Positions 1 through 64,000 of a stretch of DNA of 64,000 nt are shown in pieces (within the stretch, counting starts at the first letter, position 1; every line of letters begins with the position of its first letter). The stretch is from Ignavibacteriales bacterium (GTDB lineage: Bacteria > Bacteroidota > Ignavibacteria > Ignavibacteriales > Melioribacteraceae), in assembly GCA_021740915.1 (NCBI GenBank), contig JAIOYW010000005.1:1-64000 (forward strand), written 5' to 3'. The notes beneath the pieces were generated by a model that worked only from the letters and a program-made list of their open reading frames with translations, was not told the DNA's origin and did not search any database. The translations under genes and the position numbers were made by a program.

Positions 1-476
1 CGCCCTATCCTGCCGGCTCCAACGATACCTACCTGTCTGCCGGATAGCCCGAGCCCGGTAAATAGATCTGGACGCCAGCCCCGGAATTTACCCCGGCGGA
101 GATAATTTTCAGAAGCAGGTAAATGTCTCATACATGCAAATGTAAGTGCAACCGCCAGTTCAGCAGTAGCTTCAGTCAGGACGTCAGGAGTATTCGTAAT
201 AATTATTCCCCTATCTGCTGCTGCTTTTATATCGATATTATTATACCCTACGGCATAATTTGCAATTATTTCAAGTTGAGGGGAAGATTCAATAACATCT
301 CCGTCCACCGGATCACTCAGTAGAGAAATCAGAGCAGCTTTATCCCTGATGTGCAATTGAAGTTCAGACTTAGTGATTTGTCTGTCCCCCGGGAATATTT
401 CAACATTAAATCCATTCTGTCCCAGTAACTTGTCCACATCCCCAGGTAATGCCGCTGTTATCAGAACTTTTTTCAT
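1..476 (-). CDS. D-isomer-specific 2-hydroxyacid dehydrogenase, 5' part
   Basis: Only the first 158 residues are inside the window; the gene runs off the left edge. The reading frame starts at the ATG at 476, one base after the stop of the upstream spmAB-like gene (TGATATG), so the two are probably co-transcribed and perhaps translationally coupled. Seen: the catalytic-domain stretch ANYAVGYNNIDI, then TPDVLTEATAELAVAL, and the start of the Rossmann fold GRQVGIVGAGRIGR (GxGxxG) just at the edge. This order is typical of NAD(P)-dependent glyoxylate/hydroxypyruvate reductases and other D-2-hydroxyacid dehydrogenases. The catalytic Arg, Glu and His lie outside the window, so the substrate cannot be narrowed. 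Confidence 0.88.
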   Translation of the reverse strand, partial: MKKVLITAALPGDVDKLLGQNGFNVEIFPGDRQITKSELQLHIRDKAALISLLSDPVDGDVIESSPQLEIIANYAVGYNNIDIKAAADRGIIITNTPDVLTEATAELAVALTFACMRHLPASENYLRRGKFRGWRPDLFTGLGLSGRQVGIVGAGRIG

Positions 477-477
477 A

Positions 478-2112
478 TCAGGGCAGGAATAATTGTCTCA
501 CAATAAACACTGCTGCAATTATACCGGCGATATCAGCCAGAAGCCCGGCTGCAAGCGCATGTCTTGTTTTTTTGATATTGATGCTGCCGAAATAAACTGC
601 AAGTACATAGAATGTTGTTTCAGTACTTCCAAAGAAAGTTGAAACCATTATCCCAATAAAAGAATCCGGTCCGTGGACGGCAATTATTTCAGCCATAATT
701 CCAAGTGAACCGCTTCCGGAAAGCGGACGCATGAGTGCCATTGGCAAAGCTTCAGCGGGCATACCAATTAATTCAGTAAACGGCTGCAGGATAATTATCA
801 AAAAATCCATTCCTCCTCCAGCCCGGAAAATTCCAATCGCTACAAGCATTGCAACAAGGTAAGGAATTATTCGGATGGCTACATTAAATCCCTCTTTAGC
901 CCCCTCAACAAACACTTCATAAATCTTTACTTTTTTAACAGCGCCATATGTTATGAAAACAAAAATCAACATCGGTATTGCAAGGATCGAAATAATCTGT
1001 ATCACTGTTCTCAAGGTCTCAATAGAAATGCTGCTTAAGCCGGATCTGATGAGCCCAAAACCACCAACAAAATAAATGGCAATAAGAATGGCTGCCGCCG
1101 CAAAGATTTTCATTATACCTTTCAATGAGAAACCGCTCAGAATTTCAGATACCGGTTTTTTAAGAGGAAATTTCTCAAATATTTTTGCTGCAGTAATCCC
1201 GACAGTTGTAGCACATATGGCTCCAAACATCGAAGTCCCGATAATAATAGCGGGATCTGAACTGCCGGCTGACGCGCGTACGGCGATTGCTGTGGCTGGA
1301 ATCATTGTAAGCCCGGCAGTATTGATTGCCAGAAAAGTGCACATAGAATTGGTTGCAGTATCTTTTTTATCATTCAAAGTGTTGAGCTCTTCCATCGCTT
1401 TAAGCCCGAAAGGAGTAGCTGCGTTCCCAAGTCCAAGCATATTCGCCGAGATATTCATTATCATTGAGCCCATTGCAGGATGATCATATGGAACTTCAGG
1501 AAATAACTTTTTTGTAATTGGTCTCACAGCCCGGGCTATCAGATTAATGAGTCCGGCTTCCTCAGCTACTTTCATTACTCCAAGCCATAATGCCATTATC
1601 CCGATAAGTCCCAATGCAATTTCAACAGCGGTTCCGGCGTAATCAAGAGCAGAATTTGTTACTTCTTTCATTTTGATGAAAGAAATTTCTTCTAATGAGA
1701 GCTTTCCTGAGATTATGCCTGATGAATCGTGTCTGATCTCTGAAATACTGCCCATCAGATCATTATCCTTCCCGCTAACCTGTGCCATTTTTTTCCATAT
1801 AGCTGGAGTGGTATTACCGGTAAACATATAAACATTGATCTTTGAACCCGCCGAGTCGTATGACCAGGTTACATCATGGGTAATATCGCTTGTGGTTTTC
1901 TCGGAATAGAAATCATTAAATGCTGAGGATTTGACGGCAAGCACTGCATCGTGAATGCCGGTTTTGTTGGTGTTTTCACTGTCCTTGAGAATTAAATGAA
2001 CAGCTAATTTGTCACCATTACGGTATTTGTTTTCAACTTTATCGCTTATGTCGGTTGTAATAGCGATGCCGATTCCCAGTATAATGAGAGCCAGCCAGAC
2101 GTAATTGAGCAT
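478..2112 (-). CDS. Fused SpmA/SpmB-type nucleoside recognition (Gate) membrane protein
   Basis: A 544-residue polytopic protein. Residues about 3-22 form one hydrophobic segment, followed by a hydrophilic, probably extracytoplasmic stretch (about 24-150). Then come two Gate-type halves: a SpmA-like one with ALWLGVMKVAEEAGLI, HPAMGSMIMNISANMLGLGNAATPFG and NSMCTFLAINTAGL, and a SpmB-like one with RPLSGSGSLGIM and STETTFYVLAVYFG. Both signatures match spore maturation proteins A and B, which many non-sporulating Bacteroidota carry as one fused protein; transport substrate and role are unproven. The hydrophilic insertion after the first membrane segment makes it longer than the roughly 410 residues I remember for fused homologues. 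The ATG at 2112 has AGG seven bases upstream. It is first in a pair with the dehydrogenase downstream. Confidence 0.85.
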   Translation of the reverse strand: MLNYVWLALIILGIGIAITTDISDKVENKYRNGDKLAVHLILKDSENTNKTGIHDAVLAVKSSAFNDFYSEKTTSDITHDVTWSYDSAGSKINVYMFTGNTTPAIWKKMAQVSGKDNDLMGSISEIRHDSSGIISGKLSLEEISFIKMKEVTNSALDYAGTAVEIALGLIGIMALWLGVMKVAEEAGLINLIARAVRPITKKLFPEVPYDHPAMGSMIMNISANMLGLGNAATPFGLKAMEELNTLNDKKDTATNSMCTFLAINTAGLTMIPATAIAVRASAGSSDPAIIIGTSMFGAICATTVGITAAKIFEKFPLKKPVSEILSGFSLKGIMKIFAAAAILIAIYFVGGFGLIRSGLSSISIETLRTVIQIISILAIPMLIFVFITYGAVKKVKIYEVFVEGAKEGFNVAIRIIPYLVAMLVAIGIFRAGGGMDFLIIILQPFTELIGMPAEALPMALMRPLSGSGSLGIMAEIIAVHGPDSFIGIMVSTFFGSTETTFYVLAVYFGSINIKKTRHALAAGLLADIAGIIAAVFIVRQLFLP

Positions 2113-2224
2113 AATGAACCTGTATTATTAGCGAAATGCAATTTTTACATCTATCTTTAGATTACTAAATTAGTGTATTCAATTCAAATTACATAATAAA
2201 TAAAGTACTTTAAGGATCAACTCT

Positions 2225-2986
2225 ATGAAAATTGGTTTAATTCAGTACTCGCCTGTATGGGAAAATATTCCCGCGAACCTTTCAAGGGTAGATGAGATAA
2301 TTTCCGATTCAAAAGAGAAATTCGATCTCTTAATACTTCCTGAAATGAGTTTTACAGGATTCACAATGAACCCGGCCGGATTTTACGAAGAAGAAGACGG
2401 CATATCCTTAAATAGAATGATCAGTCTTGCTTCTAAACTCAAATCGAATATCATTTTTGGGAGAATTGAAAAGTATCACGGTAAATTTTATAATGCACTT
2501 ATTCACCTTGATCGTTCCGGACTTATTTTCGCCCGATATTTTAAAGTACACCCCTTTTCTTTTGCTTCTGAAGATAAATACTATTCTGCAGGTGATGAAA
2601 CTGTGATAACAGAAATTGATAAAACCCACACAGGACTTTCCATCTGTTATGATCTGAGATTTCCGGAACTCTATCGCCAATATGCAAAAAAAAAGGCTCA
2701 GGTCATGATCAATATAGCAAATTGGCCAGTAAGACGTATTGAACATTGGAAAGCCTTAAACAAGGCAAGAGCCATCGAAAATCAGTGCTTTTTTATTGGA
2801 GTTAACAGAATTGGCACTGACCCGTTCAATAATTATAACGGTAATAGCTGCGTTTTCGATCCACTGGGTCAGGAATTATTATGTATCCCGGATAATGAAG
2901 GAATTTTCACAGTGGAGATCGATCCTGATTATTCTCAAGAAATAAGGGAAAAACTGCCATTCCTGAATGATATGCGGTTGATTTGA
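2225..2986 (+). CDS. Omega-amidase / Nit2-YafV type carbon-nitrogen hydrolase
   Basis: A complete 253-residue nitrilase-superfamily protein. The Glu-Lys-Cys triad is visible: E40 in LLILPEMSFTGF, K107 in ARYFKVHPFSF, and C141 in GLSICYDLRFPELYR. The motif context and short length fit the omega-amidase group (Nit2/YafV), which hydrolyses alpha-ketoglutaramate or alpha-ketosuccinamate, and fit a cytosolic enzyme because no signal peptide is seen. AAGGA lies eight bases before the ATG. It is divergent from the spmAB-like gene (112 bases between starts). Its last 115 bases reappear, decayed, at 5647-5759, and no terminator is visible directly after its stop; the nearest one sits behind the decayed copy. 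Exact substrate is inferred from family only. Confidence 0.88.
   Translation: MKIGLIQYSPVWENIPANLSRVDEIISDSKEKFDLLILPEMSFTGFTMNPAGFYEEEDGISLNRMISLASKLKSNIIFGRIEKYHGKFYNALIHLDRSGLIFARYFKVHPFSFASEDKYYSAGDETVITEIDKTHTGLSICYDLRFPELYRQYAKKKAQVMINIANWPVRRIEHWKALNKARAIENQCFFIGVNRIGTDPFNNYNGNSCVFDPLGQELLCIPDNEGIFTVEIDPDYSQEIREKLPFLNDMRLI
2872..2986 (+). repeat. Direct repeat, left copy (intact 3' end of the omega-amidase gene)
   Basis: This 115-base segment is the end of the omega-amidase coding sequence. It matches 5647-5759 at roughly 90 % identity with two single-base deletions in the right copy (counted by eye). Between the copies lies 2.66 kb containing only the C10 protease gene and its flanks. 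Confidence 0.9.
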
Positions 2987-3386
2987 GAATATTTGCTGAA
3001 TTTTTTCAATTTTTGTTTTTTATTATTCAGGACCAAGATGATTTCGCAAATATTCTGAAAGCTTAACGTATTGACTCTGGTCCCAATCTGATAGATATAA
3101 ATACTGATATTTGAATAAAATTGAAGATATTTCCTTTTATTAATTGAATATCAAGTAAATTTTCCGATTATTTCGATTAAGGAATTCAACAAAAACGTTT
3201 GTCAAGACTCTGATTTCAGGATTATTCCGCTCGAGGGAGCACACTGCATTCTCTTACTGTCCCCCGCTTAGACATCACTTTCTTTTTCCCTCTTGACATT
3301 GGGTTTTTCACCCTTTATTTTTAATTATATTATATCTATAACAGTATTATTGAACTTATACATTACCGCTTAGATTAGGAAATTAA
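2987..3386. other. 400-base gap upstream of the C10 protease
   Basis: No coding frame is convincing here. The segment is AT-rich and contains the candidate promoter at 3293-3321. No hairpin with a T-tract follows the omega-amidase stop. Together with the protease gene it forms the unit enclosed by the direct repeats. Confidence 0.6.
3293..3321 (+). promoter_or_regulatory. Candidate promoter of the C10 protease gene
   Basis: TTGACA (3293-3298), a 17-base spacer, and TATTTT (3316-3321). The second box is also close to the Bacteroidota -7 element TAnnTTTG (TATTTTTA here). It lies about 65 bases before the start codon at 3387. Prediction by eye only. Confidence 0.4.
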
Positions 3387-5282
3387 ATGAGACCTAAACT
3401 GTTTTTAATATCTTTTTTTGCTGCGGCATTAATTGCATCTGCCGTAAAAGCACAACTCAATGAATCTAATGCTCTTGCGACAGGGAAAGCGAAAATATTT
3501 CAATTAGAAAAAAATACTGATTTTACGATATCCTGTGCCGAAAAAATTTTTAATGAACAAGGGAATATTCTATTTTTTGTCTTAAGGCTTAAACCAACTG
3601 GTTACGTTGTAGTTTCCGGGCGTGAAGAACTACCTCCTGTAATAGCTTATTCATTTACAGATCAATTCGGCGAATTAAACGATGAAAATATTCTTTTATC
3701 GCTGTTAAAAGTGGATTTGGAATTAAGAACTGGAAATCTAAATTTTATTCCCCAAAAAATGAAAGAAGAAAGAATTGAACAAAGAAATCAGATGTTACAA
3801 GCGGAAAATACAAAAGAATTGCGTCAGGGATTTCACCAATGGCCTCCTGAAGGAACGTCGCCCACAGGCGGATGGCTGAGGTCTAACTGGAAGCAAAGTT
3901 CGCCATATAATAATTTTTGTCCGATCGATCCGGTTACAAATAGCCGCAGCGTCGCAGGCTGCCCTGCTACAGCTATGGCCATGGTCATAAACTTTCAGCA
4001 AACTCTGAATGGAGTATTTTTTTCCGATGCCGACGATTATTACCACCATTATTCCGGCAGAAATTATTGGATAGACAACGATTATATAGCGAGAGGATTC
4101 CCATCCTTTCCGCAATTAAACGATTATTTAACTACTCTTTCAAATCATTATTCAAATAACTTATCAATAACAAACGCTGACAAAGCTGCCTTAACGTTTG
4201 CTTGCGGAATAGCGGCAAAACAAGTTTACACTTCTTCCATATCGGGCACCTTCGGTGTGGATCAGGCTTTTCAGGCTTATTTAAAGTTTAATTTTGAAAA
4301 CAGCAGACTTGTTTACGATGGAGATGGTGAATTATATACCTTAATGGCGCTTAATATACTGGATACTCTGACTGTGCATTTTGCTTCGGTGACTCCCGCC
4401 CAGGATGCTGGGCATAATTTCGTGATCGACGGTTATAATACCGATAATTTTTTTCATATAAATTTCGGCTGGGGAGGCACTTATAACGGATGGTATTTGC
4501 TTCCGGATGAAATTCCTTACGGTTTGACAGTAGTGGAAGGCGCAGTTGTAAACATCGCTCGCCAACCTTTTGAAGCCGATGGCGATAACAAAGCTACTTT
4601 CGCAAGAAGTCTTCAGATTCCTGTTATTGATAAAACCGGAATAATTTATCCTGAGGAAGACGAGGATTGGTACAGAGTATATGCAAACGCAGGAGATATT
4701 ATTCTTATTCAACCGGAGAATATTAGCAACTTTAAAAGCGATGTAAAAGCATGGTTATACGGACCTTCAGATCCGGGCGGAGCTGGCGTTCAATTGACAG
4801 ATTTTATAGCTTCGGGCAATCTGACGGGGAATATTGTTTCAAAGGATATTGAGTACAAGATAACTCAGACCGGCTATTACTTTATCAGAATCGCCGATTG
4901 CGAAAACAAACCGGGAGAGGATGAACGCTGTCCTAAGACAGGAGCTTATCATCTTAATATTTCTTTTTCCCAAACTGACATAACCGAGGTTGCGGCTTCC
5001 GGAAAATTTTCCGCCCCCGAATTATTTGAACTGAAGGATAACTATCCTAATCCGTTTAATCCTTCGACAAACATTTCTTTTAGTCTGCCTGTTGATTGCT
5101 CCGTAAATCTTAAAATATACGACGCTCTGGGAGCTGAAATACTAACTCTTCTTGATGAATTTAAAACATCGGGAAAATATACTGTAAAATTTGACGCTGG
5201 TGAATATACCGGAGGAATCTATTTTTACAAACTAACGGCTGGTGGATTTTCAATGGCAAAAAAAATGATTCTCATTAAATAA
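3387..5282 (+). CDS. Secreted C10 family (streptopain-type) cysteine protease with T9SS C-terminal domain
   Basis: A 631-residue protein: signal peptide 1-22 ending in VKA, then a Spi-type propeptide-like region (about 28-140) with KPTGYVVVSG, then the papain-like C10 catalytic domain (about 145-395). Catalytic residues are visible: C192 in VAGCPATAMA and H343 in DAGHNFVIDGYN, with the Trp of FGWGG at 362. Residues about 397-530 look like a beta-sandwich (PPC-like) spacer. The end (551-631) is the sorting domain beginning DNYPNPFNPSTNISF and ending KKMILIK. Known for the family: zymogens activated by propeptide removal, degrading extracellular proteins. Inference: exported across the outer membrane by T9SS. 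It stands alone inside a direct repeat of its neighbour's 3' end, suggesting arrival by insertion or duplication. Confidence 0.9.
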   Translation: MRPKLFLISFFAAALIASAVKAQLNESNALATGKAKIFQLEKNTDFTISCAEKIFNEQGNILFFVLRLKPTGYVVVSGREELPPVIAYSFTDQFGELNDENILLSLLKVDLELRTGNLNFIPQKMKEERIEQRNQMLQAENTKELRQGFHQWPPEGTSPTGGWLRSNWKQSSPYNNFCPIDPVTNSRSVAGCPATAMAMVINFQQTLNGVFFSDADDYYHHYSGRNYWIDNDYIARGFPSFPQLNDYLTTLSNHYSNNLSITNADKAALTFACGIAAKQVYTSSISGTFGVDQAFQAYLKFNFENSRLVYDGDGELYTLMALNILDTLTVHFASVTPAQDAGHNFVIDGYNTDNFFHINFGWGGTYNGWYLLPDEIPYGLTVVEGAVVNIARQPFEADGDNKATFARSLQIPVIDKTGIIYPEEDEDWYRVYANAGDIILIQPENISNFKSDVKAWLYGPSDPGGAGVQLTDFIASGNLTGNIVSKDIEYKITQTGYYFIRIADCENKPGEDERCPKTGAYHLNISFSQTDITEVAASGKFSAPELFELKDNYPNPFNPSTNISFSLPVDCSVNLKIYDALGAEILTLLDEFKTSGKYTVKFDAGEYTGGIYFYKLTAGGFSMAKKMILIK

Positions 5283-5646
5283 TGCTAAGAAATGATTTTC
5301 GCCATGAATAAGTCTGTAATATAATTTGTATGTATGGAATAAATAGTAATAAAGATTAAATAAACTTAAAAGCCTGCTTGTCTTTGAGCAAAGAATCTCC
5401 GGGGCAGATCCAATAAGTTGTTTTTTGCATTTATATATCTTATTGAGCAACCTGATTTTCTTCTCCAATGTTTCTGATTGATTATTTCTCTTTTCTAACG
5501 TCCCTTAAAATATGGGTTTTCAGAATCCATGTTTTTGATGTTTTTCCGCTCATAAAAAACTTCCTTTTATTAAATTAAAATTAGCCTTTTTCCATTTGCA
5601 GCAGTTCAATAATATCTTATATTATTTAAGGTGACGCCAATGGAAT

Positions 5647-5759
5647 GGAATTATTATATATCCTGGATAAAGAAGAATTTTCACAGGGAGATCGATCCTG
5701 ATTATTCTCAGGAAATAAGGCAAAAACTGCCATTCCTGAATGATATGCGGTTAATCTGA
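5647..5759 (+). pseudogene. Direct repeat, right copy: decayed 3' end of the omega-amidase gene
   Basis: 113 bases aligning with 2872-2986, ending at the equivalent stop codon (TGA, 5757-5759). Two single-base deletions (GGAA to GAA, GTGG to GGG) break the frame, and several substitutions are present, so it is not translated as the C-terminus of a working enzyme. A shared GTTCAATAAT about 43-48 bases upstream in both copies suggests the homology once extended to about 5604. The copy is followed 22 bases later by a hairpin that could have been the original terminator of the gene. Confidence 0.85.
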
Positions 5760-5780
5760 ATCCTGCCTGGCTTTCTCCTT

Positions 5781-5811
5781 AAAACCTTTATTAGTCGAAT
5801 AAAAAGGTTTT
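5781..5811. terminator. Candidate terminator hairpin
   Basis: AAAACCTTTATT pairs with AATAAAAAGGTTTT (two extra A in the right arm, loop AGTCG). It is AU-rich, so weak, but has A and T runs on either side and sits just beyond the stop of the radical SAM gene on the minus strand. Confidence 0.4.
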
Positions 5812-5830
5812 ATTGTGTCTACCCGGATAA

Positions 5831-7315
5831 TCATCTCAAATTAGAGAAACTCTTTTCGAAACGGCCTTTAATAGAACTAAGAAATGAATTGTTATAAATG
5901 AATAATTTTGTCAGGCGAAAAATTATTTCCGGTAAATACCTGATTATATTTATGATAAACCTGTTTTGCAGAGAATATTTTTTTTCCAACTCTCTTGTCA
6001 ACTGAAAAAGTTCAGATGAGGACAAATTAAGTGTGCTGATGTTTGCATGCCAGGTCGAATATTTAGAATAATCATGCTTATTTGTTATTAGTTTTTTTTC
6101 GATCAATTCTTTACGAATAACTGTTCCTGGGAATGGAGTGAGAATACTAAAATATATCTGATCTAATCCTAATTGAGTAGAATACTCAAATTTATCAATT
6201 AATGTCTTTTTTGTCTCTTCTGGTGTCCCGATTATAAAAAGGCCCACAGAAAATATTCTATGTTTTTTTAACTGCAATACAACCGTGCGAATATCATCCG
6301 ATTTGAACTGATTTAATTTACTTAATTTCTGCAGTTCTTCTTCATCGGACGTCTCGATGCCCAATAGAACAACTGAAATTCCTGCTTTCTTCATTTTTGC
6401 CACAATAGTGGGCGATTTCTTCAACCCGCCAATGGAAGCCTGCACGACAAAGGAAAGATTATTCAGTTTAGCATTTATAATAGCATCGCAAAGCTTTTCG
6501 AGTCTTTGCGTATCAATGGTTATATTGTCATCAACGATCAGAACGAATTTAGCACCATGTTTTTGTGTATCTTTAATGTCCTCTATCACTCTCTCAATTT
6601 TATATTTTCTAAAACTTTTTCCATACATTTCAGTAATGCAGCAAAAAGTGCAGTCAAAAACACAACCTCTCGAAGTTTCAACGGCTTCGGTTCTGAATCC
6701 AAAAAGTTTAAAGTTCTTTTTATTAATCCTTGATTGTCGGTCTGGTAATTTTATACGCTCGAGATCAAGAAGAAATCCTTTCTGGTTGTTTATTATTTTG
6801 GAATCGAACTTATAAGAGACGTTGTCAACCAGAACAGGTTCCTGCTTCGAAAAAATGGCTTCAAGTAATTTATTGAAGGTTCTCTCTCCTTCACCCCTAA
6901 TTAAAAAATCAAAATAATCTCCGTCTTTGCTCTCTAATATTTCCTGATAATTAATCGTTGCATGATATCCACCCAACACTGTCACGATATCCGGATTGAA
7001 AGACTTTACAATTTTTACAATTTCAATTGTTGAATAGAATTCGCCTGTTTTACTTGATAGACCCACGATATCGGGCTGATATTCCTTAAGAATATTCAGG
7101 AAATAATTTCTTTTATTGCTGCCTTCGAGTGAAATATTATCCTTGTTTTTTAACTTCCCTTTTGAAACAGAATTAAAAGATAATGTTTTCACCTCATATT
7201 GGGAGCGGTCAATATTGCCAGCTATAGATTCTACACTCAGATTCGGCACATTCAGTAGAAATCGGTCTTTTCCACGAATAATTTGATAGTGTAGTAAGAG
7301 TATTCGTTTTTTCAA
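5831..7315 (-). CDS. B12-binding domain radical SAM protein
   Basis: A 494-residue protein if started at TTG 7315, giving (M)KKRILLLHYQII with AGGA five bases upstream. An in-frame TTG at 7366 would add 17 residues but overlaps a promoter-like box, so I prefer the shorter form. N-terminal half (about 1-185): cobalamin-binding-like Rossmann fold with QPDIVGLSSKTGE and VTVLGGYHATI. Then a radical SAM domain whose cluster motif SRGCVFDCTFCC carries the CX3CX2C cysteines at 218, 222 and 225. This architecture is shared by methyltransferases, cyclases and other radical SAM enzymes acting on lipids, hopanoids or natural products; the substrate cannot be read from sequence. It appears monocistronic, and its codons look more AT-rich than those of the neighbours. 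Confidence 0.85.
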   Translation of the reverse strand: MKKRILLLHYQIIRGKDRFLLNVPNLSVESIAGNIDRSQYEVKTLSFNSVSKGKLKNKDNISLEGSNKRNYFLNILKEYQPDIVGLSSKTGEFYSTIEIVKIVKSFNPDIVTVLGGYHATINYQEILESKDGDYFDFLIRGEGERTFNKLLEAIFSKQEPVLVDNVSYKFDSKIINNQKGFLLDLERIKLPDRQSRINKKNFKLFGFRTEAVETSRGCVFDCTFCCITEMYGKSFRKYKIERVIEDIKDTQKHGAKFVLIVDDNITIDTQRLEKLCDAIINAKLNNLSFVVQASIGGLKKSPTIVAKMKKAGISVVLLGIETSDEEELQKLSKLNQFKSDDIRTVVLQLKKHRIFSVGLFIIGTPEETKKTLIDKFEYSTQLGLDQIYFSILTPFPGTVIRKELIEKKLITNKHDYSKYSTWHANISTLNLSSSELFQLTRELEKKYSLQNRFIINIIRYLPEIIFRLTKLFIYNNSFLSSIKGRFEKSFSNLR

Positions 7316-7363
7316 AACATTCCTGCTTTCATCATAAAGATTGAAGTTTTCGATAAATAAATA

Positions 7364-7371
7364 CAAATTTA
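7364..7371 (-). promoter_or_regulatory. Candidate -7 box of the radical SAM gene
   Basis: On the minus strand this reads TAAATTTG, an exact TAnnTTTG match; 19 bases upstream stands TTTT instead of TTTG. Transcription would start near 7357, about 40 bases before the preferred TTG start. Confidence 0.35.
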
Positions 7372-7816
7372 AATTTTTTGATGAATCCGCAAAAATAAAT
7401 AAAAGCGGATGTTTGTTATGACAAAAAGCCAGACATCTGGCCCTGAAAAAGTAATATTTCAGTCTTTACTCAATTGCCAATCCAGGATGAACTTTGGAAA
7501 TAACTAAATTCTGACAATGTTGGATTAGAATAACATTTTCCAAGAAGTATAATGTCCAAAAATATATTCTTGCAATTCGAAAGCAGGGAAATGATTGCAA
7601 TTCAGCCATTAATCCTTGCGCTTGTTTTCTTGAAAATCAAAAAATTTCTGTGACATATTGTGATCAGTAGATATTGTTAATTTGTTTTTGCATCTTTTCC
7701 GAAAGGAAAGAATAATTCTTTGGCACTTTGAATCACGATCATTTCTTTATACAAAATCCTTCCTGCTGACATACAAAGGCCAATGCCGCGTTTCAATTTC
7801 ACATTTAAAAATAAAA

Positions 7817-7841
7817 GAGGCTGCCTTATTCAGGCAGCCTC
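7817..7841 (-). terminator. Rho-independent terminator of the large T9SS cargo gene
   Basis: A perfect nine-base stem GAGGCTGCC/GGCAGCCTC with a seven-base loop; on the minus strand it is followed by TTTTATTTTT. It lies 27 bases beyond the stop at 7868. The stem sequence recurs, with changes, at 27551 and 43861. Confidence 0.88.
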
Positions 7842-7867
7842 CTATTAAAAAGATATTTCGCAGAATA

Positions 7868-10800
7868 TTACTTCAGCAGAACCATCTTCTTGATGCTAAC
7901 GAAACTACCGCTTTCGAGTCTGTAGAAATAAACTCCGGATGATAATCCGTAAGAAGCAGTATTAAAGTTAACCTGATGATATCCGGCTTCCATTTCTTTA
8001 TTAATAATGGTAGCAATTTCCTCGCCGAGTGAGTTGAAAACTCTTAGAGAAACGTTCGATTTTTCCGGCAGACCGAATTTGATGGTCGTGCTTGGATTGA
8101 ACGGATTCGGATAGTTCTGAGCAAGTTCAAACTGTGAAGGCATAACTTCAACTGATACTTCGATGCTTGAAAGTCTGCTGTCAGAAATAGTAACTTCACT
8201 TCCGTCTGTCAGCATAACATTAACAATTTCACCGGTGATTCTGTCTCTTAATCTGAGATCGGTACCACTAACGCTTACCTTAACCGGATAAGTAACAGAA
8301 CTCAACTGAATTTCCTGCGGCCCGCTTGCAAGATCAGCAGCAAAAGTATTATTGGCGAAACGTACATCGAATACTCCAACAGGAGGAGCAGGAGGCATAT
8401 CGTAATTTGCACCGGCATTTTCACCCTGGAAATAGAGTGTCATTGATTTTCCGGCTGCATCGGTAATGTTGATGCGTGCCCATTCCTGAGGTATTGATGA
8501 CTGAGCTTTTACAGCGCCTTTTTTGGCAACCTGGTTAACAAATACGCCAGCGGCGCTTGTTTTAACCCAGTATCCCATTCCAGGATGCAGAACGTCCGCA
8601 AAATAATAACCATCGTCATATCCGAAGAATGAAGAGGTCACGATTCCCGGAGGATTGGTTACGAGATCGGCAACGTTAACATCGATATCGTAAATGCCGA
8701 CCATGTTCCAGCCTTCCATAAGCGGAATATCTGCCATAGGTGGCTGTCCGGTAACTGTAACCTGCTGAGCTTCAGCAAATTTCAGCCAGTAACCTTCACC
8801 ATTTGCAAGCGTATCCAATGAAACATAACCGTTATTGAACCAGAAAGCATCAGTAGTTGCTGTCGGGAATAATGAAGCTTTTGTCATATCTTCAGCAACG
8901 AGCGGAACTGAAACCATGTTCCAGTCAGCCATTACGTTAAATGTAACTTCCTGAGCTGTTGATTGTTCATCAACCGTAACGTTGTCAACATAAACGTTTA
9001 CGTCTTCGTTCGAAACTGTTGATTCTCCATAAAAACCAAACATTACAACGCCTGTATAACCTTCAAGACTTATTTTAACATGATCGCCTGTAGCTGAGAT
9101 CGGTGTTGATTCGTCATAATAAGCTAAAGTATTATCGCTTGTCCAGGTAGTGCCGCCGTCAGTGGAGATAACAATAGCAAATTTGTCGTCAGGACCAAGA
9201 ACGCCCGGAGCAGTCGTTGAATACTGCGTAAGAGCGATATCCAGATCGAGATCATAAGCTACACTGCCATCACCAAGATCAATTGGAGGAGTCATCAGCC
9301 AGTGATTTCTTGTGGTTCCATAGATATTATTTCTTGCTGATTTATTAACAGGTGATGTAACATTTCCGAAATCATCAAGAATCCAGCCTAAAGTGGAACT
9401 CGTCAATGTAATCGAAGCGCCATAGTAACCAGTGTATCTCTTCCAGTTAAGCGGCGGAAATGTTGCGCCGGAAAAATCCTCACCAAACGGAGGCATAACC
9501 GTCGGGTCGGGTTCAGTTGTAAATGACCAGACAGCACAGCCAACAGCATCGCCTGATGCATTGTAAGGAACAACCTGCCAAAAATATTCAGTTGAATAAG
9601 CAAAGTTGCCATCAGGATTAACTGATGTGTTATTGCCATCATAAACCATTGTTGTCGGAGGATTGTTTGTATCAAGATATACCTTGTATCCGGTAGGCAA
9701 TCCACTTGCCGCAGTCCAGGAAACACCTGCTGTAACAGCTACGTTTGTAGCAGAATCTGCTGGAACCGGATTGGTTGCACAGTCCGGAGGAAGCGCCTGA
9801 TTCTCTTCAATGGTGATATCATCAAGACCAATTCCCCAGGCGCTGAATGAAGCGTCTGTAACGTCTCTCCATCTTACCCAGATATCCTGTCCACCGTATG
9901 ATGCAAGGTCAAAATAAGCTTCGTTATATGTTGATTGATTGGATGGAGCTGAAAGGAATCCTAAAGTTGTCCATGCAACACCATCTGTTGATATTTCGAA
10001 ATAAGTTGTATCGTGTCCGGCAACTTCAATTCCTCTTTCGCCCATATCGGCAAGCCATTTTTCCTTATCCGGATCGATAGCTGCTTTTCCGCTATTGATA
10101 TCATCATCTTTCCACCAGAATTTAATACCGTAATTTTGCGGAAGCTGAATCATTGGTGAAGTAAGGATTGCCGGAATTGCTGCTGAATGGTTATAAGCAG
10201 CTCTTGCAGCATATGATCCTGAATGAGCTTCAGTACCTCTTGTCCAGAAACCATCCGGATTCGACCATCCTGTCGGAGGAACTACGCCGTCTTCAAAACC
10301 TTCTGTGTATGGGAATGACGTGATCATAATAGGATTGACTGTCAGAACTCCGGAAACATTGTTCGTGCCGTCCCAGAATCCACCACCGCTAACACTGTAA
10401 CCGCCATATGTGAACGGTCCATTGTCCAGTCTCCAGCGGCTTGCATAATAATAAGTGCCTGCATCAAGGCCATCGCCCAGTTCAGCCATATATTCATCGT
10501 TATTTCCCTGATCCTGGTTATAAACTGCAACTACCCAGTTTTCCCAGGTTGAAGGATCAGTGTCCTCTGTGCTCAGACCGACCCAGACTTCAATTCCTGC
10601 ACCGGCAGTTTGTGATGAATCTGTGACACCCGGTTCCCAGCCCTGTGTGTAAACAGTAACTGTTTCGCCCTGTGTAATTGTTGCATCACCTGGCCACTGA
10701 AGGTTATGCCAGTCCATTGAAGACTGCGGAATTGCTTCAACTATAAAATCGTCAACGCCTGCACCGTAAGCAGCAGAAGTTGCGTTGGTTTTGTCACGGA

Positions 10801-12217
10801 ATCTGAAGTATGTTCCGTCTCCGGCATAACTGCTCAGATCTAAAGTAACCTCTTCATAAGCGGACATTGAGGATGCGGCAGAAAGTGAAGCTAATGTAGT
10901 CCATGTGACACCGCCATTTACAGAAACTTCAAAAAAAGTTGTATCCTGTCCAATTATTTTATTGGTAATGTCATCATCCTTCCACCAGAACCTTACCCGG
11001 TGTCCGGCAGGAAGATCGAATCTTGGTGAAAGAAGAATTGCTTCATGAATAGATGAATAGTTGTATGAAACCTTTGCAGACCAGCTTCCTGAATGTGGTT
11101 CTGCGCCGCGTGTCCAGAAATTGCCTGACCAGCCTTCTCCGGGTACAAGACCGCTTTCGAATCCGATCTCATACGGATATGAAGAAACGACTACACCGGT
11201 ATTAACATTTTCAGGCCATATTTTGTATTTACCCAATCCGTTATTGGTAACAAGGGTATAAACATCGTATGAACCGTCGCCATTGTTTTTAAGACCAAGA
11301 TCACCGGTACCGTTCGCATTTGTAGCCGTACCGAGTATCGATGAAAATGCAACCTGATCAGCAAGTGCAGCGCCAGCAGTTACATCAATCAACTTGAAAT
11401 TATTTGCTGTACTTCCATACTGGAAAACAACAAGAAATTTCTTGGAATTGTCTTCGAAATAACGGATTGCATTACTTCCTGTAGGAATGATGCCGCCAGG
11501 AACAGTACCTAACTGAAGTCCTGCCGCGTCATATTCCATAAGGCTTACACCGTTACCATTTACCCAGAATCCTGTCGGTGAAGGATAAACAGCAGGAGAA
11601 CTGCCTATTGAAGCCGGAGCCGAAAGAGTAATAATTTCAGGAGTGTAAGTTGCTCCGTTATCAGCGGTTGTAAATTTGAAAACTTTATTTGATGTTGCAG
11701 CACCAAAGTATATTGCGATCGAATTATCAGCAGTAGAGCCGACAACGGTGAATTTATCGCCCAGTCTTGATGCGTTTGCTGCGTCAAGATATTCAATTGC
11801 AACCACCGGGTCTGAGGTTTCGCTATCCCAGCGATATACCTTCAGTGCACTTGTTGTAAGACTTGTTGTCAGATTTGCGGCAAAAATCTTACCGTCAGCT
11901 GAAACTTCAACGTCGTTAAGTGTAAAAGTGCCGCCTGCAATAATCCCGGTTCCTATCGGCAAAGTGCCAAGTGAGTCTCCGGTCATCGCATCAACAATCA
12001 CGATTTTTGGTGAAACGTTACGACTAACGACATAAATCCTGTCATTACCGTCAACATTACCAAAAGCAAAACCACGCTCGGTATCAGCTCCGAACCATGC
12101 CGGTTTGCTTAAAGTTTTTGCTCCTTTTTCCCATATAGTGGTTAGCTGGGCATAAGACTCGCCAGCGAATCCAACCATAAGAAGAAAAAGAAAAATAGTG
12201 AAGAAGGTTTTTCTCAT
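7868..12217 (-). CDS. Large secreted multidomain T9SS cargo protein with duplicated adhesin-like domains
   Basis: A 1449-residue protein with signal peptide 1-23 (ending SYA). Residues about 25-335 resemble the DUF4623-type beta-rich domain of other T9SS cargoes (WFGADTERGFAFGNVDGNDRI is its start, positions 41-61). Then come two MAM/choice-of-anchor-J-like modules: 347-495 and 634-804. They share FWTRG, HSGS, WWKDDDI and a DTT(F/Y)FE core and clearly arose by duplication. The second carries about 26 extra charged residues (709-734). Residues 505-630 form an unassigned spacer, 806-903 look Fn3-like, and 910-1085 form a third cleaved-adhesin-like module. The sorting domain is 1363-1449 (FELAQNYPNPFNPST to KKMVLLK). 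Likely a surface or secreted binding protein; ligand unknown. GAGAGG precedes the ATG, and a strong terminator follows. Confidence 0.9.
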   Translation of the reverse strand: MRKTFFTIFLFLLMVGFAGESYAQLTTIWEKGAKTLSKPAWFGADTERGFAFGNVDGNDRIYVVSRNVSPKIVIVDAMTGDSLGTLPIGTGIIAGGTFTLNDVEVSADGKIFAANLTTSLTTSALKVYRWDSETSDPVVAIEYLDAANASRLGDKFTVVGSTADNSIAIYFGAATSNKVFKFTTADNGATYTPEIITLSAPASIGSSPAVYPSPTGFWVNGNGVSLMEYDAAGLQLGTVPGGIIPTGSNAIRYFEDNSKKFLVVFQYGSTANNFKLIDVTAGAALADQVAFSSILGTATNANGTGDLGLKNNGDGSYDVYTLVTNNGLGKYKIWPENVNTGVVVSSYPYEIGFESGLVPGEGWSGNFWTRGAEPHSGSWSAKVSYNYSSIHEAILLSPRFDLPAGHRVRFWWKDDDITNKIIGQDTTFFEVSVNGGVTWTTLASLSAASSMSAYEEVTLDLSSYAGDGTYFRFRDKTNATSAAYGAGVDDFIVEAIPQSSMDWHNLQWPGDATITQGETVTVYTQGWEPGVTDSSQTAGAGIEVWVGLSTEDTDPSTWENWVVAVYNQDQGNNDEYMAELGDGLDAGTYYYASRWRLDNGPFTYGGYSVSGGGFWDGTNNVSGVLTVNPIMITSFPYTEGFEDGVVPPTGWSNPDGFWTRGTEAHSGSYAARAAYNHSAAIPAILTSPMIQLPQNYGIKFWWKDDDINSGKAAIDPDKEKWLADMGERGIEVAGHDTTYFEISTDGVAWTTLGFLSAPSNQSTYNEAYFDLASYGGQDIWVRWRDVTDASFSAWGIGLDDITIEENQALPPDCATNPVPADSATNVAVTAGVSWTAASGLPTGYKVYLDTNNPPTTMVYDGNNTSVNPDGNFAYSTEYFWQVVPYNASGDAVGCAVWSFTTEPDPTVMPPFGEDFSGATFPPLNWKRYTGYYGASITLTSSTLGWILDDFGNVTSPVNKSARNNIYGTTRNHWLMTPPIDLGDGSVAYDLDLDIALTQYSTTAPGVLGPDDKFAIVISTDGGTTWTSDNTLAYYDESTPISATGDHVKISLEGYTGVVMFGFYGESTVSNEDVNVYVDNVTVDEQSTAQEVTFNVMADWNMVSVPLVAEDMTKASLFPTATTDAFWFNNGYVSLDTLANGEGYWLKFAEAQQVTVTGQPPMADIPLMEGWNMVGIYDIDVNVADLVTNPPGIVTSSFFGYDDGYYFADVLHPGMGYWVKTSAAGVFVNQVAKKGAVKAQSSIPQEWARINITDAAGKSMTLYFQGENAGANYDMPPAPPVGVFDVRFANNTFAADLASGPQEIQLSSVTYPVKVSVSGTDLRLRDRITGEIVNVMLTDGSEVTISDSRLSSIEVSVEVMPSQFELAQNYPNPFNPSTTIKFGLPEKSNVSLRVFNSLGEEIATIINKEMEAGYHQVNFNTASYGLSSGVYFYRLESGSFVSIKKMVLLK

Positions 12218-12422
12218 AAGAACCTCTCGGTTAGTGATTTGAATGAATTAGTTGATATAACACCCTTTATAATCAATCTGAATAAAATACTAAAGTTAAT
12301 GCAAAATATAAATGTTCTTAATAATTTGCAATTATTTTGCTGTCTTATACTAAAAGAATCAGTCGGCAATCATAATTTATTTTCATTTACCTTATAATAA
12401 AGATTAAAATAATAAATTTTGG

Positions 12423-13676
12423 TCACTTCGACTCTTTATCTAAACCGGTTATTAATCTGATTCCATGCCTGTTTGAGATATAGAACCAAATCCACTCAGT
12501 CAGCACTTTGTATCGGTTCCTGAAATTAATAAGATAGAGAATGTGAACAAACACCCAAATAGCCCAGGCAGCTAACCCTGAGAATTTAAATCTGGATATT
12601 TCACATACGGCTTTAGCTCTGCCGATTGTTGCTAAGTTTCCTTTATCAAAATAACTAAACTTAGAATGAGCAATTCCTTTTGAGCGCTTGCGAAGCAATT
12701 TGCCGGTGTAATTACCCTGCTGAATGGCAACCGGAGCAATGCCGGGTAGAAAGTGACCATGCTTATCACTGAATCTCGCAGAATCGCCTATCACAAAAAC
12801 GTTATTATCATCAGGAAGAGTACAGTCGGAATTTACGACTACCCTTCCATTATTATCCGTTTCAGTTTCCAGACTCTTAAGGATGGAAGGAGCTTTATTA
12901 CCGGCAGCCCATATTATATTATCAGTTTCTATAATTTCGTCTTTAAGGTGCACTTGTCCTTTACTTATCTTTTCTACTTTGGTATTAAGCAAAACCTCAA
13001 CACCCATCCGGCGGAGATCATTCTCAGCTTTTTCGCTCAGACTTTGCGGGAATGAGGGAAGGATTCTGTTGCCTGCTTCAAGCAGGATAATTTTTGCATC
13101 AGATGGGTTAATGATCTTAAAATCTTTTAACAGGGTTTTCCTGGCAATTTCCGAAATCGCCCCTGCCATCTCAACTCCGGTCGGACCTCCGCCTATTATT
13201 GCGAATGTCATGTATTTTGCCCGCTCAGTTTCAGATGTACACTTTTCAGCTTTTTCAAAAGAAATCAAAATCCTCTCTCTAATTCTTACAGCATCCTTTA
13301 TTGTTTTGAGTCCTGGCGCAAACTGTTCCCATTCATCGTTGCCAAAATAGCTGTGCCGCGAGCCCAATGCAATGATGAGAATATCATAAATAAAAACGCC
13401 ATCGGATGTTACCACCCTTTTGTTCGTTCTGTCAAAACTCAATATTTCACTCATGATTACAATAATATTTTCCTGATTTCTCAGAATGTTGCGGATCGGC
13501 GAAGCAATGTCGCCGGGAGAAAGGGCTGCTGAAGCGACCTGGTATAGAAGCGGTTGAAAAAGATGATGATTAGTTCTATCAATTATTGTGATCTCAAAAT
13601 CAACAGAGTTCAGAGCCCTTGCAGCTGAGAGTCCCCCAAATCCTGCTCCGGCAATTACGACTTTTAGTTTTGCCAT
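12423..13676 (-). CDS. ndh: Type II NADH dehydrogenase (NDH-2)
   Basis: A 417-residue flavoprotein with two dinucleotide folds: FAD-binding AGAGFGGLSAARAL near the N-terminus, and the NADH-binding AIIGGGPTGVEMAGAI near residue 160. Also visible are HLFQPLLYQVA and the second FAD motif NVFVIGDSARF. The C-terminus holds a hydrophobic stretch (LAAWAIWVFVHILYLINF) followed by a charged tail, as in membrane-associated NDH-2. The family oxidises NADH and reduces quinone without pumping protons. It overlaps the preceding SGNH gene by 13 bases and is last of the seven-gene operon running from 20500. AAGGT stands before the ATG. Confidence 0.9.
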   Translation of the reverse strand: MAKLKVVIAGAGFGGLSAARALNSVDFEITIIDRTNHHLFQPLLYQVASAALSPGDIASPIRNILRNQENIIVIMSEILSFDRTNKRVVTSDGVFIYDILIIALGSRHSYFGNDEWEQFAPGLKTIKDAVRIRERILISFEKAEKCTSETERAKYMTFAIIGGGPTGVEMAGAISEIARKTLLKDFKIINPSDAKIILLEAGNRILPSFPQSLSEKAENDLRRMGVEVLLNTKVEKISKGQVHLKDEIIETDNIIWAAGNKAPSILKSLETETDNNGRVVVNSDCTLPDDNNVFVIGDSARFSDKHGHFLPGIAPVAIQQGNYTGKLLRKRSKGIAHSKFSYFDKGNLATIGRAKAVCEISRFKFSGLAAWAIWVFVHILYLINFRNRYKVLTEWIWFYISNRHGIRLITGLDKESK

Positions 13677-14221
13677 TTTTTACCTTCAATATTGCGCTCG
13701 AGAAAAATATTCAGCCTTTTTCCCCATTCATCGTAGGCTGCTTTTGTCAGGTGGAGCCCGTCAGATGTGTACTCCTCTCTGAGCATACCGTTCGCATCAC
13801 AAAAATATGGATGAAGATTGAAGAAGAAGTGGTCCGAATCCTTTGCAAGTTTTGCAATCGCCGTGTTAAGTTCAGCAATTGTTTTTAGTGGACGGGCTTC
13901 GTTATTCCTCACCGGAAAAACTGAAGTCAGCACGATTTTTCCTTTCGGGACGAGCTGTTTGATATTTGAGGCAATACTCCGAATATTAATAATTATGTCC
14001 CTGACCTTTTCATTCCTGGCAATGTCATTAGTCCCGATACACAGAAAAATATATTCAGGATTTGAAGTAAACCATTCTGCGTTAAACCGGTTTATGAGAT
14101 CACGGGTGGAATCACCTGAAACAGCATAGTTCCTGATCAAAGAATAATCAAAAAGATCAGAAGTATCAAATCCGGCTGTGATCGAGTCTCCCAACATAAC
14201 TATATCCATAATCATAATCAT
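13664..14221 (-). CDS. SGNH/GDSL hydrolase
   Basis: A 185-residue protein beginning at ATG 14221, one base after the stop of the upstream NYN gene (TGATATG), with GGAG six bases before. An upstream in-frame start at 14251 would overlap that gene and lacks such a site. All SGNH blocks are visible: GDSITAGF (block I, nucleophile Ser), SGDSTRD (block II Gly), GTNDI (block III Asn), and DGLHLT (block V Asp/His). No signal peptide, so probably cytoplasmic or peripheral. The family comprises esterases, lysophospholipases and acetylhydrolases; the substrate is not deducible. Its place between lptD-like and ndh genes suggests an envelope-lipid or glycan deacylation role, but that is a guess. Confidence 0.85.
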   Translation of the reverse strand: MIMIMDIVMLGDSITAGFDTSDLFDYSLIRNYAVSGDSTRDLINRFNAEWFTSNPEYIFLCIGTNDIARNEKVRDIIINIRSIASNIKQLVPKGKIVLTSVFPVRNNEARPLKTIAELNTAIAKLAKDSDHFFFNLHPYFCDANGMLREEYTSDGLHLTKAAYDEWGKRLNIFLERNIEGKKWQN

Positions 14222-14222
14222 A

Positions 14223-14672
14223 TCAAACTCCGAAAATCTTCCGGATATCATTTTCGTTAATGGAATTGATCCGCTCGCTTTCAGTATCTTTTTTTTCTGA
14301 GTCCCGGATCATTTTCAAAAAATCCTCCGATTTAATAATTCTGCATGAATTCACTCTTGCAAATTCTGCAAGGTTCATATCGGATGTGATAACAGTTACA
14401 AGCTTGGGATTTTTATGATCATCGATCTGTTCTTTTATTTTTTCGTCAGCGGTTCTATTTTCAGAGAACCTTATTTTTAGCCGGGAAGTGTTTATAGCCT
14501 CTTTAGGAAAGCCATCAAAATGTAAAGTGACTTTGCAATTTTTATCTGAAAAATAACGATCCAATTTAAAAGCCAGTTTCTCCCGGGACATATCCTCAAG
14601 ATTAGCTGATTTGGATCTTAATTTGGGATCTTTACCGATCAGATTATTGCCGTCAATTATATAATAGTTCAT
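14223..14672 (-). CDS. YacP-like NYN domain (PIN-like) RNase
   Basis: A 149-residue protein with the NYN fold: YYIIDGNNLIG at the N-terminus supplies the first catalytic Asp (D7), then TADEKIKEQI and TVITSDMNLAEFAR supply further acidic residues. The length and motifs fit the YacP (Rae1-like) group of small nucleases; Bacillus Rae1 cleaves mRNA on the ribosome, though the group is diverse. It starts three bases after the lptD-like stop, and its ribosome-binding site (GGAAGGTG) overlaps that stop codon, so the two are translationally linked. Confidence 0.82.
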   Translation of the reverse strand: MNYYIIDGNNLIGKDPKLRSKSANLEDMSREKLAFKLDRYFSDKNCKVTLHFDGFPKEAINTSRLKIRFSENRTADEKIKEQIDDHKNPKLVTVITSDMNLAEFARVNSCRIIKSEDFLKMIRDSEKKDTESERINSINENDIRKIFGV

Positions 14673-14675
14673 TTA

Positions 14676-17294
14676 TCACCTTCCTGAATAAAGCCCTTTG
14701 GACCTTGTAACTTTAAGATCCTGCAATTCAGGAGCTTTAATTCTGAGTTCAAATCTGAATCCGCGATATCTGCCGATCGGCTTCCAGGAAAAATTCATTT
14801 CCCAGCATTCCAGATCGCGGTATATTCTTATATCGGGCGCAGAAATTTCTTTTCGCTGAAAATCATAATTGCCTCTTAACGAAACCTTCCAGTTTTTTGT
14901 AATATTCAGGTTCATCGAAAGTCCAAGGCCTGAATTAACAGTGCTGTAATCAGGTGTCGGTTTGGAAAGATTATAATTATAGTTGAGACTTAGATCCCAT
15001 GGAATCGTGAAATCAGGAGGCTGTTCCTCATAAAGGGCAATGTAATCAGTCCTGCGGACAACATCATTGTCTTCTTCCTCAATATCCTGATTTTTCCCAT
15101 CCCGGGACTCGCCGGATAACTTCTCGCCGGAAATTGAAGTTGAAGCTGAAAAACTAAAATTTGTAAGCCGGAATAATCCTTTTCCCTTCGATGCGAGGAA
15201 CTGATTTACCTGACGGCTTTCGATATAATCATAAAAAGTATAGGAGGATGATCCTGATAAATTTAACAGATTCCCAATATCCGTACGATAGGAAAGGCTT
15301 AATTGAGAAAGTTTAAGACTGTCTGCAGCAAAATTATAGCTGATGCTTCCGGAAAGATTCAGGAGCCTGATTTTTTGGGCTTCGGAGGTTGTGTCAGTGG
15401 GATCTTTAAGGGTTTTCATTTCGAAAATATTATCAAGACTCATATTGATATTCTGTCTTTCACCAGAACTGGCTCCGCCAAATATCTGCCCGGAAAATCT
15501 GTCGTATCTAACTTCTTTCCCATCAGCAGTAATATAAGAATCGTAATATCCCCAGAAATCCTTTGAAAAGTCGGGTGAAAAAGAATATGATATCGTTGGC
15601 TGGATTGTATGACGGAAAGCTTCAATTCCTAATGTATTTGCCTGGAGCATTCCGTATAATTTGGTTGATGCGCCAACACCAATATCGAATGATCTGACTG
15701 AAGAAAACCTGTGAACATCCTCAATTACAAGTGAATCTGCCTTGGTGATCACATAGCTGGTGTCTCCATCCTCAACAAGCATGGTGCTTCGGTCAACAAG
15801 ATAATTAGTCCTTTTCTGAAATTTATTATACCATTTTTCCGTATAGCTGATACGCGGAGAAATATTAAAATACCCGATTTTTGGTGAGGCTGATACTCCC
15901 AGGCTGTGATTAATTCCGCCACGGACATTCAACACTCCGTTTTGTTTTGATCTGTTATTCCTGAACTGACTGTTATAACTGTACCCAATCAGTTCATACC
16001 ATTTCTGGTCGGCAGATGCAGCAGACCCTTTTTTCCGGAAAGGATAACTTTGTGATTTGGAGAACCTGACCGTCGGAAGATCTTCAGTAATATCTCCCGT
16101 CTGCAATTTTTGATTCCTGTTATAATTAATTGTAAGGCTGTTTCCTGATTCATCCCATCTTTTACTCAGAGTGGCATTAGAAACGATATCTGTTCTCAAA
16201 AGATCATCGTATTGAGTTGCGTTATTCGAATTAAAATTGCGCGACTGAAAGGTAAGGTTAGCATCGAGCTGAGTTGTGGGATTTATCTGCTGATTGTGTA
16301 AAACAGAAAGATTATAATCCTGTGATACCGATCTGTTGGGGTCGTTTTCCTCTCCGGATTTCACATAGGAATATCCTGCATTAATGTTCCCTCTGTATGA
16401 GTATCTCTTCACATATCGGAATCTTCCCCTTGTAGCGAAACCACCCTTGAGGTAGTAATCGTTATTTGAAGCAAAATCAAGATAATCACTTATAGCCCAG
16501 AAATACCCGAAGTTCCTGAAATACTGTCCGCGCAGATAGTCGTCTCCGTAAGCTGGTGGAATAATTCCGCTTCTCCTTCCGGATTCATTTGGGAAAACTG
16601 CAAATGGTACAGGCACAGGCAAAGGTACACCGCCGATATAAAGAAATATCCATTTGGCAATTATTTTATCTTTCTGGATTACTTTCATTTCACTTGCGCT
16701 GAAATGAGTGTGAGGTGGATCTTCTTTGCAGGTCGTATATATTCCGTCCTTGATAAAAAATGTTTCATTGCTGACTTTCTTCACTCTTTCACCAAGGTAG
16801 CGCTGATCTTTTTTATTATTACGCGCCATCGAAATAAATCCACGCTTGCTTTTAAAATTATATTTCAGGGATGTACCTTCATAAACTTCACTATCCTCTG
16901 AGAGTACCGGGGTTTCTGCAAAACCGGTTTTTGAAGTATCAGATGTGTCAACAATCCCAAATGCGGCAAGATCATTAGTTTCAAAATTTGTCTCAATCCG
17001 TCCGCTTTTTAATTCAACGTTTTTGTATTTAACTTCCCCTTTCCCAAACAGATACATCATCTTGCTGTTAACATCAAAAAGAAGAGAATCTTTGGAATTA
17101 GCATAAACTATTGCATCAAGATCCACTTTGCCGGATTGAACGGCTGTATCCGGTAATGCCAGTGAATCACGGAGTGCTAATGAATCTGCCGGCATTACCC
17201 CGAAAGCAGCAAGAGTGTCGGAAGAGTTTATTTCCTGAGCAAAATAATTAGCCGTCAATAGAAATGCGATAAAAAAGAATTTTTTCACTATCAA
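14676..17294 (-). CDS. lptD: LptD-like LPS assembly / organic solvent tolerance outer-membrane protein
   Basis: An 872-residue protein with a signal peptide (1-19). Residues about 55-230 form an OstA/LptA-like beta-taco (SLLFDVNSKMMYLFGKGEVKYK; KSGRIETNFE; LKYNFKSKRGFI). From about 230 a long C-terminal barrel follows, starting with WIFLYIGGVPLPVPVPFAVFPN, RRSGIIPP and GYFWAISDYLD, motifs characteristic of LptD. It would insert lipopolysaccharide, or the lineage's equivalent, into the outer leaflet with LptE. No cysteine pair like that of E. coli LptD stands out. It lies in the operon with an oxidoreductase and ROK kinase upstream and NYN/SGNH/ndh genes downstream. Confidence 0.85.
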   Translation of the reverse strand: MIVKKFFFIAFLLTANYFAQEINSSDTLAAFGVMPADSLALRDSLALPDTAVQSGKVDLDAIVYANSKDSLLFDVNSKMMYLFGKGEVKYKNVELKSGRIETNFETNDLAAFGIVDTSDTSKTGFAETPVLSEDSEVYEGTSLKYNFKSKRGFISMARNNKKDQRYLGERVKKVSNETFFIKDGIYTTCKEDPPHTHFSASEMKVIQKDKIIAKWIFLYIGGVPLPVPVPFAVFPNESGRRSGIIPPAYGDDYLRGQYFRNFGYFWAISDYLDFASNNDYYLKGGFATRGRFRYVKRYSYRGNINAGYSYVKSGEENDPNRSVSQDYNLSVLHNQQINPTTQLDANLTFQSRNFNSNNATQYDDLLRTDIVSNATLSKRWDESGNSLTINYNRNQKLQTGDITEDLPTVRFSKSQSYPFRKKGSAASADQKWYELIGYSYNSQFRNNRSKQNGVLNVRGGINHSLGVSASPKIGYFNISPRISYTEKWYNKFQKRTNYLVDRSTMLVEDGDTSYVITKADSLVIEDVHRFSSVRSFDIGVGASTKLYGMLQANTLGIEAFRHTIQPTISYSFSPDFSKDFWGYYDSYITADGKEVRYDRFSGQIFGGASSGERQNINMSLDNIFEMKTLKDPTDTTSEAQKIRLLNLSGSISYNFAADSLKLSQLSLSYRTDIGNLLNLSGSSSYTFYDYIESRQVNQFLASKGKGLFRLTNFSFSASTSISGEKLSGESRDGKNQDIEEEDNDVVRRTDYIALYEEQPPDFTIPWDLSLNYNYNLSKPTPDYSTVNSGLGLSMNLNITKNWKVSLRGNYDFQRKEISAPDIRIYRDLECWEMNFSWKPIGRYRGFRFELRIKAPELQDLKVTRSKGLYSGR

Positions 17295-17303
17295 AAATAA
17301 ATT

Positions 17304-18260
17304 TTAAGCTTGATAAAGAACCAGAGCTGAAGCGCCCAAAATTCCAGCTTCATTTTTAAGAACTGCAGGCCTGAGAGTGACTCTGCTTTTGTGAGTTTTC
17401 ATCACTCTTTCTATTATTGTTTCATTAAGAGGTTTGAAAAGGAATTCACCGAAACCAGCGACCCCGCCGCCAATAACAACATTAGGAATATCAGATGCGT
17501 TGATGATAGATGATATACCATATCCCAGAACCTGAGCAAGCTTTATTATCACTTTTATTGCAAAATCATCATTTTTCACAGCGGCTTCGTGGATAAGTTT
17601 TGGAGTTAAAACCTCATTTTCAATGTGAACCCATTTGAATAACAGTGAATTTATATGTTTTTGTAAATCTTCTTCAACCCATTCGACAAGATAATTATTT
17701 CCGGCATAAGCTTCCATGCAGCCATAATTGCCGCATTTGCATTTTCTGCCCTGATAGTCAACTGATATATGCCCAAGTTCACCAGCAGCACCTGTTGTAC
17801 CATGAAATATTTTTCTTTCAAAAATAATTCCGCCGCCAACTCCTGTACCAAGCGTAATCATGATAAAACTATCAAGATCCTTTCCGGCTCCAAAAATCAA
17901 TTCACCAATTGCGGCAGCATTAGCATCATTTTCAACATAAGCGGGCATACTAAAACTTTCCGAAATAATTTTCCCCAGCGCAATACTTTCCCATCCAGGG
18001 AAATTTGGAGGATAATCAACCGTGCCTTTCGAGGCAATTACCGCCCCTGGTGAACCAATTCCAATCCCTTCAACTTCAACAGGATTATTATCGAGTACAA
18101 GTCTGATGCAAGCGCTGATCTGCGATATTACCTTATCAGGCCCTTTCTCAGCGAATGTAGGCATGCACTCCTTATGAATGATATTGCCCCTGAAATCAGT
18201 TAAACCAACTTTAACACTTGTTCCCCCAAGATCAACACCGATAGTATATTCGGAAGCCAT
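17304..18260 (-). CDS. ROK family sugar kinase (glucokinase-like)
   Basis: A 318-residue ROK protein. ATP phosphate-binding VDLGGTSVKVGL lies at the N-terminus; the sugar-binding and catalytic region includes VENDANAAAIGE; the zinc-binding ROK signature is GELGHISVDYQGRKCKCGNYGCMEAYAG (written from 170 to 197 approximately), with the CxCGxxGC cysteines intact. Single-domain, so a kinase rather than a ROK repressor. Glucose is the commonest substrate, but N-acetylmannosamine or fructose kinases look alike. Nine bases separate it from the lptD-like gene downstream. Confidence 0.88.
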   Translation of the reverse strand: MASEYTIGVDLGGTSVKVGLTDFRGNIIHKECMPTFAEKGPDKVISQISACIRLVLDNNPVEVEGIGIGSPGAVIASKGTVDYPPNFPGWESIALGKIISESFSMPAYVENDANAAAIGELIFGAGKDLDSFIMITLGTGVGGGIIFERKIFHGTTGAAGELGHISVDYQGRKCKCGNYGCMEAYAGNNYLVEWVEEDLQKHINSLLFKWVHIENEVLTPKLIHEAAVKNDDFAIKVIIKLAQVLGYGISSIINASDIPNVVIGGGVAGFGEFLFKPLNETIIERVMKTHKSRVTLRPAVLKNEAGILGASALVLYQA

Positions 18261-18277
18261 AAACTAATCCTTTGTCC

Positions 18278-19279
18278 TTACTGAATTTTAAAATTTTGAT
18301 GATATTCCTGAATTTTTTTAACTATTTGATCAGCCACTTTTAAGGCTCTGAGTCCGTCTTCAGCCGAAACTACCGGTTTTTTATCATACATAACTGTTTC
18401 AACAAATAAATCCAACTCATATTCGAGTGCGTTGACTTTTCTCTGCTCGGGCTGCTCATAAAGGAGAAATTTCTGTCTTCCCTCAACGCCTAATTTTCCC
18501 AAAGCCATAAGTCCGGGCTGAATATTTGCCGGATCACTTTCAAGTCTGAATATTTCGGAAACACCGCTCCCGAAATCAACCGAAATATATGCGTCTTTCT
18601 GAAACATACGCATTTTTCGCATTTTCTTTTGTGAAATCCTGCTTGCTGTAACATTCGCAATTGCACCGTTGGCAAATTCCAGCCGCGCATTGGCAATATC
18701 TATTGAATCAGAAACAACTGCAACACCGCTTGCTGCTATTGATGTCACTTCCTGTTTAACTAATGAAAGAATTATATCAATATCATGGATCATCAGATCG
18801 AGAACAACAGCTACATCTGTACCCCTCGGATTGAATAACGAAAGACGGTCACTCTGAATAAATTTAGGATCAAGATTAAAATTTTCGAGCGATAAAATTG
18901 CAGGATTGAACCTTTCAATGTGCCCTACTTGAATAATAAGTCCCTTTTCCGAGGCAATATCGATAAGTTCCTGCCCTTCCTCGAGGGTTACTGTGATCGG
19001 TTTTTCGATAAATATGTGCTTCCCGGCGAGCAGGCACTTTTTAGCGATGGGATGATGGCTCTGGGTTGAGGTTGCCACAGAAACTGCATCAACGTCCTTA
19101 AGAAATTCATCAAGATTCTCATAAGCCTTACAGCCAATTTCCTCAGATAGTAACATGGCTTTCTGGCTGTCCTGATCGAAAACCCCTGAAAAAAATGAAT
19201 TTTTATTTGCCGCCAGAAATTTTGAATGTAAACTGCCCAGGTGACCAACACCGACCACGCCTGTCCTGATCTCTTTCAT
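18278..19279 (-). CDS. Gfo/Idh/MocA family oxidoreductase
   Basis: A 333-residue NAD(P)-dependent oxidoreductase: Rossmann motif GVVGVGHLGSLHSKFL at the N-terminus, the family's catalytic Lys in FIEKPITVTLEEG, and LDLMIHDIDIILSL in the C-terminal domain. The HDID and NPRGTDVAVV context resembles sugar dehydrogenases of the UDP-GlcNAc 3-dehydrogenase (WlbA) type, often next to LPS genes. Its ATG follows the stop of the DUF5103 gene with no spacer (TAAATG, GGAG upstream), a sign of translational coupling. The substrate stays open. Confidence 0.85.
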   Translation of the reverse strand: MKEIRTGVVGVGHLGSLHSKFLAANKNSFFSGVFDQDSQKAMLLSEEIGCKAYENLDEFLKDVDAVSVATSTQSHHPIAKKCLLAGKHIFIEKPITVTLEEGQELIDIASEKGLIIQVGHIERFNPAILSLENFNLDPKFIQSDRLSLFNPRGTDVAVVLDLMIHDIDIILSLVKQEVTSIAASGVAVVSDSIDIANARLEFANGAIANVTASRISQKKMRKMRMFQKDAYISVDFGSGVSEIFRLESDPANIQPGLMALGKLGVEGRQKFLLYEQPEQRKVNALEYELDLFVETVMYDKKPVVSAEDGLRALKVADQIVKKIQEYHQNFKIQ

Positions 19280-20500
19280 TTAATCTCCAATAATTGTGTA
19301 GCCAATAATTTCTTCATAACCACCCCATCCCGGGTTATTATATAGAACGAACAATCTGTAGTTTTTCCTTGTCTCGGGGAAATTCCCTTCATAAATAACC
19401 CAGCCGGTATCAATACCGTCGTTTGAAGCAGAAACATAATACTGATAGTCGTAAATCCCCCTCTTTAATTCAATGTTAATTGAATAACGATCTCCGGATT
19501 TTTTCATTCTGTAATCGTCAGATAACTTCCAGTCGTTGAAGGCACCGGAAAGATAGATATCTCCAGGTAAGTTCTCCGCGGGAGGGAGAAAGGTAAAATG
19601 TATTGTTGTATATTCGGAATTTGGGTCAGAATCCGGAAGAAGTCTCATAGAGCCATGAATATCACCGCGGCTAAATTGATAGAAGCGGGACATGTCAGCG
19701 CCATTCAGATTAGCATTTGCAATTGGATAAGGGTGTCTGGATGCATTTCTTATATCAAGTGTACGATAGGCATTTCCAGGAAAAATATTTCTTTTGATAA
19801 ACTTAAATTTGTTACTCCCGTTCCACTCCATCTGAGAATTCTCATCATAATCCCCTCTTAAAACAATTTCCGGATTATCAATTTTTCTGTCTTCAATTAT
19901 CATAACACCAGCTAAACGATAAATCTCATAATCCGCAGGCAAAACAAATTCAGAATAAATAAGCCGGACTTTATTAAGATTTGCAGGAACTAATATTTCA
20001 TTCTCGTAATCATAATTTTTTAACCCACCAGTTATCTGGAAATTGTTTTCACTGACGACAAAAAATTTCAATTCCCGAAGAACCTCATAATTATTATCTG
20101 AATCGAGTATCTTCGCAATATACCTGCCGGAATAACTAAAACTGATATCCTTGTTCGGGTATTTTTCAGAATAATGGTAGTCCGCCCCTGATGCAGAGAT
20201 AAGTCTTTTTTCCAGCCATAAATTGAGGCGTCTGTTTGCAGCGGTGTTATTAATTGCGGGATTTTCGTAAGGTTTCCAATCCGCATCACATAGCCAAAAA
20301 TCTATGCAAAGAGATGGCATAGTCTCGCATTGTACATCAAATTCTATGGTGAGAGTAGTTGAATGACCTCCAAGAAAAACTAATGGAAATCGGTCGGTCT
20401 CGCCGGAAAATATCTGCGCGCTTTTTATAACAATATCTGTTGCTGAAAACAGTAAACTGGCATAAAAAAAAGCTATGAGCAAAACGGAACGGAATCGCAT
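19280..20500 (-). CDS. DUF5103 protein, type IX secretion plug-like
   Basis: A 406-residue secreted protein with a signal peptide ending near LLFSA. The N-terminal two thirds match what I know of DUF5103: FPLVFLGGHSTTLTIEFDV, WLCDADWKP, FSYSGRYIAKI, and PVF-type beta-rich segments. The C-terminal third has an early-set/CBM48-like fold start (GDIYLSGAFNDWKLSDDYRMKK region, about 315-335) and RGIYDYQYYV. In Flavobacterium the homologous Plug protein closes the SprA translocon, which fits the T9SS cargoes in this window. It is the first gene of the operon through lptD to ndh, so T9SS and LPS assembly functions may be co-expressed. Assignment to DUF5103 is from recall. Confidence 0.78.
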   Translation of the reverse strand: MRFRSVLLIAFFYASLLFSATDIVIKSAQIFSGETDRFPLVFLGGHSTTLTIEFDVQCETMPSLCIDFWLCDADWKPYENPAINNTAANRRLNLWLEKRLISASGADYHYSEKYPNKDISFSYSGRYIAKILDSDNNYEVLRELKFFVVSENNFQITGGLKNYDYENEILVPANLNKVRLIYSEFVLPADYEIYRLAGVMIIEDRKIDNPEIVLRGDYDENSQMEWNGSNKFKFIKRNIFPGNAYRTLDIRNASRHPYPIANANLNGADMSRFYQFSRGDIHGSMRLLPDSDPNSEYTTIHFTFLPPAENLPGDIYLSGAFNDWKLSDDYRMKKSGDRYSINIELKRGIYDYQYYVSASNDGIDTGWVIYEGNFPETRKNYRLFVLYNNPGWGGYEEIIGYTIIGD

Positions 20501-20667
20501 TAATCTATGATCTTTCTTTACTTTTTAAAACATTAAAATTAGGCAATTTAGAGGAGCCTTACAAAGTTAAAAACCATTTCCGGATATCGTTGTAATCTTT
20601 GATATTTTCCAGTATTTCGCACAAACTCCAGTCAAGTTTTAATTAACGTACTCAGGAATTAAAAGTA

Positions 20668-21618
20668 TTAATAAAGTATTGCTGGTGACAATACTGACTC
20701 TATATATGTTCCTTGTTGTCCAATCTTTTCTGTAAAGAGTTTTTGTTCAACGCTGTAAATATTAAGCGGCAAGTTAATCTCGTGATAATTTTGCAGAGTT
20801 CCATTTTGATCGATATAGACATCAACAACCATTCCTTCCCTGATTTTCATCTGCACAGAACACGCATTTTTTTCCCCAAACCTGAGTTCAAATTCTGGTG
20901 TCCGCCCAAAATTCCATTCAAATGATTTGTATTTCCTCTCGGAAAGGTCATAAATTTCATTCATATCTTCAGGCTTAAGTAAAATGTTTTTCTTTTTTCC
21001 GTTGATAATCTCAGCAAGTGTAAATATACATTCATCAGCCGTAATAGGCTGGTCAATGAGGTCACTAAGATTCCCTGTCTCGCTTCTTACGGATTCTGTT
21101 GATTTCGAAACGATCGAGAAGAAATTAGGCGAGATCGCTTTTTCAAGCCGAAATAGATCTGTTTCAACGAGAAGAGTGCCGTGTGTTAAAAGAATATCCT
21201 TTGATTGGAACTGTGCATTACCGGAAATTTTCTTCCCCTTAACTCTGAGACTATTTCTGTCATCAAAATAAACTCCGGCGCCAATCTGGATAAGGGCATT
21301 TATTATAGGCTTAAGTGCTATTTTATAATTATTCACAAGCTCATTTTTTCTTGGCTCGAATATTGCAAAATTCACGTTTCCCGTATCATGATAAACTGTT
21401 CCGCCGCCAGAAAGTCTCCTGAAGTAAGGGATGCTTTCTGATTTCAGAAAATATAGATCAGTTTCTTTGAATGGGTTCTGATTTTTTCCAATAATTACAG
21501 ATTCAGAATTCCGATATAGTAATAAGAGAGGTATTTGTAACTTTCCCGATCTTATAATATATTCTTCAAGGGCAAGATTCAGATAGGGTTCTGCCCAGGG
21601 ACTGATAAGTGTATTCAT
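20668..21618 (-). CDS. lplA: Lipoate-protein ligase A
   Basis: A 316-residue protein with the BPL/LplA catalytic fold: RRLSGGGTVYHDTGNVNFAI (68-87) and KGKKISGNAQFQ, whose second Lys (K130) corresponds to the lipoate-contacting Lys of E. coli LplA. Residues about 235-316 form the small accessory domain. The enzyme activates lipoate with ATP and attaches it to the E2 and H proteins of 2-oxoacid dehydrogenases and glycine cleavage, so the cell can scavenge lipoate. It is transcribed alone, divergent from the AAC(3)-like gene with 219 bases between them. No strong SD is visible before ATG 21618. Confidence 0.92.
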   Translation of the reverse strand: MNTLISPWAEPYLNLALEEYIIRSGKLQIPLLLLYRNSESVIIGKNQNPFKETDLYFLKSESIPYFRRLSGGGTVYHDTGNVNFAIFEPRKNELVNNYKIALKPIINALIQIGAGVYFDDRNSLRVKGKKISGNAQFQSKDILLTHGTLLVETDLFRLEKAISPNFFSIVSKSTESVRSETGNLSDLIDQPITADECIFTLAEIINGKKKNILLKPEDMNEIYDLSERKYKSFEWNFGRTPEFELRFGEKNACSVQMKIREGMVVDVYIDQNGTLQNYHEINLPLNIYSVEQKLFTEKIGQQGTYIESVLSPAILY

Positions 21619-21837
21619 ATTTTTTTAGTAAAAATTCGCTGCATTTATTTCATTCAGTATGTTAAAAGCATATTAATTAAAAGAGTTGTTCTGTATGCAA
21701 AAATTCATTAAGGACTCAAATTTAATAATCCCTGTCCCAATTTTTCGTCAGAAATCACAATAAACTTAAACAACTCTCTTTTTATTAACATAGTTAGAAT
21801 TAATTTAAAATAATTAATCAAAAAAAAATTAACGGTT

Positions 21838-22650
21838 ATGGTTTTTGAAGAGCTATTGAAAACATCTGGTTTAACCACTGGAGATCACCTGATAATTCAT
21901 TCCTCTTACCGTTTTATCAGAAGGATTTTTGAGGGAATGGCACCCGATCTATTCATTGAATTGATTCAAAAAATAGTGACGGAGGAAGGTTCTATAATTA
22001 TTCCAGTGTTCACATATAATTTCGAGTCATTTTTTGGCGAACAACCTCAGTTTGATAAATCCGCATCCGCTTCAGCAACAGGGGCTCTTGGTAATGTGAT
22101 GCTATGTATGCCCGATGTAAAAAGGACTGCCTCGCCAACACATTCCTTTGCAGTCTGGGGAAAAGCTGCCGCTGAAATCGATGATGAATATGTGCCAATA
22201 TCTCCGCTTGGTCTGGATTCGCCTCTCAGTTGGTTTTCGATGCAGCCGAATGCAAAAGTCCTGATGCTTGGATGTGATTTTAATTCCCTTTCCATCCTTC
22301 ATTTTCTCGAAAATATCACCCCTGCACCTTATAAAGATTTTTTCTGCTGGAATTTTATGGGCAAGATACCCTCTGCAACATACAAAGAGCAAAAATATAA
22401 ATTCTCTGAAGTACCTGGCTGCAGTAAATCATTTGTCAACTTTGAAACTCACTGTTTATCAGAAAAAATAATATCACCCCTCCGGATTAAGGATGAATCA
22501 TATTATTTAATTGATGCAAAAACCTTAATTTATGAAGGTAAAAAATTCATTCAAAGCAATTTTATAAGATTACTCTGCCCACCGGGAGAATGTGAAGCTT
22601 GCGATTCAAGACATTTATTTTTAGAGCAAAAAAATATATCATCTGCCTGA
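21838..22650 (+). CDS. AAC(3)-like N-acetyltransferase
   Basis: A 270-residue member of the aminoglycoside 3-N-acetyltransferase superfamily: LIIHSSYRFI at the N-terminus, GSIIIPVFTYNF, and RTASPTHSFAVWGKAA, which carries the conserved PTHS and AVWG features of the fold. Many chromosomal members act on sugars, nucleosides or antibiotics other than aminoglycosides (for instance FrbF-like or polysaccharide acetyltransferases), so a resistance role is not implied. No SD before the ATG. It overlaps the next gene by 52 bases and starts a unit with the YkuD-like and aspartase-fusion genes. Confidence 0.83.
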   Translation: MVFEELLKTSGLTTGDHLIIHSSYRFIRRIFEGMAPDLFIELIQKIVTEEGSIIIPVFTYNFESFFGEQPQFDKSASASATGALGNVMLCMPDVKRTASPTHSFAVWGKAAAEIDDEYVPISPLGLDSPLSWFSMQPNAKVLMLGCDFNSLSILHFLENITPAPYKDFFCWNFMGKIPSATYKEQKYKFSEVPGCSKSFVNFETHCLSEKIISPLRIKDESYYLIDAKTLIYEGKKFIQSNFIRLLCPPGECEACDSRHLFLEQKNISSA

Positions 22651-23906
22651 AATTTTTAGCTGTTCTGCCTCTATTAATTGGCTTTTCAGATTGTTCCGGT
22701 TCGGGAAATTCTACGAATATAAACTCATCGCGAAATTTTTATTTTGCATCCAAACCCTCAAGAGAAAATCTGCGTTACCGGCTGAATGATACTATCGTTC
22801 ACAAAACTTTCTCAGATAAAATTGTGACTCAGTACGGGCAAGCCTTTTGGGCGCTTGGACTTCTAAACGAAAAAAATACTGCTGCCGCGGCAAGAGTTAA
22901 TGAGATTTTGCTCAATCCCCGTGAGTATTCAAATGACATTCTGCGTGCTGCCCTTGAATATGTTTATCAATGTTATCCGGTCGAATATGAAAATGAGATA
23001 GCAGCACTTATTATCGGTCATAGTGATTCAAAACTATTTGCCATGGCAGCAGAATACCTGCTCAGAATAAACAAGCAAAAATTTTCTCCTCTTATCTATA
23101 ATATCATCCATAATGAAAATCAATTCACGGTTGATGATCCGATTATTAAGGCTCTTGAAATTTCAGATTCAACAAAAAGGCTTGCTCAAATCCCTCCGTT
23201 GAAAGACCTTCTCTCGCATCCTTTTTCAGGATTGCCGGTGATTTTTTCTTTACAAAGGGAAAACAGGAATTTCCCGGGCGTATTAATTGTCAGGAATGCT
23301 AATGGAAAGATTCTTCGAACCGAGGATGGCTCAATTTTTAACATTCCTCAACTTGCAAGATCGGTTTCAGCACTGCCTGGATATATTACGAATGGCAATA
23401 CTCCTCAGGGTGTGTTTTCATTTTTAAAAATTGAACGAACTACAAATCCATTTATTGGCCCGACCGAGCTGCTGTTTTTATCCTTGCCTTTTGAGTATCC
23501 GGTGGAAATATTCTTTCATGATAAACAAACAGATAGCGATTTTAGTATCAGTATGTATCTTGGATTATTCCCCGAAACCTGGCAAAACTATCCGGGAATA
23601 TTGGAAGTTTATTATGCCGGAAAAGCCGGGAGAAATGAGATTCTCGCTCATGGAACAACAATTGACCCCCAATATTATCAAAATCTCGATTGTTATCCTT
23701 TCACACCATCACTTGGCTGTCTTACAACTCTGGAATTATGGGATGATAATGGTAATCTTTGCTATTCAGATCAGGAAAAGCTTATTCAACTGCTCAAAAA
23801 AAACAATATTTCACAGGGCTACTTTGTAATTATTAACATTGATAACAAAAACCAACCAGTTATTCTTACAGATATAATTGAACATATAATACAATCAGGA
23901 ATATAA
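22599..23906 (+). CDS. Exported protein with L,D-transpeptidase (YkuD)-like C-terminal domain
   Basis: 435 residues if started at TTG 22599, with GGGAG about ten bases before; no later ATG precedes the signal segment. Residues about 14-31 are hydrophobic (KFLAVLPLLIGFSDC), perhaps a signal or lipoprotein anchor, though Asp precedes the Cys. Residues 75-200 are helical and HEAT-like. The C-terminal part has NTPQGVF (268-273), AHGTT with H351, and PSLGC with C374, matching the order TPxGxF, HG(T/S), (S/T)xGC of YkuD enzymes, which cross-link peptidoglycan or attach proteins to it. The motif is looser than usual (CLTTLE instead of CIRM), so activity is uncertain. It overlaps the AAC(3)-like gene, and 13 bases separate it from the aspartase fusion. 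Confidence 0.62.
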   Translation: MRFKTFIFRAKKYIICLKFLAVLPLLIGFSDCSGSGNSTNINSSRNFYFASKPSRENLRYRLNDTIVHKTFSDKIVTQYGQAFWALGLLNEKNTAAAARVNEILLNPREYSNDILRAALEYVYQCYPVEYENEIAALIIGHSDSKLFAMAAEYLLRINKQKFSPLIYNIIHNENQFTVDDPIIKALEISDSTKRLAQIPPLKDLLSHPFSGLPVIFSLQRENRNFPGVLIVRNANGKILRTEDGSIFNIPQLARSVSALPGYITNGNTPQGVFSFLKIERTTNPFIGPTELLFLSLPFEYPVEIFFHDKQTDSDFSISMYLGLFPETWQNYPGILEVYYAGKAGRNEILAHGTTIDPQYYQNLDCYPFTPSLGCLTTLELWDDNGNLCYSDQEKLIQLLKKNNISQGYFVIINIDNKNQPVILTDIIEHIIQSGI

Positions 23907-23919
23907 ACCAGGATAAGGT

Positions 23920-25791
23920 ATGAAAAGTAACGATACAATAATCTCATTCCTAAAAGAAATTGAATTATTTAAGGATTTAAATGAGAGCGAATTAGCTGAG
24001 ATTTCTACAAATCTTGAAGAAAAAAACTACAAAAAAGATGAAGCTATATTTACTGAAAACACACCCCGAAAGAACTTATTTCTGATCTTCGAAGGTGAGA
24101 TAGAGTTATTCAAAAAAAGTCCGTTCGGAGGAGAAAAACGACTTACTTTTTTCAGGAAATACGATTTTCTCGGTGAAGGTTCATTGATGGATGACTCACC
24201 CCATTCCACTTCCTCGAGAGCAATAATGAATACCAGAGTATTCACGCTTAGCAAGGAGAAATTTGCCGGACTCATTGAGGCTCACCCGGGTTCAGCAGGT
24301 AAAATTCTTTCCAGAACCGCCAGGGTAATAAGCCGCAGAATGCGCCAGGCTAATACCAGATTGATGAATGTTGCGTCTCAGTACCAATCCGGAAGGACAC
24401 GACTGGAGCATGATCTGCTGGGTAACAGAGAAGTGCCTTTTGAATATTATTATGGCGTCCAAACTCTAAGGGCACTTGAAAACTTTAATATAAGCGGAGT
24501 CCCTCTCAACTTTTATCCTTCACTAATTGAAGCGCTCGCAATAGTAAAAATGGCATCAGCAAAAGCGAACTACGAACTTGGATTGCTCTCACAACCGATA
24601 AATGATGCCATAGTGGAAGCTTGCCGGGAAATAATTAACGGGAGGTACCACACTCATTTTGTTGTCGATATGATTCAGGGAGGTGCAGGAACATCAACCA
24701 ACATGAATGCCAATGAGGTAATTGCAAACCGGGCTCTCGAAATACTTGGTTATGAAAAAGGTGAATATAATTATTGTCATCCGAATAATCATGTAAATCT
24801 TTCTCAGAGCACAAATGATGTCTATCCGACATCAGTTAAAATTGCTCTCATTTTTTCAAATAAAAAACTCACCCAGGTTCTGGAAGGACTGATCAGTTCC
24901 TTCAGAGCGAAAAGTCTGGAATTTTCATCAGTCCTCAAGATGGGAAGAACACAGCTGCAGGATGCGGTTCCGATGACATTAGGTCAGGAATTCGAGGCTT
25001 ATGCCGCAACACTTGAGGAGGAGATCGAAAGACTTGATCAGAATGTAAGGCTGTTCCTTGAAGTAAATATGGGAGCAACAGCAATTGGCACCGGAATAAA
25101 TGCCGAACCTGAATACTCAGGACTTTGTGTAAAGCATCTCCGGGAGATTACAGGATTGGAGATCATACTTGCAAAGAATCTCGTTGAAGCCACTCAGGAT
25201 ACAGGGGCGTTTGTAATGTATAGTTCGGCAGTCAAAAGGCTTGCGATCAAATTAAGCAAAATAAGTAATGATTTAAGGCTTCTTTCATCAGGTCCCAGAA
25301 CAGGACTTAATGAGATCAACCTTCCTCCGATGCAGCCGGGTTCCTCAATAATGCCAGGGAAAGTAAATCCTGTTATACCCGAGGTTGTAAATCAGATTGC
25401 ATTTAAAGTGATCGGGAATGATCTTGCCGTTACACTGGCTGCTGAAGGCGGTCAACTTGAATTGAATGTTTTTGAGCCGGTAATCGTGCAAAGTCTTTTT
25501 GAATCGATTGAGATGCTCAAAAATGGAATGGAAACACTGCGATTCAGATGTATTGACGGAATCACTGCGAATGAAGAGAGGTGCAGAGATTATGTTCAGA
25601 ACAGTATCGGACTTGTCACTGCATTAAACCCAGTATTAGGTTATGAGATTTGTTCAGCGCTTGCCAAGGAAGCCCTTACATCAGGCAGAGGCGTTTATGA
25701 ACTGGTACTTGAAAAAAATCTTCTTTCGAAAGAAGAACTTGATCAAATCCTCACACCTGAAAATATGATTGCACCAAGAAAGTTGAAATAA
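23920..25791 (+). CDS. aspA: Aspartate ammonia-lyase fused to an N-terminal cyclic-nucleotide-binding-type domain
   Basis: 623 residues in one uninterrupted frame. Residues 1-140 form a cNMP-binding beta-barrel: LFKDLNESELAEI, FTENTPRKNLFLIFEGEIEL, and LGEGSLMDDSPHSTSSRAI (84-102) at the phosphate-binding cassette. The Arg that contacts the cyclic phosphate in CRP-type PRAA cassettes is replaced (PHSTS), so cAMP binding is doubtful. From about 158 a complete aspartase follows: RLEHDLLGNREVP, YYGVQTLRALENFNIS, QGGAGTSTNMNANEV, SQSTNDVYPT, and the lyase signature GSSIMPGKVN (474-483). The enzyme converts aspartate to fumarate and ammonia. The N-terminal domain probably regulates it allosterically; no DNA-binding domain is present. 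Usual aspartases have about 470 residues. Confidence 0.9.
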   Translation: MKSNDTIISFLKEIELFKDLNESELAEISTNLEEKNYKKDEAIFTENTPRKNLFLIFEGEIELFKKSPFGGEKRLTFFRKYDFLGEGSLMDDSPHSTSSRAIMNTRVFTLSKEKFAGLIEAHPGSAGKILSRTARVISRRMRQANTRLMNVASQYQSGRTRLEHDLLGNREVPFEYYYGVQTLRALENFNISGVPLNFYPSLIEALAIVKMASAKANYELGLLSQPINDAIVEACREIINGRYHTHFVVDMIQGGAGTSTNMNANEVIANRALEILGYEKGEYNYCHPNNHVNLSQSTNDVYPTSVKIALIFSNKKLTQVLEGLISSFRAKSLEFSSVLKMGRTQLQDAVPMTLGQEFEAYAATLEEEIERLDQNVRLFLEVNMGATAIGTGINAEPEYSGLCVKHLREITGLEIILAKNLVEATQDTGAFVMYSSAVKRLAIKLSKISNDLRLLSSGPRTGLNEINLPPMQPGSSIMPGKVNPVIPEVVNQIAFKVIGNDLAVTLAAEGGQLELNVFEPVIVQSLFESIEMLKNGMETLRFRCIDGITANEERCRDYVQNSIGLVTALNPVLGYEICSALAKEALTSGRGVYELVLEKNLLSKEELDQILTPENMIAPRKLK

Positions 25792-25909
25792 TCAATTTAT
25801 CGGGGCAAGCCGTAATCAGGTTTGTTATTTAGAGTCGTGAATGATAATTTTAATATTCAGAATATTTTTAATAAGATAAAATCGTACTATAATATTGATT
25901 GGAGGCTTA

Positions 25910-27541
25910 ATGGCGAACGCTTATTTTTATGTCCCTGAGACGAAAAATGAAAACCCTTTATCCTACTTACCCGGGTCGCGTGAGAAAGAAAGTTTAAAAA
26001 GAAAATTAACAGAATTAAAATCGAAAACAATTGAAATCCCTTTGATTATCGGTGGCAAGGAAGTAAAAACCGGAAAAACATCTGAAATCAGAGCACCGCA
26101 TGATCATTCTGTTCTACTGGGAATTTACCACAAAGCCGGAAAAGCTGAAGTTGAGATGGCAATTGAAGCGGCGCTTAAAGCAAGGCAGCAGTGGGCTGAT
26201 CTTCCATGGGAACAGAGGGCTTCAATTTTAAGGAAAGCAGCAGAACTTCTTACCGGACCATGGCGTGATACCTTAAACGCTGCTACTATGCTCGGACAAT
26301 CCAAAACTGCACATCAGGCGGAAATTGAAGCAGCTTGTGAACTCGCTGATTTCTGGAGATTCAACCCCTTGTATCTTACAAGATTAATGTCGGATCAGCC
26401 TTATTCACCGACATCAATGTGGAATCGGGTTGAATATCGTGCACTTGAAGGTTTCGTTTTCGCAGTTACTCCGTTTAATTTTACAGCAATTGCAGGAAAT
26501 CTACCAACAGCGCCCGCACTTTGCGGTAATGTTGTTCTCTGGAAACCGGCATCAAGTGCTGTATATTCTGCCTACTTCCTGATGAAATTGCTTGAAGAAG
26601 CAGGAATGCCTGCTGGAGTTCTTAATTTTATCCCCGGTTCCGGAGGACAGGTTGGTAACCCGGTTCTGGAAAGCCCCGATCTTGCCGGAATTCATTTTAC
26701 TGGTTCAACGGCAGTATTTCAGGACATGCTTAAAAAAATTGCCGATAATGGTTATAAAGCAAAATATTATCCCAGAATTGTTGGCGAAACCGGAGGAAAG
26801 GATTTCATTTTCGCACATAATAAGGCTGATGTGGATGCACTCGTTGTTGCCGCAATAAGAGGTTCTTTTGAATATCAGGGACAGAAATGTTCAGCCGCTT
26901 CCAGAATGTATATTCCAAAATCAATTTATCCCGATTTCAAAAAGAAATATGTTGCCGAAGTTAATAAAATTAAAGTCGGTGATCCTGAAGATTTTACTAA
27001 CTTTATGTGTGCTGTGATAGATAAGGGTGCTTTCGAAAGTATTGTTGAATATATCGAATACGCAAAAAAATCTCCTGATGCTGAATTTATCACCGGTGGT
27101 AAATACGATTCTTCAAAAGGTTATTTTATTGATCCGACAACAATCGTAACAACTGATCCGATGTTTAAAACAATGCAGGAAGAAATCTTTGGCCCTGTTC
27201 TGACTATTTATGTTTATGAAGATGAGAAATTTGAAGAAACTCTTGACCTTTGCGATAAGACATCCCCTTATGCACTGACAGGTGCAATATGGAGTCAGGA
27301 CAGATTTGTTCTTAATTATATGATGAATAAACTTCAGAATGCAGCAGGCAATTTTTACATTAACGATAAGCCAACGGCTGCCATCGTAAATCAGCAGCCC
27401 TTTGGAGGCGGAAGAGCTTCCGGTACAAATGATAAAGCCGGCAGCGCCATGAATTTACTTAGATGGCTCACAGCTCGTTCAATAAAAGAGACTTTCGATC
27501 CACCGAAGGACTGGCGATATCCATTCATGGATGCCGAATAA
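25910..27541 (+). CDS. pruA: 1-pyrroline-5-carboxylate dehydrogenase
   Basis: A 543-residue aldehyde dehydrogenase beginning at ATG 25910, with GGAGG five bases upstream (an in-frame TTG at 25895 is less likely). Motifs: VTPFNFTAIAGN, FTGSTAVF, catalytic Glu in VGETGGKDF, catalytic Cys in GQKCSAASRMY, and QQPFGGGRASGTNDKAG near the end. This combination and the length match the stand-alone P5CDH group (ALDH4-like), which oxidises glutamate semialdehyde to glutamate in proline and arginine breakdown. No proline dehydrogenase gene is in the window. Its neighbour aspartase also feeds amino-acid carbon into central metabolism. A strong bidirectional terminator follows. Confidence 0.92.
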   Translation: MANAYFYVPETKNENPLSYLPGSREKESLKRKLTELKSKTIEIPLIIGGKEVKTGKTSEIRAPHDHSVLLGIYHKAGKAEVEMAIEAALKARQQWADLPWEQRASILRKAAELLTGPWRDTLNAATMLGQSKTAHQAEIEAACELADFWRFNPLYLTRLMSDQPYSPTSMWNRVEYRALEGFVFAVTPFNFTAIAGNLPTAPALCGNVVLWKPASSAVYSAYFLMKLLEEAGMPAGVLNFIPGSGGQVGNPVLESPDLAGIHFTGSTAVFQDMLKKIADNGYKAKYYPRIVGETGGKDFIFAHNKADVDALVVAAIRGSFEYQGQKCSAASRMYIPKSIYPDFKKKYVAEVNKIKVGDPEDFTNFMCAVIDKGAFESIVEYIEYAKKSPDAEFITGGKYDSSKGYFIDPTTIVTTDPMFKTMQEEIFGPVLTIYVYEDEKFEETLDLCDKTSPYALTGAIWSQDRFVLNYMMNKLQNAAGNFYINDKPTAAIVNQQPFGGGRASGTNDKAGSAMNLLRWLTARSIKETFDPPKDWRYPFMDAE

Positions 27542-27550
27542 TTGGCAAAA

Positions 27551-27583
27551 AAAAGAGGCTGTCCTTTTGAGACAGCCTCTTTT
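27551..27583. terminator. Bidirectional rho-independent terminator between convergent genes
   Basis: AAAAGAGGCTGTC pairs perfectly with GACAGCCTCTTTT around the loop CTTTTGA, with an A-run before and a T-run after. It serves pruA on the plus strand and the amidohydrolase-like gene on the minus strand. Its GAGGCTG core repeats that of the terminator at 7817. Confidence 0.92.
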
Positions 27584-27599
27584 TTAATATTGAAGAAGA

Positions 27600-29015
27600 T
27601 CAACGGTTTTTGAAGGCATATTGTCCATGACCCTTCGGAACTTCACCATTCCTGTCACAATCATAAACAACGCTTCCGCGAACAAGTGTTTTTAGAACAT
27701 CAAATCTAAAACTGTCTGAAAGTGGTTTGGTAATATCCGGATTGGCACCAACGAGCACAATGTCAGCATCCTTTCCGGTTCTCAGATCACCCTTGTTCAT
27801 ATTGAAATAATCAGCAGCATTTTTACTGAATACATCGACAATATTCTCAAGAGTCAGTCTGTCTTTAACAAGTCCTTCGTTCAGCAGAACCGGGAGGCGT
27901 TTGCTTGCAGACTGAACATTCTCCGTAACCAGCCAATAATTTTCAGCCTTCTCAGGAGTCACTATATCGAGATATTCCTTATGGTCTGATCCAACTACAT
28001 CAATAAGTCCTCTGGAAAGCCCTTTCCATAATGCCTCGCGGTCTTCATTATGCCTTAGAGGAGGAATACATTTAAAATGTCTTTTATCTTCAGGGGGTAA
28101 TTCTTCCTGTGTGTACATAAGATGTGTATTTGTAGTGCAGGAGAAGAGTCTGATTCTCTTATTCCTTCTCATCGACTTAAGAGCATTTACACCTAATTCT
28201 GTAGTGATTGAAGTGATAAAAAATTTAACAGCAGTCCGGCTCGATACATCAGCCATATTCCAGACTGCCTCTGATTCTGAATGCTGATCATGTGTGTACA
28301 TAAAATCTTTTTTCTCGAGATATTTTAATCTGTGAGCCCTGAATGCTCTGAATTTTGTGATCTCAAGATCCTCCGGAACCATCGCAATCGGGTAGTTAAT
28401 ACCTTTGAGAAATTTTGCGAGTTTATGATAATCATCGCGGCTGAATTCATTAATTTTCGAATCATCTTCGGTAAGGTAAAGATAAACACCGGCAGCGCCA
28501 AGATTCACGCTTGCTTCAATCTCGTCAAGAAGCTCCATTCCCTTTGATAGATCCTCAAGTTCCAGACCACGCCACAATCCAAAATCGACGAAAGAATTCT
28601 TAAGGAGAAATTCTCGCTTTTGAGTAAGCAATTCATCGTTCGTTATTCTCTGCCCGTTCCAGTATGGCATATCAACAATTGCAGTTGTTCCGCCGGCGGC
28701 AGCTTCAATTGTAAGATCGGCGAATCTATCCGGACCGGCGAGACTGAAATACACTGTCGGATCAACACCACCGGGCATAGCAAATGCAAAATTTCCGTCA
28801 ATATCATCTCCCTTGGCTCTTTTGATACCCTGCATATTATTCATTATAAATGCAGAAAGTTTTTTCTCGTCTGAAATCTCTTCCCACGCCACTTTACCTC
28901 TGAGCAATGGTGTCATTTCAATGATTTTTTCATCGAAAGTAATGTTCACTAACCGGAGATAATTAGCTCCTGTCGGAACAAAAACATTTAACAGATGTCT
29001 TTCTTTCTTATCCAT
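27600..29015 (-). CDS. Dihydropyrimidinase/dihydroorotase-family protein lacking metal ligands (probable pseudoenzyme)
   Basis: 471 residues from ATG 29015 (a GTG at 29024 is also possible). The whole TIM-barrel amidohydrolase outline is present: MPGGVDPTVYF, AAAGGTTAIVDMP, CIPPLRHNEDREALWKGL, GSDHKEYLD and ADIVLVGANP. However the HxH pair after PGGVD is TVY (T87, Y89), the carboxylated Lys position in GAAGVYLYL is Tyr, the HxE position is VPE, and the later His (usually HVS) is ITS; only the Asp of SDH (D344) remains. Known parallel: eukaryotic CRMP/DPYSL proteins are metal-free relatives of this family with structural roles. The frame is intact over its full length, so it is under selection rather than decaying. 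Function unknown. Confidence 0.8.
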   Translation of the reverse strand: MDKKERHLLNVFVPTGANYLRLVNITFDEKIIEMTPLLRGKVAWEEISDEKKLSAFIMNNMQGIKRAKGDDIDGNFAFAMPGGVDPTVYFSLAGPDRFADLTIEAAAGGTTAIVDMPYWNGQRITNDELLTQKREFLLKNSFVDFGLWRGLELEDLSKGMELLDEIEASVNLGAAGVYLYLTEDDSKINEFSRDDYHKLAKFLKGINYPIAMVPEDLEITKFRAFRAHRLKYLEKKDFMYTHDQHSESEAVWNMADVSSRTAVKFFITSITTELGVNALKSMRRNKRIRLFSCTTNTHLMYTQEELPPEDKRHFKCIPPLRHNEDREALWKGLSRGLIDVVGSDHKEYLDIVTPEKAENYWLVTENVQSASKRLPVLLNEGLVKDRLTLENIVDVFSKNAADYFNMNKGDLRTGKDADIVLVGANPDITKPLSDSFRFDVLKTLVRGSVVYDCDRNGEVPKGHGQYAFKNR

Positions 29016-29055
29016 TTTAACCACATTTATTTAATTATAAATTATTAATTTTTTC

Positions 29056-30171
29056 TTATTTAATCAAATCTTTATAAATATTCAGTGTCTGATCCGTTAT
29101 TAATGCAAGATCGAACTTCTTCTTTGCTTTTAACCTTGCATTTTTACCAAGTCTTTCTCTTAACTCAATATCCTCAACAAGAATTTTTAACTTTTCCGAG
29201 AGATCATTTACATCCTTATTACGGAACATCAGTGCATCCGATCTATCATCTGCTATATCTAATATGCCATCTGTATCCGAACAGATACATGCTTTTTCCA
29301 TCGACATAGCCTCAACAAGGGCAATTCCAAATGCTTCGGCATGAGAGGGGAAGACAAAAATATCGATTGCAGAAAGAATATTCTCTGTATCTGATCTGAA
29401 CCCGGTAAAAGTTACTTTATCTGCCAATTTTTTTGAACTTTTTATCAGATCGAGAACTTCATCTGCATAATTGCTTTCTCCATAGCTGGCTTCACCGGTG
29501 AGTAATACTTTAATCGCGGGATAATTATCAATAATTTTCAGCAATGCTTCGATAAGATCTTTATGTCCTTTACCTGGGCTGAATCTTCCGACAAGACCGA
29601 CAACAATATCAGTAGAGGAATACCCGAATTCTGCCCGGCATTTTGATCTGACGAATTTTTCAGGAGAAAATCTGTCAGTATCCACGCCGTTAAAAACAAT
29701 CTCAATTTTATCTGAGGTTAATGGGCACGTATCCAGTAAATTGTTCCTGATAACTGTGCTTATTGCTAAAGCTTTTGAGACTCTGCCATAGAGATATTGA
29801 TGTAATTTATCTTTTTTAATTATAAATGAACCGAGTTGTTTTGTTAAAACAAGGGGCTGAGGTATTCCAAAAAGGGACAATGCCGGCACAAGAAGCCACA
29901 AATCTTTTGAATATTGTGTATGTAAAAGATCAAATCCTGATTTATTTATAAAACTTCCCAAACGCAATATTTCGACAGGTCTGAAATATCTATCAGATTT
30001 TATTGAATGCACTGTCACTCCCTTTTTTAGAGCATTTCTGTGCATAGAGGAATTATGAAGACACAGTAAAACCACATCGTGACCACTTCTTATTAATTCC
30101 GTACACGAAATAACTGTGTAAATCTCCATGCCTCCCCAGCTGTGTGAGAGACATGAATAGAGTATTTTCAT
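29056..30171 (-). CDS. Glycosyltransferase family 4 protein
   Basis: A 371-residue GT-B enzyme. N-terminal acceptor domain begins MKILYSCLSHSWGGMEIYT; the donor domain has GLVGRFSPGKGHKDLIEAL (191-209) and the EX7E motif EAFGIALVE (E279 and E287), with FPSHAEAFG before it. GT4 enzymes are retaining transferases using nucleotide sugars, usually for LPS, capsule or glycolipid synthesis at the inner membrane. It stands without other polysaccharide genes, so the product is unknown. A 40-base gap separates it from the amidohydrolase-like gene downstream on the same strand. Confidence 0.9.
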   Translation of the reverse strand: MKILYSCLSHSWGGMEIYTVISCTELIRSGHDVVLLCLHNSSMHRNALKKGVTVHSIKSDRYFRPVEILRLGSFINKSGFDLLHTQYSKDLWLLVPALSLFGIPQPLVLTKQLGSFIIKKDKLHQYLYGRVSKALAISTVIRNNLLDTCPLTSDKIEIVFNGVDTDRFSPEKFVRSKCRAEFGYSSTDIVVGLVGRFSPGKGHKDLIEALLKIIDNYPAIKVLLTGEASYGESNYADEVLDLIKSSKKLADKVTFTGFRSDTENILSAIDIFVFPSHAEAFGIALVEAMSMEKACICSDTDGILDIADDRSDALMFRNKDVNDLSEKLKILVEDIELRERLGKNARLKAKKKFDLALITDQTLNIYKDLIK

Positions 30172-30241
30172 CTAAGGTTCAAATTGATGTAAAATTATTT
30201 TCAGTTGCTTATAGAAAATAATAAAAAAAACAAAAATGTCC

Positions 30242-30550
30242 TTATCTCTTTACTGATTTATTTAAAATTTCTTCTATTCTGTCAACTTTTTTTTCGATCC
30301 TGCTATCATTGCCTTCTTTGTAATCGATTTTAATGTTTATTGATATCCGTTTTGAATCCTGTGACATCCTTTTGAAACATTTGGTTATGAGTGCCAGAAT
30401 TTCATCCCATTCCCCTTCAATGACTGTTCCCATTGGATTTAACTGATAAGGCAAGCCGCTTTTATCAATAATGTCAATAATTCCGGCTACCCATTCTGAG
30501 AGGTGTTCCCCTTTATCAAACGGGGACATTGTTAGTTCTGCCATTACCAT
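30242..30550 (-). CDS. MTH1187-family thiamine-binding protein
   Basis: A 102-residue protein of the MTH1187/YkoF-like fold: AELTMSPFDKGEHLSEWVAGIIDIIDKSG, PMGTVIEGEWDEILALI (written in parts; positions 4-32 and 39-55), and a C-terminal KKVDRIEEIL helix. Family members bind thiamine or its pyrimidine moiety as small homo-oligomers; their cellular role is not settled. ATG 30550 has AGGA six bases upstream. It is divergent from the thioredoxin gene (63 bases). Confidence 0.85.
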   Translation of the reverse strand: MVMAELTMSPFDKGEHLSEWVAGIIDIIDKSGLPYQLNPMGTVIEGEWDEILALITKCFKRMSQDSKRISINIKIDYKEGNDSRIEKKVDRIEEILNKSVKR

Positions 30551-30613
30551 AATGAATCCTTTTATTTACTTTTACATCAAACCGTTAGGAAATTTAATAA
30601 AATAGGAAAAGAA

Positions 30614-30982
30614 ATGACCGAGTATTTAACAAAAGATACCTTCTTAGAAAAAGTTTTTAACTACGAAACTGAAAAAGATTGGAATTTTAAAGGCGAATTA
30701 CCTTGCCTTATTGATTTCTATGCAGACTGGTGTGCACCGTGTAAAGCGGTTGCTCCGGTACTGGAAGAATTATCAAATGAGTATCAGGGTAAAATAAATA
30801 TCTATAAAATTGATACCGACCGTGAAACTGAATTAGCTCAGGTATTCGGAATACGCAGCATCCCCTCTTTACTTTTTGTTCCGAAAAATGACAAACCACA
30901 GATGGCTATGGGCGCATTGCCGAAAGATGCTCTGATTAATGCCATTGATACAGTTTTACTCGCTACACCTTCTGCAAATTAA
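30614..30982 (+). CDS. trxA: Thioredoxin
   Basis: A 122-residue thioredoxin with redox motif WCAPC (C40 and C43), the preceding IDFYAD, and the cis-Pro loop RSIPSLLF. No signal peptide, so it is cytosolic. The active site has Ala-Pro between the cysteines rather than the common Gly-Pro, which is frequent in Bacteroidota. AGGAAAAGAA stands before the ATG. A strong terminator lies 10 bases after the stop. Confidence 0.93.
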   Translation: MTEYLTKDTFLEKVFNYETEKDWNFKGELPCLIDFYADWCAPCKAVAPVLEELSNEYQGKINIYKIDTDRETELAQVFGIRSIPSLLFVPKNDKPQMAMGALPKDALINAIDTVLLATPSAN

Positions 30983-30992
30983 ATATTATGTG

Positions 30993-31018
30993 GGCGGATC
31001 AGTGATCCGCCTTTTTTT
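30993..31018 (+). terminator. Rho-independent terminator of trxA
   Basis: GGCGGAT/ATCCGCC stem with loop CAGTG, followed by seven T. Its T-run touches the stop codon of the convergent glutathione peroxidase gene. Confidence 0.9.
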
Positions 31019-31598
31019 ATTTTAATAATCTTTCAATTTCTTCAATCATTTTTTTATCATTCGGCTCAACAGAACTGCGATACCTTGAGTCCGGAATTCC
31101 ATCCTTATTAATCAGGATTTTTTCAAAATTCCACTTAATCTCGCCTTTGCCGATCTTATCATATTCTGTCAAAAACCGATAAAGTTTATGTTTTTCATCG
31201 CCCAAGACATGTATTTTATCGAATAAAGGAAAGGTAACTCCAAACTTGCTTTCACAAAATTTTTGGATATCTTCATTGCTTCCTGGCTCCTGAGCCCCAA
31301 AATCATTGCAGGGAAACGCAAGTATTACAAAACCGTCATTCTTATATTTTTCATACAGTTCCTGAAGTCCGGAATATTGCCTGGTGTAACCGCAGTAACT
31401 TGCAACATTCACAATCAGAAGCACTTTACCTTTGTATTCACTAAGTGAAATTTCTTTCCCGCTTATATTTTTCACTTTAAAATCATATACTGTATTTAAC
31501 ATACTTTCTTTCCCGGTACTATATTTGTATTGTTGAACTTCTGCAATTGGCATATTCAGCCAGATAGCAGCAATAATTAGCAAAAAACCATTTATCAT
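31017..31598 (-). CDS. Glutathione peroxidase family thiol peroxidase, probably exported
   Basis: 193 residues. The first 20 (MINGFLLIIAAIWLNMPIAE) look like a signal peptide or anchor, and AAGGAG eight bases before the ATG at 31598 supports this start; an internal ATG at 31502 would give the usual 161-residue soluble enzyme. Catalytic features: peroxidatic C69 in NVASYCGYTRQYSGLQ, C97 in FPCNDFGAQEP with Q103, and W156/N157 in IKWNFEKI. It is a Cys-type enzyme which, like most bacterial homologues, would use thioredoxin rather than glutathione; trxA next door fits. Its SD lies inside the first codons of the divergent membrane-protein gene. Confidence 0.88.
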   Translation of the reverse strand: MINGFLLIIAAIWLNMPIAEVQQYKYSTGKESMLNTVYDFKVKNISGKEISLSEYKGKVLLIVNVASYCGYTRQYSGLQELYEKYKNDGFVILAFPCNDFGAQEPGSNEDIQKFCESKFGVTFPLFDKIHVLGDEKHKLYRFLTEYDKIGKGEIKWNFEKILINKDGIPDSRYRSSVEPNDKKMIEEIERLLK

Positions 31599-31601
31599 AA
31601 T

Positions 31602-32756
31602 ATGGACTCCTTTGTGAAAGTTAATCTTCTCTGCAAAAATCAGATAATTAATAATCTTATATTTTTTTTAGCATCAGGTATTAATTATCTGTTCCTGTTA
31701 AAATATTCACTTATTTATACCGATCACTATTTATTTATTACTATACTCTATTTTTTACTTATTAGTTCATTTTATTATTTAATCAAGCATAAACCCGGTT
31801 TTTTTTCTCTCTCAAAGAAATCCCTGCTTATTTCAGCGACATTTGTTTCAATAATAGTTGTTTTTTTGGTTATGTTCACCGATAAACTGGGTTCAATCGG
31901 GAGAGAGCCTGCTATTCGGATTTGGCTTGATAATCTATTCGCCGGGATTTTTCCATGGTATTCATTTATTACACCTTCTGCATTTCCATTTCTCTATTTT
32001 TTATCAATTCCTTTTTATTTAGCAGGAGAAATTGGATTATTGATTCCCCTGGGAATGACGGGGTTTTATTATATCCTATATATTAAGAAAGATACGGACG
32101 AGTCCCGATCGATAATTTTTCTTCTGTTTACATTTTCGCTTGTTACTGCATATGAGGCAGTTGTCAGATCGGAACTGACAATGAATATGCTTATGCCTGT
32201 CATTCTCATAAGTATATTTAACGGCAGGCGCTTGCACGGTAAATCTCTTTTATTATTTTCAATATTGTCCGGGATAATTCTTTCTACCAGGAGTATCGTC
32301 CTTTTCCCGCTGTTAATTTATTCACTTTATATTCTCAGGCATAATTTCAGGACACTTTTAATTTACTGGGGAGTTGCCGGTTTGATTTTTATTGTTTCAC
32401 TTCTGCCATTTATATTTTGGGATCTGGAAGGATTTTTGGCATCAGGTCCTTTTGCAATTCAGTCCCAACTATCATATTTGCCAAATTATATCGTGGCTTT
32501 AGCATTATTGCTCGGAGTATTATCAGGATTTCTTGTTAGTTCACTCCGCGAAGTGTTTTTTTCTGCCGGAGTAATAATACTGTTCACAATCATCGTTTCG
32601 TTTGGAATAAAAATAGCGGAGTTTGGTTTCTACAATGCGTTCGTTAACGATAAAATCGATCTCTCATATCTGGCTCTGGTATATCCGCTCATGCTGCTGA
32701 GCTTCGATGGTCAGGAGGTGGACAAATTTCTGGGGCGATTGATTGTCGTGAAATAA
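31602..32756 (+). CDS. Polytopic membrane protein, possibly GT-C-type glycosyltransferase
   Basis: 384 residues with about ten hydrophobic segments and short loops. Not recognised at family level. The repeated long hydrophobic helices, the Arg-rich short loops (IGREPAIRIWLDNLFAG in the first large loop, RSELTMN, STRSIVLFPLL) and the overall size recall GT-C mannosyl/arabinosyl transferases, but no DxD or ExD motif is clear in the first loop. No SD precedes ATG 31602, which is only three bases from the divergent start of the peroxidase gene. Function left open. Confidence 0.7.
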   Translation: MDSFVKVNLLCKNQIINNLIFFLASGINYLFLLKYSLIYTDHYLFITILYFLLISSFYYLIKHKPGFFSLSKKSLLISATFVSIIVVFLVMFTDKLGSIGREPAIRIWLDNLFAGIFPWYSFITPSAFPFLYFLSIPFYLAGEIGLLIPLGMTGFYYILYIKKDTDESRSIIFLLFTFSLVTAYEAVVRSELTMNMLMPVILISIFNGRRLHGKSLLLFSILSGIILSTRSIVLFPLLIYSLYILRHNFRTLLIYWGVAGLIFIVSLLPFIFWDLEGFLASGPFAIQSQLSYLPNYIVALALLLGVLSGFLVSSLREVFFSAGVIILFTIIVSFGIKIAEFGFYNAFVNDKIDLSYLALVYPLMLLSFDGQEVDKFLGRLIVVK

Positions 32757-32761
32757 AAATA

Positions 32762-32788
32762 GCGGCATGCGGTCATAACCGCTGCCGC
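32762..32788 (-). terminator. Terminator of pta
   Basis: GCGGCATGCGGT pairs with ACCGCTGCCGC (one mismatch or bulge) around CATA. On the minus strand it is followed by TATTTTTATTT. It lies 24 bases after the pta stop. Confidence 0.65.
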
Positions 32789-32812
32789 CTTAATACTGTA
32801 ATGCGTGGCTTA

Positions 32813-33796
32813 TTATTTTGCCATCAATGCTGCAATCGCTGAAGTATTTACTATATCCTCAACGCTGCAACCTCTGCTTAGATCGAAAAGTGGTTTTTTA
32901 AGTCCCTGAACAACGGGACCGACTGCCTCGGCATTTCCAAGTCTTTGCGCAATCTTGTAACCGATATTCCCGGCATTAAGGTCGGGAAAAATAAGTACGT
33001 TAGCTCTCCCGGCTACATCACTGCCAGGCGATTTTTTCCTACCTATCGAATCCACAATTGCTGCGTCAAACTGCATTTCTCCATCAATTTTGAGATCAGG
33101 GCGTTTCGCCTTAGCAAGTTTTGTTGCTTCAATAACTTTATCTATCAACGGATGCGAAGCGCTGCCTTTCGTAGAAAAAGAAAGCATTGCAACATGAGGT
33201 TCTTCGCCGGTAAGTGTCCGATAATTATCGGCTGTCGTGACTGCAATATCTGCGAGCTGAGATGCATCAGGATCGGGTACAACGGCACAATCGGAGAATC
33301 CGTAAACCTTATCAGGGAAAACCATTAAAAAGAAACTCGATACAATAGATATCCCATCGGGCATACCAACACACTGAATTGCAGCTCTCAAAACATCTCC
33401 CGTTGATGCAGTAGAACCGGCAACAAAACCATCAGCCATTCCTTCCCGGACTAACATTGCCCCGTAAAACAGATCTCTCTTCAAGGTTTCCCTTGCTTCT
33501 TCAATCGTTATTCCTTTTTTCTTCCGAAGATTATAATAAATATTTGCTAAATCACTGAATTTGTCGGATTTCACATGGTCAATAATTCTAATTCCTGAAA
33601 GGTTGCAGCCTGCCTTTTTTGCATCTTCTCTTACTTTACCTTCATCTCCAAGTAAGATTACCGAAGCAATTTTCTCAGATGTAAGTTTTTCGGCGGCAAA
33701 AATCACTCTTTCATCATGTGATTCCGGTAAAACAATTGTTTTGCGGCGTTTTGAAGCTTCATTTTTAATTCTGTGTAATAATTCCAGTTCAGCCAT
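32813..33796 (-). CDS. pta: Phosphate acetyltransferase
   Basis: A 327-residue single-domain Pta without the N-terminal DRTGG extension of the E. coli form. Motifs: RRKTIVLPESHDERV, MVREGMADGFVAGS-like LVREGMADGFVAGS, AVVPDPDASQLADIA, SFSTKGSASHP, DGEMQFDAAI, and PDLNAGNIGYKIAQRLG. It interconverts acetyl-CoA and acetyl phosphate. The partner acetate kinase gene is in the same window but 24 kb away, unlike the usual adjacent ackA-pta. A TATATTTG box lies 33 bases upstream of the start. Confidence 0.95.
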   Translation of the reverse strand: MAELELLHRIKNEASKRRKTIVLPESHDERVIFAAEKLTSEKIASVILLGDEGKVREDAKKAGCNLSGIRIIDHVKSDKFSDLANIYYNLRKKKGITIEEARETLKRDLFYGAMLVREGMADGFVAGSTASTGDVLRAAIQCVGMPDGISIVSSFFLMVFPDKVYGFSDCAVVPDPDASQLADIAVTTADNYRTLTGEEPHVAMLSFSTKGSASHPLIDKVIEATKLAKAKRPDLKIDGEMQFDAAIVDSIGRKKSPGSDVAGRANVLIFPDLNAGNIGYKIAQRLGNAEAVGPVVQGLKKPLFDLSRGCSVEDIVNTSAIAALMAK

Positions 33797-33828
33797 ATTT
33801 TAGTCCAAATAAATAAAAATATTTTATT

Positions 33829-33836
33829 CAAATATA
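33829..33836 (-). promoter_or_regulatory. Candidate -7 box of pta
   Basis: Reads TATATTTG on the minus strand (exact TAnnTTTG), 33 bases before the pta start. No TTTG stands 19-20 bases further upstream, so support is partial. Confidence 0.3.
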
Positions 33837-33922
33837 CCAAAATCTCTGCTCTGCTTTCTTAACATTATCTTTTTGGCTCAGATTTTTATATTTTACAGAA
33901 TCAACGAATTATTCTTGTGATA

Positions 33923-34981
33923 ATGGCACTAAACGATAAAACGATCTCCCGTCTGATAAAATCAGGCATCATAATTCTACTATTAGCGATAATAGTATCG
34001 ATGATTTATGTTTTTTTTGACATACTTCTGATTTTCACCATCTCCGTGCTGGTTGCATTCATTTTTAACCCGCTGACTGACAAACTTGAAAAATATGGAA
34101 TGCCAAGGATTTTAGCTGTACTAAGCGTTTTTATTGTGAGTGGTTTTATTATCTTTTTGGGGTTTTCGTTTTTGATACCAAAAATAGGGTCACAGTTAAA
34201 TACGCTGTCAATGATGCTCAATGATGATTCTCTGGGAAACTTTTTTACCAAATTTCAGGACTTTATCAAAGCATATGTGCCTTTTATAAGCGCCTCTGAA
34301 ATCACAGATAAACTAAGCTCGATTTTCACTGCCTTTATATATGATTCAATTGCTGATCTTCAGAATATCCTTAACAGTATTTTCACAATTGTCGCTATTG
34401 CAATAATTGTTCCCTTTATCGCCTTCTTCATTCTGAAAGATAAACGCACCTTACTCAAAGGTCTGGTCGATATTATGCCGAATAAATATTTTGAAATGGC
34501 TTATAATATTATCCGTAAAATAAACAAGCAGCTTGGCTTGTTTGTAAGAGCCTGGATATTTGACGCATTGATTGTCGGAACATTATGCGCGGTCGGACTC
34601 GCACTTATTGGGATCGATAATGCGGCATCCATTGGACTCGTGGCGGGACTCGGGCATCTTATTCCATATTTCGGTCCTGTAATTGGCGGAATTCCGGCTC
34701 TATTGATATCTGTAATTCAATTCGGAGATTTTTCTATGCTCCCAAAGATCGCATTAATGTTCACAATAATTTATACTGTCGATAACGGTTATATTCAGCC
34801 GAATTTATTTGGGAAAAGTACATCAATTCACCCTCTGCTTATTATTTTATTAATACTTATGGGAGGACAAATATTGGGAATACCCGGCATGCTGCTTGCT
34901 GTACCAACAGCGACTGTAATTAAAACGGCGGCTAAAGAGATATATAACGGATTTAAAAACTATAAAATTTCGAAAATTTAA
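33923..34981 (+). CDS. AI-2E family transporter (PerM/YdiK type)
   Basis: A 352-residue membrane protein starting at ATG 33923 (an in-frame GTG two codons earlier is possible). It has the family layout: two N-terminal helices, a hydrophilic domain with ADLQNILNS, and C-terminal helices with LVAGLGHLIPYFGPVIGGIPA, VDNGYIQPNLFGKSTSIHPLLII (split across residues about 290-312) and GIPGMLLAVPTA. Family members were linked to autoinducer-2 export or Na+/H+ exchange; the substrate is not settled. One base separates it from the beta-CASP gene downstream. Confidence 0.9.
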   Translation: MALNDKTISRLIKSGIIILLLAIIVSMIYVFFDILLIFTISVLVAFIFNPLTDKLEKYGMPRILAVLSVFIVSGFIIFLGFSFLIPKIGSQLNTLSMMLNDDSLGNFFTKFQDFIKAYVPFISASEITDKLSSIFTAFIYDSIADLQNILNSIFTIVAIAIIVPFIAFFILKDKRTLLKGLVDIMPNKYFEMAYNIIRKINKQLGLFVRAWIFDALIVGTLCAVGLALIGIDNAASIGLVAGLGHLIPYFGPVIGGIPALLISVIQFGDFSMLPKIALMFTIIYTVDNGYIQPNLFGKSTSIHPLLIILLILMGGQILGIPGMLLAVPTATVIKTAAKEIYNGFKNYKISKI

Positions 34982-34982
34982 A

Positions 34983-36380
34983 ATGAAACTAACTTTTATT
35001 GGAGCAGCAAAAACTGTCACAGGCTCAATGCACCTGGCTGAGACAGAAAAGTACAGTTTTTTGCTTGATTGTGGATTATTTCAGGGAAAAAGAAAAGAGG
35101 CATTTGAGATAAACAGAAATTTTGATCTGTTTGACCCGGCTGAAATAGATTTTGTGATTCTTTCTCATGCACATATCGATCATGCAGGTAATTTGCCCAA
35201 TCTTGTTAAACGCGGATTTAAAGGTAATATTTATTGCACTTTCGCAACGAGAGACCTTTGTTCGGTTATGCTGAGGGACAGCGCCCATATCCAGGAGATG
35301 GATGTTGAGTTTGTTAATAAAAAACGAAAAAAGCAGGGTAAAAACCTCTTCGAAGCTTTATATACGCAGGCAGATGTGTCCGATACAATGCGGCAATTCG
35401 TGGGAATTAATTATCATCATGAGGTTGAACTTGTTCCCGGTATTTCATGTACCTTTTTTGATGCAGGTCATATTCTGGGTTCGGCATCCTTATTTCTTCA
35501 GATTAATGAGGACGGCAGGCTTCTCAATCTTGGATTTTCCGGTGATCTTGGAAGACCAAATCTTCCGATTCTGAAAGATCCGGAAAAAATTCCGGATGTT
35601 GAGTATTTTATCTGTGAAAGCACTTATGGCGGAAGATTCCATGACTCACCAACTGATTCTGAAAAAAAACTTGCCGAGGTTATAAAAAAAGCGGTTGCGC
35701 GCAATGCAAAAATAATCGTTCCCGCCTTCAGTGTCGGGCGGACGCAGGAAATTGTTTTCACTCTGAACAAAATATTCGATAAAGGTTTAGCTCCCGTTAT
35801 TAAGGTTTACGTTGACAGCCCGCTTTCTGTTAATGCAACAGAAGTTTTCAGAATGCACCCTGAGTGTTTCGATAACGAAACTGCCCGGTTTATTTTTAAA
35901 GATAAAGATCCATTTGGCTTCTCAAAACTTCATTACATCTCGGATGTTGAAGATTCCAAAAATCTGAATGAAGTCCGGGGACCTTTGATGATAATCTCCA
36001 GCTCGGGTATGTGCGAAGCAGGACGTATTCTTCACCATTTAAGAAATAATATTGAAGATCCGAACAATATTGTTCTAATTGTAGGGTATTCTGCTCGGCA
36101 CACTCTTGGAAGAAGAATAGTTGAGAAAGATCCGATCATTAAAATATTTGGTGAGGAACATCCGCTAAATGCTGAAGTTATTGTCATGAACTCTCTGAGT
36201 GCACATGCTGATGGCAATGAGCTTCTCGATTATTGCAGCAAATTTGATATCAGTCGCTTACAAAATATCTTTTTAGTACACGGTGATGAGGACCAGCAGG
36301 AAAAATTCAAAAACAGACTCGCTGAGACAGGATTTAACAGAATTACAATACCGGATAGAGGTGATATTTTCGAAATATAA
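34983..36380 (+). CDS. MBL-fold/beta-CASP RNA-processing exonuclease family protein
   Basis: 465 residues. The metallo-beta-lactamase zinc motif is SHAHIDHAG (H62, H64, D66, H67), with further ligands in DAGHILGSAS and FSGDLG; the beta-CASP region carries ESTYGGRFH and SVGRTQEI; the RMMBL end has SAHADGNELLDYC and FLVHGDEDQQ. The family (KH-less CPSF73-like, YsnF/TTHA0252 type) cleaves RNA endo- and exonucleolytically. It follows the transporter stop directly (TAAaATG) and overlaps the next gene's start by 20 bases. Confidence 0.92.
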   Translation: MKLTFIGAAKTVTGSMHLAETEKYSFLLDCGLFQGKRKEAFEINRNFDLFDPAEIDFVILSHAHIDHAGNLPNLVKRGFKGNIYCTFATRDLCSVMLRDSAHIQEMDVEFVNKKRKKQGKNLFEALYTQADVSDTMRQFVGINYHHEVELVPGISCTFFDAGHILGSASLFLQINEDGRLLNLGFSGDLGRPNLPILKDPEKIPDVEYFICESTYGGRFHDSPTDSEKKLAEVIKKAVARNAKIIVPAFSVGRTQEIVFTLNKIFDKGLAPVIKVYVDSPLSVNATEVFRMHPECFDNETARFIFKDKDPFGFSKLHYISDVEDSKNLNEVRGPLMIISSSGMCEAGRILHHLRNNIEDPNNIVLIVGYSARHTLGRRIVEKDPIIKIFGEEHPLNAEVIVMNSLSAHADGNELLDYCSKFDISRLQNIFLVHGDEDQQEKFKNRLAETGFNRITIPDRGDIFEI

Positions 36381-37347
36381 TTTTTATTCGATTCTATTGA
36401 TTATTTTTTATACAAGTTGTGCTCGTGAAGAATTGAATGGTACCGTTGATGATATTCCGGCTCTTCCACCCCCGGCTTATATATCGTTCTATTATTCAAC
36501 TGATGGTGAAATAGGTGTGGAATGGGAACCTGTAAAACATTTTGGTCTGGATGGTTATGTAGTCTATATGTCATCAGGCGGAAATACTAATTTTTCAAAA
36601 CAATCCTTTTTGAAGCAGAATTACTTTTTTATAGACTCATTAAGTTACGACTCGACTTACTATTTTTATGTCGCAACCAGAAATAAGAATGGTATTGAGA
36701 GCAATCCGGGGGATACAATCTACACAAAACCCTTAAACAGATATGTTCCACCGGGGATAAGAAACCTCGGAATTAATGCTGTCTCGGGTAATGGGGAGAA
36801 AAGAATTGATGTTGATTGGAGCCCGCCTTATGTATCCGATATCGCCGGTTACAATATCTACCGCAATTCAACGGTTTTTTTTGAACCGGTCGAAGAATAT
36901 TTTCATGCCAGGTGCGATGATACTTTTTTTTCAGATACATCAGGTCTGATCCGCGGCAAAACATATTATTATCTTATTGAGACCTTTGATAAGGGATTTT
37001 TGAAGAGCAGTGTTAATTCCACAACCAGGGATTTAGTCATGGTGGAGCCGGAAATAATTTATCCCGTAAATAATCAGATATTGATCAGGACAGATAATTT
37101 TATAATTAAGTGTTACCACCCCATTTTGGAATACCGACTCTTGATCTGTGATAATAGTTTTTTTATTTCATCTGAGGAGTACCTGCTGCATCCGGCAAGT
37201 GTTGATTCGCTTGCTGCCGTTCCGTTAAATTCAATGTATCTCGATGAACTCAAATTCTATTATGCGAAAGTGATTGCTTTTACAGGATTCAGCGCTAAAC
37301 CAGGTTCATATTCCGCCGTAATTAAATTCAGGGTGAAATCTGAATGA
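36361..37347 (+). CDS. Fibronectin type III lipoprotein
   Basis: 328 residues from GTG 36361, inside the 3' end of the beta-CASP gene; longer forms starting at 36283 would put 26 more residues before the signal. The signal segment FYSILLIIFYTSC gives a lipobox (YTSC) and a mature N-terminal Cys. Two Fn3-like domains follow: about 32-125 (PALPPPAYISFYYS, GYVVYMSSG, YYFYVATRN) and 130-225 (IDVDWSPPYVSDIAGYNIYR, YYYLIETFD). The rest is unassigned. Its stop overlaps the next start (ATGA), so it is coupled to the barrel-like gene; the two proteins may act together at the outer membrane. Confidence 0.75.
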   Translation: MIFSKYNFYSILLIIFYTSCAREELNGTVDDIPALPPPAYISFYYSTDGEIGVEWEPVKHFGLDGYVVYMSSGGNTNFSKQSFLKQNYFFIDSLSYDSTYYFYVATRNKNGIESNPGDTIYTKPLNRYVPPGIRNLGINAVSGNGEKRIDVDWSPPYVSDIAGYNIYRNSTVFFEPVEEYFHARCDDTFFSDTSGLIRGKTYYYLIETFDKGFLKSSVNSTTRDLVMVEPEIIYPVNNQILIRTDNFIIKCYHPILEYRLLICDNSFFISSEEYLLHPASVDSLAAVPLNSMYLDELKFYYAKVIAFTGFSAKPGSYSAVIKFRVKSE

Positions 37348-39254
37348 TCAGAAAACTCTTTATTCTTATAATATCTTTTTGGTCAGTTTTATCAGCACAG
37401 AATGAATTGGATTCAACCGGGTACATCAATTCCTTTAATCGCGGCAACAAAACATTGTTCAGTAATAGTCTTGAAAAACAGATTAATACATACCGTCTGA
37501 ATAATATTCTTTCTTACACCTTATCGGACAATTCAGTAACGCTGAATTTCAGAAATATTTATAATTCAAACGTTTATAAATTAGCTTCTCAGACCACAAT
37601 ACGCGATGAAAACAATTTCCGGATTGGTGGGAGTTACAGAATAAATGATAATTTTTCAGGAGGTTTTTACTCACAAAGTCAGCTTTATTCCGATGACCGT
37701 TCACTCGCAATCAGCAATGCATCCCTTATTCACGGTATAATGTATTTAGAGTACCAGGTATTAGCCGGATTAAGTTTTCTGCCATTCGGCGGCTTCGCAC
37801 AGAATACACAAATTAATCAGACCGATAATGGATATATTTTCGGATTAGAAGGTAGTATCAGACAGCTTGATTTTGAAGGCAGCGCCTTAAATGGGACCGC
37901 CCTGATAAAAAATGAAGATATAAATCCGCGAAAAAATGTCAACAGAAATATTACTCTTTCAATAGACTCCCCTTTTGATGAAGGAATTAAAAATAATTTA
38001 AGTTTTCAATATGATTACCGTGAAAATGATTTTTACATTTCAGCAGACAGCAGTCTTAGTGGGATTTATGGAATCACTAATAATATCCAGCAGAGGTCAG
38101 AATCAAATCTGATCTTCCGCAATTCCGTAAGTTTTGATAATCCATCTGATAAACTTTTTGCCGAACTCGGCGGTAAAGCTGAATGGCGGAATGTTGACAG
38201 GTCAACCAGATATTTCGATACGGGTAATATAAAATCATCGACATTTGATGATAAAATCAGCGAATTCCGTTATGATATTTTTGGAAGATTCTCTTTTTTC
38301 CTTGGATCATCGGGGTGGAATATTAATCTATCTCTGGGTTCCAGGGAAGAACTTCACGAACCAAAAATGATTGAGGGTGCCAATATCATTTTCTTTGAAG
38401 AAAGGAAAATTCAGGAAGAAAGAAAAAATAACATTAATCAGATCACAAATATCAATATTTCAGGTTTTTCGCCGCTGAGTAAAAACGGGCGGCTCATCTT
38501 TAATATCTTTCTTCGTAAAATGCAATATGATACACCTTCGGATCTGAATTTTGACGACAGGGACGAGATACTTTCAATACTAAGAATCGGATATGAATAC
38601 GCTCTCTCACCTGTGGCTTCATTTTCCCTCGATCTTGAAGGAAATTTTAATCATCTTGTATATATTTTTGCGGAAAGAAGTTCGAATAATTCCAGACGAA
38701 GAGTTTTAAAACTTGCTGCAGCTTCAAATCTGCTCTCCAAAGATATTACAAACCGTTTTCAGGGTGAAATTCAGGCGGATTATACGACTTACGATTTTGA
38801 AGATCTCAACCCAAATTATAAAAGTTTTTCATTCAGAAGTCTCATATTCAGAGACTCGCTGGTATTACCAATTATCCGCCGGGCGGGTCTGGAATTTCAG
38901 GGATATACAAAGTTCTCGGAACAGGGTGAATTTAACTGGGCGGATTTTAAATCCAGACCTCAGAGATTCCTTACTGAATACTACCTTAATCCAGGATTTT
39001 ATTTTGAAAATGAAAATATGAGGCTTGGGGTGGGGTACAGATATTTTGATCTGACCACTTACCTTTTTTTAACGCCGAAAGAGAAAGAAAAAAACACTGT
39101 TTATTCAAGCTACGGGCCTATAACCCAAATCTCATGGAAATTAAATCAAAGAAGTGAACTCCGTTTTTCAGGATATTATGAGTTCATTTCCAATGAAAAG
39201 CTCGAAAGAAGAGAAATGGCAACTATGAATTTGTATGTCAGGTGGAATATCTGA
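37344..39254 (+). CDS. Predicted outer-membrane beta-barrel protein of unknown function
   Basis: 636 residues with signal peptide 1-18 (ending LSA) and, throughout, alternating amphipathic strands rich in aromatic residues, for example FSGGFYSQSQLY, NINLSLGSREEL, IGYEYALSPVASFSLDLEGNF and MRLGVGYRYFDLTTYLFL. It ends in a strand with terminal aromatic (LYVRWNI), usual for barrel insertion by BamA. No family is recognised. It overlaps the Fn3 lipoprotein gene by four bases, which suggests a two-protein outer-membrane unit. Confidence 0.7.
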   Translation: MIRKLFILIISFWSVLSAQNELDSTGYINSFNRGNKTLFSNSLEKQINTYRLNNILSYTLSDNSVTLNFRNIYNSNVYKLASQTTIRDENNFRIGGSYRINDNFSGGFYSQSQLYSDDRSLAISNASLIHGIMYLEYQVLAGLSFLPFGGFAQNTQINQTDNGYIFGLEGSIRQLDFEGSALNGTALIKNEDINPRKNVNRNITLSIDSPFDEGIKNNLSFQYDYRENDFYISADSSLSGIYGITNNIQQRSESNLIFRNSVSFDNPSDKLFAELGGKAEWRNVDRSTRYFDTGNIKSSTFDDKISEFRYDIFGRFSFFLGSSGWNINLSLGSREELHEPKMIEGANIIFFEERKIQEERKNNINQITNINISGFSPLSKNGRLIFNIFLRKMQYDTPSDLNFDDRDEILSILRIGYEYALSPVASFSLDLEGNFNHLVYIFAERSSNNSRRRVLKLAAASNLLSKDITNRFQGEIQADYTTYDFEDLNPNYKSFSFRSLIFRDSLVLPIIRRAGLEFQGYTKFSEQGEFNWADFKSRPQRFLTEYYLNPGFYFENENMRLGVGYRYFDLTTYLFLTPKEKEKNTVYSSYGPITQISWKLNQRSELRFSGYYEFISNEKLERREMATMNLYVRWNI

Positions 39255-39329
39255 AGAATTAAACTTAATTATTTAGGAAATTATTTATAATTTACAACAG
39301 AAAATAATATGTTGTTTCACGGAGTTTAA

Positions 39330-39740
39330 TTGAAGGAAAAGATATATAAAAAAGAAATCCCGACTGATCCTGAATTGATGCCGGAGGTGGATGATTATAT
39401 AATGGATATAGCAAGGGAGTACAAAGTAGAAGAATCAAAATTCAATGGATTATCTTTATCCGTTGCTGAAGCCCTTGCCAATTCAATCTTTCACGGCAAC
39501 AAAACTGATCCCGGGAAAATCGTTACAATAACAGTAAGCATCACCGATACTGAATTCAGTGTGAGTTTTCGTGATCAGGGCGCCGGGTTCGACCCGGATT
39601 CCGTCCCCGATCCTACCACCCCCGAAAACATTATGAAAGATCATGGCAGGGGTATTCATATAATGAAAACATATATGGACAGGGTGCAATTTGTTTTTCA
39701 TGACAACGGCACAGAACTTATTATCGCTGTTGATAGATAA
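39330..39740 (+). CDS. RsbW-like anti-sigma factor / serine kinase (HATPase)
   Basis: 136 residues from TTG 39330, chosen because GGAG stands five bases upstream. GHKL ATPase motifs: N-box EALANSIFHGNK, G1-box RDQGAGFDPDSVPDP and G2-like GRGIHIMKTYMD. The size and motifs match RsbW/SpoIIAB-type kinases, which bind and inhibit sigma factors or phosphorylate STAS antagonists. No anti-anti-sigma or PP2C phosphatase gene is nearby, so the partner is elsewhere. The TTG start may keep its level low. Confidence 0.87.
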   Translation: MKEKIYKKEIPTDPELMPEVDDYIMDIAREYKVEESKFNGLSLSVAEALANSIFHGNKTDPGKIVTITVSITDTEFSVSFRDQGAGFDPDSVPDPTTPENIMKDHGRGIHIMKTYMDRVQFVFHDNGTELIIAVDR

Positions 39741-39770
39741 TTATTTGTATAACAAAACCAGGAATAAAGA

Positions 39771-40739
39771 ATGAGCAGAAAAAAAATAGCATTGATCGGC
39801 GGTGGTCAGATTGGCGGTGTATTAACCCAACTGATTGCCCAGAGAGAACTCGGTGACGTTGTTTTATTCGACGTTGTTGAAGATATGCCTCAGGGAAAAA
39901 CTCTTGATATCGCAGAAGCATCAAGAATTGATTCATTTGATATTAATCTTAAAGGCGCTAACAGCTACTCAGAGATTGCAGGAGCTGATCTGGTAATTAT
40001 TACAGCCGGCTTACCAAGAAAACCGGGTATGAGCCGTGACGACTTACTTACAACCAATGCAGAAATAATGAAAAAAGTTGCTGAAGGAGTTAAAGCTAAT
40101 GCCCCAGATGCAATAGTTATTATCGTATCCAATCCCCTTGATGCGATGGTCACTCTCTTTCAGAAAGTTTCAGGATTTTCCGCTGAAAAGGTCTTCGGAC
40201 AGGCAGGAGTTCTTGATTCATCACGTTTTTCGACTTTTATTGCATGGGAACTTGGTGTTTCTGTTAAAGACGTTAATGCGATGGTACTCGGCGGGCACGG
40301 AGATACAATGGTGCCTCTTGTACGTTATGCCAATGTAAACGGAATACCGGTAATGGAAATGCTCGAAAGAAAGTATAATGATAAAGCGAAAGCAAAAGAA
40401 GTTATGTCCGCAATGGTCGAAAGGACAAAAATGGCCGGCGGTGAAGTTGTCAAATTACTCAAGACAGGTTCAGCTTTTTATTCTCCAGCCTCCGCATCAA
40501 TAGCAATGGCTGAAGCAATACTTAAAGATGAGAAGCGTTTAATGCCGGTATGCGCCTATCTCAATGGTGAATTCGGCGTTGATGGCTATTATGTTGGTGT
40601 CCCTGCAGTATTGGGAGAAGGCGGAGTCGAAAAGGTTGTTGAATTGACTCTGGATGAAGAAGAACAGAAAGCTATGGACGTATCTGTAAATGCAGTTAAG
40701 GGTCTCGTTGCTGATCTCCAGAGACTGAATTATATTTAA
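39771..40739 (+). CDS. mdh: Malate dehydrogenase
   Basis: A 322-residue LDH-like MDH: GGGQIGG near the N-terminus (GxGxxG), Arg pair in [23 protein letters not shown], catalytic His in [15 protein letters not shown], and the following Asp in [13 protein letters not shown]. Residues GLPRKPGM identify malate rather than lactate as substrate. It interconverts malate and oxaloacetate with NAD. It lies 30 bases after the RsbW-like gene and ends before a strong terminator. Confidence 0.95.
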
Positions 40740-40763
40740 CAAATCTGTCAATCGGTTTAAAAC

Positions 40764-40794
40764 AAAAAAGTCCCGCAAAACGGGACTTTTTTTT
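40764..40794. terminator. Bidirectional terminator between mdh and rpmA
   Basis: GTCCCG/CGGGAC stem with loop CAAAA, six A before and eight T after. It serves mdh on the plus strand and rpmA on the minus strand. Confidence 0.92.
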
Positions 40795-40803
40795 AGCCAA
40801 TAT

Positions 40804-41058
40804 TTACTCTGTCACTATTTCGACGTATTTTCTGTCTTCACGTCTCGTAACAAATTTAACCGTACCGTCAGCTAAAGCAAAGAGAGTATCATCTTTACCC
40901 ATGCCAACATTAGTTCCCGGGAAAAATTTAGTACCCCGCTGCCTGACTATTATGGAGCCTGCTGATACTTTTTCACCACCGAATCTTTTAACACCAAGAA
41001 ATTGCGGATTACTGTCGCGTCCGTTCCTGGTTGATCCTTGTCCTTTTTTATGAGCCAT
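40804..41058 (-). CDS. rpmA: 50S ribosomal protein L27
   Basis: 84 residues: [19 protein letters not shown] at the N-terminus, [21 protein letters not shown] and [16 protein letters not shown]. The N-terminus lacks the cleavable extension found in Firmicutes. It follows rplU by 11 bases with GAGGTAAATAA before the ATG. Confidence 0.97.
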
Positions 41059-41069
41059 TTATTTACCTC

Positions 41070-41378
41070 TTAGCCTATTTTTGTAACTTCAACTTTTGTT
41101 AATTGCTGACGATGTCCGTTCAGTTTTCTGTAAGAGATTATTCTTTTTTTCTTAAAAACAATAACTTTGTCGTCCTTAATATGCTCTATTACCTTTGCTG
41201 AAACTTTTACACCACCAACAACCGGAGATCCAACTTTAACACTTTTATCATCGGCAACAAGCAATACCTTATCAAACGTAACTTCAGCATTTGGTTCAGC
41301 AGATAATCTAGGCACATAATATTTGCCGCTCTCATTAACCTTAAACTGTTTACCTGCAATCTCAACAACTGCGAACAT
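41070..41378 (-). CDS. rplU: 50S ribosomal protein L21
   Basis: 102 residues starting MFAVVEIAGKQFKV at ATG 41378, which has GGAGGAAAA directly before it; the frame extends 20 codons upstream but those overlap the promoter. Also visible: VLLVADDKSVKVGSPVV and KKKRIISYRKLNGHRQQLTKV. It is first of the rplU-rpmA operon. Confidence 0.97.
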   Translation of the reverse strand: MFAVVEIAGKQFKVNESGKYYVPRLSAEPNAEVTFDKVLLVADDKSVKVGSPVVGGVKVSAKVIEHIKDDKVIVFKKKRIISYRKLNGHRQQLTKVEVTKIG

Positions 41379-41407
41379 TTTTCCTCCGTAATTCAGATTT
41401 AGACTTA

Positions 41408-41439
41408 CAAAATTAACCATAAATATTTGTTTTGTCAAA
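41408..41439 (-). promoter_or_regulatory. Promoter of rplU-rpmA
   Basis: On the minus strand: TTTG, 20 bases, TAATTTTG (Bacteroidota TTTG/TAnnTTTG pattern). The same bases also read TTGACA-17-TAATTT. It lies 30 bases before the rplU start. Confidence 0.6.
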
Positions 41440-41562
41440 TATTATTTCTTCGTGAATGTTTGTCTGTAAAAAAACGTCGGGACGTTTGATTGAATACATT
41501 GAATAAAACATCCGGATATTTCAGAATTAATATTCTTATTTATGTTTTTACAAAAAAAAGTG

Positions 41563-41591
41563 TTGACATTGCTCAAAAAATGCATTATGTT
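41563..41591 (+). promoter_or_regulatory. Candidate promoter upstream of the hairpin locus
   Basis: TTGACA (41563-41568), 17-base spacer, TATGTT (41586-41591). It would start a plus-strand RNA near 41598 that passes through the hairpin at 41655 towards the reductase gene at 41758. Confidence 0.35.
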
Positions 41592-41631
41592 AAAACCGTA
41601 ATATTTAATTATTAGAATATTAAATTTTTTC

Positions 41632-41695
41632 ATCCCTCCTTTAACAAACTATCTAGCTGCTGAGGTTCGCCCTCTACCTCAGCAGCTTACCTCCT
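41632..41695. ncRNA. Candidate structured RNA: 12-bp hairpin flanked by CCTCC/GGAGG tracts
   Basis: AGCTGCTGAGGT (41655-41666) and ACCTCAGCAGCT (41676-41687) form a perfect 12-base stem with loop TCGCCCTCT. Plus-strand RNA would carry three C-rich single-stranded tracts: TCCCTCCTTT before, CGCCCTCT in the loop, and ACCTCCTT after, the last identical to the anti-SD at the end of 16S rRNA. Minus-strand RNA would carry the complementary AAGGAGG, AGAGGGC and AAAGGAGGG. A promoter-like pair precedes it on the plus strand; a weak terminator-like hairpin follows on the minus strand, so direction is undecided. It could be a trans-acting RNA, an RNA-protein sponge, or the leader of the reductase gene. 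Confidence 0.35.
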
Positions 41696-41757
41696 TAAAA
41701 AGAACTAATTTCCTGCTTATCATGTTCCATATTTATTACTAATATCATACAATTTTT

Positions 41758-42807
41758 ATGTCCGATTACGTTACATTAAAAATTCTTTCCATTCAAAAAG
41801 AATCTCATGACACAATAAAAATTTTATTACAACCTGAGAATGGAGAAATCTTAAATTTTATTCCGGGACAATTTATTACAATTCTATTCAAAGATCATCT
41901 TGATGAATTCCGGAGAGGTTATTCAATATTTACATCCCCATCCGATCTCCCGATCATTGGTATCGCTGTAAAAAAATTCAGGGAAGGAGTTACATCCAGA
42001 TTTCTTGAAAATATAAGGATCGGCGACTTGCTTACAGCGCATCGCCCGATGGGTAATTTCTTCCTGAGACCTTTGCCTGAAACAAAACGAGATCTGTATT
42101 TCTTCGGTGCCGGAAGCGGAATCACTCCCCTTTTTTCGATGATTAAATCTACTCTCGAAGATGAACCGCTTTCAAATGCAACGCTTATCTATGGCAATAA
42201 AAACGAAGAATCTGTAATGCTTATTACGGATATTGATGAACTTAAAAATAAATACGGCGGGAGGTTTAAAGTAAGCCACCGCTTTTCCAGAGGGAAAACA
42301 GAAAACAAATCTGAAATTGGAAGGATTGATAGAAATTTTGTCCTGGATCTGCTTAAACGGGAAAAGCCGGGACAGAATTCCGAATTTTTCTTATGCGGAC
42401 CGGAAGGGATGATGCTCTCTGTGATCGAAGCGCTTAGCGAATTCGGCATAAAAGGCAGCCGGATCCATAAAGAATATTATTATGTTACGGTTCTCGATGA
42501 AACAGTTCAAATAGAGAAGAAGTCAAGGGAAGTATCAATAATTTTTCGGGGAAAAGAATATAAAATTATCGTTGAACCTGGAGAATCAGTGCTTGAAAAA
42601 GCTATTGAATCCGGAATTGATCTGCCGAATTCCTGCCAGTACGGCTCCTGCGGAACATGCCGGGCAAAACTGATATCTGGTTCGATGCAGCTTATTGGGC
42701 AGTCCGCACTGAGCGATGAGGATAAAAATGCGGGCTTTACATTAACCTGCGTTGGTTTCCCGGCAAGTGATAATGTTGTAATTTTGTATGATGATGAATT
42801 CGCTTAA
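41758..42807 (+). CDS. Ferredoxin-NADP reductase-like flavoprotein with C-terminal 2Fe-2S domain (PaaE type)
   Basis: 349 residues in three parts: FAD-binding barrel with RRGYSIFTSP (52-61), NAD(P)-binding domain with FGAGSGITPLFSM and FLCGPEGMM (211-219), and a plant-type [2Fe-2S] ferredoxin domain with NSCQYGSCGTCRAKL (C293, C298, C301) and C331. This order matches the reductase of phenylacetyl-CoA epoxidase (PaaE) and similar electron-transfer proteins that pass electrons from NADPH to an oxygenase or desaturase. No oxygenase gene is next to it. No SD precedes ATG 41758. Three bases separate it from the DUF2279 gene. Confidence 0.9.
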   Translation: MSDYVTLKILSIQKESHDTIKILLQPENGEILNFIPGQFITILFKDHLDEFRRGYSIFTSPSDLPIIGIAVKKFREGVTSRFLENIRIGDLLTAHRPMGNFFLRPLPETKRDLYFFGAGSGITPLFSMIKSTLEDEPLSNATLIYGNKNEESVMLITDIDELKNKYGGRFKVSHRFSRGKTENKSEIGRIDRNFVLDLLKREKPGQNSEFFLCGPEGMMLSVIEALSEFGIKGSRIHKEYYYVTVLDETVQIEKKSREVSIIFRGKEYKIIVEPGESVLEKAIESGIDLPNSCQYGSCGTCRAKLISGSMQLIGQSALSDEDKNAGFTLTCVGFPASDNVVILYDDEFA

Positions 42808-42810
42808 TTA

Positions 42811-43653
42811 ATGAAAAAATGTCTGTTGATATTGAGCCTTTTACTTTTTAATCCGTGTTACGCTCAGGATCAGGACTCAGGCAGACATAATCCAGACTTA
42901 TATCGTTTATCATTGATTAGCGCCGCTACAACCGCAGGTGTTATTGCCGGTATCACATCTCAGGAAAATATGTGGTGGAAAGGCGAAAGGAGCGCTTTTT
43001 ATATTAACAATAACCAGGACTGGACTTACGCATTAGGCAGCGACAAATTCGGACATTTCTATTTTTCTTATCTGGTCTCTGATATTTACGGGGATTTATT
43101 CAAGTGGGCAGGGATAGACGAACCCCGGAATAAATATTATGCAGCAGGATTGGCTTTCTGCTATCAGACTTACACTGAAATCAGGGATGGTTTCTCGAAG
43201 GATTACGGTTTCAGTCCGGGAGATTTCACGGCAAATCTTATCGGAGCCTCCTGGCCTATCCTTAGCCATAGATACGCATTCCTCGATTATTTTGTATTCA
43301 AAATCAGTTATCATCCATCTGAACGATTCAGAAACAATTCAAACAGATATATCATAGATGACTATGAAAGTACATATAACTGGGTGAGTTTCAGAATTAA
43401 TAATATTCTGCCAGACCAAATTGAAAAATATTACCCGGATTTTTTAATGCTGACAATCGGGCATAATGTTGCCGGACTTGCGACCGAAAATCCGCACCAT
43501 ATCCTCTTTGCCGGTTTCGATATAGATTTTGAAGCGATTCCTGTGAACCTCGGGATTTTTAATCCTGTAAAAAAACTGCTGAATTATTATAAGATCCCTC
43601 TGCCGCTGCTGCAGTTTTCTCCGGGATTAAAGTTTTATTTGTTTAGGTATTAA
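42811..43653 (+). CDS. DUF2279 (YfiM-like) envelope protein
   Basis: 280 residues with a signal peptide ending near PCYA. The core resembles DUF2279/YfiM: GSDKFGHFYFSYLVSDIYGDLF, then YQTYTEIRDGFSKDYGFSPGDFTANLIGA (about 111-139), conserved residues Asp-Lys-x-Gly-His and Glu-x-x-Asp-Gly. YfiM in enteric bacteria is a small lipoprotein of unclear role. Co-transcribed with the PaaE-like reductase. Function unknown; the family name is from recall. Confidence 0.75.
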   Translation: MKKCLLILSLLLFNPCYAQDQDSGRHNPDLYRLSLISAATTAGVIAGITSQENMWWKGERSAFYINNNQDWTYALGSDKFGHFYFSYLVSDIYGDLFKWAGIDEPRNKYYAAGLAFCYQTYTEIRDGFSKDYGFSPGDFTANLIGASWPILSHRYAFLDYFVFKISYHPSERFRNNSNRYIIDDYESTYNWVSFRINNILPDQIEKYYPDFLMLTIGHNVAGLATENPHHILFAGFDIDFEAIPVNLGIFNPVKKLLNYYKIPLPLLQFSPGLKFYLFRY

Positions 43654-43860
43654 GTATCCGCACTTTTTGTTTTACATTTTTTTGATACAGTGATTATCCT
43701 GGCGTAAAACAATACTTTAGCTCAAGCAAATTGCAACTGGCTTTGAAAAATCTCAGTCAGCCGCTTTCTGAATTTAAGCATGGCACATTAAAAACAGTAC
43801 TTTTAATCCTGAAAACAGTCAAATCCTGATTCATTCAATTTAAGGCGTGATTAAAATAGA

Positions 43861-43890
43861 AAAGGCTGCCCCTTTTGAGGAACAGCCTTT
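43861..43890 (-). terminator. Terminator of the short T9SS cargo gene
   Basis: AAAGGCTG/CAGCCTTT stem with an inner CC(T)/AGG pairing; on the minus strand it is followed by the broken T-run TTTTCTATTTT. It belongs to the same GGCTG hairpin family as those at 7817 and 27551. Confidence 0.6.
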
Positions 43891-43913
43891 CTTAATAATA
43901 TTTTTATTTCAGT

Positions 43914-45005
43914 TTATTTCGTCAGAAGCATTTTTCTTACGGATGAAAATCCTTCTGTTTCTAACTTATACAAATAAAGTCCGCTTGTAAGGTCAGAAGC
44001 ATCAAAAGGAATAACATATTCGCCTGCCGGTTTGAAGCCTGCAAGAAGAGTTTTTACTTCCTGTCCTAATATGTTAAATACTTTTAATGAAACGAAAGCA
44101 TCCTTGGGTAAACCGAATTTTATGTTTGTTGTTGGATTAAACGGATTCGGATAGTTCTGATCAAGCGAATATACTGAAGGAAGATTATTTATCTCAACAG
44201 CAACAACATCACTGTATTCGAACTGACCATCAGTATCAATCTGTTTCAGCCGATATGAATATGTTCCGCTCAGGACATTTTTGTCGGTGAAAGAATAACT
44301 TTTCGGAGAATTGCTGTTACCGTTGCCCTCGATAAAAGCTATTTTTTCCCATCCGTTTCCTGCTGATCTCTGAACATCAAATCCGTAGTTATTAACCTCG
44401 GTTGCGGTTGCCCAATTAAGCTGCACAAATCCGGCTTTAGCCTGTGCTGCAAATGATGTAAGTTCAACAGGAAAAGTTGAATTAGTAGTAAAAGTCGCTA
44501 TATAATTGGAGCCGGAATTGTTATCATAAATTGATGAAGGGACAGCGCTTTCAGTACCATCTACCTTGATGTAAATTTCTAATTTATATGTTTTGCCGTT
44601 TGTTAAGCCTGTAATATCAATACTTGTGGAGGATGACTTTCCCCATCTCTGGTCGCCACCACCTAAATCTGCTAACCAGCCACCATCTATCATCGTAAAA
44701 ACTGGTGTACCTGGACGATTACCATTTTCGTAAATTGTGTAATACAAATCAGCATTGGTGACATCGCCAGCGCCATTTTTCCATGTATATACCGCCCAAT
44801 CTGAAATTGCCAAAGTTTGAGTATTCAAAGTAAACTCACCTAAATTGGCAGTGTTAAATGTCCCGACCCCAGAATTCCAAATGGTATAATTTGTACCGGT
44901 TCCATTAAAATTTATTGTCAGGTCGCTCCTTCCTGCATCAAAAAGTCCCCATCCAGCAAAAAGATTGCTAAATACGAGCAAATTCACGAGTAGATATTTT
45001 TTCAT
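43914..45005 (-). CDS. Secreted T9SS cargo protein
   Basis: 363 residues from ATG 45005, chosen because AGGAGG stands four bases before it; the signal peptide MKKYLLVNLLVFSNLFAG follows at once. Residues about 20-185 form a beta-rich domain without a recognised family (TINFNGTGTNYTIWNSG, GRPGTPVFTMIDGGW). Residues about 186-270 resemble the short Fn3-like linker of many such proteins (FPVELTSFAAQ, LNWATATEVNNYGFDVQRS). The sorting domain (about 275-363) begins YSLDQNYPNPFNPTTN and ends RKMLLTK. Preceded by a textbook Bacteroidota promoter and followed by a hairpin, so it is monocistronic. Confidence 0.88.
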   Translation of the reverse strand: MKKYLLVNLLVFSNLFAGWGLFDAGRSDLTINFNGTGTNYTIWNSGVGTFNTANLGEFTLNTQTLAISDWAVYTWKNGAGDVTNADLYYTIYENGNRPGTPVFTMIDGGWLADLGGGDQRWGKSSSTSIDITGLTNGKTYKLEIYIKVDGTESAVPSSIYDNNSGSNYIATFTTNSTFPVELTSFAAQAKAGFVQLNWATATEVNNYGFDVQRSAGNGWEKIAFIEGNGNSNSPKSYSFTDKNVLSGTYSYRLKQIDTDGQFEYSDVVAVEINNLPSVYSLDQNYPNPFNPTTNIKFGLPKDAFVSLKVFNILGQEVKTLLAGFKPAGEYVIPFDASDLTSGLYLYKLETEGFSSVRKMLLTK

Positions 45006-45035
45006 GCTTCCTCCTAAAACCCAAATATTTTGCTT

Positions 45036-45066
45036 CAAAGATAATAAATAAAAAAATAATTACAAA
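45036..45066 (-). promoter_or_regulatory. Bacteroidota-type promoter of the short T9SS cargo gene
   Basis: On the minus strand TTTG (45066-45063), exactly 19 bases, TATCTTTG (45043-45036): a full match to TTTG-N19-TAnnTTTG. It predicts a transcript start about 25 bases before ATG 45005. Confidence 0.65.
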
Positions 45067-45166
45067 TGTTTTATGTCATAAAATGCATTTTTTTTGAACA
45101 TTTTATTCGTCACAAAAAGCAAAAAGATTGTGTGACCGGATCGCAAAAACCCGGTCACACAAAATT

Positions 45167-46564
45167 CTATAATTCCTTTATCTCATTGTTCAGTTTAGAA
45201 ACGGCATCTTTGGCATCTCCGAAATACATAAACGCATTGGGATAGAAGAATAGTTCATTATCAATACCGGCATAACCTGCATTCATAGAACGTTTATTGA
45301 TAATTACGGTTTTTGCATAATCAACGTTGAGAATAGGCATTCCAAATATCGGACTCGACTGATCATGTCTCGCTGCAGGATTCACAACGTCATTAGCGCC
45401 GATTATAAGTGCGACATCAGTATTCGGGAAATCATCATTAATGTCTTCCATTGCGTAGAGTTTATCGTAAGAGATATTAGCTTCAGCAAGGAGAACGTTC
45501 ATATGTCCCGGCATACGTCCTGCAACCGGATGAATAGCAAATCTGACCTTAATTCCCTTTTTCTCAAGCAGATTAGTCAGGTCACGAATAGCGTGCTGAG
45601 CCTGGGCAACAGCCATACCATATCCGGGAACAATAACAACACTGCTTGCTGCATCAAAAATCATAGCCGCTTCCTGAGCGTCAACAGATTTCACATCACC
45701 CTGCGGTTTATCTGAAGCGCCTCCGGCTGTAGTTGAAGCTGAACCGGCTGATTCCCATCCGCCTAAAAGCACATTCATAAGTGAACGGTTCATTCCGCGG
45801 CACATTATGAGTGTAAGAATAATTCCTGATGCCCCGACAAGAGCTCCTGCAATTATCAGCTCGTTATTCCCCAGAACAAATCCGGTTGCCGATGCGGCAA
45901 GACCTGAATATGAGTTGAGCAATGATATTGCAACAGGCATGTCTGCACCGCCGATTGGAAGAACAAGCAGAACACCGAGGAGCAGAGATGCTGAAAGGAG
46001 AGTGAGCATAAGCCATTCTGTACCCGGGAACATTACCTCGTAAATTGTTCCGGCAAGAACGATTAGCACAAGAAATGCATTCAGGGGATGCTGACCGGGG
46101 TATTTAACAACCTTTCCGGTCACGAAGCCCTGCAATTTTCCGAATGCAATAAATGAACCTGTGAAAGTAACCGCTCCAATAAGAATACTTAAGGCGATTG
46201 TGACTGAGTCCTGATGAGTAAATCCTCTGGTCGGGTCCATTAACTTGTAGTATTCTGACATCGCAACCAATGTTGAAGCGCCGCCGCCGAATCCGTTCAG
46301 GATTCCGACCATCTGAGGCATTCCGGTCATCTGCACTTTGATTGCCATTGTAGCGCCTATTGCCCCTCCGACAACCAGTCCTATGATGATCCATTCATAA
46401 GTTACAATGTGCTGATCAAAAAGAGTTACAACAATTGCGAGAAGCATACCAAGAGCAGAGTAAGTATTCCCCTGCCGGGCTGTTTTCGGCGAACCGAGTT
46501 TTTTTATCCCGAATATAAAAAGTATCGAGGATAACAGATAAGATAATTCTATTATTACGTGCAT
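45167..46564 (-). CDS. pntB: NAD(P) transhydrogenase subunit beta
   Basis: 465 residues: about nine membrane segments with GFGGGASTLVAMSEYY and LPIGGADMPVAISLLNSYSGLAASATGFVL (split), then the NADP-binding dIII domain with VPGYGMAVAQAQHA, VRFAIHPVAGRMPGHMN, GANDVVNPAAR and the lid region YAGIDNELF. With the two alpha subunits it forms the proton-translocating transhydrogenase, which makes NADPH from NADH using the proton gradient. Eight bases after the PntAB gene; last of the operon. Confidence 0.96.
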   Translation of the reverse strand: MHVIIELSYLLSSILFIFGIKKLGSPKTARQGNTYSALGMLLAIVVTLFDQHIVTYEWIIIGLVVGGAIGATMAIKVQMTGMPQMVGILNGFGGGASTLVAMSEYYKLMDPTRGFTHQDSVTIALSILIGAVTFTGSFIAFGKLQGFVTGKVVKYPGQHPLNAFLVLIVLAGTIYEVMFPGTEWLMLTLLSASLLLGVLLVLPIGGADMPVAISLLNSYSGLAASATGFVLGNNELIIAGALVGASGIILTLIMCRGMNRSLMNVLLGGWESAGSASTTAGGASDKPQGDVKSVDAQEAAMIFDAASSVVIVPGYGMAVAQAQHAIRDLTNLLEKKGIKVRFAIHPVAGRMPGHMNVLLAEANISYDKLYAMEDINDDFPNTDVALIIGANDVVNPAARHDQSSPIFGMPILNVDYAKTVIINKRSMNAGYAGIDNELFFYPNAFMYFGDAKDAVSKLNNEIKEL

Positions 46565-46572
46565 TCTATCCT

Positions 46573-46851
46573 CTATTTCTTTTTAAACATTTTTAACATT
46601 CTGTCGGTAACAAGAAATCCGCCGACAACATTTATCGTTGCAAAAATAATTGCAACGAGACCTAAGATAGTACTTAGAGTAAACTGCTCAGCTCCGGCGC
46701 TAAGCAATGCGCCTACGATTGTAATACCGGATATAGCATTTGAGCCAGACATCAGCGGTGTGTGCAGTGTCGGAGGCACTTTTGTGATAAGCTCGAAGCC
46801 CACAAAAATTGCCAGAACAAAAACGTATATCTGCATTAAAATATCTACCAT
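46573..46851 (-). CDS. pntAB: NAD(P) transhydrogenase subunit alpha, membrane part
   Basis: 92 residues with three membrane segments: FVLAIFVGFELITKVPPTLHTPLMSGSNAISG (in positions about 12-43) is the signature of the dII part. Separation of the alpha chain into a soluble PntAA and this small PntAB gives the three-subunit form seen in Rhodospirillum and many Bacteroidota. It lies 22 bases after pntAA and 8 before pntB. Confidence 0.94.
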   Translation of the reverse strand: MVDILMQIYVFVLAIFVGFELITKVPPTLHTPLMSGSNAISGITIVGALLSAGAEQFTLSTILGLVAIIFATINVVGGFLVTDRMLKMFKKK

Positions 46852-46873
46852 TTCAAATCCTTATTCTGAATTA

Positions 46874-48025
46874 TTAAATATTAATCTGAGATTTTGTCCT
46901 TTCGTGAACAATCTCTCCATTATAACAGATCAGCGACCCTTTAACAATCTCATCTTCCAATTTTAACTGAAGATTAGCTTCTTTATCTGAAATATGTTCA
47001 ATCAGGTTCATAATATTTTTTGAATATACTTCGCTTGCGTTCACTGCAATTTTAGAAGCAAGGTTATCCTCGCCGAATATCTTAACACCATATTTCTCAA
47101 CAACTTTTCCACGTTCACTAAGTTCACAGTTCCCGCCAAATTCAACTGCTATATCTACGATTACCGAACCCGGTTTCATGTTTTTTACCATCTCCTCTGT
47201 AACAAGCACAGGCGATTTTCTTCCTGGAACGAGAGCCGTCGTAATCACGAGATCAGCTTCTGTCACATGTTTGAATATAAGCTCTTTCTGCTTTTTCAGA
47301 AATTCCTCAGATGCTTCTTTAGCGTAGCCTCCTGCATCCTGCATGGACTCATCGGTTTCAACCATAATAAATCTTCCGCCAAGACTTTCGACTTCCTCTT
47401 TAACCTGCGGTCTGATATCCGAAACTTCAACTATTGCGCCAAGGCGCTTTGCAGTACCTATAGCCTGCAATCCGGCAACTCCTGCACCCATTATCACAAC
47501 TTTAGCCGGAGATATTGTCCCTGCTGCAGTCATCATAAGAGGGAAAATCTTGCCTAATGCATTTGCACCGATAATAACACTTTTATAACCGGCAAGATTT
47601 GCCTGTGAGGAGAGTGCATCCATTTTCTGTGCAAGAGTCGTTCTGGGAATTGCATCCATGGATATAACATTTACACCTGCCTTTGCACATTGTATAGCAA
47701 GTTCTGTATAGTGCAGAGAATACATAAATGTGATAAGAAGGTTACCTTTTTTTATGAGATCGATCTCATGTTTATTTAAATCTGAATTAAACTCAGGTTT
47801 CTGAACTTTAACAATAACATCAGCAGTACTGAAAACTTCTTCTGCATTTTCGGCAATTTTTGCACCGGCTTTTTCATACATTTCGTCGGTAAAGGAAGCT
47901 TCATATCCGGCTCCTTTCTGTACAAGAAAAGAAAATCCTTTCTTCGACATACGGACGACAGTATCGGGTACAACAGCAACCCTTTTTTCACCCCCGGTTA
48001 TCTCTTTTGGAACACCAATAATCAC
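46874..48025 (-). CDS. pntAA: NAD(P) transhydrogenase subunit alpha, NAD-binding part
   Basis: 383 residues from GTG 48025, eight bases after GGAG and giving the usual start MIIGVPKEITGGEKRVAVVP; a TTG at 48049 would add eight residues. The two Rossmann-like halves are visible: RVAVVPDTV, KVQKPEF, and the NAD motif VIMGAGVAGLQAIGTAKRLGA with VSDIRPQVKEEV; RDQ-loop equivalent and DIAVEFGGNCELS near the end. It is first of the pnt operon, divergent from nfnA across 350 bases. Confidence 0.95.
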   Translation of the reverse strand: MIIGVPKEITGGEKRVAVVPDTVVRMSKKGFSFLVQKGAGYEASFTDEMYEKAGAKIAENAEEVFSTADVIVKVQKPEFNSDLNKHEIDLIKKGNLLITFMYSLHYTELAIQCAKAGVNVISMDAIPRTTLAQKMDALSSQANLAGYKSVIIGANALGKIFPLMMTAAGTISPAKVVIMGAGVAGLQAIGTAKRLGAIVEVSDIRPQVKEEVESLGGRFIMVETDESMQDAGGYAKEASEEFLKKQKELIFKHVTEADLVITTALVPGRKSPVLVTEEMVKNMKPGSVIVDIAVEFGGNCELSERGKVVEKYGVKIFGEDNLASKIAVNASEVYSKNIMNLIEHISDKEANLQLKLEDEIVKGSLICYNGEIVHERTKSQINI

Positions 48026-48375
48026 TTTGTTTTCTCCGTTTGGGAACAAATTATTTTAAGTAACCTTAAAAGTTAAACAGATTGAAGTAAAAAGTAAAGT
48101 TAAAAATAGTCTTCAGGATTTTACTTTCAATTTATTATTTTTAATATTTAAGAATCACAAGAAAAAAACAGGCAGTCAATGCCGGTTCAGAGGCTTTATT
48201 ATAGGATGCAGGAACAGCATAACCGGTTCATAATTTGATTCGGTATTCATATTTGTAATATGAGTTGTAAGGAGTGATAATCAGTATTTTTAGATCTGAG
48301 TTTTTCGCCATTCAAATAATTTCCATAATTTTATAACAAAAGTTATCCCAAATATCTTATTTAGCAGAGTTATCC
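48026..48375. other. 350-base divergent gap between pntAA and nfnA
   Basis: No gene supported; a 14-codon frame near 48180 is too short to defend. The heptamer GTTATCC occurs twice 31 bases apart just before nfnA (48341 and 48367 region), resembling half-conserved DnaA boxes or a regulator site. No clear promoter of either type was found for nfnA. Confidence 0.5.
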
Positions 48376-49230
48376 ATGAACAAAATTATTGACAAGAAGC
48401 AGCTTTCAAAAGATGTTTTCCAGATGAAAATTGAGGCTCCGCTTATTGCTTCAGAAAGACAAGCCGGACAATTTATCATACTGCAGATTGATGAAGATCT
48501 CGGGGAGAGAATTCCTCTGACAATTGCAGATGCCGATGAAGCAGCCGGAACAATTACTATTATTTATCAGGTTGTTGGTAAAACCACCCATGAATTATCA
48601 CAGTTGGAACCTGGGAAATATCTTCCGGTTTTTGCTGGTCCGCTCGGCAAACCTACTCATATCGAAAATTTCGGCAGAGTTGTCTGTGTTGGCGGTGGAA
48701 TTGGTACAGCTCCATTGCACCCGATCACCCAGGCGTTAAAAAATGCGGGCAACCATATTACAACGATACTCGGAGCAAGAACATCTGAACTTCTTATTCT
48801 GACAGAAGAGATGGCGAAACTTTCCGACAGTATGATTATATGCACAGATAACGGATCAGCCGGAAGAAAAGCCCTCGTTACCGAACCGCTTAAGGAGATT
48901 TGTTCCCAGGATCCAAAACCCGATCTCGTTATCGCAATTGGACCGCCTGTAATGATGAAATTCTGTTCACTTACCACAAAACCATTTGGCGTAAAAACTC
49001 TTGTTTCTCTTAACACAATCATGGTGGATGGCACCGGCATGTGCGGCGGGTGCAGGGTAAACGTAGGAAACGAAGTAAAATTTGTCTGCGTTGACGGACC
49101 TGAATTTGACGGGCATCTTGTTGATTTCGATAACATGATGATGCGTCTTAATTCCTACAAAGAGTTTGAATTACACAACCATAATTGCCATCTCGAAAAC
49201 CAAATGAGCAGCCTGGAGAAAAAATTATGA
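48376..49230 (+). CDS. nfnA: NADH-dependent ferredoxin:NADP oxidoreductase, subunit alpha
   Basis: 284 residues of the PyrK/SudB/NfnA type: FAD-binding N-terminal barrel (RIPLTIADADE, TIIYQVVGKTT), NAD-binding CVGGGIGTAPLHPI, and the [2Fe-2S] site MVDGTGMCGGCRV with C223, C226 and C238. D218 stands where I recall an Asp ligand of the cluster in the structurally known Thermotoga NfnA. It pairs with the adjacent large subunit; the complex bifurcates electrons between NAD, NADP and ferredoxin. The closest alternative is a sulfide dehydrogenase (SudB) role. Confidence 0.88.
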   Translation: MNKIIDKKQLSKDVFQMKIEAPLIASERQAGQFIILQIDEDLGERIPLTIADADEAAGTITIIYQVVGKTTHELSQLEPGKYLPVFAGPLGKPTHIENFGRVVCVGGGIGTAPLHPITQALKNAGNHITTILGARTSELLILTEEMAKLSDSMIICTDNGSAGRKALVTEPLKEICSQDPKPDLVIAIGPPVMMKFCSLTTKPFGVKTLVSLNTIMVDGTGMCGGCRVNVGNEVKFVCVDGPEFDGHLVDFDNMMMRLNSYKEFELHNHNCHLENQMSSLEKKL

Positions 49231-50738
49231 CATATATTGAATCTTCCACACTAACAGCGATTGCGAAAGATTATCTCGAAGAGTTAAAAAAAAGAAATGA
49301 CCCCTTAAAAGCCAGGGACAGACTGAAGATACCACTCCAGGAGATGCCTTCACAGGATCCGCATATTCGCGCCAAAAATCTTGAGGAGGTTGCGACAGGA
49401 TATACGGAAGAGCAGGCAATTCTGGAGGCTATGCGCTGCCTTCAGTGTCCTAAAGAAATGTGTGTCCACGATTGCCCGGTAATGGTAAATATCCCGGTGT
49501 TCCTCAAATATATTGCTGATGGTGATTTTCAGTCAGCAGTTGATGAAATAAAAAAAACGAGCCTGCTCCCCGCAATCTGCGGCAGAGTTTGCCCGCAGGA
49601 AGTACAGTGTCAGTTGAATTGCACTGTGGGTAAATCCCTTAAAGATGTTGATCAGGCTGTTTCAATCGGAAGGCTGGAGAGATTTGTTGCCGACTGGGAA
49701 AGAAAACAGGGGACTGTAAAACTCCCTGAAATTAAACCCGAAACCGGAAAAAAGGTTGCAATAGTGGGCAGTGGTCCGGCAGGACTTGTTGTTGCAGCCG
49801 ATGTCAGGCGAGAAGGACATGAAGTAACACTATTTGAGGCATTCCATAAACTCGGCGGAGTTATGCGTTACGGAATTCCGGAATTCAGACTTCCAAACGA
49901 TATAGTTGATGAGGAAATAGAAACACTCAAAAAAATTGGCGTGAAATTTCAGACCAATTTTGTTGTCGGACGCACCCGCAAATTACACGATCTGATTACA
50001 AAAGACGGATATGATGCAGTATTTGTCGGAACCGGAGCCGGCTTGCCTCTTTTTATGGGAATCGAAGGAGAGAATCTGGTTGGAGTATTTTCAGCGAATG
50101 AGTACCTGACAAGAGCAAATCTTATGCGCGCCTTTGAAAAAGATAAAGCAGCTACTCCGATATATTCTTCGAAACGTGTTGCAGTTCTTGGCGGCGGAAA
50201 TGTTGCGATGGATGCAGCGAGAATGTCTCTGCGATTAGGCGCTGAAAAAGTGTATGTTGTTTACCGTAGAACAGAAGTTGAAATGCCGGCGCGTAAAGAG
50301 GAAGTACAGCATGCAAAAGAGGAAGGCATTGAATTTCTTTTCCTTCAGAATGCAAAAAGGATTCTCGGGGATGAAAAAAGCCGCGTTAAGGCAATGGAAT
50401 GTCTTAGATATGAATTAGGTGAACCCGATTCTTCCGGAAGACGGAGACCGGTTGTAATTCCCGATAGTGAGTTTCTGCTCGATGTTGATACCGTTATCGT
50501 AGCAATTGGAAATGGAAGCAATCCGCTTGTCAGCCAGACCACACCTGACCTAAAAGTTAACAGATGGGGAAATATCATCGTTGACGATAATCAAAAAACT
50601 TCAATGGAAAGGGTTTTTGCCGGTGGAGATATTGTGCTTGGCGCTGCCACGGTAATTCTTGCAATGGGAGAAGGCAGACGGGCGGCAAAAGCTATAAATG
50701 ATCTGCTTGCTGAAGATCTAAAAAAGAATCAATCGTAA
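49227..50738 (+). CDS. nfnB: NADH-dependent ferredoxin:NADP oxidoreductase, subunit beta (GltD-like)
   Basis: 503 residues from ATG 49227, which overlaps the nfnA stop (ATGA); longer in-frame starts would overlap nfnA. N-terminal cluster domain: MRCLQCPKEMCVHDCPV and AICGRVCPQEVQCQLNC carry eight cysteines for two [4Fe-4S] clusters. Then two dinucleotide folds: IVGSGPAGLVVAADVRREGH for FAD and AVLGGGNVAMDAARMSLRLGA for NADP, and GGDIVLGAATVILAMGEGR at the end. As a GltD homologue without a GltB gene and coupled to nfnA, Nfn is the best assignment. A strong terminator follows. Confidence 0.88.
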   Translation: MTYIESSTLTAIAKDYLEELKKRNDPLKARDRLKIPLQEMPSQDPHIRAKNLEEVATGYTEEQAILEAMRCLQCPKEMCVHDCPVMVNIPVFLKYIADGDFQSAVDEIKKTSLLPAICGRVCPQEVQCQLNCTVGKSLKDVDQAVSIGRLERFVADWERKQGTVKLPEIKPETGKKVAIVGSGPAGLVVAADVRREGHEVTLFEAFHKLGGVMRYGIPEFRLPNDIVDEEIETLKKIGVKFQTNFVVGRTRKLHDLITKDGYDAVFVGTGAGLPLFMGIEGENLVGVFSANEYLTRANLMRAFEKDKAATPIYSSKRVAVLGGGNVAMDAARMSLRLGAEKVYVVYRRTEVEMPARKEEVQHAKEEGIEFLFLQNAKRILGDEKSRVKAMECLRYELGEPDSSGRRRPVVIPDSEFLLDVDTVIVAIGNGSNPLVSQTTPDLKVNRWGNIIVDDNQKTSMERVFAGGDIVLGAATVILAMGEGRRAAKAINDLLAEDLKKNQS

Positions 50739-50758
50739 CCGTTGTATTAATTAAATTT

Positions 50759-50808
50759 AAACGGTAAGGAACCGGATACAGATATTTTTCGGGCCTTACC
50801 GTTTTTTT
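50759..50808 (+). terminator. Rho-independent terminator of nfnAB
   Basis: AAACGGTAAGG (50759-50769) pairs with CCTTACCGTTT (50794-50804), followed by TTTT; the 24-base loop may fold further. Confidence 0.87.
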
Positions 50809-50832
50809 GTTAATAATTTCAGCCAAATCATT

Positions 50833-50862
50833 TTTGAGAGCGACTCAATATTTATTATCTTG
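50833..50862 (+). promoter_or_regulatory. Candidate promoter of sbtAB
   Basis: TTTG, 19 bases, TATCTTG (one T short of TAnnTTTG). Its ATTTATTATCTT core is the same as in the promoter at 45036. It lies about 30 bases before the sbtA start. Confidence 0.4.
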
Positions 50863-50890
50863 CTCCTTTCAAAAAACCCTGTTGGAAATA

Positions 50891-51856
50891 ATGGATTTCA
50901 GTCTTATTTCGAATAATCTTTTAAGCGCACCGATATTGTTCTTTTTCCTTGGCGTTTTATCTGTTGCTGTTAAATCGAATCTGAATTTCCCTCAGCCATT
51001 TCCAAAAATACTTTCACTTTATTTGCTTTTTGCAATCGGCTTTAAAGGAGGTATTAAACTATCAGCGGGCAGCCTTGATTTTCAAATAACAATGACACTT
51101 CTGGCCGCCGTTATACTTTCGTTTTTAATCCCTGTTTTTGCTTTCTTTATCCTGAGGATGAAACTTGATGTTTATAACGCATCTGCAATTGCTGCTACTT
51201 ACGGCTCAATCAGTGCGGTAACTTTTCTGACAGCTACTTCGTTCCTTTCTCACATAAATATCAGTTTCGGCGGTTATCTCGTTGCTGCAATGGCTCTGAT
51301 GGAATCCCCAGCTATAATTTCCGGCATTATGCTGCTGCGGTTCAATACAAAAATGTCAAATCTCTCTTTCTCCTGGAGCGAAGTTTTGAAGGATGCATTT
51401 CTGAACGGTTCAGTTTTTCTTCTGCTCGGAAGTCTGCTTATTGGATGGGTTGTTGGGAAGGAAAGAGCTCTGCCGCTTGAAATGTTTTATGATGGTTTAT
51501 TCAATGGAATTCTGACAATATTTCTTCTTGATATGGGCATAGTCGCAGCTCAGAGGATATCGGATATCAGGAATTCCGGATTCTTCCTTTTATTATTTGG
51601 AACGCTTTTACCTCTCGTCAACTTTTTTATCGGTCTGGGACTCTCATTATTGCTGAACTTATCTCAGGGTGATGCTTTTATGTTCTGTGTTCTCGCAGCA
51701 AGCGCCTCTTATATAGCTGTTCCTGCTGCTATGAGGATTTCAATTCCTGAGGCAAACCCCAGCCTGTACGTTTCAATGTCGCTGGCAATTACATTCCCTT
51801 TCAATATTATTGTCGGACTACCACTTTATTATTATATAATCGGACTGGTCTATTGA
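50891..51856 (+). CDS. sbtA: SbtA-type sodium-dependent bicarbonate transporter
   Basis: 321 residues starting MDFSLISNNLLSAPILFFFLGVL at ATG 50891 (GGAA six bases before); upstream in-frame codons overlap the promoter. About ten membrane segments with the inverted-repeat features of SbtA: LLFAIGFKGGIKLS in the first half, ATYGSISAVTFLTA, and FCVLAASASYIAVPAAMRISIPEANPSLY (about 268-296) in the second. The known cyanobacterial homologue takes up bicarbonate with Na+. One base separates it from the PII-like gene, whose protein regulates SbtA in cyanobacteria. Confidence 0.9.
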   Translation: MDFSLISNNLLSAPILFFFLGVLSVAVKSNLNFPQPFPKILSLYLLFAIGFKGGIKLSAGSLDFQITMTLLAAVILSFLIPVFAFFILRMKLDVYNASAIAATYGSISAVTFLTATSFLSHINISFGGYLVAAMALMESPAIISGIMLLRFNTKMSNLSFSWSEVLKDAFLNGSVFLLLGSLLIGWVVGKERALPLEMFYDGLFNGILTIFLLDMGIVAAQRISDIRNSGFFLLLFGTLLPLVNFFIGLGLSLLLNLSQGDAFMFCVLAASASYIAVPAAMRISIPEANPSLYVSMSLAITFPFNIIVGLPLYYYIIGLVY

Positions 51857-51857
51857 T

Positions 51858-52151
51858 ATGAAAAATGTAAAAAGAATAGAAATAATTATTGATTCTTTAG
51901 AAACAAATCATCTGATAAAAAGTCTTGAGAAATCCGGATACTGCAACTACACGATTATTGATGATGTCAAGGGCAGAGGACAGCGTGGTATCCGCAGAAA
52001 TGATAGTCTTGCCGATGATTCGAAAAATAATTACGTGCTGATAGCATGTGAGCCCGAGTCGGCTGAAGATATTATAAATATAGTAAGACCGCTGCTTAAA
52101 AGGGTTGGGGGGCTATGCCTTGTTTCCGATGCAGCTTATATTATTCATTAA
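51858..52151 (+). CDS. sbtB: PII-like signalling protein (SbtB type)
   Basis: 97 residues of PII fold: KRIEIIIDSLETNHLIKSLEKSG, T-loop region DDVKGRGQRGIRRNDSL, VLIACEPESAEDIINIVRPLL (positions about 54-74) and a final strand GGLCLVSDAAYIIH. Cyanobacterial SbtB binds cAMP, AMP or ATP and gates SbtA; the C-terminal CGPxGC redox loop of some SbtB proteins is missing here, as the chain ends at YIIH. The tight coupling to sbtA supports this role. Confidence 0.87.
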   Translation: MKNVKRIEIIIDSLETNHLIKSLEKSGYCNYTIIDDVKGRGQRGIRRNDSLADDSKNNYVLIACEPESAEDIINIVRPLLKRVGGLCLVSDAAYIIH

Positions 52152-52171
52152 AAAAATCCGCTTTTTTTGCA

Positions 52172-52202
52172 TTGGCTAAATGAAAAATCCCTGATATATT
52201 TG
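52172..52202 (+). promoter_or_regulatory. Candidate promoter of the TonB receptor gene, implying a leaderless mRNA
   Basis: TTGG (52172-52175; one mismatch to TTTG), exactly 19 bases, TATATTTG (52195-52202). The start codon is at 52208, six bases past the -7 box, so transcription would begin at or next to the A of ATG. No SD is present. Confidence 0.45.
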
Positions 52203-52207
52203 CCCTC

Positions 52208-54427
52208 ATGATTAAAAAAATTCTGTTCGTATTATTGATCGCCGCTTCGGTTCAAAATGCCCAGATCACAGGGACACTCCGTGGACAGGTTACGGATTCT
52301 CTCTCAGGCGAGGCACTATCCTATGCAAATGTTTTTATAAAAGAATTTGAGGTGGGAGCCGCTACCGATGTGAGAGGATTTTTCCAGATAACTAATCTTC
52401 CGGTTTCACAAATATTTACAGTTAAAGTGACTTATGTTGGATATGAAACGAAAGAATTCGGAGCTTTTATAAGAGCAGGTAAAATTGCATCTTTAAGTAT
52501 TAAACTAAATCCTCTTGCATATAACCTGCAGACAATTGAGAAAGTGGAAAATCGGGTACCTGAGACAAGAAATTATAATATTTCTTTCGAATCACTCTCC
52601 CCTTCAAGATTGGAAAGAGTACCTCAGAATGTGGAAGCAGATATTTTCAGGTCCCTTAAAACTTTGGGAGGGGTTTCTTCCACAAGCGATGTTTCTGCAA
52701 GATTTAATGTGCGCGGAGGCAGTTCCAATCAAAACCTTGTGCTTTTAGATGGAGCGACGATCTATCAGCCATTTCATGCTATGGGATTATTTTCCGCAGT
52801 CGATCCTGAAATAATAAATTCGGTTGAATTCTATAAGGGCGGATTTCCGGCTGAGTACGGGGGCAGGCTCTCATCAGTGGTTAATATCACAACAAAGGAC
52901 GGCAACCTGAACAAATTTTCCGGAAAAGCTGCTGCAGGACTTCTGACAGGGAAAGCTCTGGTTGAAGGACCTATCCCCTATGGTTCATTCATTATTAGTG
53001 GAAGAAAAAATCTTGATAACCGGATTCTGCGGTCTTTCCTTAATTCAGACGAGATACCGGTGAATTTCCACGATATATCATTTAAAGCTAATTACCGCAA
53101 TCCTGATCTGCTTATGGGGAGGCAGTTTAGCGCACATGGATTTTTCAGTTCGGACAAGATCAATTACAACGATGTTTACAGAGAAGATATCAGTTGGAAA
53201 AACAGCGCTCTCGGTATCAGTTGGTATCAACTGCTCGAAGAGTCTCCCCTCTTTTACAGATTTGCAATCAATTCAGTGAACTATGAGGGAGAAGTTAACC
53301 CGAACCTTTCCGGGAAACGTTACAAAAGAAACTTTCTGCGTGAACTCTCTCTTGATACAGAATTCAGTTACATCTTCCCTTATCAGGATGAGGTAGGAGC
53401 GGGAATACAGATCAAAGAGATTGAAAATTCATTGCAGATCGAAAACCGAAAAGGGCTCGTTACAAGTTCCACACAGCACGGAGCAAGCATTGTGTTTTTT
53501 GTTAAATACGCCCTCAACAGGATAAAAGATTTTGGATTGGAAGCCGGCACCCGTTTTAACGTGACAAGACTTGCAGTTGGGACAGCCGGTGAATACTATT
53601 TTGAGCCGCGGGTCCTTACTTTTTATAATATCGGTAATTTTGCAAGAATTAAAGGTTCGTGGGGTTTACATTTTCAGGAAATGACAACTCTTTCAGACGA
53701 AAATGAAGTTATCAGCGTTTTTGAACCCTGGGTTGTAGTTCCCGAATACCTTTACCCGGCTTATGCAATTCATTATATTGCAGGCATCGATTTGTTTTTA
53801 ACACCGGGGCTATCGATCGGGGCTGAGGCTTACTATAAACCAATGCTATATTGGCCCTCAGTTAATGAAAAAAAATATTTTGAACAGGACCCCGATCTGA
53901 TAAATGGGCAGGGAAATTCGCGAGGATTTGAATTATCTGTAAATTATCTGGAACGTACTTTTTCTCTGAGTGCCAACTACTCGCTTTCCTGGACAATAAA
54001 AAGTATTGATAATTTAAGGTATTATCCCCGCTATGACTCACGGCATAACCTTAATTTGATGACAAGTGTGAAATTACCATTTGATATTAAATTCGATGCC
54101 CTCTGGACTTTTAATTCAGGACTGCCTTATACTCAGCTTGTTGGTTATTATAATAAGCTGATTATCGACGATCTCCGGGAACGTATATTTTCGTTTATTC
54201 CTTATACAATTCTCTCGGAAAGAAATGCCACAAGGCTCCCGGCTTATCACAGGCTCGATATAAGTTTCTCCCGCAGATTCGATCTCAGTTATTTGAACCT
54301 AACAATGGATATGAGCATAATTAATTTGTATGACCGGGCAAATATATTTTATTTTGAGAGGGATTCAGGGAAAAAAATCAATATGCTCCCCTTCCTGCCA
54401 ACTTTATCCATGAAGGTGGAAATATGA
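52208..54427 (+). CDS. TonB-dependent receptor with carboxypeptidase-regulatory-like N-terminal domain
   Basis: 739 residues. Signal peptide 1-18; residues about 20-105 form a CarboxypepD_reg-like domain (GTLRGQVTDSLSGEALSYANVFIKE region); the plug domain (about 125-235) has FNVRGGSSNQNLVLLDGATIY and GGFPAEYGGRLSSVVNITTKDG; the barrel follows to the C-terminus, ending KVEI. Transport of large ligands into the periplasm using TonB-ExbBD energy is the family role. The following lipoprotein gene overlaps by four bases, as SusCD-like and DUF4249 pairs often do. The ligand is unknown. Confidence 0.9.
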   Translation: MIKKILFVLLIAASVQNAQITGTLRGQVTDSLSGEALSYANVFIKEFEVGAATDVRGFFQITNLPVSQIFTVKVTYVGYETKEFGAFIRAGKIASLSIKLNPLAYNLQTIEKVENRVPETRNYNISFESLSPSRLERVPQNVEADIFRSLKTLGGVSSTSDVSARFNVRGGSSNQNLVLLDGATIYQPFHAMGLFSAVDPEIINSVEFYKGGFPAEYGGRLSSVVNITTKDGNLNKFSGKAAAGLLTGKALVEGPIPYGSFIISGRKNLDNRILRSFLNSDEIPVNFHDISFKANYRNPDLLMGRQFSAHGFFSSDKINYNDVYREDISWKNSALGISWYQLLEESPLFYRFAINSVNYEGEVNPNLSGKRYKRNFLRELSLDTEFSYIFPYQDEVGAGIQIKEIENSLQIENRKGLVTSSTQHGASIVFFVKYALNRIKDFGLEAGTRFNVTRLAVGTAGEYYFEPRVLTFYNIGNFARIKGSWGLHFQEMTTLSDENEVISVFEPWVVVPEYLYPAYAIHYIAGIDLFLTPGLSIGAEAYYKPMLYWPSVNEKKYFEQDPDLINGQGNSRGFELSVNYLERTFSLSANYSLSWTIKSIDNLRYYPRYDSRHNLNLMTSVKLPFDIKFDALWTFNSGLPYTQLVGYYNKLIIDDLRERIFSFIPYTILSERNATRLPAYHRLDISFSRRFDLSYLNLTMDMSIINLYDRANIFYFERDSGKKINMLPFLPTLSMKVEI

Positions 54428-55359
54428 AAAAATTGATCTTGATTTGTGTAATTCTTCTTTCTTTTTTCAGTTGTGAGAGTTCTTTTGACCCAAATGCAGA
54501 TTTCCGGCAGGATTATGCTGTCTATTTCATTCTCAATGGGGATCAGACATACCAGACAGCTCAGCTAATAAAAAGCTCCCCTGATAAAAATGGCGTTTCA
54601 CAAATAGAAACCGGCATACCCGGCGCAGAATTCAGATTGATATATGATAACTCGGAATATATTTTGAAAGATTCAGTAAGCGCAGAAAATCCTGGTAAAA
54701 ATTATTATACGATTAACAATTTCAAACCCGCACCGGGAAAAAATATCAGGCTGAATGTGAAAACTCCTGATGGTAAAATTCTCACATCCGAAACGGATAC
54801 CCCGCTTTCTATTAAAATTCAATTTCTGGAAGGCACTGATGAATATGTTCCAAACGGTTTGAGCAGAATCGCTTTTGTTTGGAAAGTTCTGGATGCGCCC
54901 CCCGAAGGGCAGTTTTATCTCCCACGACTTGTAATAAAATATTATTACACAGATTCAGGCGTTAAATCGTATCATTCGAAAGAAGTTCCGGTTAGTCTTA
55001 CTTATCAGAGCGGAAAAATCTTTGAGAATTACCCGACTCCTATCGCCGGAAATTACCTTATCTACGACTGGGAAGCTTTTGATTATGCTTTCGAAAGGCT
55101 GACATTAGCTGATACTGCCAGAAATAATTATACTGTAATAAATGCGGAATTCGAACTCATCCTGATGGATAAAAGCATGACTTCCTATTATATGAGTTCG
55201 AAAAGTTTCGAAGAAGGATTTTCCATAATTCTCGATCAGACGGAATTCACAAATATTACAGGCGGATTTGGAGTTTTTGGTTCTTATTTCTCTGCGAAAA
55301 ATTACAAATTGAGAATCATTTCAGATTATATTATCGCCCGCGGCTATAAACGCGAATAA
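54424..55359 (+). CDS. DUF4249-like outer-membrane lipoprotein
   Basis: 311 residues with a lipoprotein signal (KKLILICVILLSFFSC, Cys at 17). The body resembles DUF4249 proteins: FRQDYAVYFILNGDQTYQTAQLIKSS (about 28-53), GAEFRLIYDN, and YTINNFKPAPGKNIRLNVKTPDG (about 94-116). Such proteins are commonly encoded directly after a TonB receptor and are thought to act as its surface-exposed partner. It is coupled by the ATGA overlap to the receptor and convergent with the COG2509 gene with one base between their stops. Confidence 0.82.
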   Translation: MKKLILICVILLSFFSCESSFDPNADFRQDYAVYFILNGDQTYQTAQLIKSSPDKNGVSQIETGIPGAEFRLIYDNSEYILKDSVSAENPGKNYYTINNFKPAPGKNIRLNVKTPDGKILTSETDTPLSIKIQFLEGTDEYVPNGLSRIAFVWKVLDAPPEGQFYLPRLVIKYYYTDSGVKSYHSKEVPVSLTYQSGKIFENYPTPIAGNYLIYDWEAFDYAFERLTLADTARNNYTVINAEFELILMDKSMTSYYMSSKSFEEGFSIILDQTEFTNITGGFGVFGSYFSAKNYKLRIISDYIIARGYKRE

Positions 55360-55360
55360 A

Positions 55361-56920
55361 TTATTTACCGGAATACCATTTTGCAAAGGCTTCCGCTGAT
55401 TTGGTGCCATCGATAGCTGCCGATATAATACCCCCTGCATAACCGGCACCTTCCCCGCTCGGAAATAATCCTTTAGTTGAAATGCTCATAAACGTTGTTT
55501 TATCTCTTGGAACCCTGATAGGTGAACTCGTCCTCGATTCCGTCGCGAGAAGCAATGCATCGGCGGTAAGGAATCCTCTCATTTTTGAACCGAACTGCTT
55601 TAAAGCGCGGTGCAGGTAAGTTGATATTTCTGAAGGCAGAATTTCGTGCAACGGTGCACTTTTAATACCCGGAATATAGGATGTTAACGGGAGATCTGCG
55701 GATATTTTCGAATTCAGGAAATCTACTGCTCTTTGTGCGGGGGCAGATTGTCCTCCGCCGCCTGCCCTGAATGAATTTTCTTCAAGCTCACTCTGGTATC
55801 GCAGACCGGCGAAAACACCCTCCCCCTCAAATTTTTTCCACTCATTAGGACCAATTGTAACAACGAGCCCGGAATTCGCAAAAGGAGAATTCCGCTTTGA
55901 GACGGACATGCCATTAAGGACAAGTGTATCAGGTTCGGTGGTTGCGGGTACAATTATTCCGCCCGGACACATGCAGAACGAATACACACCCCTGCCATCA
56001 AGATTACAACTCAGACTATAACTTGCAGCAGGCAGGAACTCGGATCTTTCTTCAGAATGATATTGTATCCGGTCTATAACCGGCTGGGGATGCTCAATCC
56101 TAACTCCCGCGGCAAATTCTTTTGCCTCAATACTGATACCTGCCCGATTCAGCAGGTAATACACATCTCTGGCGCTGTGCCCCGTAGCAAGAAGAAGTGA
56201 ATCTGACTTAATCTGATTCGAACCATTTATGATGAATGATTCAACTTTATTATCATTTATAATAATGTCTGTAAACCTTGAATTAAAATGAACCTCGCCA
56301 CCATTATGAATAATGGTTTCCCGCAAAGCCTCAACCATTTTAGGAAGTTTATTTGAACCAATATGAGGATGTGAGTCGATGAGAATCTCAGGATCAGCGC
56401 CATGCAGGACCATTAGTTCGAGAATTCTGCTTGTATCCCCCCTTTTTGTTGCCCGGGTATAAAGTTTGCCGTCACTATAAGTGCCGGCTCCGCCCTCACC
56501 GAAACAGTAATTGGATTCAGGATTAACAAGTCCTTCCTGCATAATATTCCGCAAATCGCGTCTTCTCGCCCTGACATCTTTGCCTCTGTCAAATACAATT
56601 GGTCTGAATCCAAGCTCAAGCGCTCTTAGGGCAGCAAACAGACCGGCAGGACCAGAACCAATGATATAGCATTCCGGAGAATCTTTTCTGGTAACCGGAT
56701 TAAACACAGTTTCTTTTTCATCCGGAGAATCTTCAGTGCTTACCATTACCAGGAATCTGTAAACCGGGATTTTACTTCTGCCATCAATCGATCTTTTCCT
56801 GATCCTTATACTCTTTATTTCGTCCGATGGTAACCCGCTTGTTTTGGCCGCTTTTTTCAGGATTGATTCTTCGTCCCTGGAAAGGGACGGCTCAACGGCA
56901 ATCTCAACTTCTTTTATCAT
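55361..56920 (-). CDS. COG2509-type FAD-dependent dehydrogenase
   Basis: 519 residues. An N-terminal region (about 1-75) precedes the FAD motif YIIGSGPAGLFAALRALELG. Further features: NYCFGEGGAGTYSDGKLYTR, LLLATGHSARDVY, YSFCMCPGGIIVPATTE, FRAGGGGQSAPAQRAVDFL and FPSGEGAGYAGGIISAAIDG, which are typical for the uncharacterised COG2509 flavoproteins. They are suggested to be reductases in folate or thiol-related metabolism, but this is unproven. Starts four bases after the SDR gene stop, so the two are co-transcribed. Confidence 0.86.
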   Translation of the reverse strand: MIKEVEIAVEPSLSRDEESILKKAAKTSGLPSDEIKSIRIRKRSIDGRSKIPVYRFLVMVSTEDSPDEKETVFNPVTRKDSPECYIIGSGPAGLFAALRALELGFRPIVFDRGKDVRARRRDLRNIMQEGLVNPESNYCFGEGGAGTYSDGKLYTRATKRGDTSRILELMVLHGADPEILIDSHPHIGSNKLPKMVEALRETIIHNGGEVHFNSRFTDIIINDNKVESFIINGSNQIKSDSLLLATGHSARDVYYLLNRAGISIEAKEFAAGVRIEHPQPVIDRIQYHSEERSEFLPAASYSLSCNLDGRGVYSFCMCPGGIIVPATTEPDTLVLNGMSVSKRNSPFANSGLVVTIGPNEWKKFEGEGVFAGLRYQSELEENSFRAGGGGQSAPAQRAVDFLNSKISADLPLTSYIPGIKSAPLHEILPSEISTYLHRALKQFGSKMRGFLTADALLLATESRTSSPIRVPRDKTTFMSISTKGLFPSGEGAGYAGGIISAAIDGTKSAEAFAKWYSGK

Positions 56921-56924
56921 GGTC

Positions 56925-57713
56925 TCATATTGTTTTTATTAGTCCGCCATCTGCCGGTATTGACGTACCATTAATGTATGCTGCGGCATCGCTGCAAAGA
57001 AATACAGTAATATTAGCAATCTCTTCCGGTTTACCAAGTCTTTTAAGAGGAACATTTTCTGCCATTTCACGTAATATTTCAGCTTTATCAATTCCGCGTT
57101 CGTCAGCTTTTATGGCAGCAAGATGATCGAGGCGCTCAGTGAGTGTATATCCGGGCATAATGTTATTGACCGTGATATTGTATTGACCGACTTCCAGGCT
57201 CAGAGTCTTTGCATAGGCTGTAAGAGCGCTCCTGAATGCATTGGAAAGAGTAAGATTATCAATTGGCTGCTTGACCGATAATGATGTGATATTGATTATC
57301 CTGCCCCATTTATTCTTTTTCATTTCTTCAACAGCGAGGCTTGTCAAAAGCACTGCGCTCAGCAGAGTATGCTCATAACCTTTCTGCCAGTCTGAATCAT
57401 TCATTGAAGATGGCGCTCCGGCTTTTGGGCCGCCGCAATTGTTGATAAGAATATCAACAGTATCAAATTCCAGAATAGCTTTGGCAAATAGTCTTTCAAT
57501 ATCACTCTTCAAATTCAGGTCACAAACCTCAAGACTGTAACCGGTAAAACCCTTTTCAGAAAATTCTGCATCGAGTTGCCTCAGGTTTTCACGGTTCGAG
57601 GATGAGATTAATACTTTGACGCCTTCATTGAGTAACCCCTCGGCTATCGATTTCCCAATACCTTTGCTTGCGGCTGTAATGACGGCAACTTTTCCTTTTA
57701 GATTGAGATCCAT
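56925..57713 (-). CDS. Short-chain dehydrogenase/reductase
   Basis: 262 residues from ATG 57713 (GGAG four bases upstream). The longer frame from 57755 would lie within the terminator of ackA, so it is rejected. SDR motifs: VITAASKGIGKSIAEGL (TGxxxGIG variant with AASKGIG), NNCGG instead of NNAGG, catalytic Ser in ITSLSVKQP, but the usual YxxxK region reads FRSALTAYAKTL: the Tyr position is Phe (SNAFRSALTAYAK), which is unusual. The C-terminus NGTSIPADGGLI matches FabG-like enzymes. FabG-type reductase is the nearest relation; the activity is doubtful because of the Phe. Confidence 0.85.
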   Translation of the reverse strand: MDLNLKGKVAVITAASKGIGKSIAEGLLNEGVKVLISSSNRENLRQLDAEFSEKGFTGYSLEVCDLNLKSDIERLFAKAILEFDTVDILINNCGGPKAGAPSSMNDSDWQKGYEHTLLSAVLLTSLAVEEMKKNKWGRIINITSLSVKQPIDNLTLSNAFRSALTAYAKTLSLEVGQYNITVNNIMPGYTLTERLDHLAAIKADERGIDKAEILREMAENVPLKRLGKPEEIANITVFLCSDAAAYINGTSIPADGGLIKTI

Positions 57714-57746
57714 ATTTCTCCAAAAATTACTCTCACAAAATAAAAA

Positions 57747-57784
57747 AACCGGCATACAATTAATGATTAATCAGTATGCCGGTT
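57747..57784 (-). terminator. Rho-independent terminator of ackA
   Basis: AACCGGCATAC and GTATGCCGGTT form a perfect 11-base stem; on the minus strand it is followed by TTTTTATTTT. Located between ackA (stop 57803) and the SDR start, it separates the hbd-ackA unit from the SDR-COG2509 unit. Confidence 0.88.
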
Positions 57785-57802
57785 GAAATAAATATTGTGA
57801 AA

Positions 57803-59011
57803 TCAGTTTTTAGCCATTGAATCAACAATCTCTTTTGTATCCATCGCAATAACAAGTTCTTCGTTTGTTCTTATACGAAATACTTTTGTCTTCGTGCCTT
57901 CTGCTGAAAGATCGCCGTCAGCCGGCGGGTTCTCATTCTTTGTCATATCAAGTTCAATCCCCAGGAACGACATATCCTCACAGACCCTCTCTCTAACCAG
58001 ATTGGAGTTTTCCCCGATTCCCCCGGTAAAGACAAGTATATCTACCCCGCCCATCGCAGCTGCATATGCGCCGACGTATTTTTTAATCCTGTAAATAAAT
58101 ACATCAAAGGCATTGATCGCTTTTTTATTCCCTTCTGCGACTGCAGTTTCAATCTCTCTCATATCACTGCTTTCACCGCTGAGCCCAACCAGTCCGCTGT
58201 GCTTATTCAGCAGTGTATTCATTTCACCGAGTGATAGACCTTCTTTTCCCATGATGTAGGTAATGAGGGAAGGATCGATATCTCCCGATCTTGTTCCCAT
58301 TAATAATCCTTCGAGAGGTGTGAAGCCCATCGTCGTATCAACAGATTTGCCTTTATTTATTGCAGCCATACTACAGCCATTGCCGAGGTGGGCTGTGATG
58401 ATCTTAAGTTCATTAATACTCCTACCGACTGCATCAGCCGCTCTTTCTGAAACATAACGGTGTGAAGTACCGTGAAAACCGTAACGGCGAATTTTGTATC
58501 GTTTGTAAAGCTCGTAAGGAAGCCCGTAAAGATAGGCTTTTGGCGGCATTGCAGAATGGAATGAAGTATCGAAAATACCGCATTGCGGAGTCGCAGGAAG
58601 ATGTGCGGTAACTGCTTCGATTCCTTTAATATTCGGAGGATTATGGAGCGGAGCAAGTTCAATGTTATCCCTAAGCGCTTTGAGGACTTCAGGTGTTATC
58701 AGCACGGAGCCGGTGAAGGTTTCACCGCCATGAACAACTCTATGCCCAACCGCATCAATTTCATTCTTATCCTTGATAACTCCATGATTTGGACTCAGCA
58801 AAACTGCAATTACATATTCAATAGCTATTGTATGATCAAGAATTTCACCAACTATTCGTATTTTTTCTTTCCCGAGCGGCTCGTGTGTAAGCACTGCGCT
58901 GCTCATCCCTATTCTTTCGACCAGTCCTTTCGCCAGAACTGATTCTTTATCAGAATCAATAAACTGGTATTTAATTGAAGAACTGCCGCAATTCAATACT
59001 AAAATTTTCAT
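57803..59011 (-). CDS. ackA: Acetate kinase
   Basis: 402 residues: MKILVLNCGSSSIKYQF at the N-terminus, GHRVVHGGETFTG, GIFDTSFHSAMPP, HLGNGCSMAAI, MGFTPLEGLLMGTRSGDIDP and FTGGIGENSNLVRE. It makes ATP from acetyl phosphate supplied by Pta. GAGGAAGT precedes the ATG, 15 bases after the 3-hydroxyacyl-CoA dehydrogenase stop, so those two genes form one unit. Confidence 0.96.
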   Translation of the reverse strand: MKILVLNCGSSSIKYQFIDSDKESVLAKGLVERIGMSSAVLTHEPLGKEKIRIVGEILDHTIAIEYVIAVLLSPNHGVIKDKNEIDAVGHRVVHGGETFTGSVLITPEVLKALRDNIELAPLHNPPNIKGIEAVTAHLPATPQCGIFDTSFHSAMPPKAYLYGLPYELYKRYKIRRYGFHGTSHRYVSERAADAVGRSINELKIITAHLGNGCSMAAINKGKSVDTTMGFTPLEGLLMGTRSGDIDPSLITYIMGKEGLSLGEMNTLLNKHSGLVGLSGESSDMREIETAVAEGNKKAINAFDVFIYRIKKYVGAYAAAMGGVDILVFTGGIGENSNLVRERVCEDMSFLGIELDMTKNENPPADGDLSAEGTKTKVFRIRTNEELVIAMDTKEIVDSMAKN

Positions 59012-59026
59012 ACTTCCTCTTTCTAT

Positions 59027-59962
59027 TTATCCGATCATTTTTCCGTCAGCATCGTAGGTAAAAAATCCCTGCCCGGTCTTTTTACCAAGTTTCCTTTCCC
59101 TGACAAGTTTTCTTAACAATGGGCATGGACGGTATCTTGGTTCTCCGAGTGATCCCCATAATTGCTCCATCCACGCTAATACTTCGTCAAGACCCATGCT
59201 GTCAGCCATCTCCAGCGGACCCATTGCAAAGTTGTATCCCAATTTCATTGCAGTATCTATATCCTTTGCAGTCGCCAGCCCTTCAAGCAGAATATGCATC
59301 GCTTCATTGAGAAGCGGAACGATAGCTCGTGTAGTCACAAAGCCGGGATATTCATAAACTTCAACTGCTGTCTTACCGATTTTTGATGCAAAAGCTTTTA
59401 CTTTTTGAATCGTATCATCCGAGGTTTCAAGCGCTCTCACCAGTTCAACAAGCGGAACTTTGGGAACCGGATTGTGGAAATGCATCCCGATTATTTTGTC
59501 CTTCCTCTCCGTAATATCTGCAATTTTAGTCAGGCTAAGTGTAGAAGTGTTTGAGATAAAAATAGCTTCTTTATTTGCGATCTCATCAAGTTTTTTGAAA
59601 ATAAGCCGTTTTAATTGAAAATTTTCTTCTACAGCTTCGATAATAATATCTGCATCTTTTACTTCATCAATATTCAGAGTCCAGACAATACGGTTCATTA
59701 TTGATTTCATTTCACTTTTGGTGAGTGCCCAGCGGGTAATTTCCCTCTCAAGAGATGTCTGAAGTATTTCTTTGGAAGAATCGATATATTCTGAATTTTT
59801 TTCAACAATAACAACATCAATTCCAGCAGCGGCAACGGTCTGCGCAATCCCCCTTCCCATAATTCCCGCACCAATAATCGCAACTTTTTCTATCCTGTCT
59901 TGTTCATCTCCCCTGTTCATATTAGTCAGCAGATCTTCGAGACGCATTTTATCAGAATTCAT
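59027..59962 (-). CDS. 3-hydroxyacyl-CoA (3-hydroxybutyryl-CoA) dehydrogenase
   Basis: 311 residues. The first 25 residues precede the NAD motif VAIIGAGIMGRGIAQTVAAAG. Then ADIIIEAVEENFQLK, FISNTSTLSLTKIA, MHFHNPVPKVPLVELV (catalytic His and following signature), and the C-terminal dimer domain with YPGFVTTRAIVPLLNEAMHIL and LGYNFAMGPLEMADSMGLD. It oxidises 3-hydroxyacyl-CoA with NAD in beta-oxidation, or acts in reverse in butyrate or polyhydroxyalkanoate routes. Pairing with ackA hints at fermentation or acid breakdown. Confidence 0.92.
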   Translation of the reverse strand: MNSDKMRLEDLLTNMNRGDEQDRIEKVAIIGAGIMGRGIAQTVAAAGIDVVIVEKNSEYIDSSKEILQTSLEREITRWALTKSEMKSIMNRIVWTLNIDEVKDADIIIEAVEENFQLKRLIFKKLDEIANKEAIFISNTSTLSLTKIADITERKDKIIGMHFHNPVPKVPLVELVRALETSDDTIQKVKAFASKIGKTAVEVYEYPGFVTTRAIVPLLNEAMHILLEGLATAKDIDTAMKLGYNFAMGPLEMADSMGLDEVLAWMEQLWGSLGEPRYRPCPLLRKLVRERKLGKKTGQGFFTYDADGKMIG

Positions 59963-60107
59963 TTTAATACCCTACAATCCTAAGTTTTTTTCAAATATTT
60001 GAAACGTAGTTATTCTTTTTCCAAAATAAGTATCAAATTACATAAATCGTACCAACTTAATTATTAATAAAATCAATAGGATAGCACATTTTCATTCCCG
60101 ATTTTAA

Positions 60108-60115
60108 TAAATTTG
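60108..60115 (+). promoter_or_regulatory. Candidate -7 box of recQ, implying a leaderless mRNA
   Basis: TAAATTTG, an exact TAnnTTTG match, ends seven bases before ATG 60122. No TTTG is present at the expected -33 position and no SD is seen. Confidence 0.3.
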
Positions 60116-60121
60116 TCCTTG

Positions 60122-62704
60122 ATGGAATTCATTATTAAGAAAACAGAAAATACTCGGGATAATCCAAAATCATTGCTAAAGTCATTTTTTGGCTTTGATG
60201 ATTTTCGTTCCGGTCAGGAAGAAATAATAAATTCTATAATAACTGGTAAAAATATACTGGCTGTGCTTCCGACAGGTGGAGGGAAATCGATTTGTTACCA
60301 GATTCCTGCCCTACTCGCAAATTCTTTCTCTCTTGTCATATCCCCGCTTATTTCTTTGATGAAAGATCAGACAGATAACCTGAACCAGATCAGTCCAGTG
60401 GCTGCATTTATTAATAGTTCTGTCGATTATAGCCAAAGGACTGAGATATTTACAGGAATATTCCAGGGAAAGATAAAAATTCTCTACGTCTCTCCTGAAA
60501 AATTGGAAGACAGGGAATTCGCCAATCTTGTGAAAAACCTGAAGCCTTCCTATCTGTTTATTGATGAGGCTCATTGTATCAGCCAATGGGGGCATAATTT
60601 CAGACCAGCCTACAGAAATATCTCAGATTTTATTAAATATACCGGGATAAAAAATATTGCAGCTTTCACTGCGACGGCAACTCCTGAAGTTCGGACTGAT
60701 ATTCTAAAATTTCTCGACATACCTAATGCTGAATTATTTGTGAAGGGATTTCACCGGGATAATCTTGCACTTAGTGTAATAAATTCATCGGATCAAAAAA
60801 GCACTGTGGCAGATTTGCTGCAAAAAAATCTTTTGCCTGCAATAATATATGCTTCCACAAGAAAATCAGCCGACGATCTGAGCCGTTTTCTAAAATTACG
60901 GGGATTTGATAATGCACCTTATCACGCCGGAATGACAATTGAGCTAAGGAAAGAAATACAGGAAAGATTTATCTCCGGCAAAATCAACATAATCGTCGCC
61001 ACAAGCGCTTTTGGCATGGGAGTGGATAAATCTGACATTCGGACCGTTATCCATTCGAACATGCCTTCATCCATTGAAGCATACTATCAAGAGATTGGCA
61101 GAGCGGGCAGGGATGGAGCCCCGGCTACGGCTGTCCTTATTTTTTCCCAAAAAGATGTATCCACCCATGAATTCCTGATTAAGATATCACACCCTCAGAG
61201 GGACGAAATTAAATTTATTTATGATACTTTGTGCAGCTATCATGGCATTGGAATTGGAGGAATAAAAAATAAATTCCTGCATGTTGATGAAAAAATCTCT
61301 GCATATTTTGGCAGTAAAGGTGTTGAGCCGCGGCTGATCCCATCCGCTCTGAAAGCTCTCGAACAGGCAGGCTGCATAAAAATGGAATCAGCACTCAACA
61401 TGAAAACTTCATTTAAGTTCCTGCTCGAAACAAATATGCTGAAAGAATATATCCGTAGTCTTCCTGCGAACACAACAAAGGAAATTTTAGTTTTACTGCT
61501 GAGGGAATTCGGGGCGGCTCCATTTAGCCAGAATACTCAGTTTTCGTTTGATAATCTCTCAAAACTCACCGGGCTTTCTATTGATTCGATGAAAGACATT
61601 TTCACCAAACTTGCCGGTATTGGAATTCTGGATTACGACGCCGGTGAAGGTAAAATGCGCTTCAAACTTACTTATCCAAGAATTGAGTCAACTTCACTGA
61701 ATATAAATCAGGATTTGCTCGATATTGAAACCAATTCCGCCCGGATTAAACTGGGAAAAATGATTGATTTTGCTCACACGCAGGATTGCAGGTTTTCTTT
61801 TATTCTGAACTATTTCGGCGATCCTGATTCCGTTAATTTCAAGTGTAATAAATGCGATAACTGTAATAACGGTGGAATTAATAAAAGCAATGAATTTCTA
61901 ATTGAAAGAATAATTGATGTTTGTTCAGAGAATAAAAATATTACCTCGAATGATATTGTAAATATTCTGAAAGGCTCCTGCAACGATCCCCGACTGATAG
62001 CCGACCGTTCTTTCGGATCCACTGCTCATTACACTTCTGATGAAATTCTAATCGCTCTTGATTCTGCGGTTATAAAAAATCTTATCGTCAATAATAACGG
62101 CAGTTACTCATTAAACATTGAGACTGTACTTTTCGGTGAAGAGGGAGAAAATGATGAGGAATTTCCGCGGATTCAGGAAACGAATACTCCGTTTATTATG
62201 AACAAATTAATTGAGGCAAGAAAAAATATCGCAGCAAAATTCCTGCAAAAACCTGAGATGATCTGTTCTGATGAAGTTTTGAAAGCGATAGCTTCAAAAA
62301 TGCCTGAAAACGAAAACGAATTATTTCAGATTGAAGGTTACACCCGTAAAACACATTCTAAGTTCGGAGATGAGGTTTTATTTACTATCAAACAAAATAC
62401 TAAGCCTGAAATTCCTGATGGCTTAAAATTCCTGAGAGATCTCCTTGATCGGGGAAATAATTTTGATCAGATTTTAAAGATTACCGGTCTGAGCGATATA
62501 CTTATAGCTGCACAGCTAATAGAATTAGAAAAATTCACCAAGACACCTGATGTGATAAAACTCCTCGGAAAGACAAATTATGAAAAACTAAAAAAAAGTT
62601 ACAATGATGGTAATACGGAATTGCTTCAGTTAAGAAATTCTCTCCCGGCAAATATCAGCCAGGGAATGATAATGCTGTTTCTGAATAAAACACTTACTGA
62701 TTAA
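60122..62704 (+). CDS. recQ: ATP-dependent DNA helicase RecQ
   Basis: 860 residues from ATG 60122. Helicase motifs: FRSGQEEII (motif 0), LPTGGGKS (Walker A), FIDEAHCISQWGHNFRP (DEAH plus aromatic-rich loop; Asn replaces the usual Asp of HDFRP), FTATATPEV, and IVATSAFGMGVDKSDIRTVIH with YYQEIGRAGRDGAP (motifs V and VI). The RQC zinc site is CRFSFILNYFG...CNKCDNC. An HRDC domain (about 690-765) and a further helix-turn-helix-like domain (about 770-860) follow, so it is longer than E. coli RecQ (about 610). RecQ unwinds DNA in recombination repair. Confidence 0.93.
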   Translation: MEFIIKKTENTRDNPKSLLKSFFGFDDFRSGQEEIINSIITGKNILAVLPTGGGKSICYQIPALLANSFSLVISPLISLMKDQTDNLNQISPVAAFINSSVDYSQRTEIFTGIFQGKIKILYVSPEKLEDREFANLVKNLKPSYLFIDEAHCISQWGHNFRPAYRNISDFIKYTGIKNIAAFTATATPEVRTDILKFLDIPNAELFVKGFHRDNLALSVINSSDQKSTVADLLQKNLLPAIIYASTRKSADDLSRFLKLRGFDNAPYHAGMTIELRKEIQERFISGKINIIVATSAFGMGVDKSDIRTVIHSNMPSSIEAYYQEIGRAGRDGAPATAVLIFSQKDVSTHEFLIKISHPQRDEIKFIYDTLCSYHGIGIGGIKNKFLHVDEKISAYFGSKGVEPRLIPSALKALEQAGCIKMESALNMKTSFKFLLETNMLKEYIRSLPANTTKEILVLLLREFGAAPFSQNTQFSFDNLSKLTGLSIDSMKDIFTKLAGIGILDYDAGEGKMRFKLTYPRIESTSLNINQDLLDIETNSARIKLGKMIDFAHTQDCRFSFILNYFGDPDSVNFKCNKCDNCNNGGINKSNEFLIERIIDVCSENKNITSNDIVNILKGSCNDPRLIADRSFGSTAHYTSDEILIALDSAVIKNLIVNNNGSYSLNIETVLFGEEGENDEEFPRIQETNTPFIMNKLIEARKNIAAKFLQKPEMICSDEVLKAIASKMPENENELFQIEGYTRKTHSKFGDEVLFTIKQNTKPEIPDGLKFLRDLLDRGNNFDQILKITGLSDILIAAQLIELEKFTKTPDVIKLLGKTNYEKLKKSYNDGNTELLQLRNSLPANISQGMIMLFLNKTLTD

Positions 62705-63047
62705 TCCGTTCACGTGTTTTCAGAGTATCGAGATAATCCGCAGCTACCTTGAAAAATTCCTCCCATTTGGCCCGGTCGGCTTCAAAACTCTTTATTTTTT
62801 CCTCGTATTCTTTTTCGGGAATATCATATATCAGAAATAATTTTTCTTTTTCATTTCTAATTTTAACCGGATCGCTTGCATATTTTTCATTAACCACAAG
62901 CATATCAGCATATAGCCTTGCATATTCATGAGCAGATCTTTCATCACGGGAACACCCTATAACACTAAAGACTGTTAAGAATATCGCAAGAATAAGTAAT
63001 AAGCTATTTTTTGCTTGCTTCAAAAAGAATTTTCTTTTCACGTTCAC
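62694..63047 (-). CDS. Small lipoprotein of unknown function
   Basis: Up to 117 residues; possible starts are GTG 63047, GTG 63041 or TTG 63023, none with a good SD, and all overlap the 3' end of the rhomboid gene. Lipobox VIGC after a hydrophobic segment. The mature part is helical and charged (MLVVNEKYASDP, EKLFLIYDIPEKEYEEKI), reminiscent of small DUF4296-like Bacteroidota lipoproteins. Its 3' end overlaps the convergent recQ by 11 bases. Confidence 0.7.
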   Translation of the reverse strand: MNVKRKFFLKQAKNSLLLILAIFLTVFSVIGCSRDERSAHEYARLYADMLVVNEKYASDPVKIRNEKEKLFLIYDIPEKEYEEKIKSFEADRAKWEEFFKVAADYLDTLKTRERINQ

Positions 63048-63909
63048 TTAAGTTCTGATAACCCGATTTGCTAATTTTATCAAGAATTCTGTCAATCTCA
63101 TCCTGGTCAATATCATCTTTTGTCTCATTGTGGATTTCATAATATTTAACTTCTTCGGCATCTTTCTCGTTACCGAAACCAGAACCCGGCCGCCTGAATT
63201 TTGCTGTCTTTCTCTGTCCAAAACTCAACCAGCGCTGAAGAAATTCAAAAGAAAAATGGTTCCTCCGGTCCAGTAAAATAAAAATAAATCCGGTTAAGGC
63301 GCCTCCTATATGAGCCAAATGAGCCACGATACTGGGTTCCCCAACAGACAAAAATTCTATTACAATCAAAAACGCTATAAGATATTTTGCTTTAACGGGA
63401 AGAAGAAAATAAATATAAATATACCTGTCAGGAAAAAACATGGCAAAAGCTATCATTACTCCATAAACTGCACCGGAAGCTCCGATCGTTGGACCTGTCA
63501 TTTCACCAATCAAAGGCGCTCCCAATAACTGTAAAAGTCCCGCACCCACACCCGAAAGTAAGTAGAAAAATAAAAATTTGGATGAACCCCACAGATTCTC
63601 AAGTTCCATTCCAAACATCCACAGCATAAACATATTAAAAAATATATGGCTGAAACCGCCATGAATAAACTGATATGTTATGAGTTGCCAGGGATAAAAA
63701 GAAACATCAGAATAACCGAGCGGAATCAGCCCAAAATATCGCACAATCCAGTCTTCAACCGGAATTCCGCCAATAAGAATAGTTTTGCCCAGGAGACCAA
63801 GCACAAAAACTGCGGCATTAATTATTAGCAAATTTTTTATAATCGGAGGGAAAAAAGTAAACCCGCCAAAACCTGCAGGTTTGTAGTATCCCCTGTCCTG
63901 ATAACCCAT
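63004..63909 (-). CDS. Rhomboid family intramembrane serine protease
   Basis: 301 residues, six membrane segments. Catalytic Ser is S145 in GASGAVYG and catalytic His is H200 in AHLAHIGG; the N-terminal HGGFSHIFFNM of the second segment is also present. A cytosolic tail (about 215-301) ends in LSEREKKILFEASKK, a short module often found at the end of rhomboids in this lineage. The protease cuts membrane proteins within the bilayer; targets are unknown. GAGGTAACA precedes the ATG. The remaining 91 bases to the right edge hold only upstream sequence. Confidence 0.92.
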   Translation of the reverse strand: MGYQDRGYYKPAGFGGFTFFPPIIKNLLIINAAVFVLGLLGKTILIGGIPVEDWIVRYFGLIPLGYSDVSFYPWQLITYQFIHGGFSHIFFNMFMLWMFGMELENLWGSSKFLFFYLLSGVGAGLLQLLGAPLIGEMTGPTIGASGAVYGVMIAFAMFFPDRYIYIYFLLPVKAKYLIAFLIVIEFLSVGEPSIVAHLAHIGGALTGFIFILLDRRNHFSFEFLQRWLSFGQRKTAKFRRPGSGFGNEKDAEEVKYYEIHNETKDDIDQDEIDRILDKISKSGYQNLSEREKKILFEASKK

Positions 63910-64000
63910 TGTTACCTCTTCATTGCAAAAATCAAGAAAACATTATATCCGTATTTCGGATAATGAAATATTCAACATAATTAAAACAGACTAAATGTAT

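Follow-up and report, generated by a model that had tools for sequence, protein, structure and literature searches.

A HyuA-like cyclic-amidohydrolase homologue without its metal site in a bacterium of the Melioribacteraceae

Why would a bacterium keep an unbroken gene for a cyclic amidohydrolase in which nearly all metal ligands have been replaced? This question is raised by a gene on the reverse strand of a 64-kb stretch of DNA (the window) from an Ignavibacteriales bacterium. The first-pass annotation had described its product as an intact dihydropyrimidinase-like protein deprived of its metal ligands, had drawn a parallel to the animal CRMP proteins, and had seen in its maintenance in a compact genome a hint of a non-hydrolytic role or of a metal-independent reaction. 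Our analysis suggests, with a probability of roughly 60%, that the gene is an intact HyuA-type paralogue from which the binuclear metal centre and part of the substrate motif have disappeared, and that it would be kept for binding rather than for hydrolysis.

The gene, its ligand positions and its predicted fold

The protein is encoded by a single unbroken open reading frame, whether this is read from the ATG or from the GTG at position 29024 (Table 1). A frame of 471 codons would arise by chance in random sequence of the same base composition with a probability of about 10^-14; since a gene in decay would not have begun as random sequence, this figure is only a rough guide. The GC content by codon position resembles that of six other window genes. 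Pfam detects an Amidohydro_1 domain (E 6e-13), and homology to bacterial hydantoinases and allantoinases extends along the full length of the protein. Its likeness to allantoinase AllB lies in the best match by sequence to a solved structure (3hm7; E 5e-26, phmmer); the difference lies in the absent metal site and in a score of 137.9 against the cut-off of 357.85 of the corresponding NCBIfam model (TIGR03178). Among the best 25 of 37 NCBIfam families no cut-off was reached, the highest score being 147.8 against a cut-off of 631, and the allantoinase, hydantoinase and dihydroorotase models all remained below theirs. Both the homology and the length of the frame thus uphold the original description of the gene as intact.

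Alignments with HyuA-type proteins place T, Y, Y, V, S and D at the six ligand columns, which in the family are occupied by H, H, K, H, H and D (H89 to T, H91 to Y, K180 to Y, H215 to V and H271 to S, with D346 kept); a phmmer pairwise alignment to 3hm7, read by eye, yields identical columns. Of the metal-ligand set formed by the HxH pair, the carboxylated Lys, two further His and the Asp, Asp346 alone remains. The alignments consistently bear out the claimed ligand loss, five of six residues corresponding to the four of five motifs counted before, and the replacement of the HxE His stands with the correction that the residue following it has changed as well, from Ala to Pro. None of the five replacements is a His, Asp, Glu, Cys or Lys, and none of the ten His present in the protein falls onto a ligand column. 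The alignment with hydantoinases and allantoinases that had been proposed as a check likewise moved no other His or Lys onto the metal sites, although a new metal site may have formed from other residues. The changes extend to the ETCPHYL stretch, which aligns with CTTNTHL, and to the substrate-side motif GGIPGVEHRV, which aligns with ENVQSASKRL. Judged from the alignments and the structural model, the protein is very probably incapable of canonical metal-dependent ring opening.

Table 1. Features of the locus in window coordinates. Residue numbers refer to the 473-aa query (27600-29021) and equal the ATG-based numbers plus 2.
Feature	Position	Strand	Basis or remark
HyuA-like cyclic-amidohydrolase homologue without metal site	27600..29015	-	471 aa from ATG; 474 aa from GTG at 29024
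HxH block, residues 87-92, DPTVYF instead of D.HVHF	28746..28763	-	alignments
Carboxylated-Lys position, residue 180, now Tyr	28482..28484	-	alignments
HxE His position, residue 215, now Val (HAED to VPED)	28377..28379	-	alignments
HxS His position, residue 271, now Ser	28209..28211	-	alignments
SDH motif, residues 345-347, ligand Asp kept	27981..27989	-	alignments
Glycosyltransferase (PF00534, PF13439), upstream neighbour	29056..30171	-	Pfam
Thiamine-binding-type protein (PF01910), next upstream gene	30242..30550	-	Pfam
Aldehyde dehydrogenase (PF00171), convergent neighbour	25895..27541	+	Pfam
Aspartase/fumarase-type lyase with N-terminal cyclic-nucleotide-binding domain (PF00206, PF10415, PF00027)	23920..25791	+	
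Antibiotic_NAT protein (PF02522; aminoglycoside 3-N-acetyltransferase family)	21838..22650	+	

Could the protein instead be an enzyme with an altered site, one that performs a metal-independent or differently liganded reaction? Such a reaction would use the kept ligand Asp346 and its neighbour His347 together with the new Tyr91, Tyr180, Cys295 and His300. Asp346, His347 and Glu217 are indeed retained, Cys295 and His300 are newly present in the former ETCPHYL stretch, and the amidohydrolase superfamily does include metal-free members, such as LigI. The loss of the GGIPG motif argues in the other direction, as does the second multi-loss protein described below (G023:C14:66161-67648), which carries Asp and Tyr at positions 295 and 300, so that Cys295 and His300 are not common to both proteins. 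We therefore consider an altered enzyme unlikely.

AlphaFold modelled the protein with a pLDDT of 90.3 and a pTM of 0.92 when given a 50-row alignment containing 49 homologues from the fetched loci; on the single sequence the pLDDT was only 35, and the confident model leans on these homologues. The predicted fold is an amidohydrolase barrel with a beta-sandwich. It matches the L-hydantoinase 1gkr with a Z of 42.6 and 2.6 Å across 424 residues and the CRMPs with a Z of about 38 to 40, a difference that says little about kinship. Within the bounds of prediction, this confidence and the match to 1gkr bear out the earlier statement that the fold has been kept.

Relatives, divergence and a second multi-loss protein

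When the protein was used as query against 164 genomes of the order (E up to 1e-20), 49 matches in 47 genomes were returned, and ligands could be read in all 49. All six are present in 45 of them, and one incomplete match has two readable sites, both normal. In another match (L020, G029:C447:135-1346) a Lys replaces the first His of HxH while the remaining ligands are intact; this sequence has a longish branch (1.07) and is located at a contig edge. Among the 49, loss of several ligands is restricted to the window protein and to G023:C14:66161-67648. The latter has R, H, Y, H, N and D at the ligand columns; three of the six are lost, among them the Lys, which is changed to Tyr as in the window protein. 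The genome G023 belongs to the same family as the window genome and also holds a ligand-complete copy with genes for YgeX and SsnA alongside. Each of nine ligand-complete loci with wide flanks, chosen by hand, has at least one of YgeX, SsnA, YgeY and YgeW nearby. None of these four lies in the 19 kb covered around G023:C14:66161-67648, and none of the four tested neighbours of the window gene is found near it.

Beyond the order, homologues from a phylum sample (395 genomes) and a class sample (391 genomes), taken as best-scoring loci only, have intact ligands where these were read. Scanning the genome_contigs and viral_contigs sets with six peptide patterns of the protein detected no relative; a four-row alignment recovered at least three loci from genome_contigs, two of them ligand-complete and the third again G023:C14:66161-67648. 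No orthologue was present in the order, phylum, genome_contigs and viral_contigs samples searched, and the nearest homologue is 33% identical.

How selective was the loss? At 116 near-invariant positions, defined in 30 ligand-complete homologues, the window protein keeps 48 residues. The ligands are not lost in significant excess over the other near-invariant positions (1/6 versus 47/110 kept; Fisher p 0.40). Active-site blocks, which were drawn after viewing the alignment, retain 19/59 residues versus 29/57 elsewhere (p 0.059); the corresponding values for G023:C14:66161-67648 are 27/59 and 41/57 (p 0.005). By these counts the enzyme features are gone, yet the whole protein has drifted far, and it appears from the aligned sequences to have diverged fast in its entirety.

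This degree of divergence would fit a decaying gene: a HyuA copy, duplicated or acquired, on which selection has been relaxed and which has so far remained unbroken. The very long branch of 3.21 changes per column in our tree, the small share of near-invariant residues kept and the missing orthologue fit such a history. An intact frame at such divergence speaks against decay, and so do the near-full length of the protein, from which 13 alignment columns are absent in one C-terminal loop, its ordinary codon-position GC and, with the reservation already made for its dependence on homologues, the confident predicted fold. We judge decay to be improbable, and retention of the gene for a binding function remains our preferred reading.

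The two multi-loss proteins may have one origin or two. Our tree, from which 13 of 69 rows had been removed beforehand (nine dihydroorotases and four other homologues), unites them with a support of 97/95; within their group, however, no branch is longer than these two, and an alternative tree placing the window protein beside its own paralogue was not rejected (p-AU 0.189). In quick trees without the ligand blocks the two proteins were still joined, albeit with a long-branch flag on both and no starred support. When each was omitted in turn, the window protein moved to L010/L011/L049 and the G023 protein to the base of the clade. Sites changed in both proteins carry more identical replacements than expected from BLOSUM62: 8/33 versus 2.6 at 95% conservation (P 0.004), 10/45 versus 3.6 at 90% (P 0.003) and 10/54 versus 4.4 at 80% (P 0.011). 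Common to both are K180Y, A216P, R244H and five milder changes. This excess may reflect a shared origin or, alternatively, parallel selection.

The ligand-complete paralogue and the genomic setting

The host genome comprises 4.35 Mb in 35 contigs, and the notion of a compact genome has consequently to be given up. It contains nine Amidohydro_1 matches, eight of which were read, the window gene among them. A ligand-complete paralogue, which the first-pass annotation had recommended looking for, is encoded on contig C24 and is 25.9% identical to the window protein over 471 columns. It sits among genes that we call YgeX, SsnA, YgeY and YgeW; at NCBIfam YgeY alone clears the cut-off of a model so named, SsnA and YgeW stay below theirs, and YgeX matches cysteine-synthase models only. 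The paralogue itself passes the cut-off of the allantoinase AllB model (367.6 versus 357.85). Its designation as HyuA therefore rests on the gene set, which corresponds to the uric-acid cluster. The cluster (L039, 8024-14676 on G000:C24) has a gene order of the YgeX-HyuA-SsnA-YgeY-YgeW type. The host phylum is absent among those named for uric-acid clusters in the accessible part of PMC12507026.

HyuA, an enzyme of the D-hydantoinase type, has been shown to act in the anaerobic uric-acid cluster of E. coli and C. difficile, according to the accessible text of the same report (PMC12507026). The window protein resembles this HyuA in being homologous along its whole length to the copies that clusters of its own order encode, in fold and length, and in its nearest rows in the tree; it differs from it in lacking five of six ligands and the GGIPG motif and in being encoded outside the cluster. 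The YgeX, SsnA, YgeY and YgeW copies of the host genome found no match in the window at E 1e-10.

The neighbours of the gene are listed in Table 1. The glycosyltransferase gene lies on the same strand, 40 bases upstream of the ATG of the window gene, and the aldehyde dehydrogenase is presumably of the 1-pyrroline-5-carboxylate dehydrogenase type. The Antibiotic_NAT family, to which a further window protein belongs, also includes proteins of other function.

An inactive cyclic amidohydrolase could also serve as the structural partner of a carbamoyltransferase, as the inactive dihydroorotase does in the aspartate transcarbamoylase of Pseudomonas. The host possesses candidate partners: the carbamoyltransferase that we call YgeW, and an open reading frame which we take to be aspartate transcarbamoylase-like. 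The latter is located on a different contig from the window gene and is already adjoined by a dihydroorotase (L004, G000:C11:36159-37166), the sole protein of this type among the eight Amidohydro_1 matches read; L004 has an Asn (VHFSNIST) where the dihydroorotases of eight relatives have His. The window holds no YgeW homologue, the immediate neighbours include no transcarbamoylase, and by sequence the protein is closer to HyuA than to dihydroorotase: its best HyuA-type homologue scores 242.9 bits, the dihydroorotase of its own genome 44.4 bits. As far as the accessible text of PMC7053772 goes, the pseudo-dihydroorotase of class A2 aspartate transcarbamoylase is likewise an inactive bacterial cyclic-amidohydrolase homologue, which lacks the zinc ligands and is needed for transcarbamoylase activity; it is, however, derived from dihydroorotase and bound to its partner enzyme. 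A carbamoyltransferase partner is accordingly the least probable of the explanations considered here, and a very unlikely one.

A putative binding role and the comparison with CRMPs

The animal CRMP/DPYSL proteins offer one of the nearest known parallels. In the accessible text of PMC4051505, CRMPs are described as devoid of dihydropyrimidinase activity, as forming homo- and heterotetramers, and as featuring an extended C-terminal tail; in CRMP-4, two of the six ligands are left and a Leu replaces the Lys. The parallel drawn in the first-pass annotation is thereby sustained: the window protein shares the cyclic-amidohydrolase fold, has lost its metal ligands, and is predicted to be otherwise intact in its fold. 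It differs from CRMPs in lacking the long C-terminal tail, ending about where HyuA-type proteins end, and its nearest homologues are bacterial and HyuA-type; the likeness to CRMPs would consequently be one of convergence.

Of the original interpretation, then, ligand loss in a kept fold, the likeness to CRMPs and the ligand-complete paralogue hold, and the compact genome does not. We infer that the window protein would be retained for binding, with no canonical hydrolysis. That both multi-loss genes lie outside the cluster, and that each of the two genomes also encodes a ligand-complete copy, counts in favour of such a binding paralogue. It is quite conceivable, if somewhat short of an even chance, that the old fold binds, internally or at its surface, another protein or a ligand of the ureide or cyclic-amide type. 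That it would join the tetramer of its own ligand-complete HyuA, as CRMPs join one another, seems rather unlikely; because CRMPs form mixed tetramers, this is nevertheless the most testable idea, and the separate genomic place of the gene speaks mildly against a shared complex. More doubtful still is a wider scenario, in which a single inactive HyuA lineage in the Melioribacteraceae, marked by the shared Lys180Tyr, Ala216Pro and Arg244His, would have been retained to serve the uric-acid-type HyuA tetramer as a subunit or sensor devoid of catalysis, and would form the bacterial equivalent of CRMPs by convergence.

No bacterial HyuA-derived pseudoenzyme was found among the literature matches listed, which were judged by title in a survey with subscription journals mostly outside it. 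As far as this limited literature shows, a bacterial pseudoenzyme of the HyuA branch would be new, while dead cyclic amidohydrolases as such are already a known kind. Metal-free relatives of these enzymes have become working proteins before, in the animal CRMPs (PMC4051505) and in the pseudo-dihydroorotase of pyrimidine synthesis (PMC7053772), as the accessible parts of these reports indicate. If our reading is true, the window gene would represent a further origin of such a relative, this time within the bacterial HyuA/allantoinase branch, and a dead copy together with a ligand-complete paralogue in one cell would provide a simple system for asking what the dead copy does for the live enzyme.
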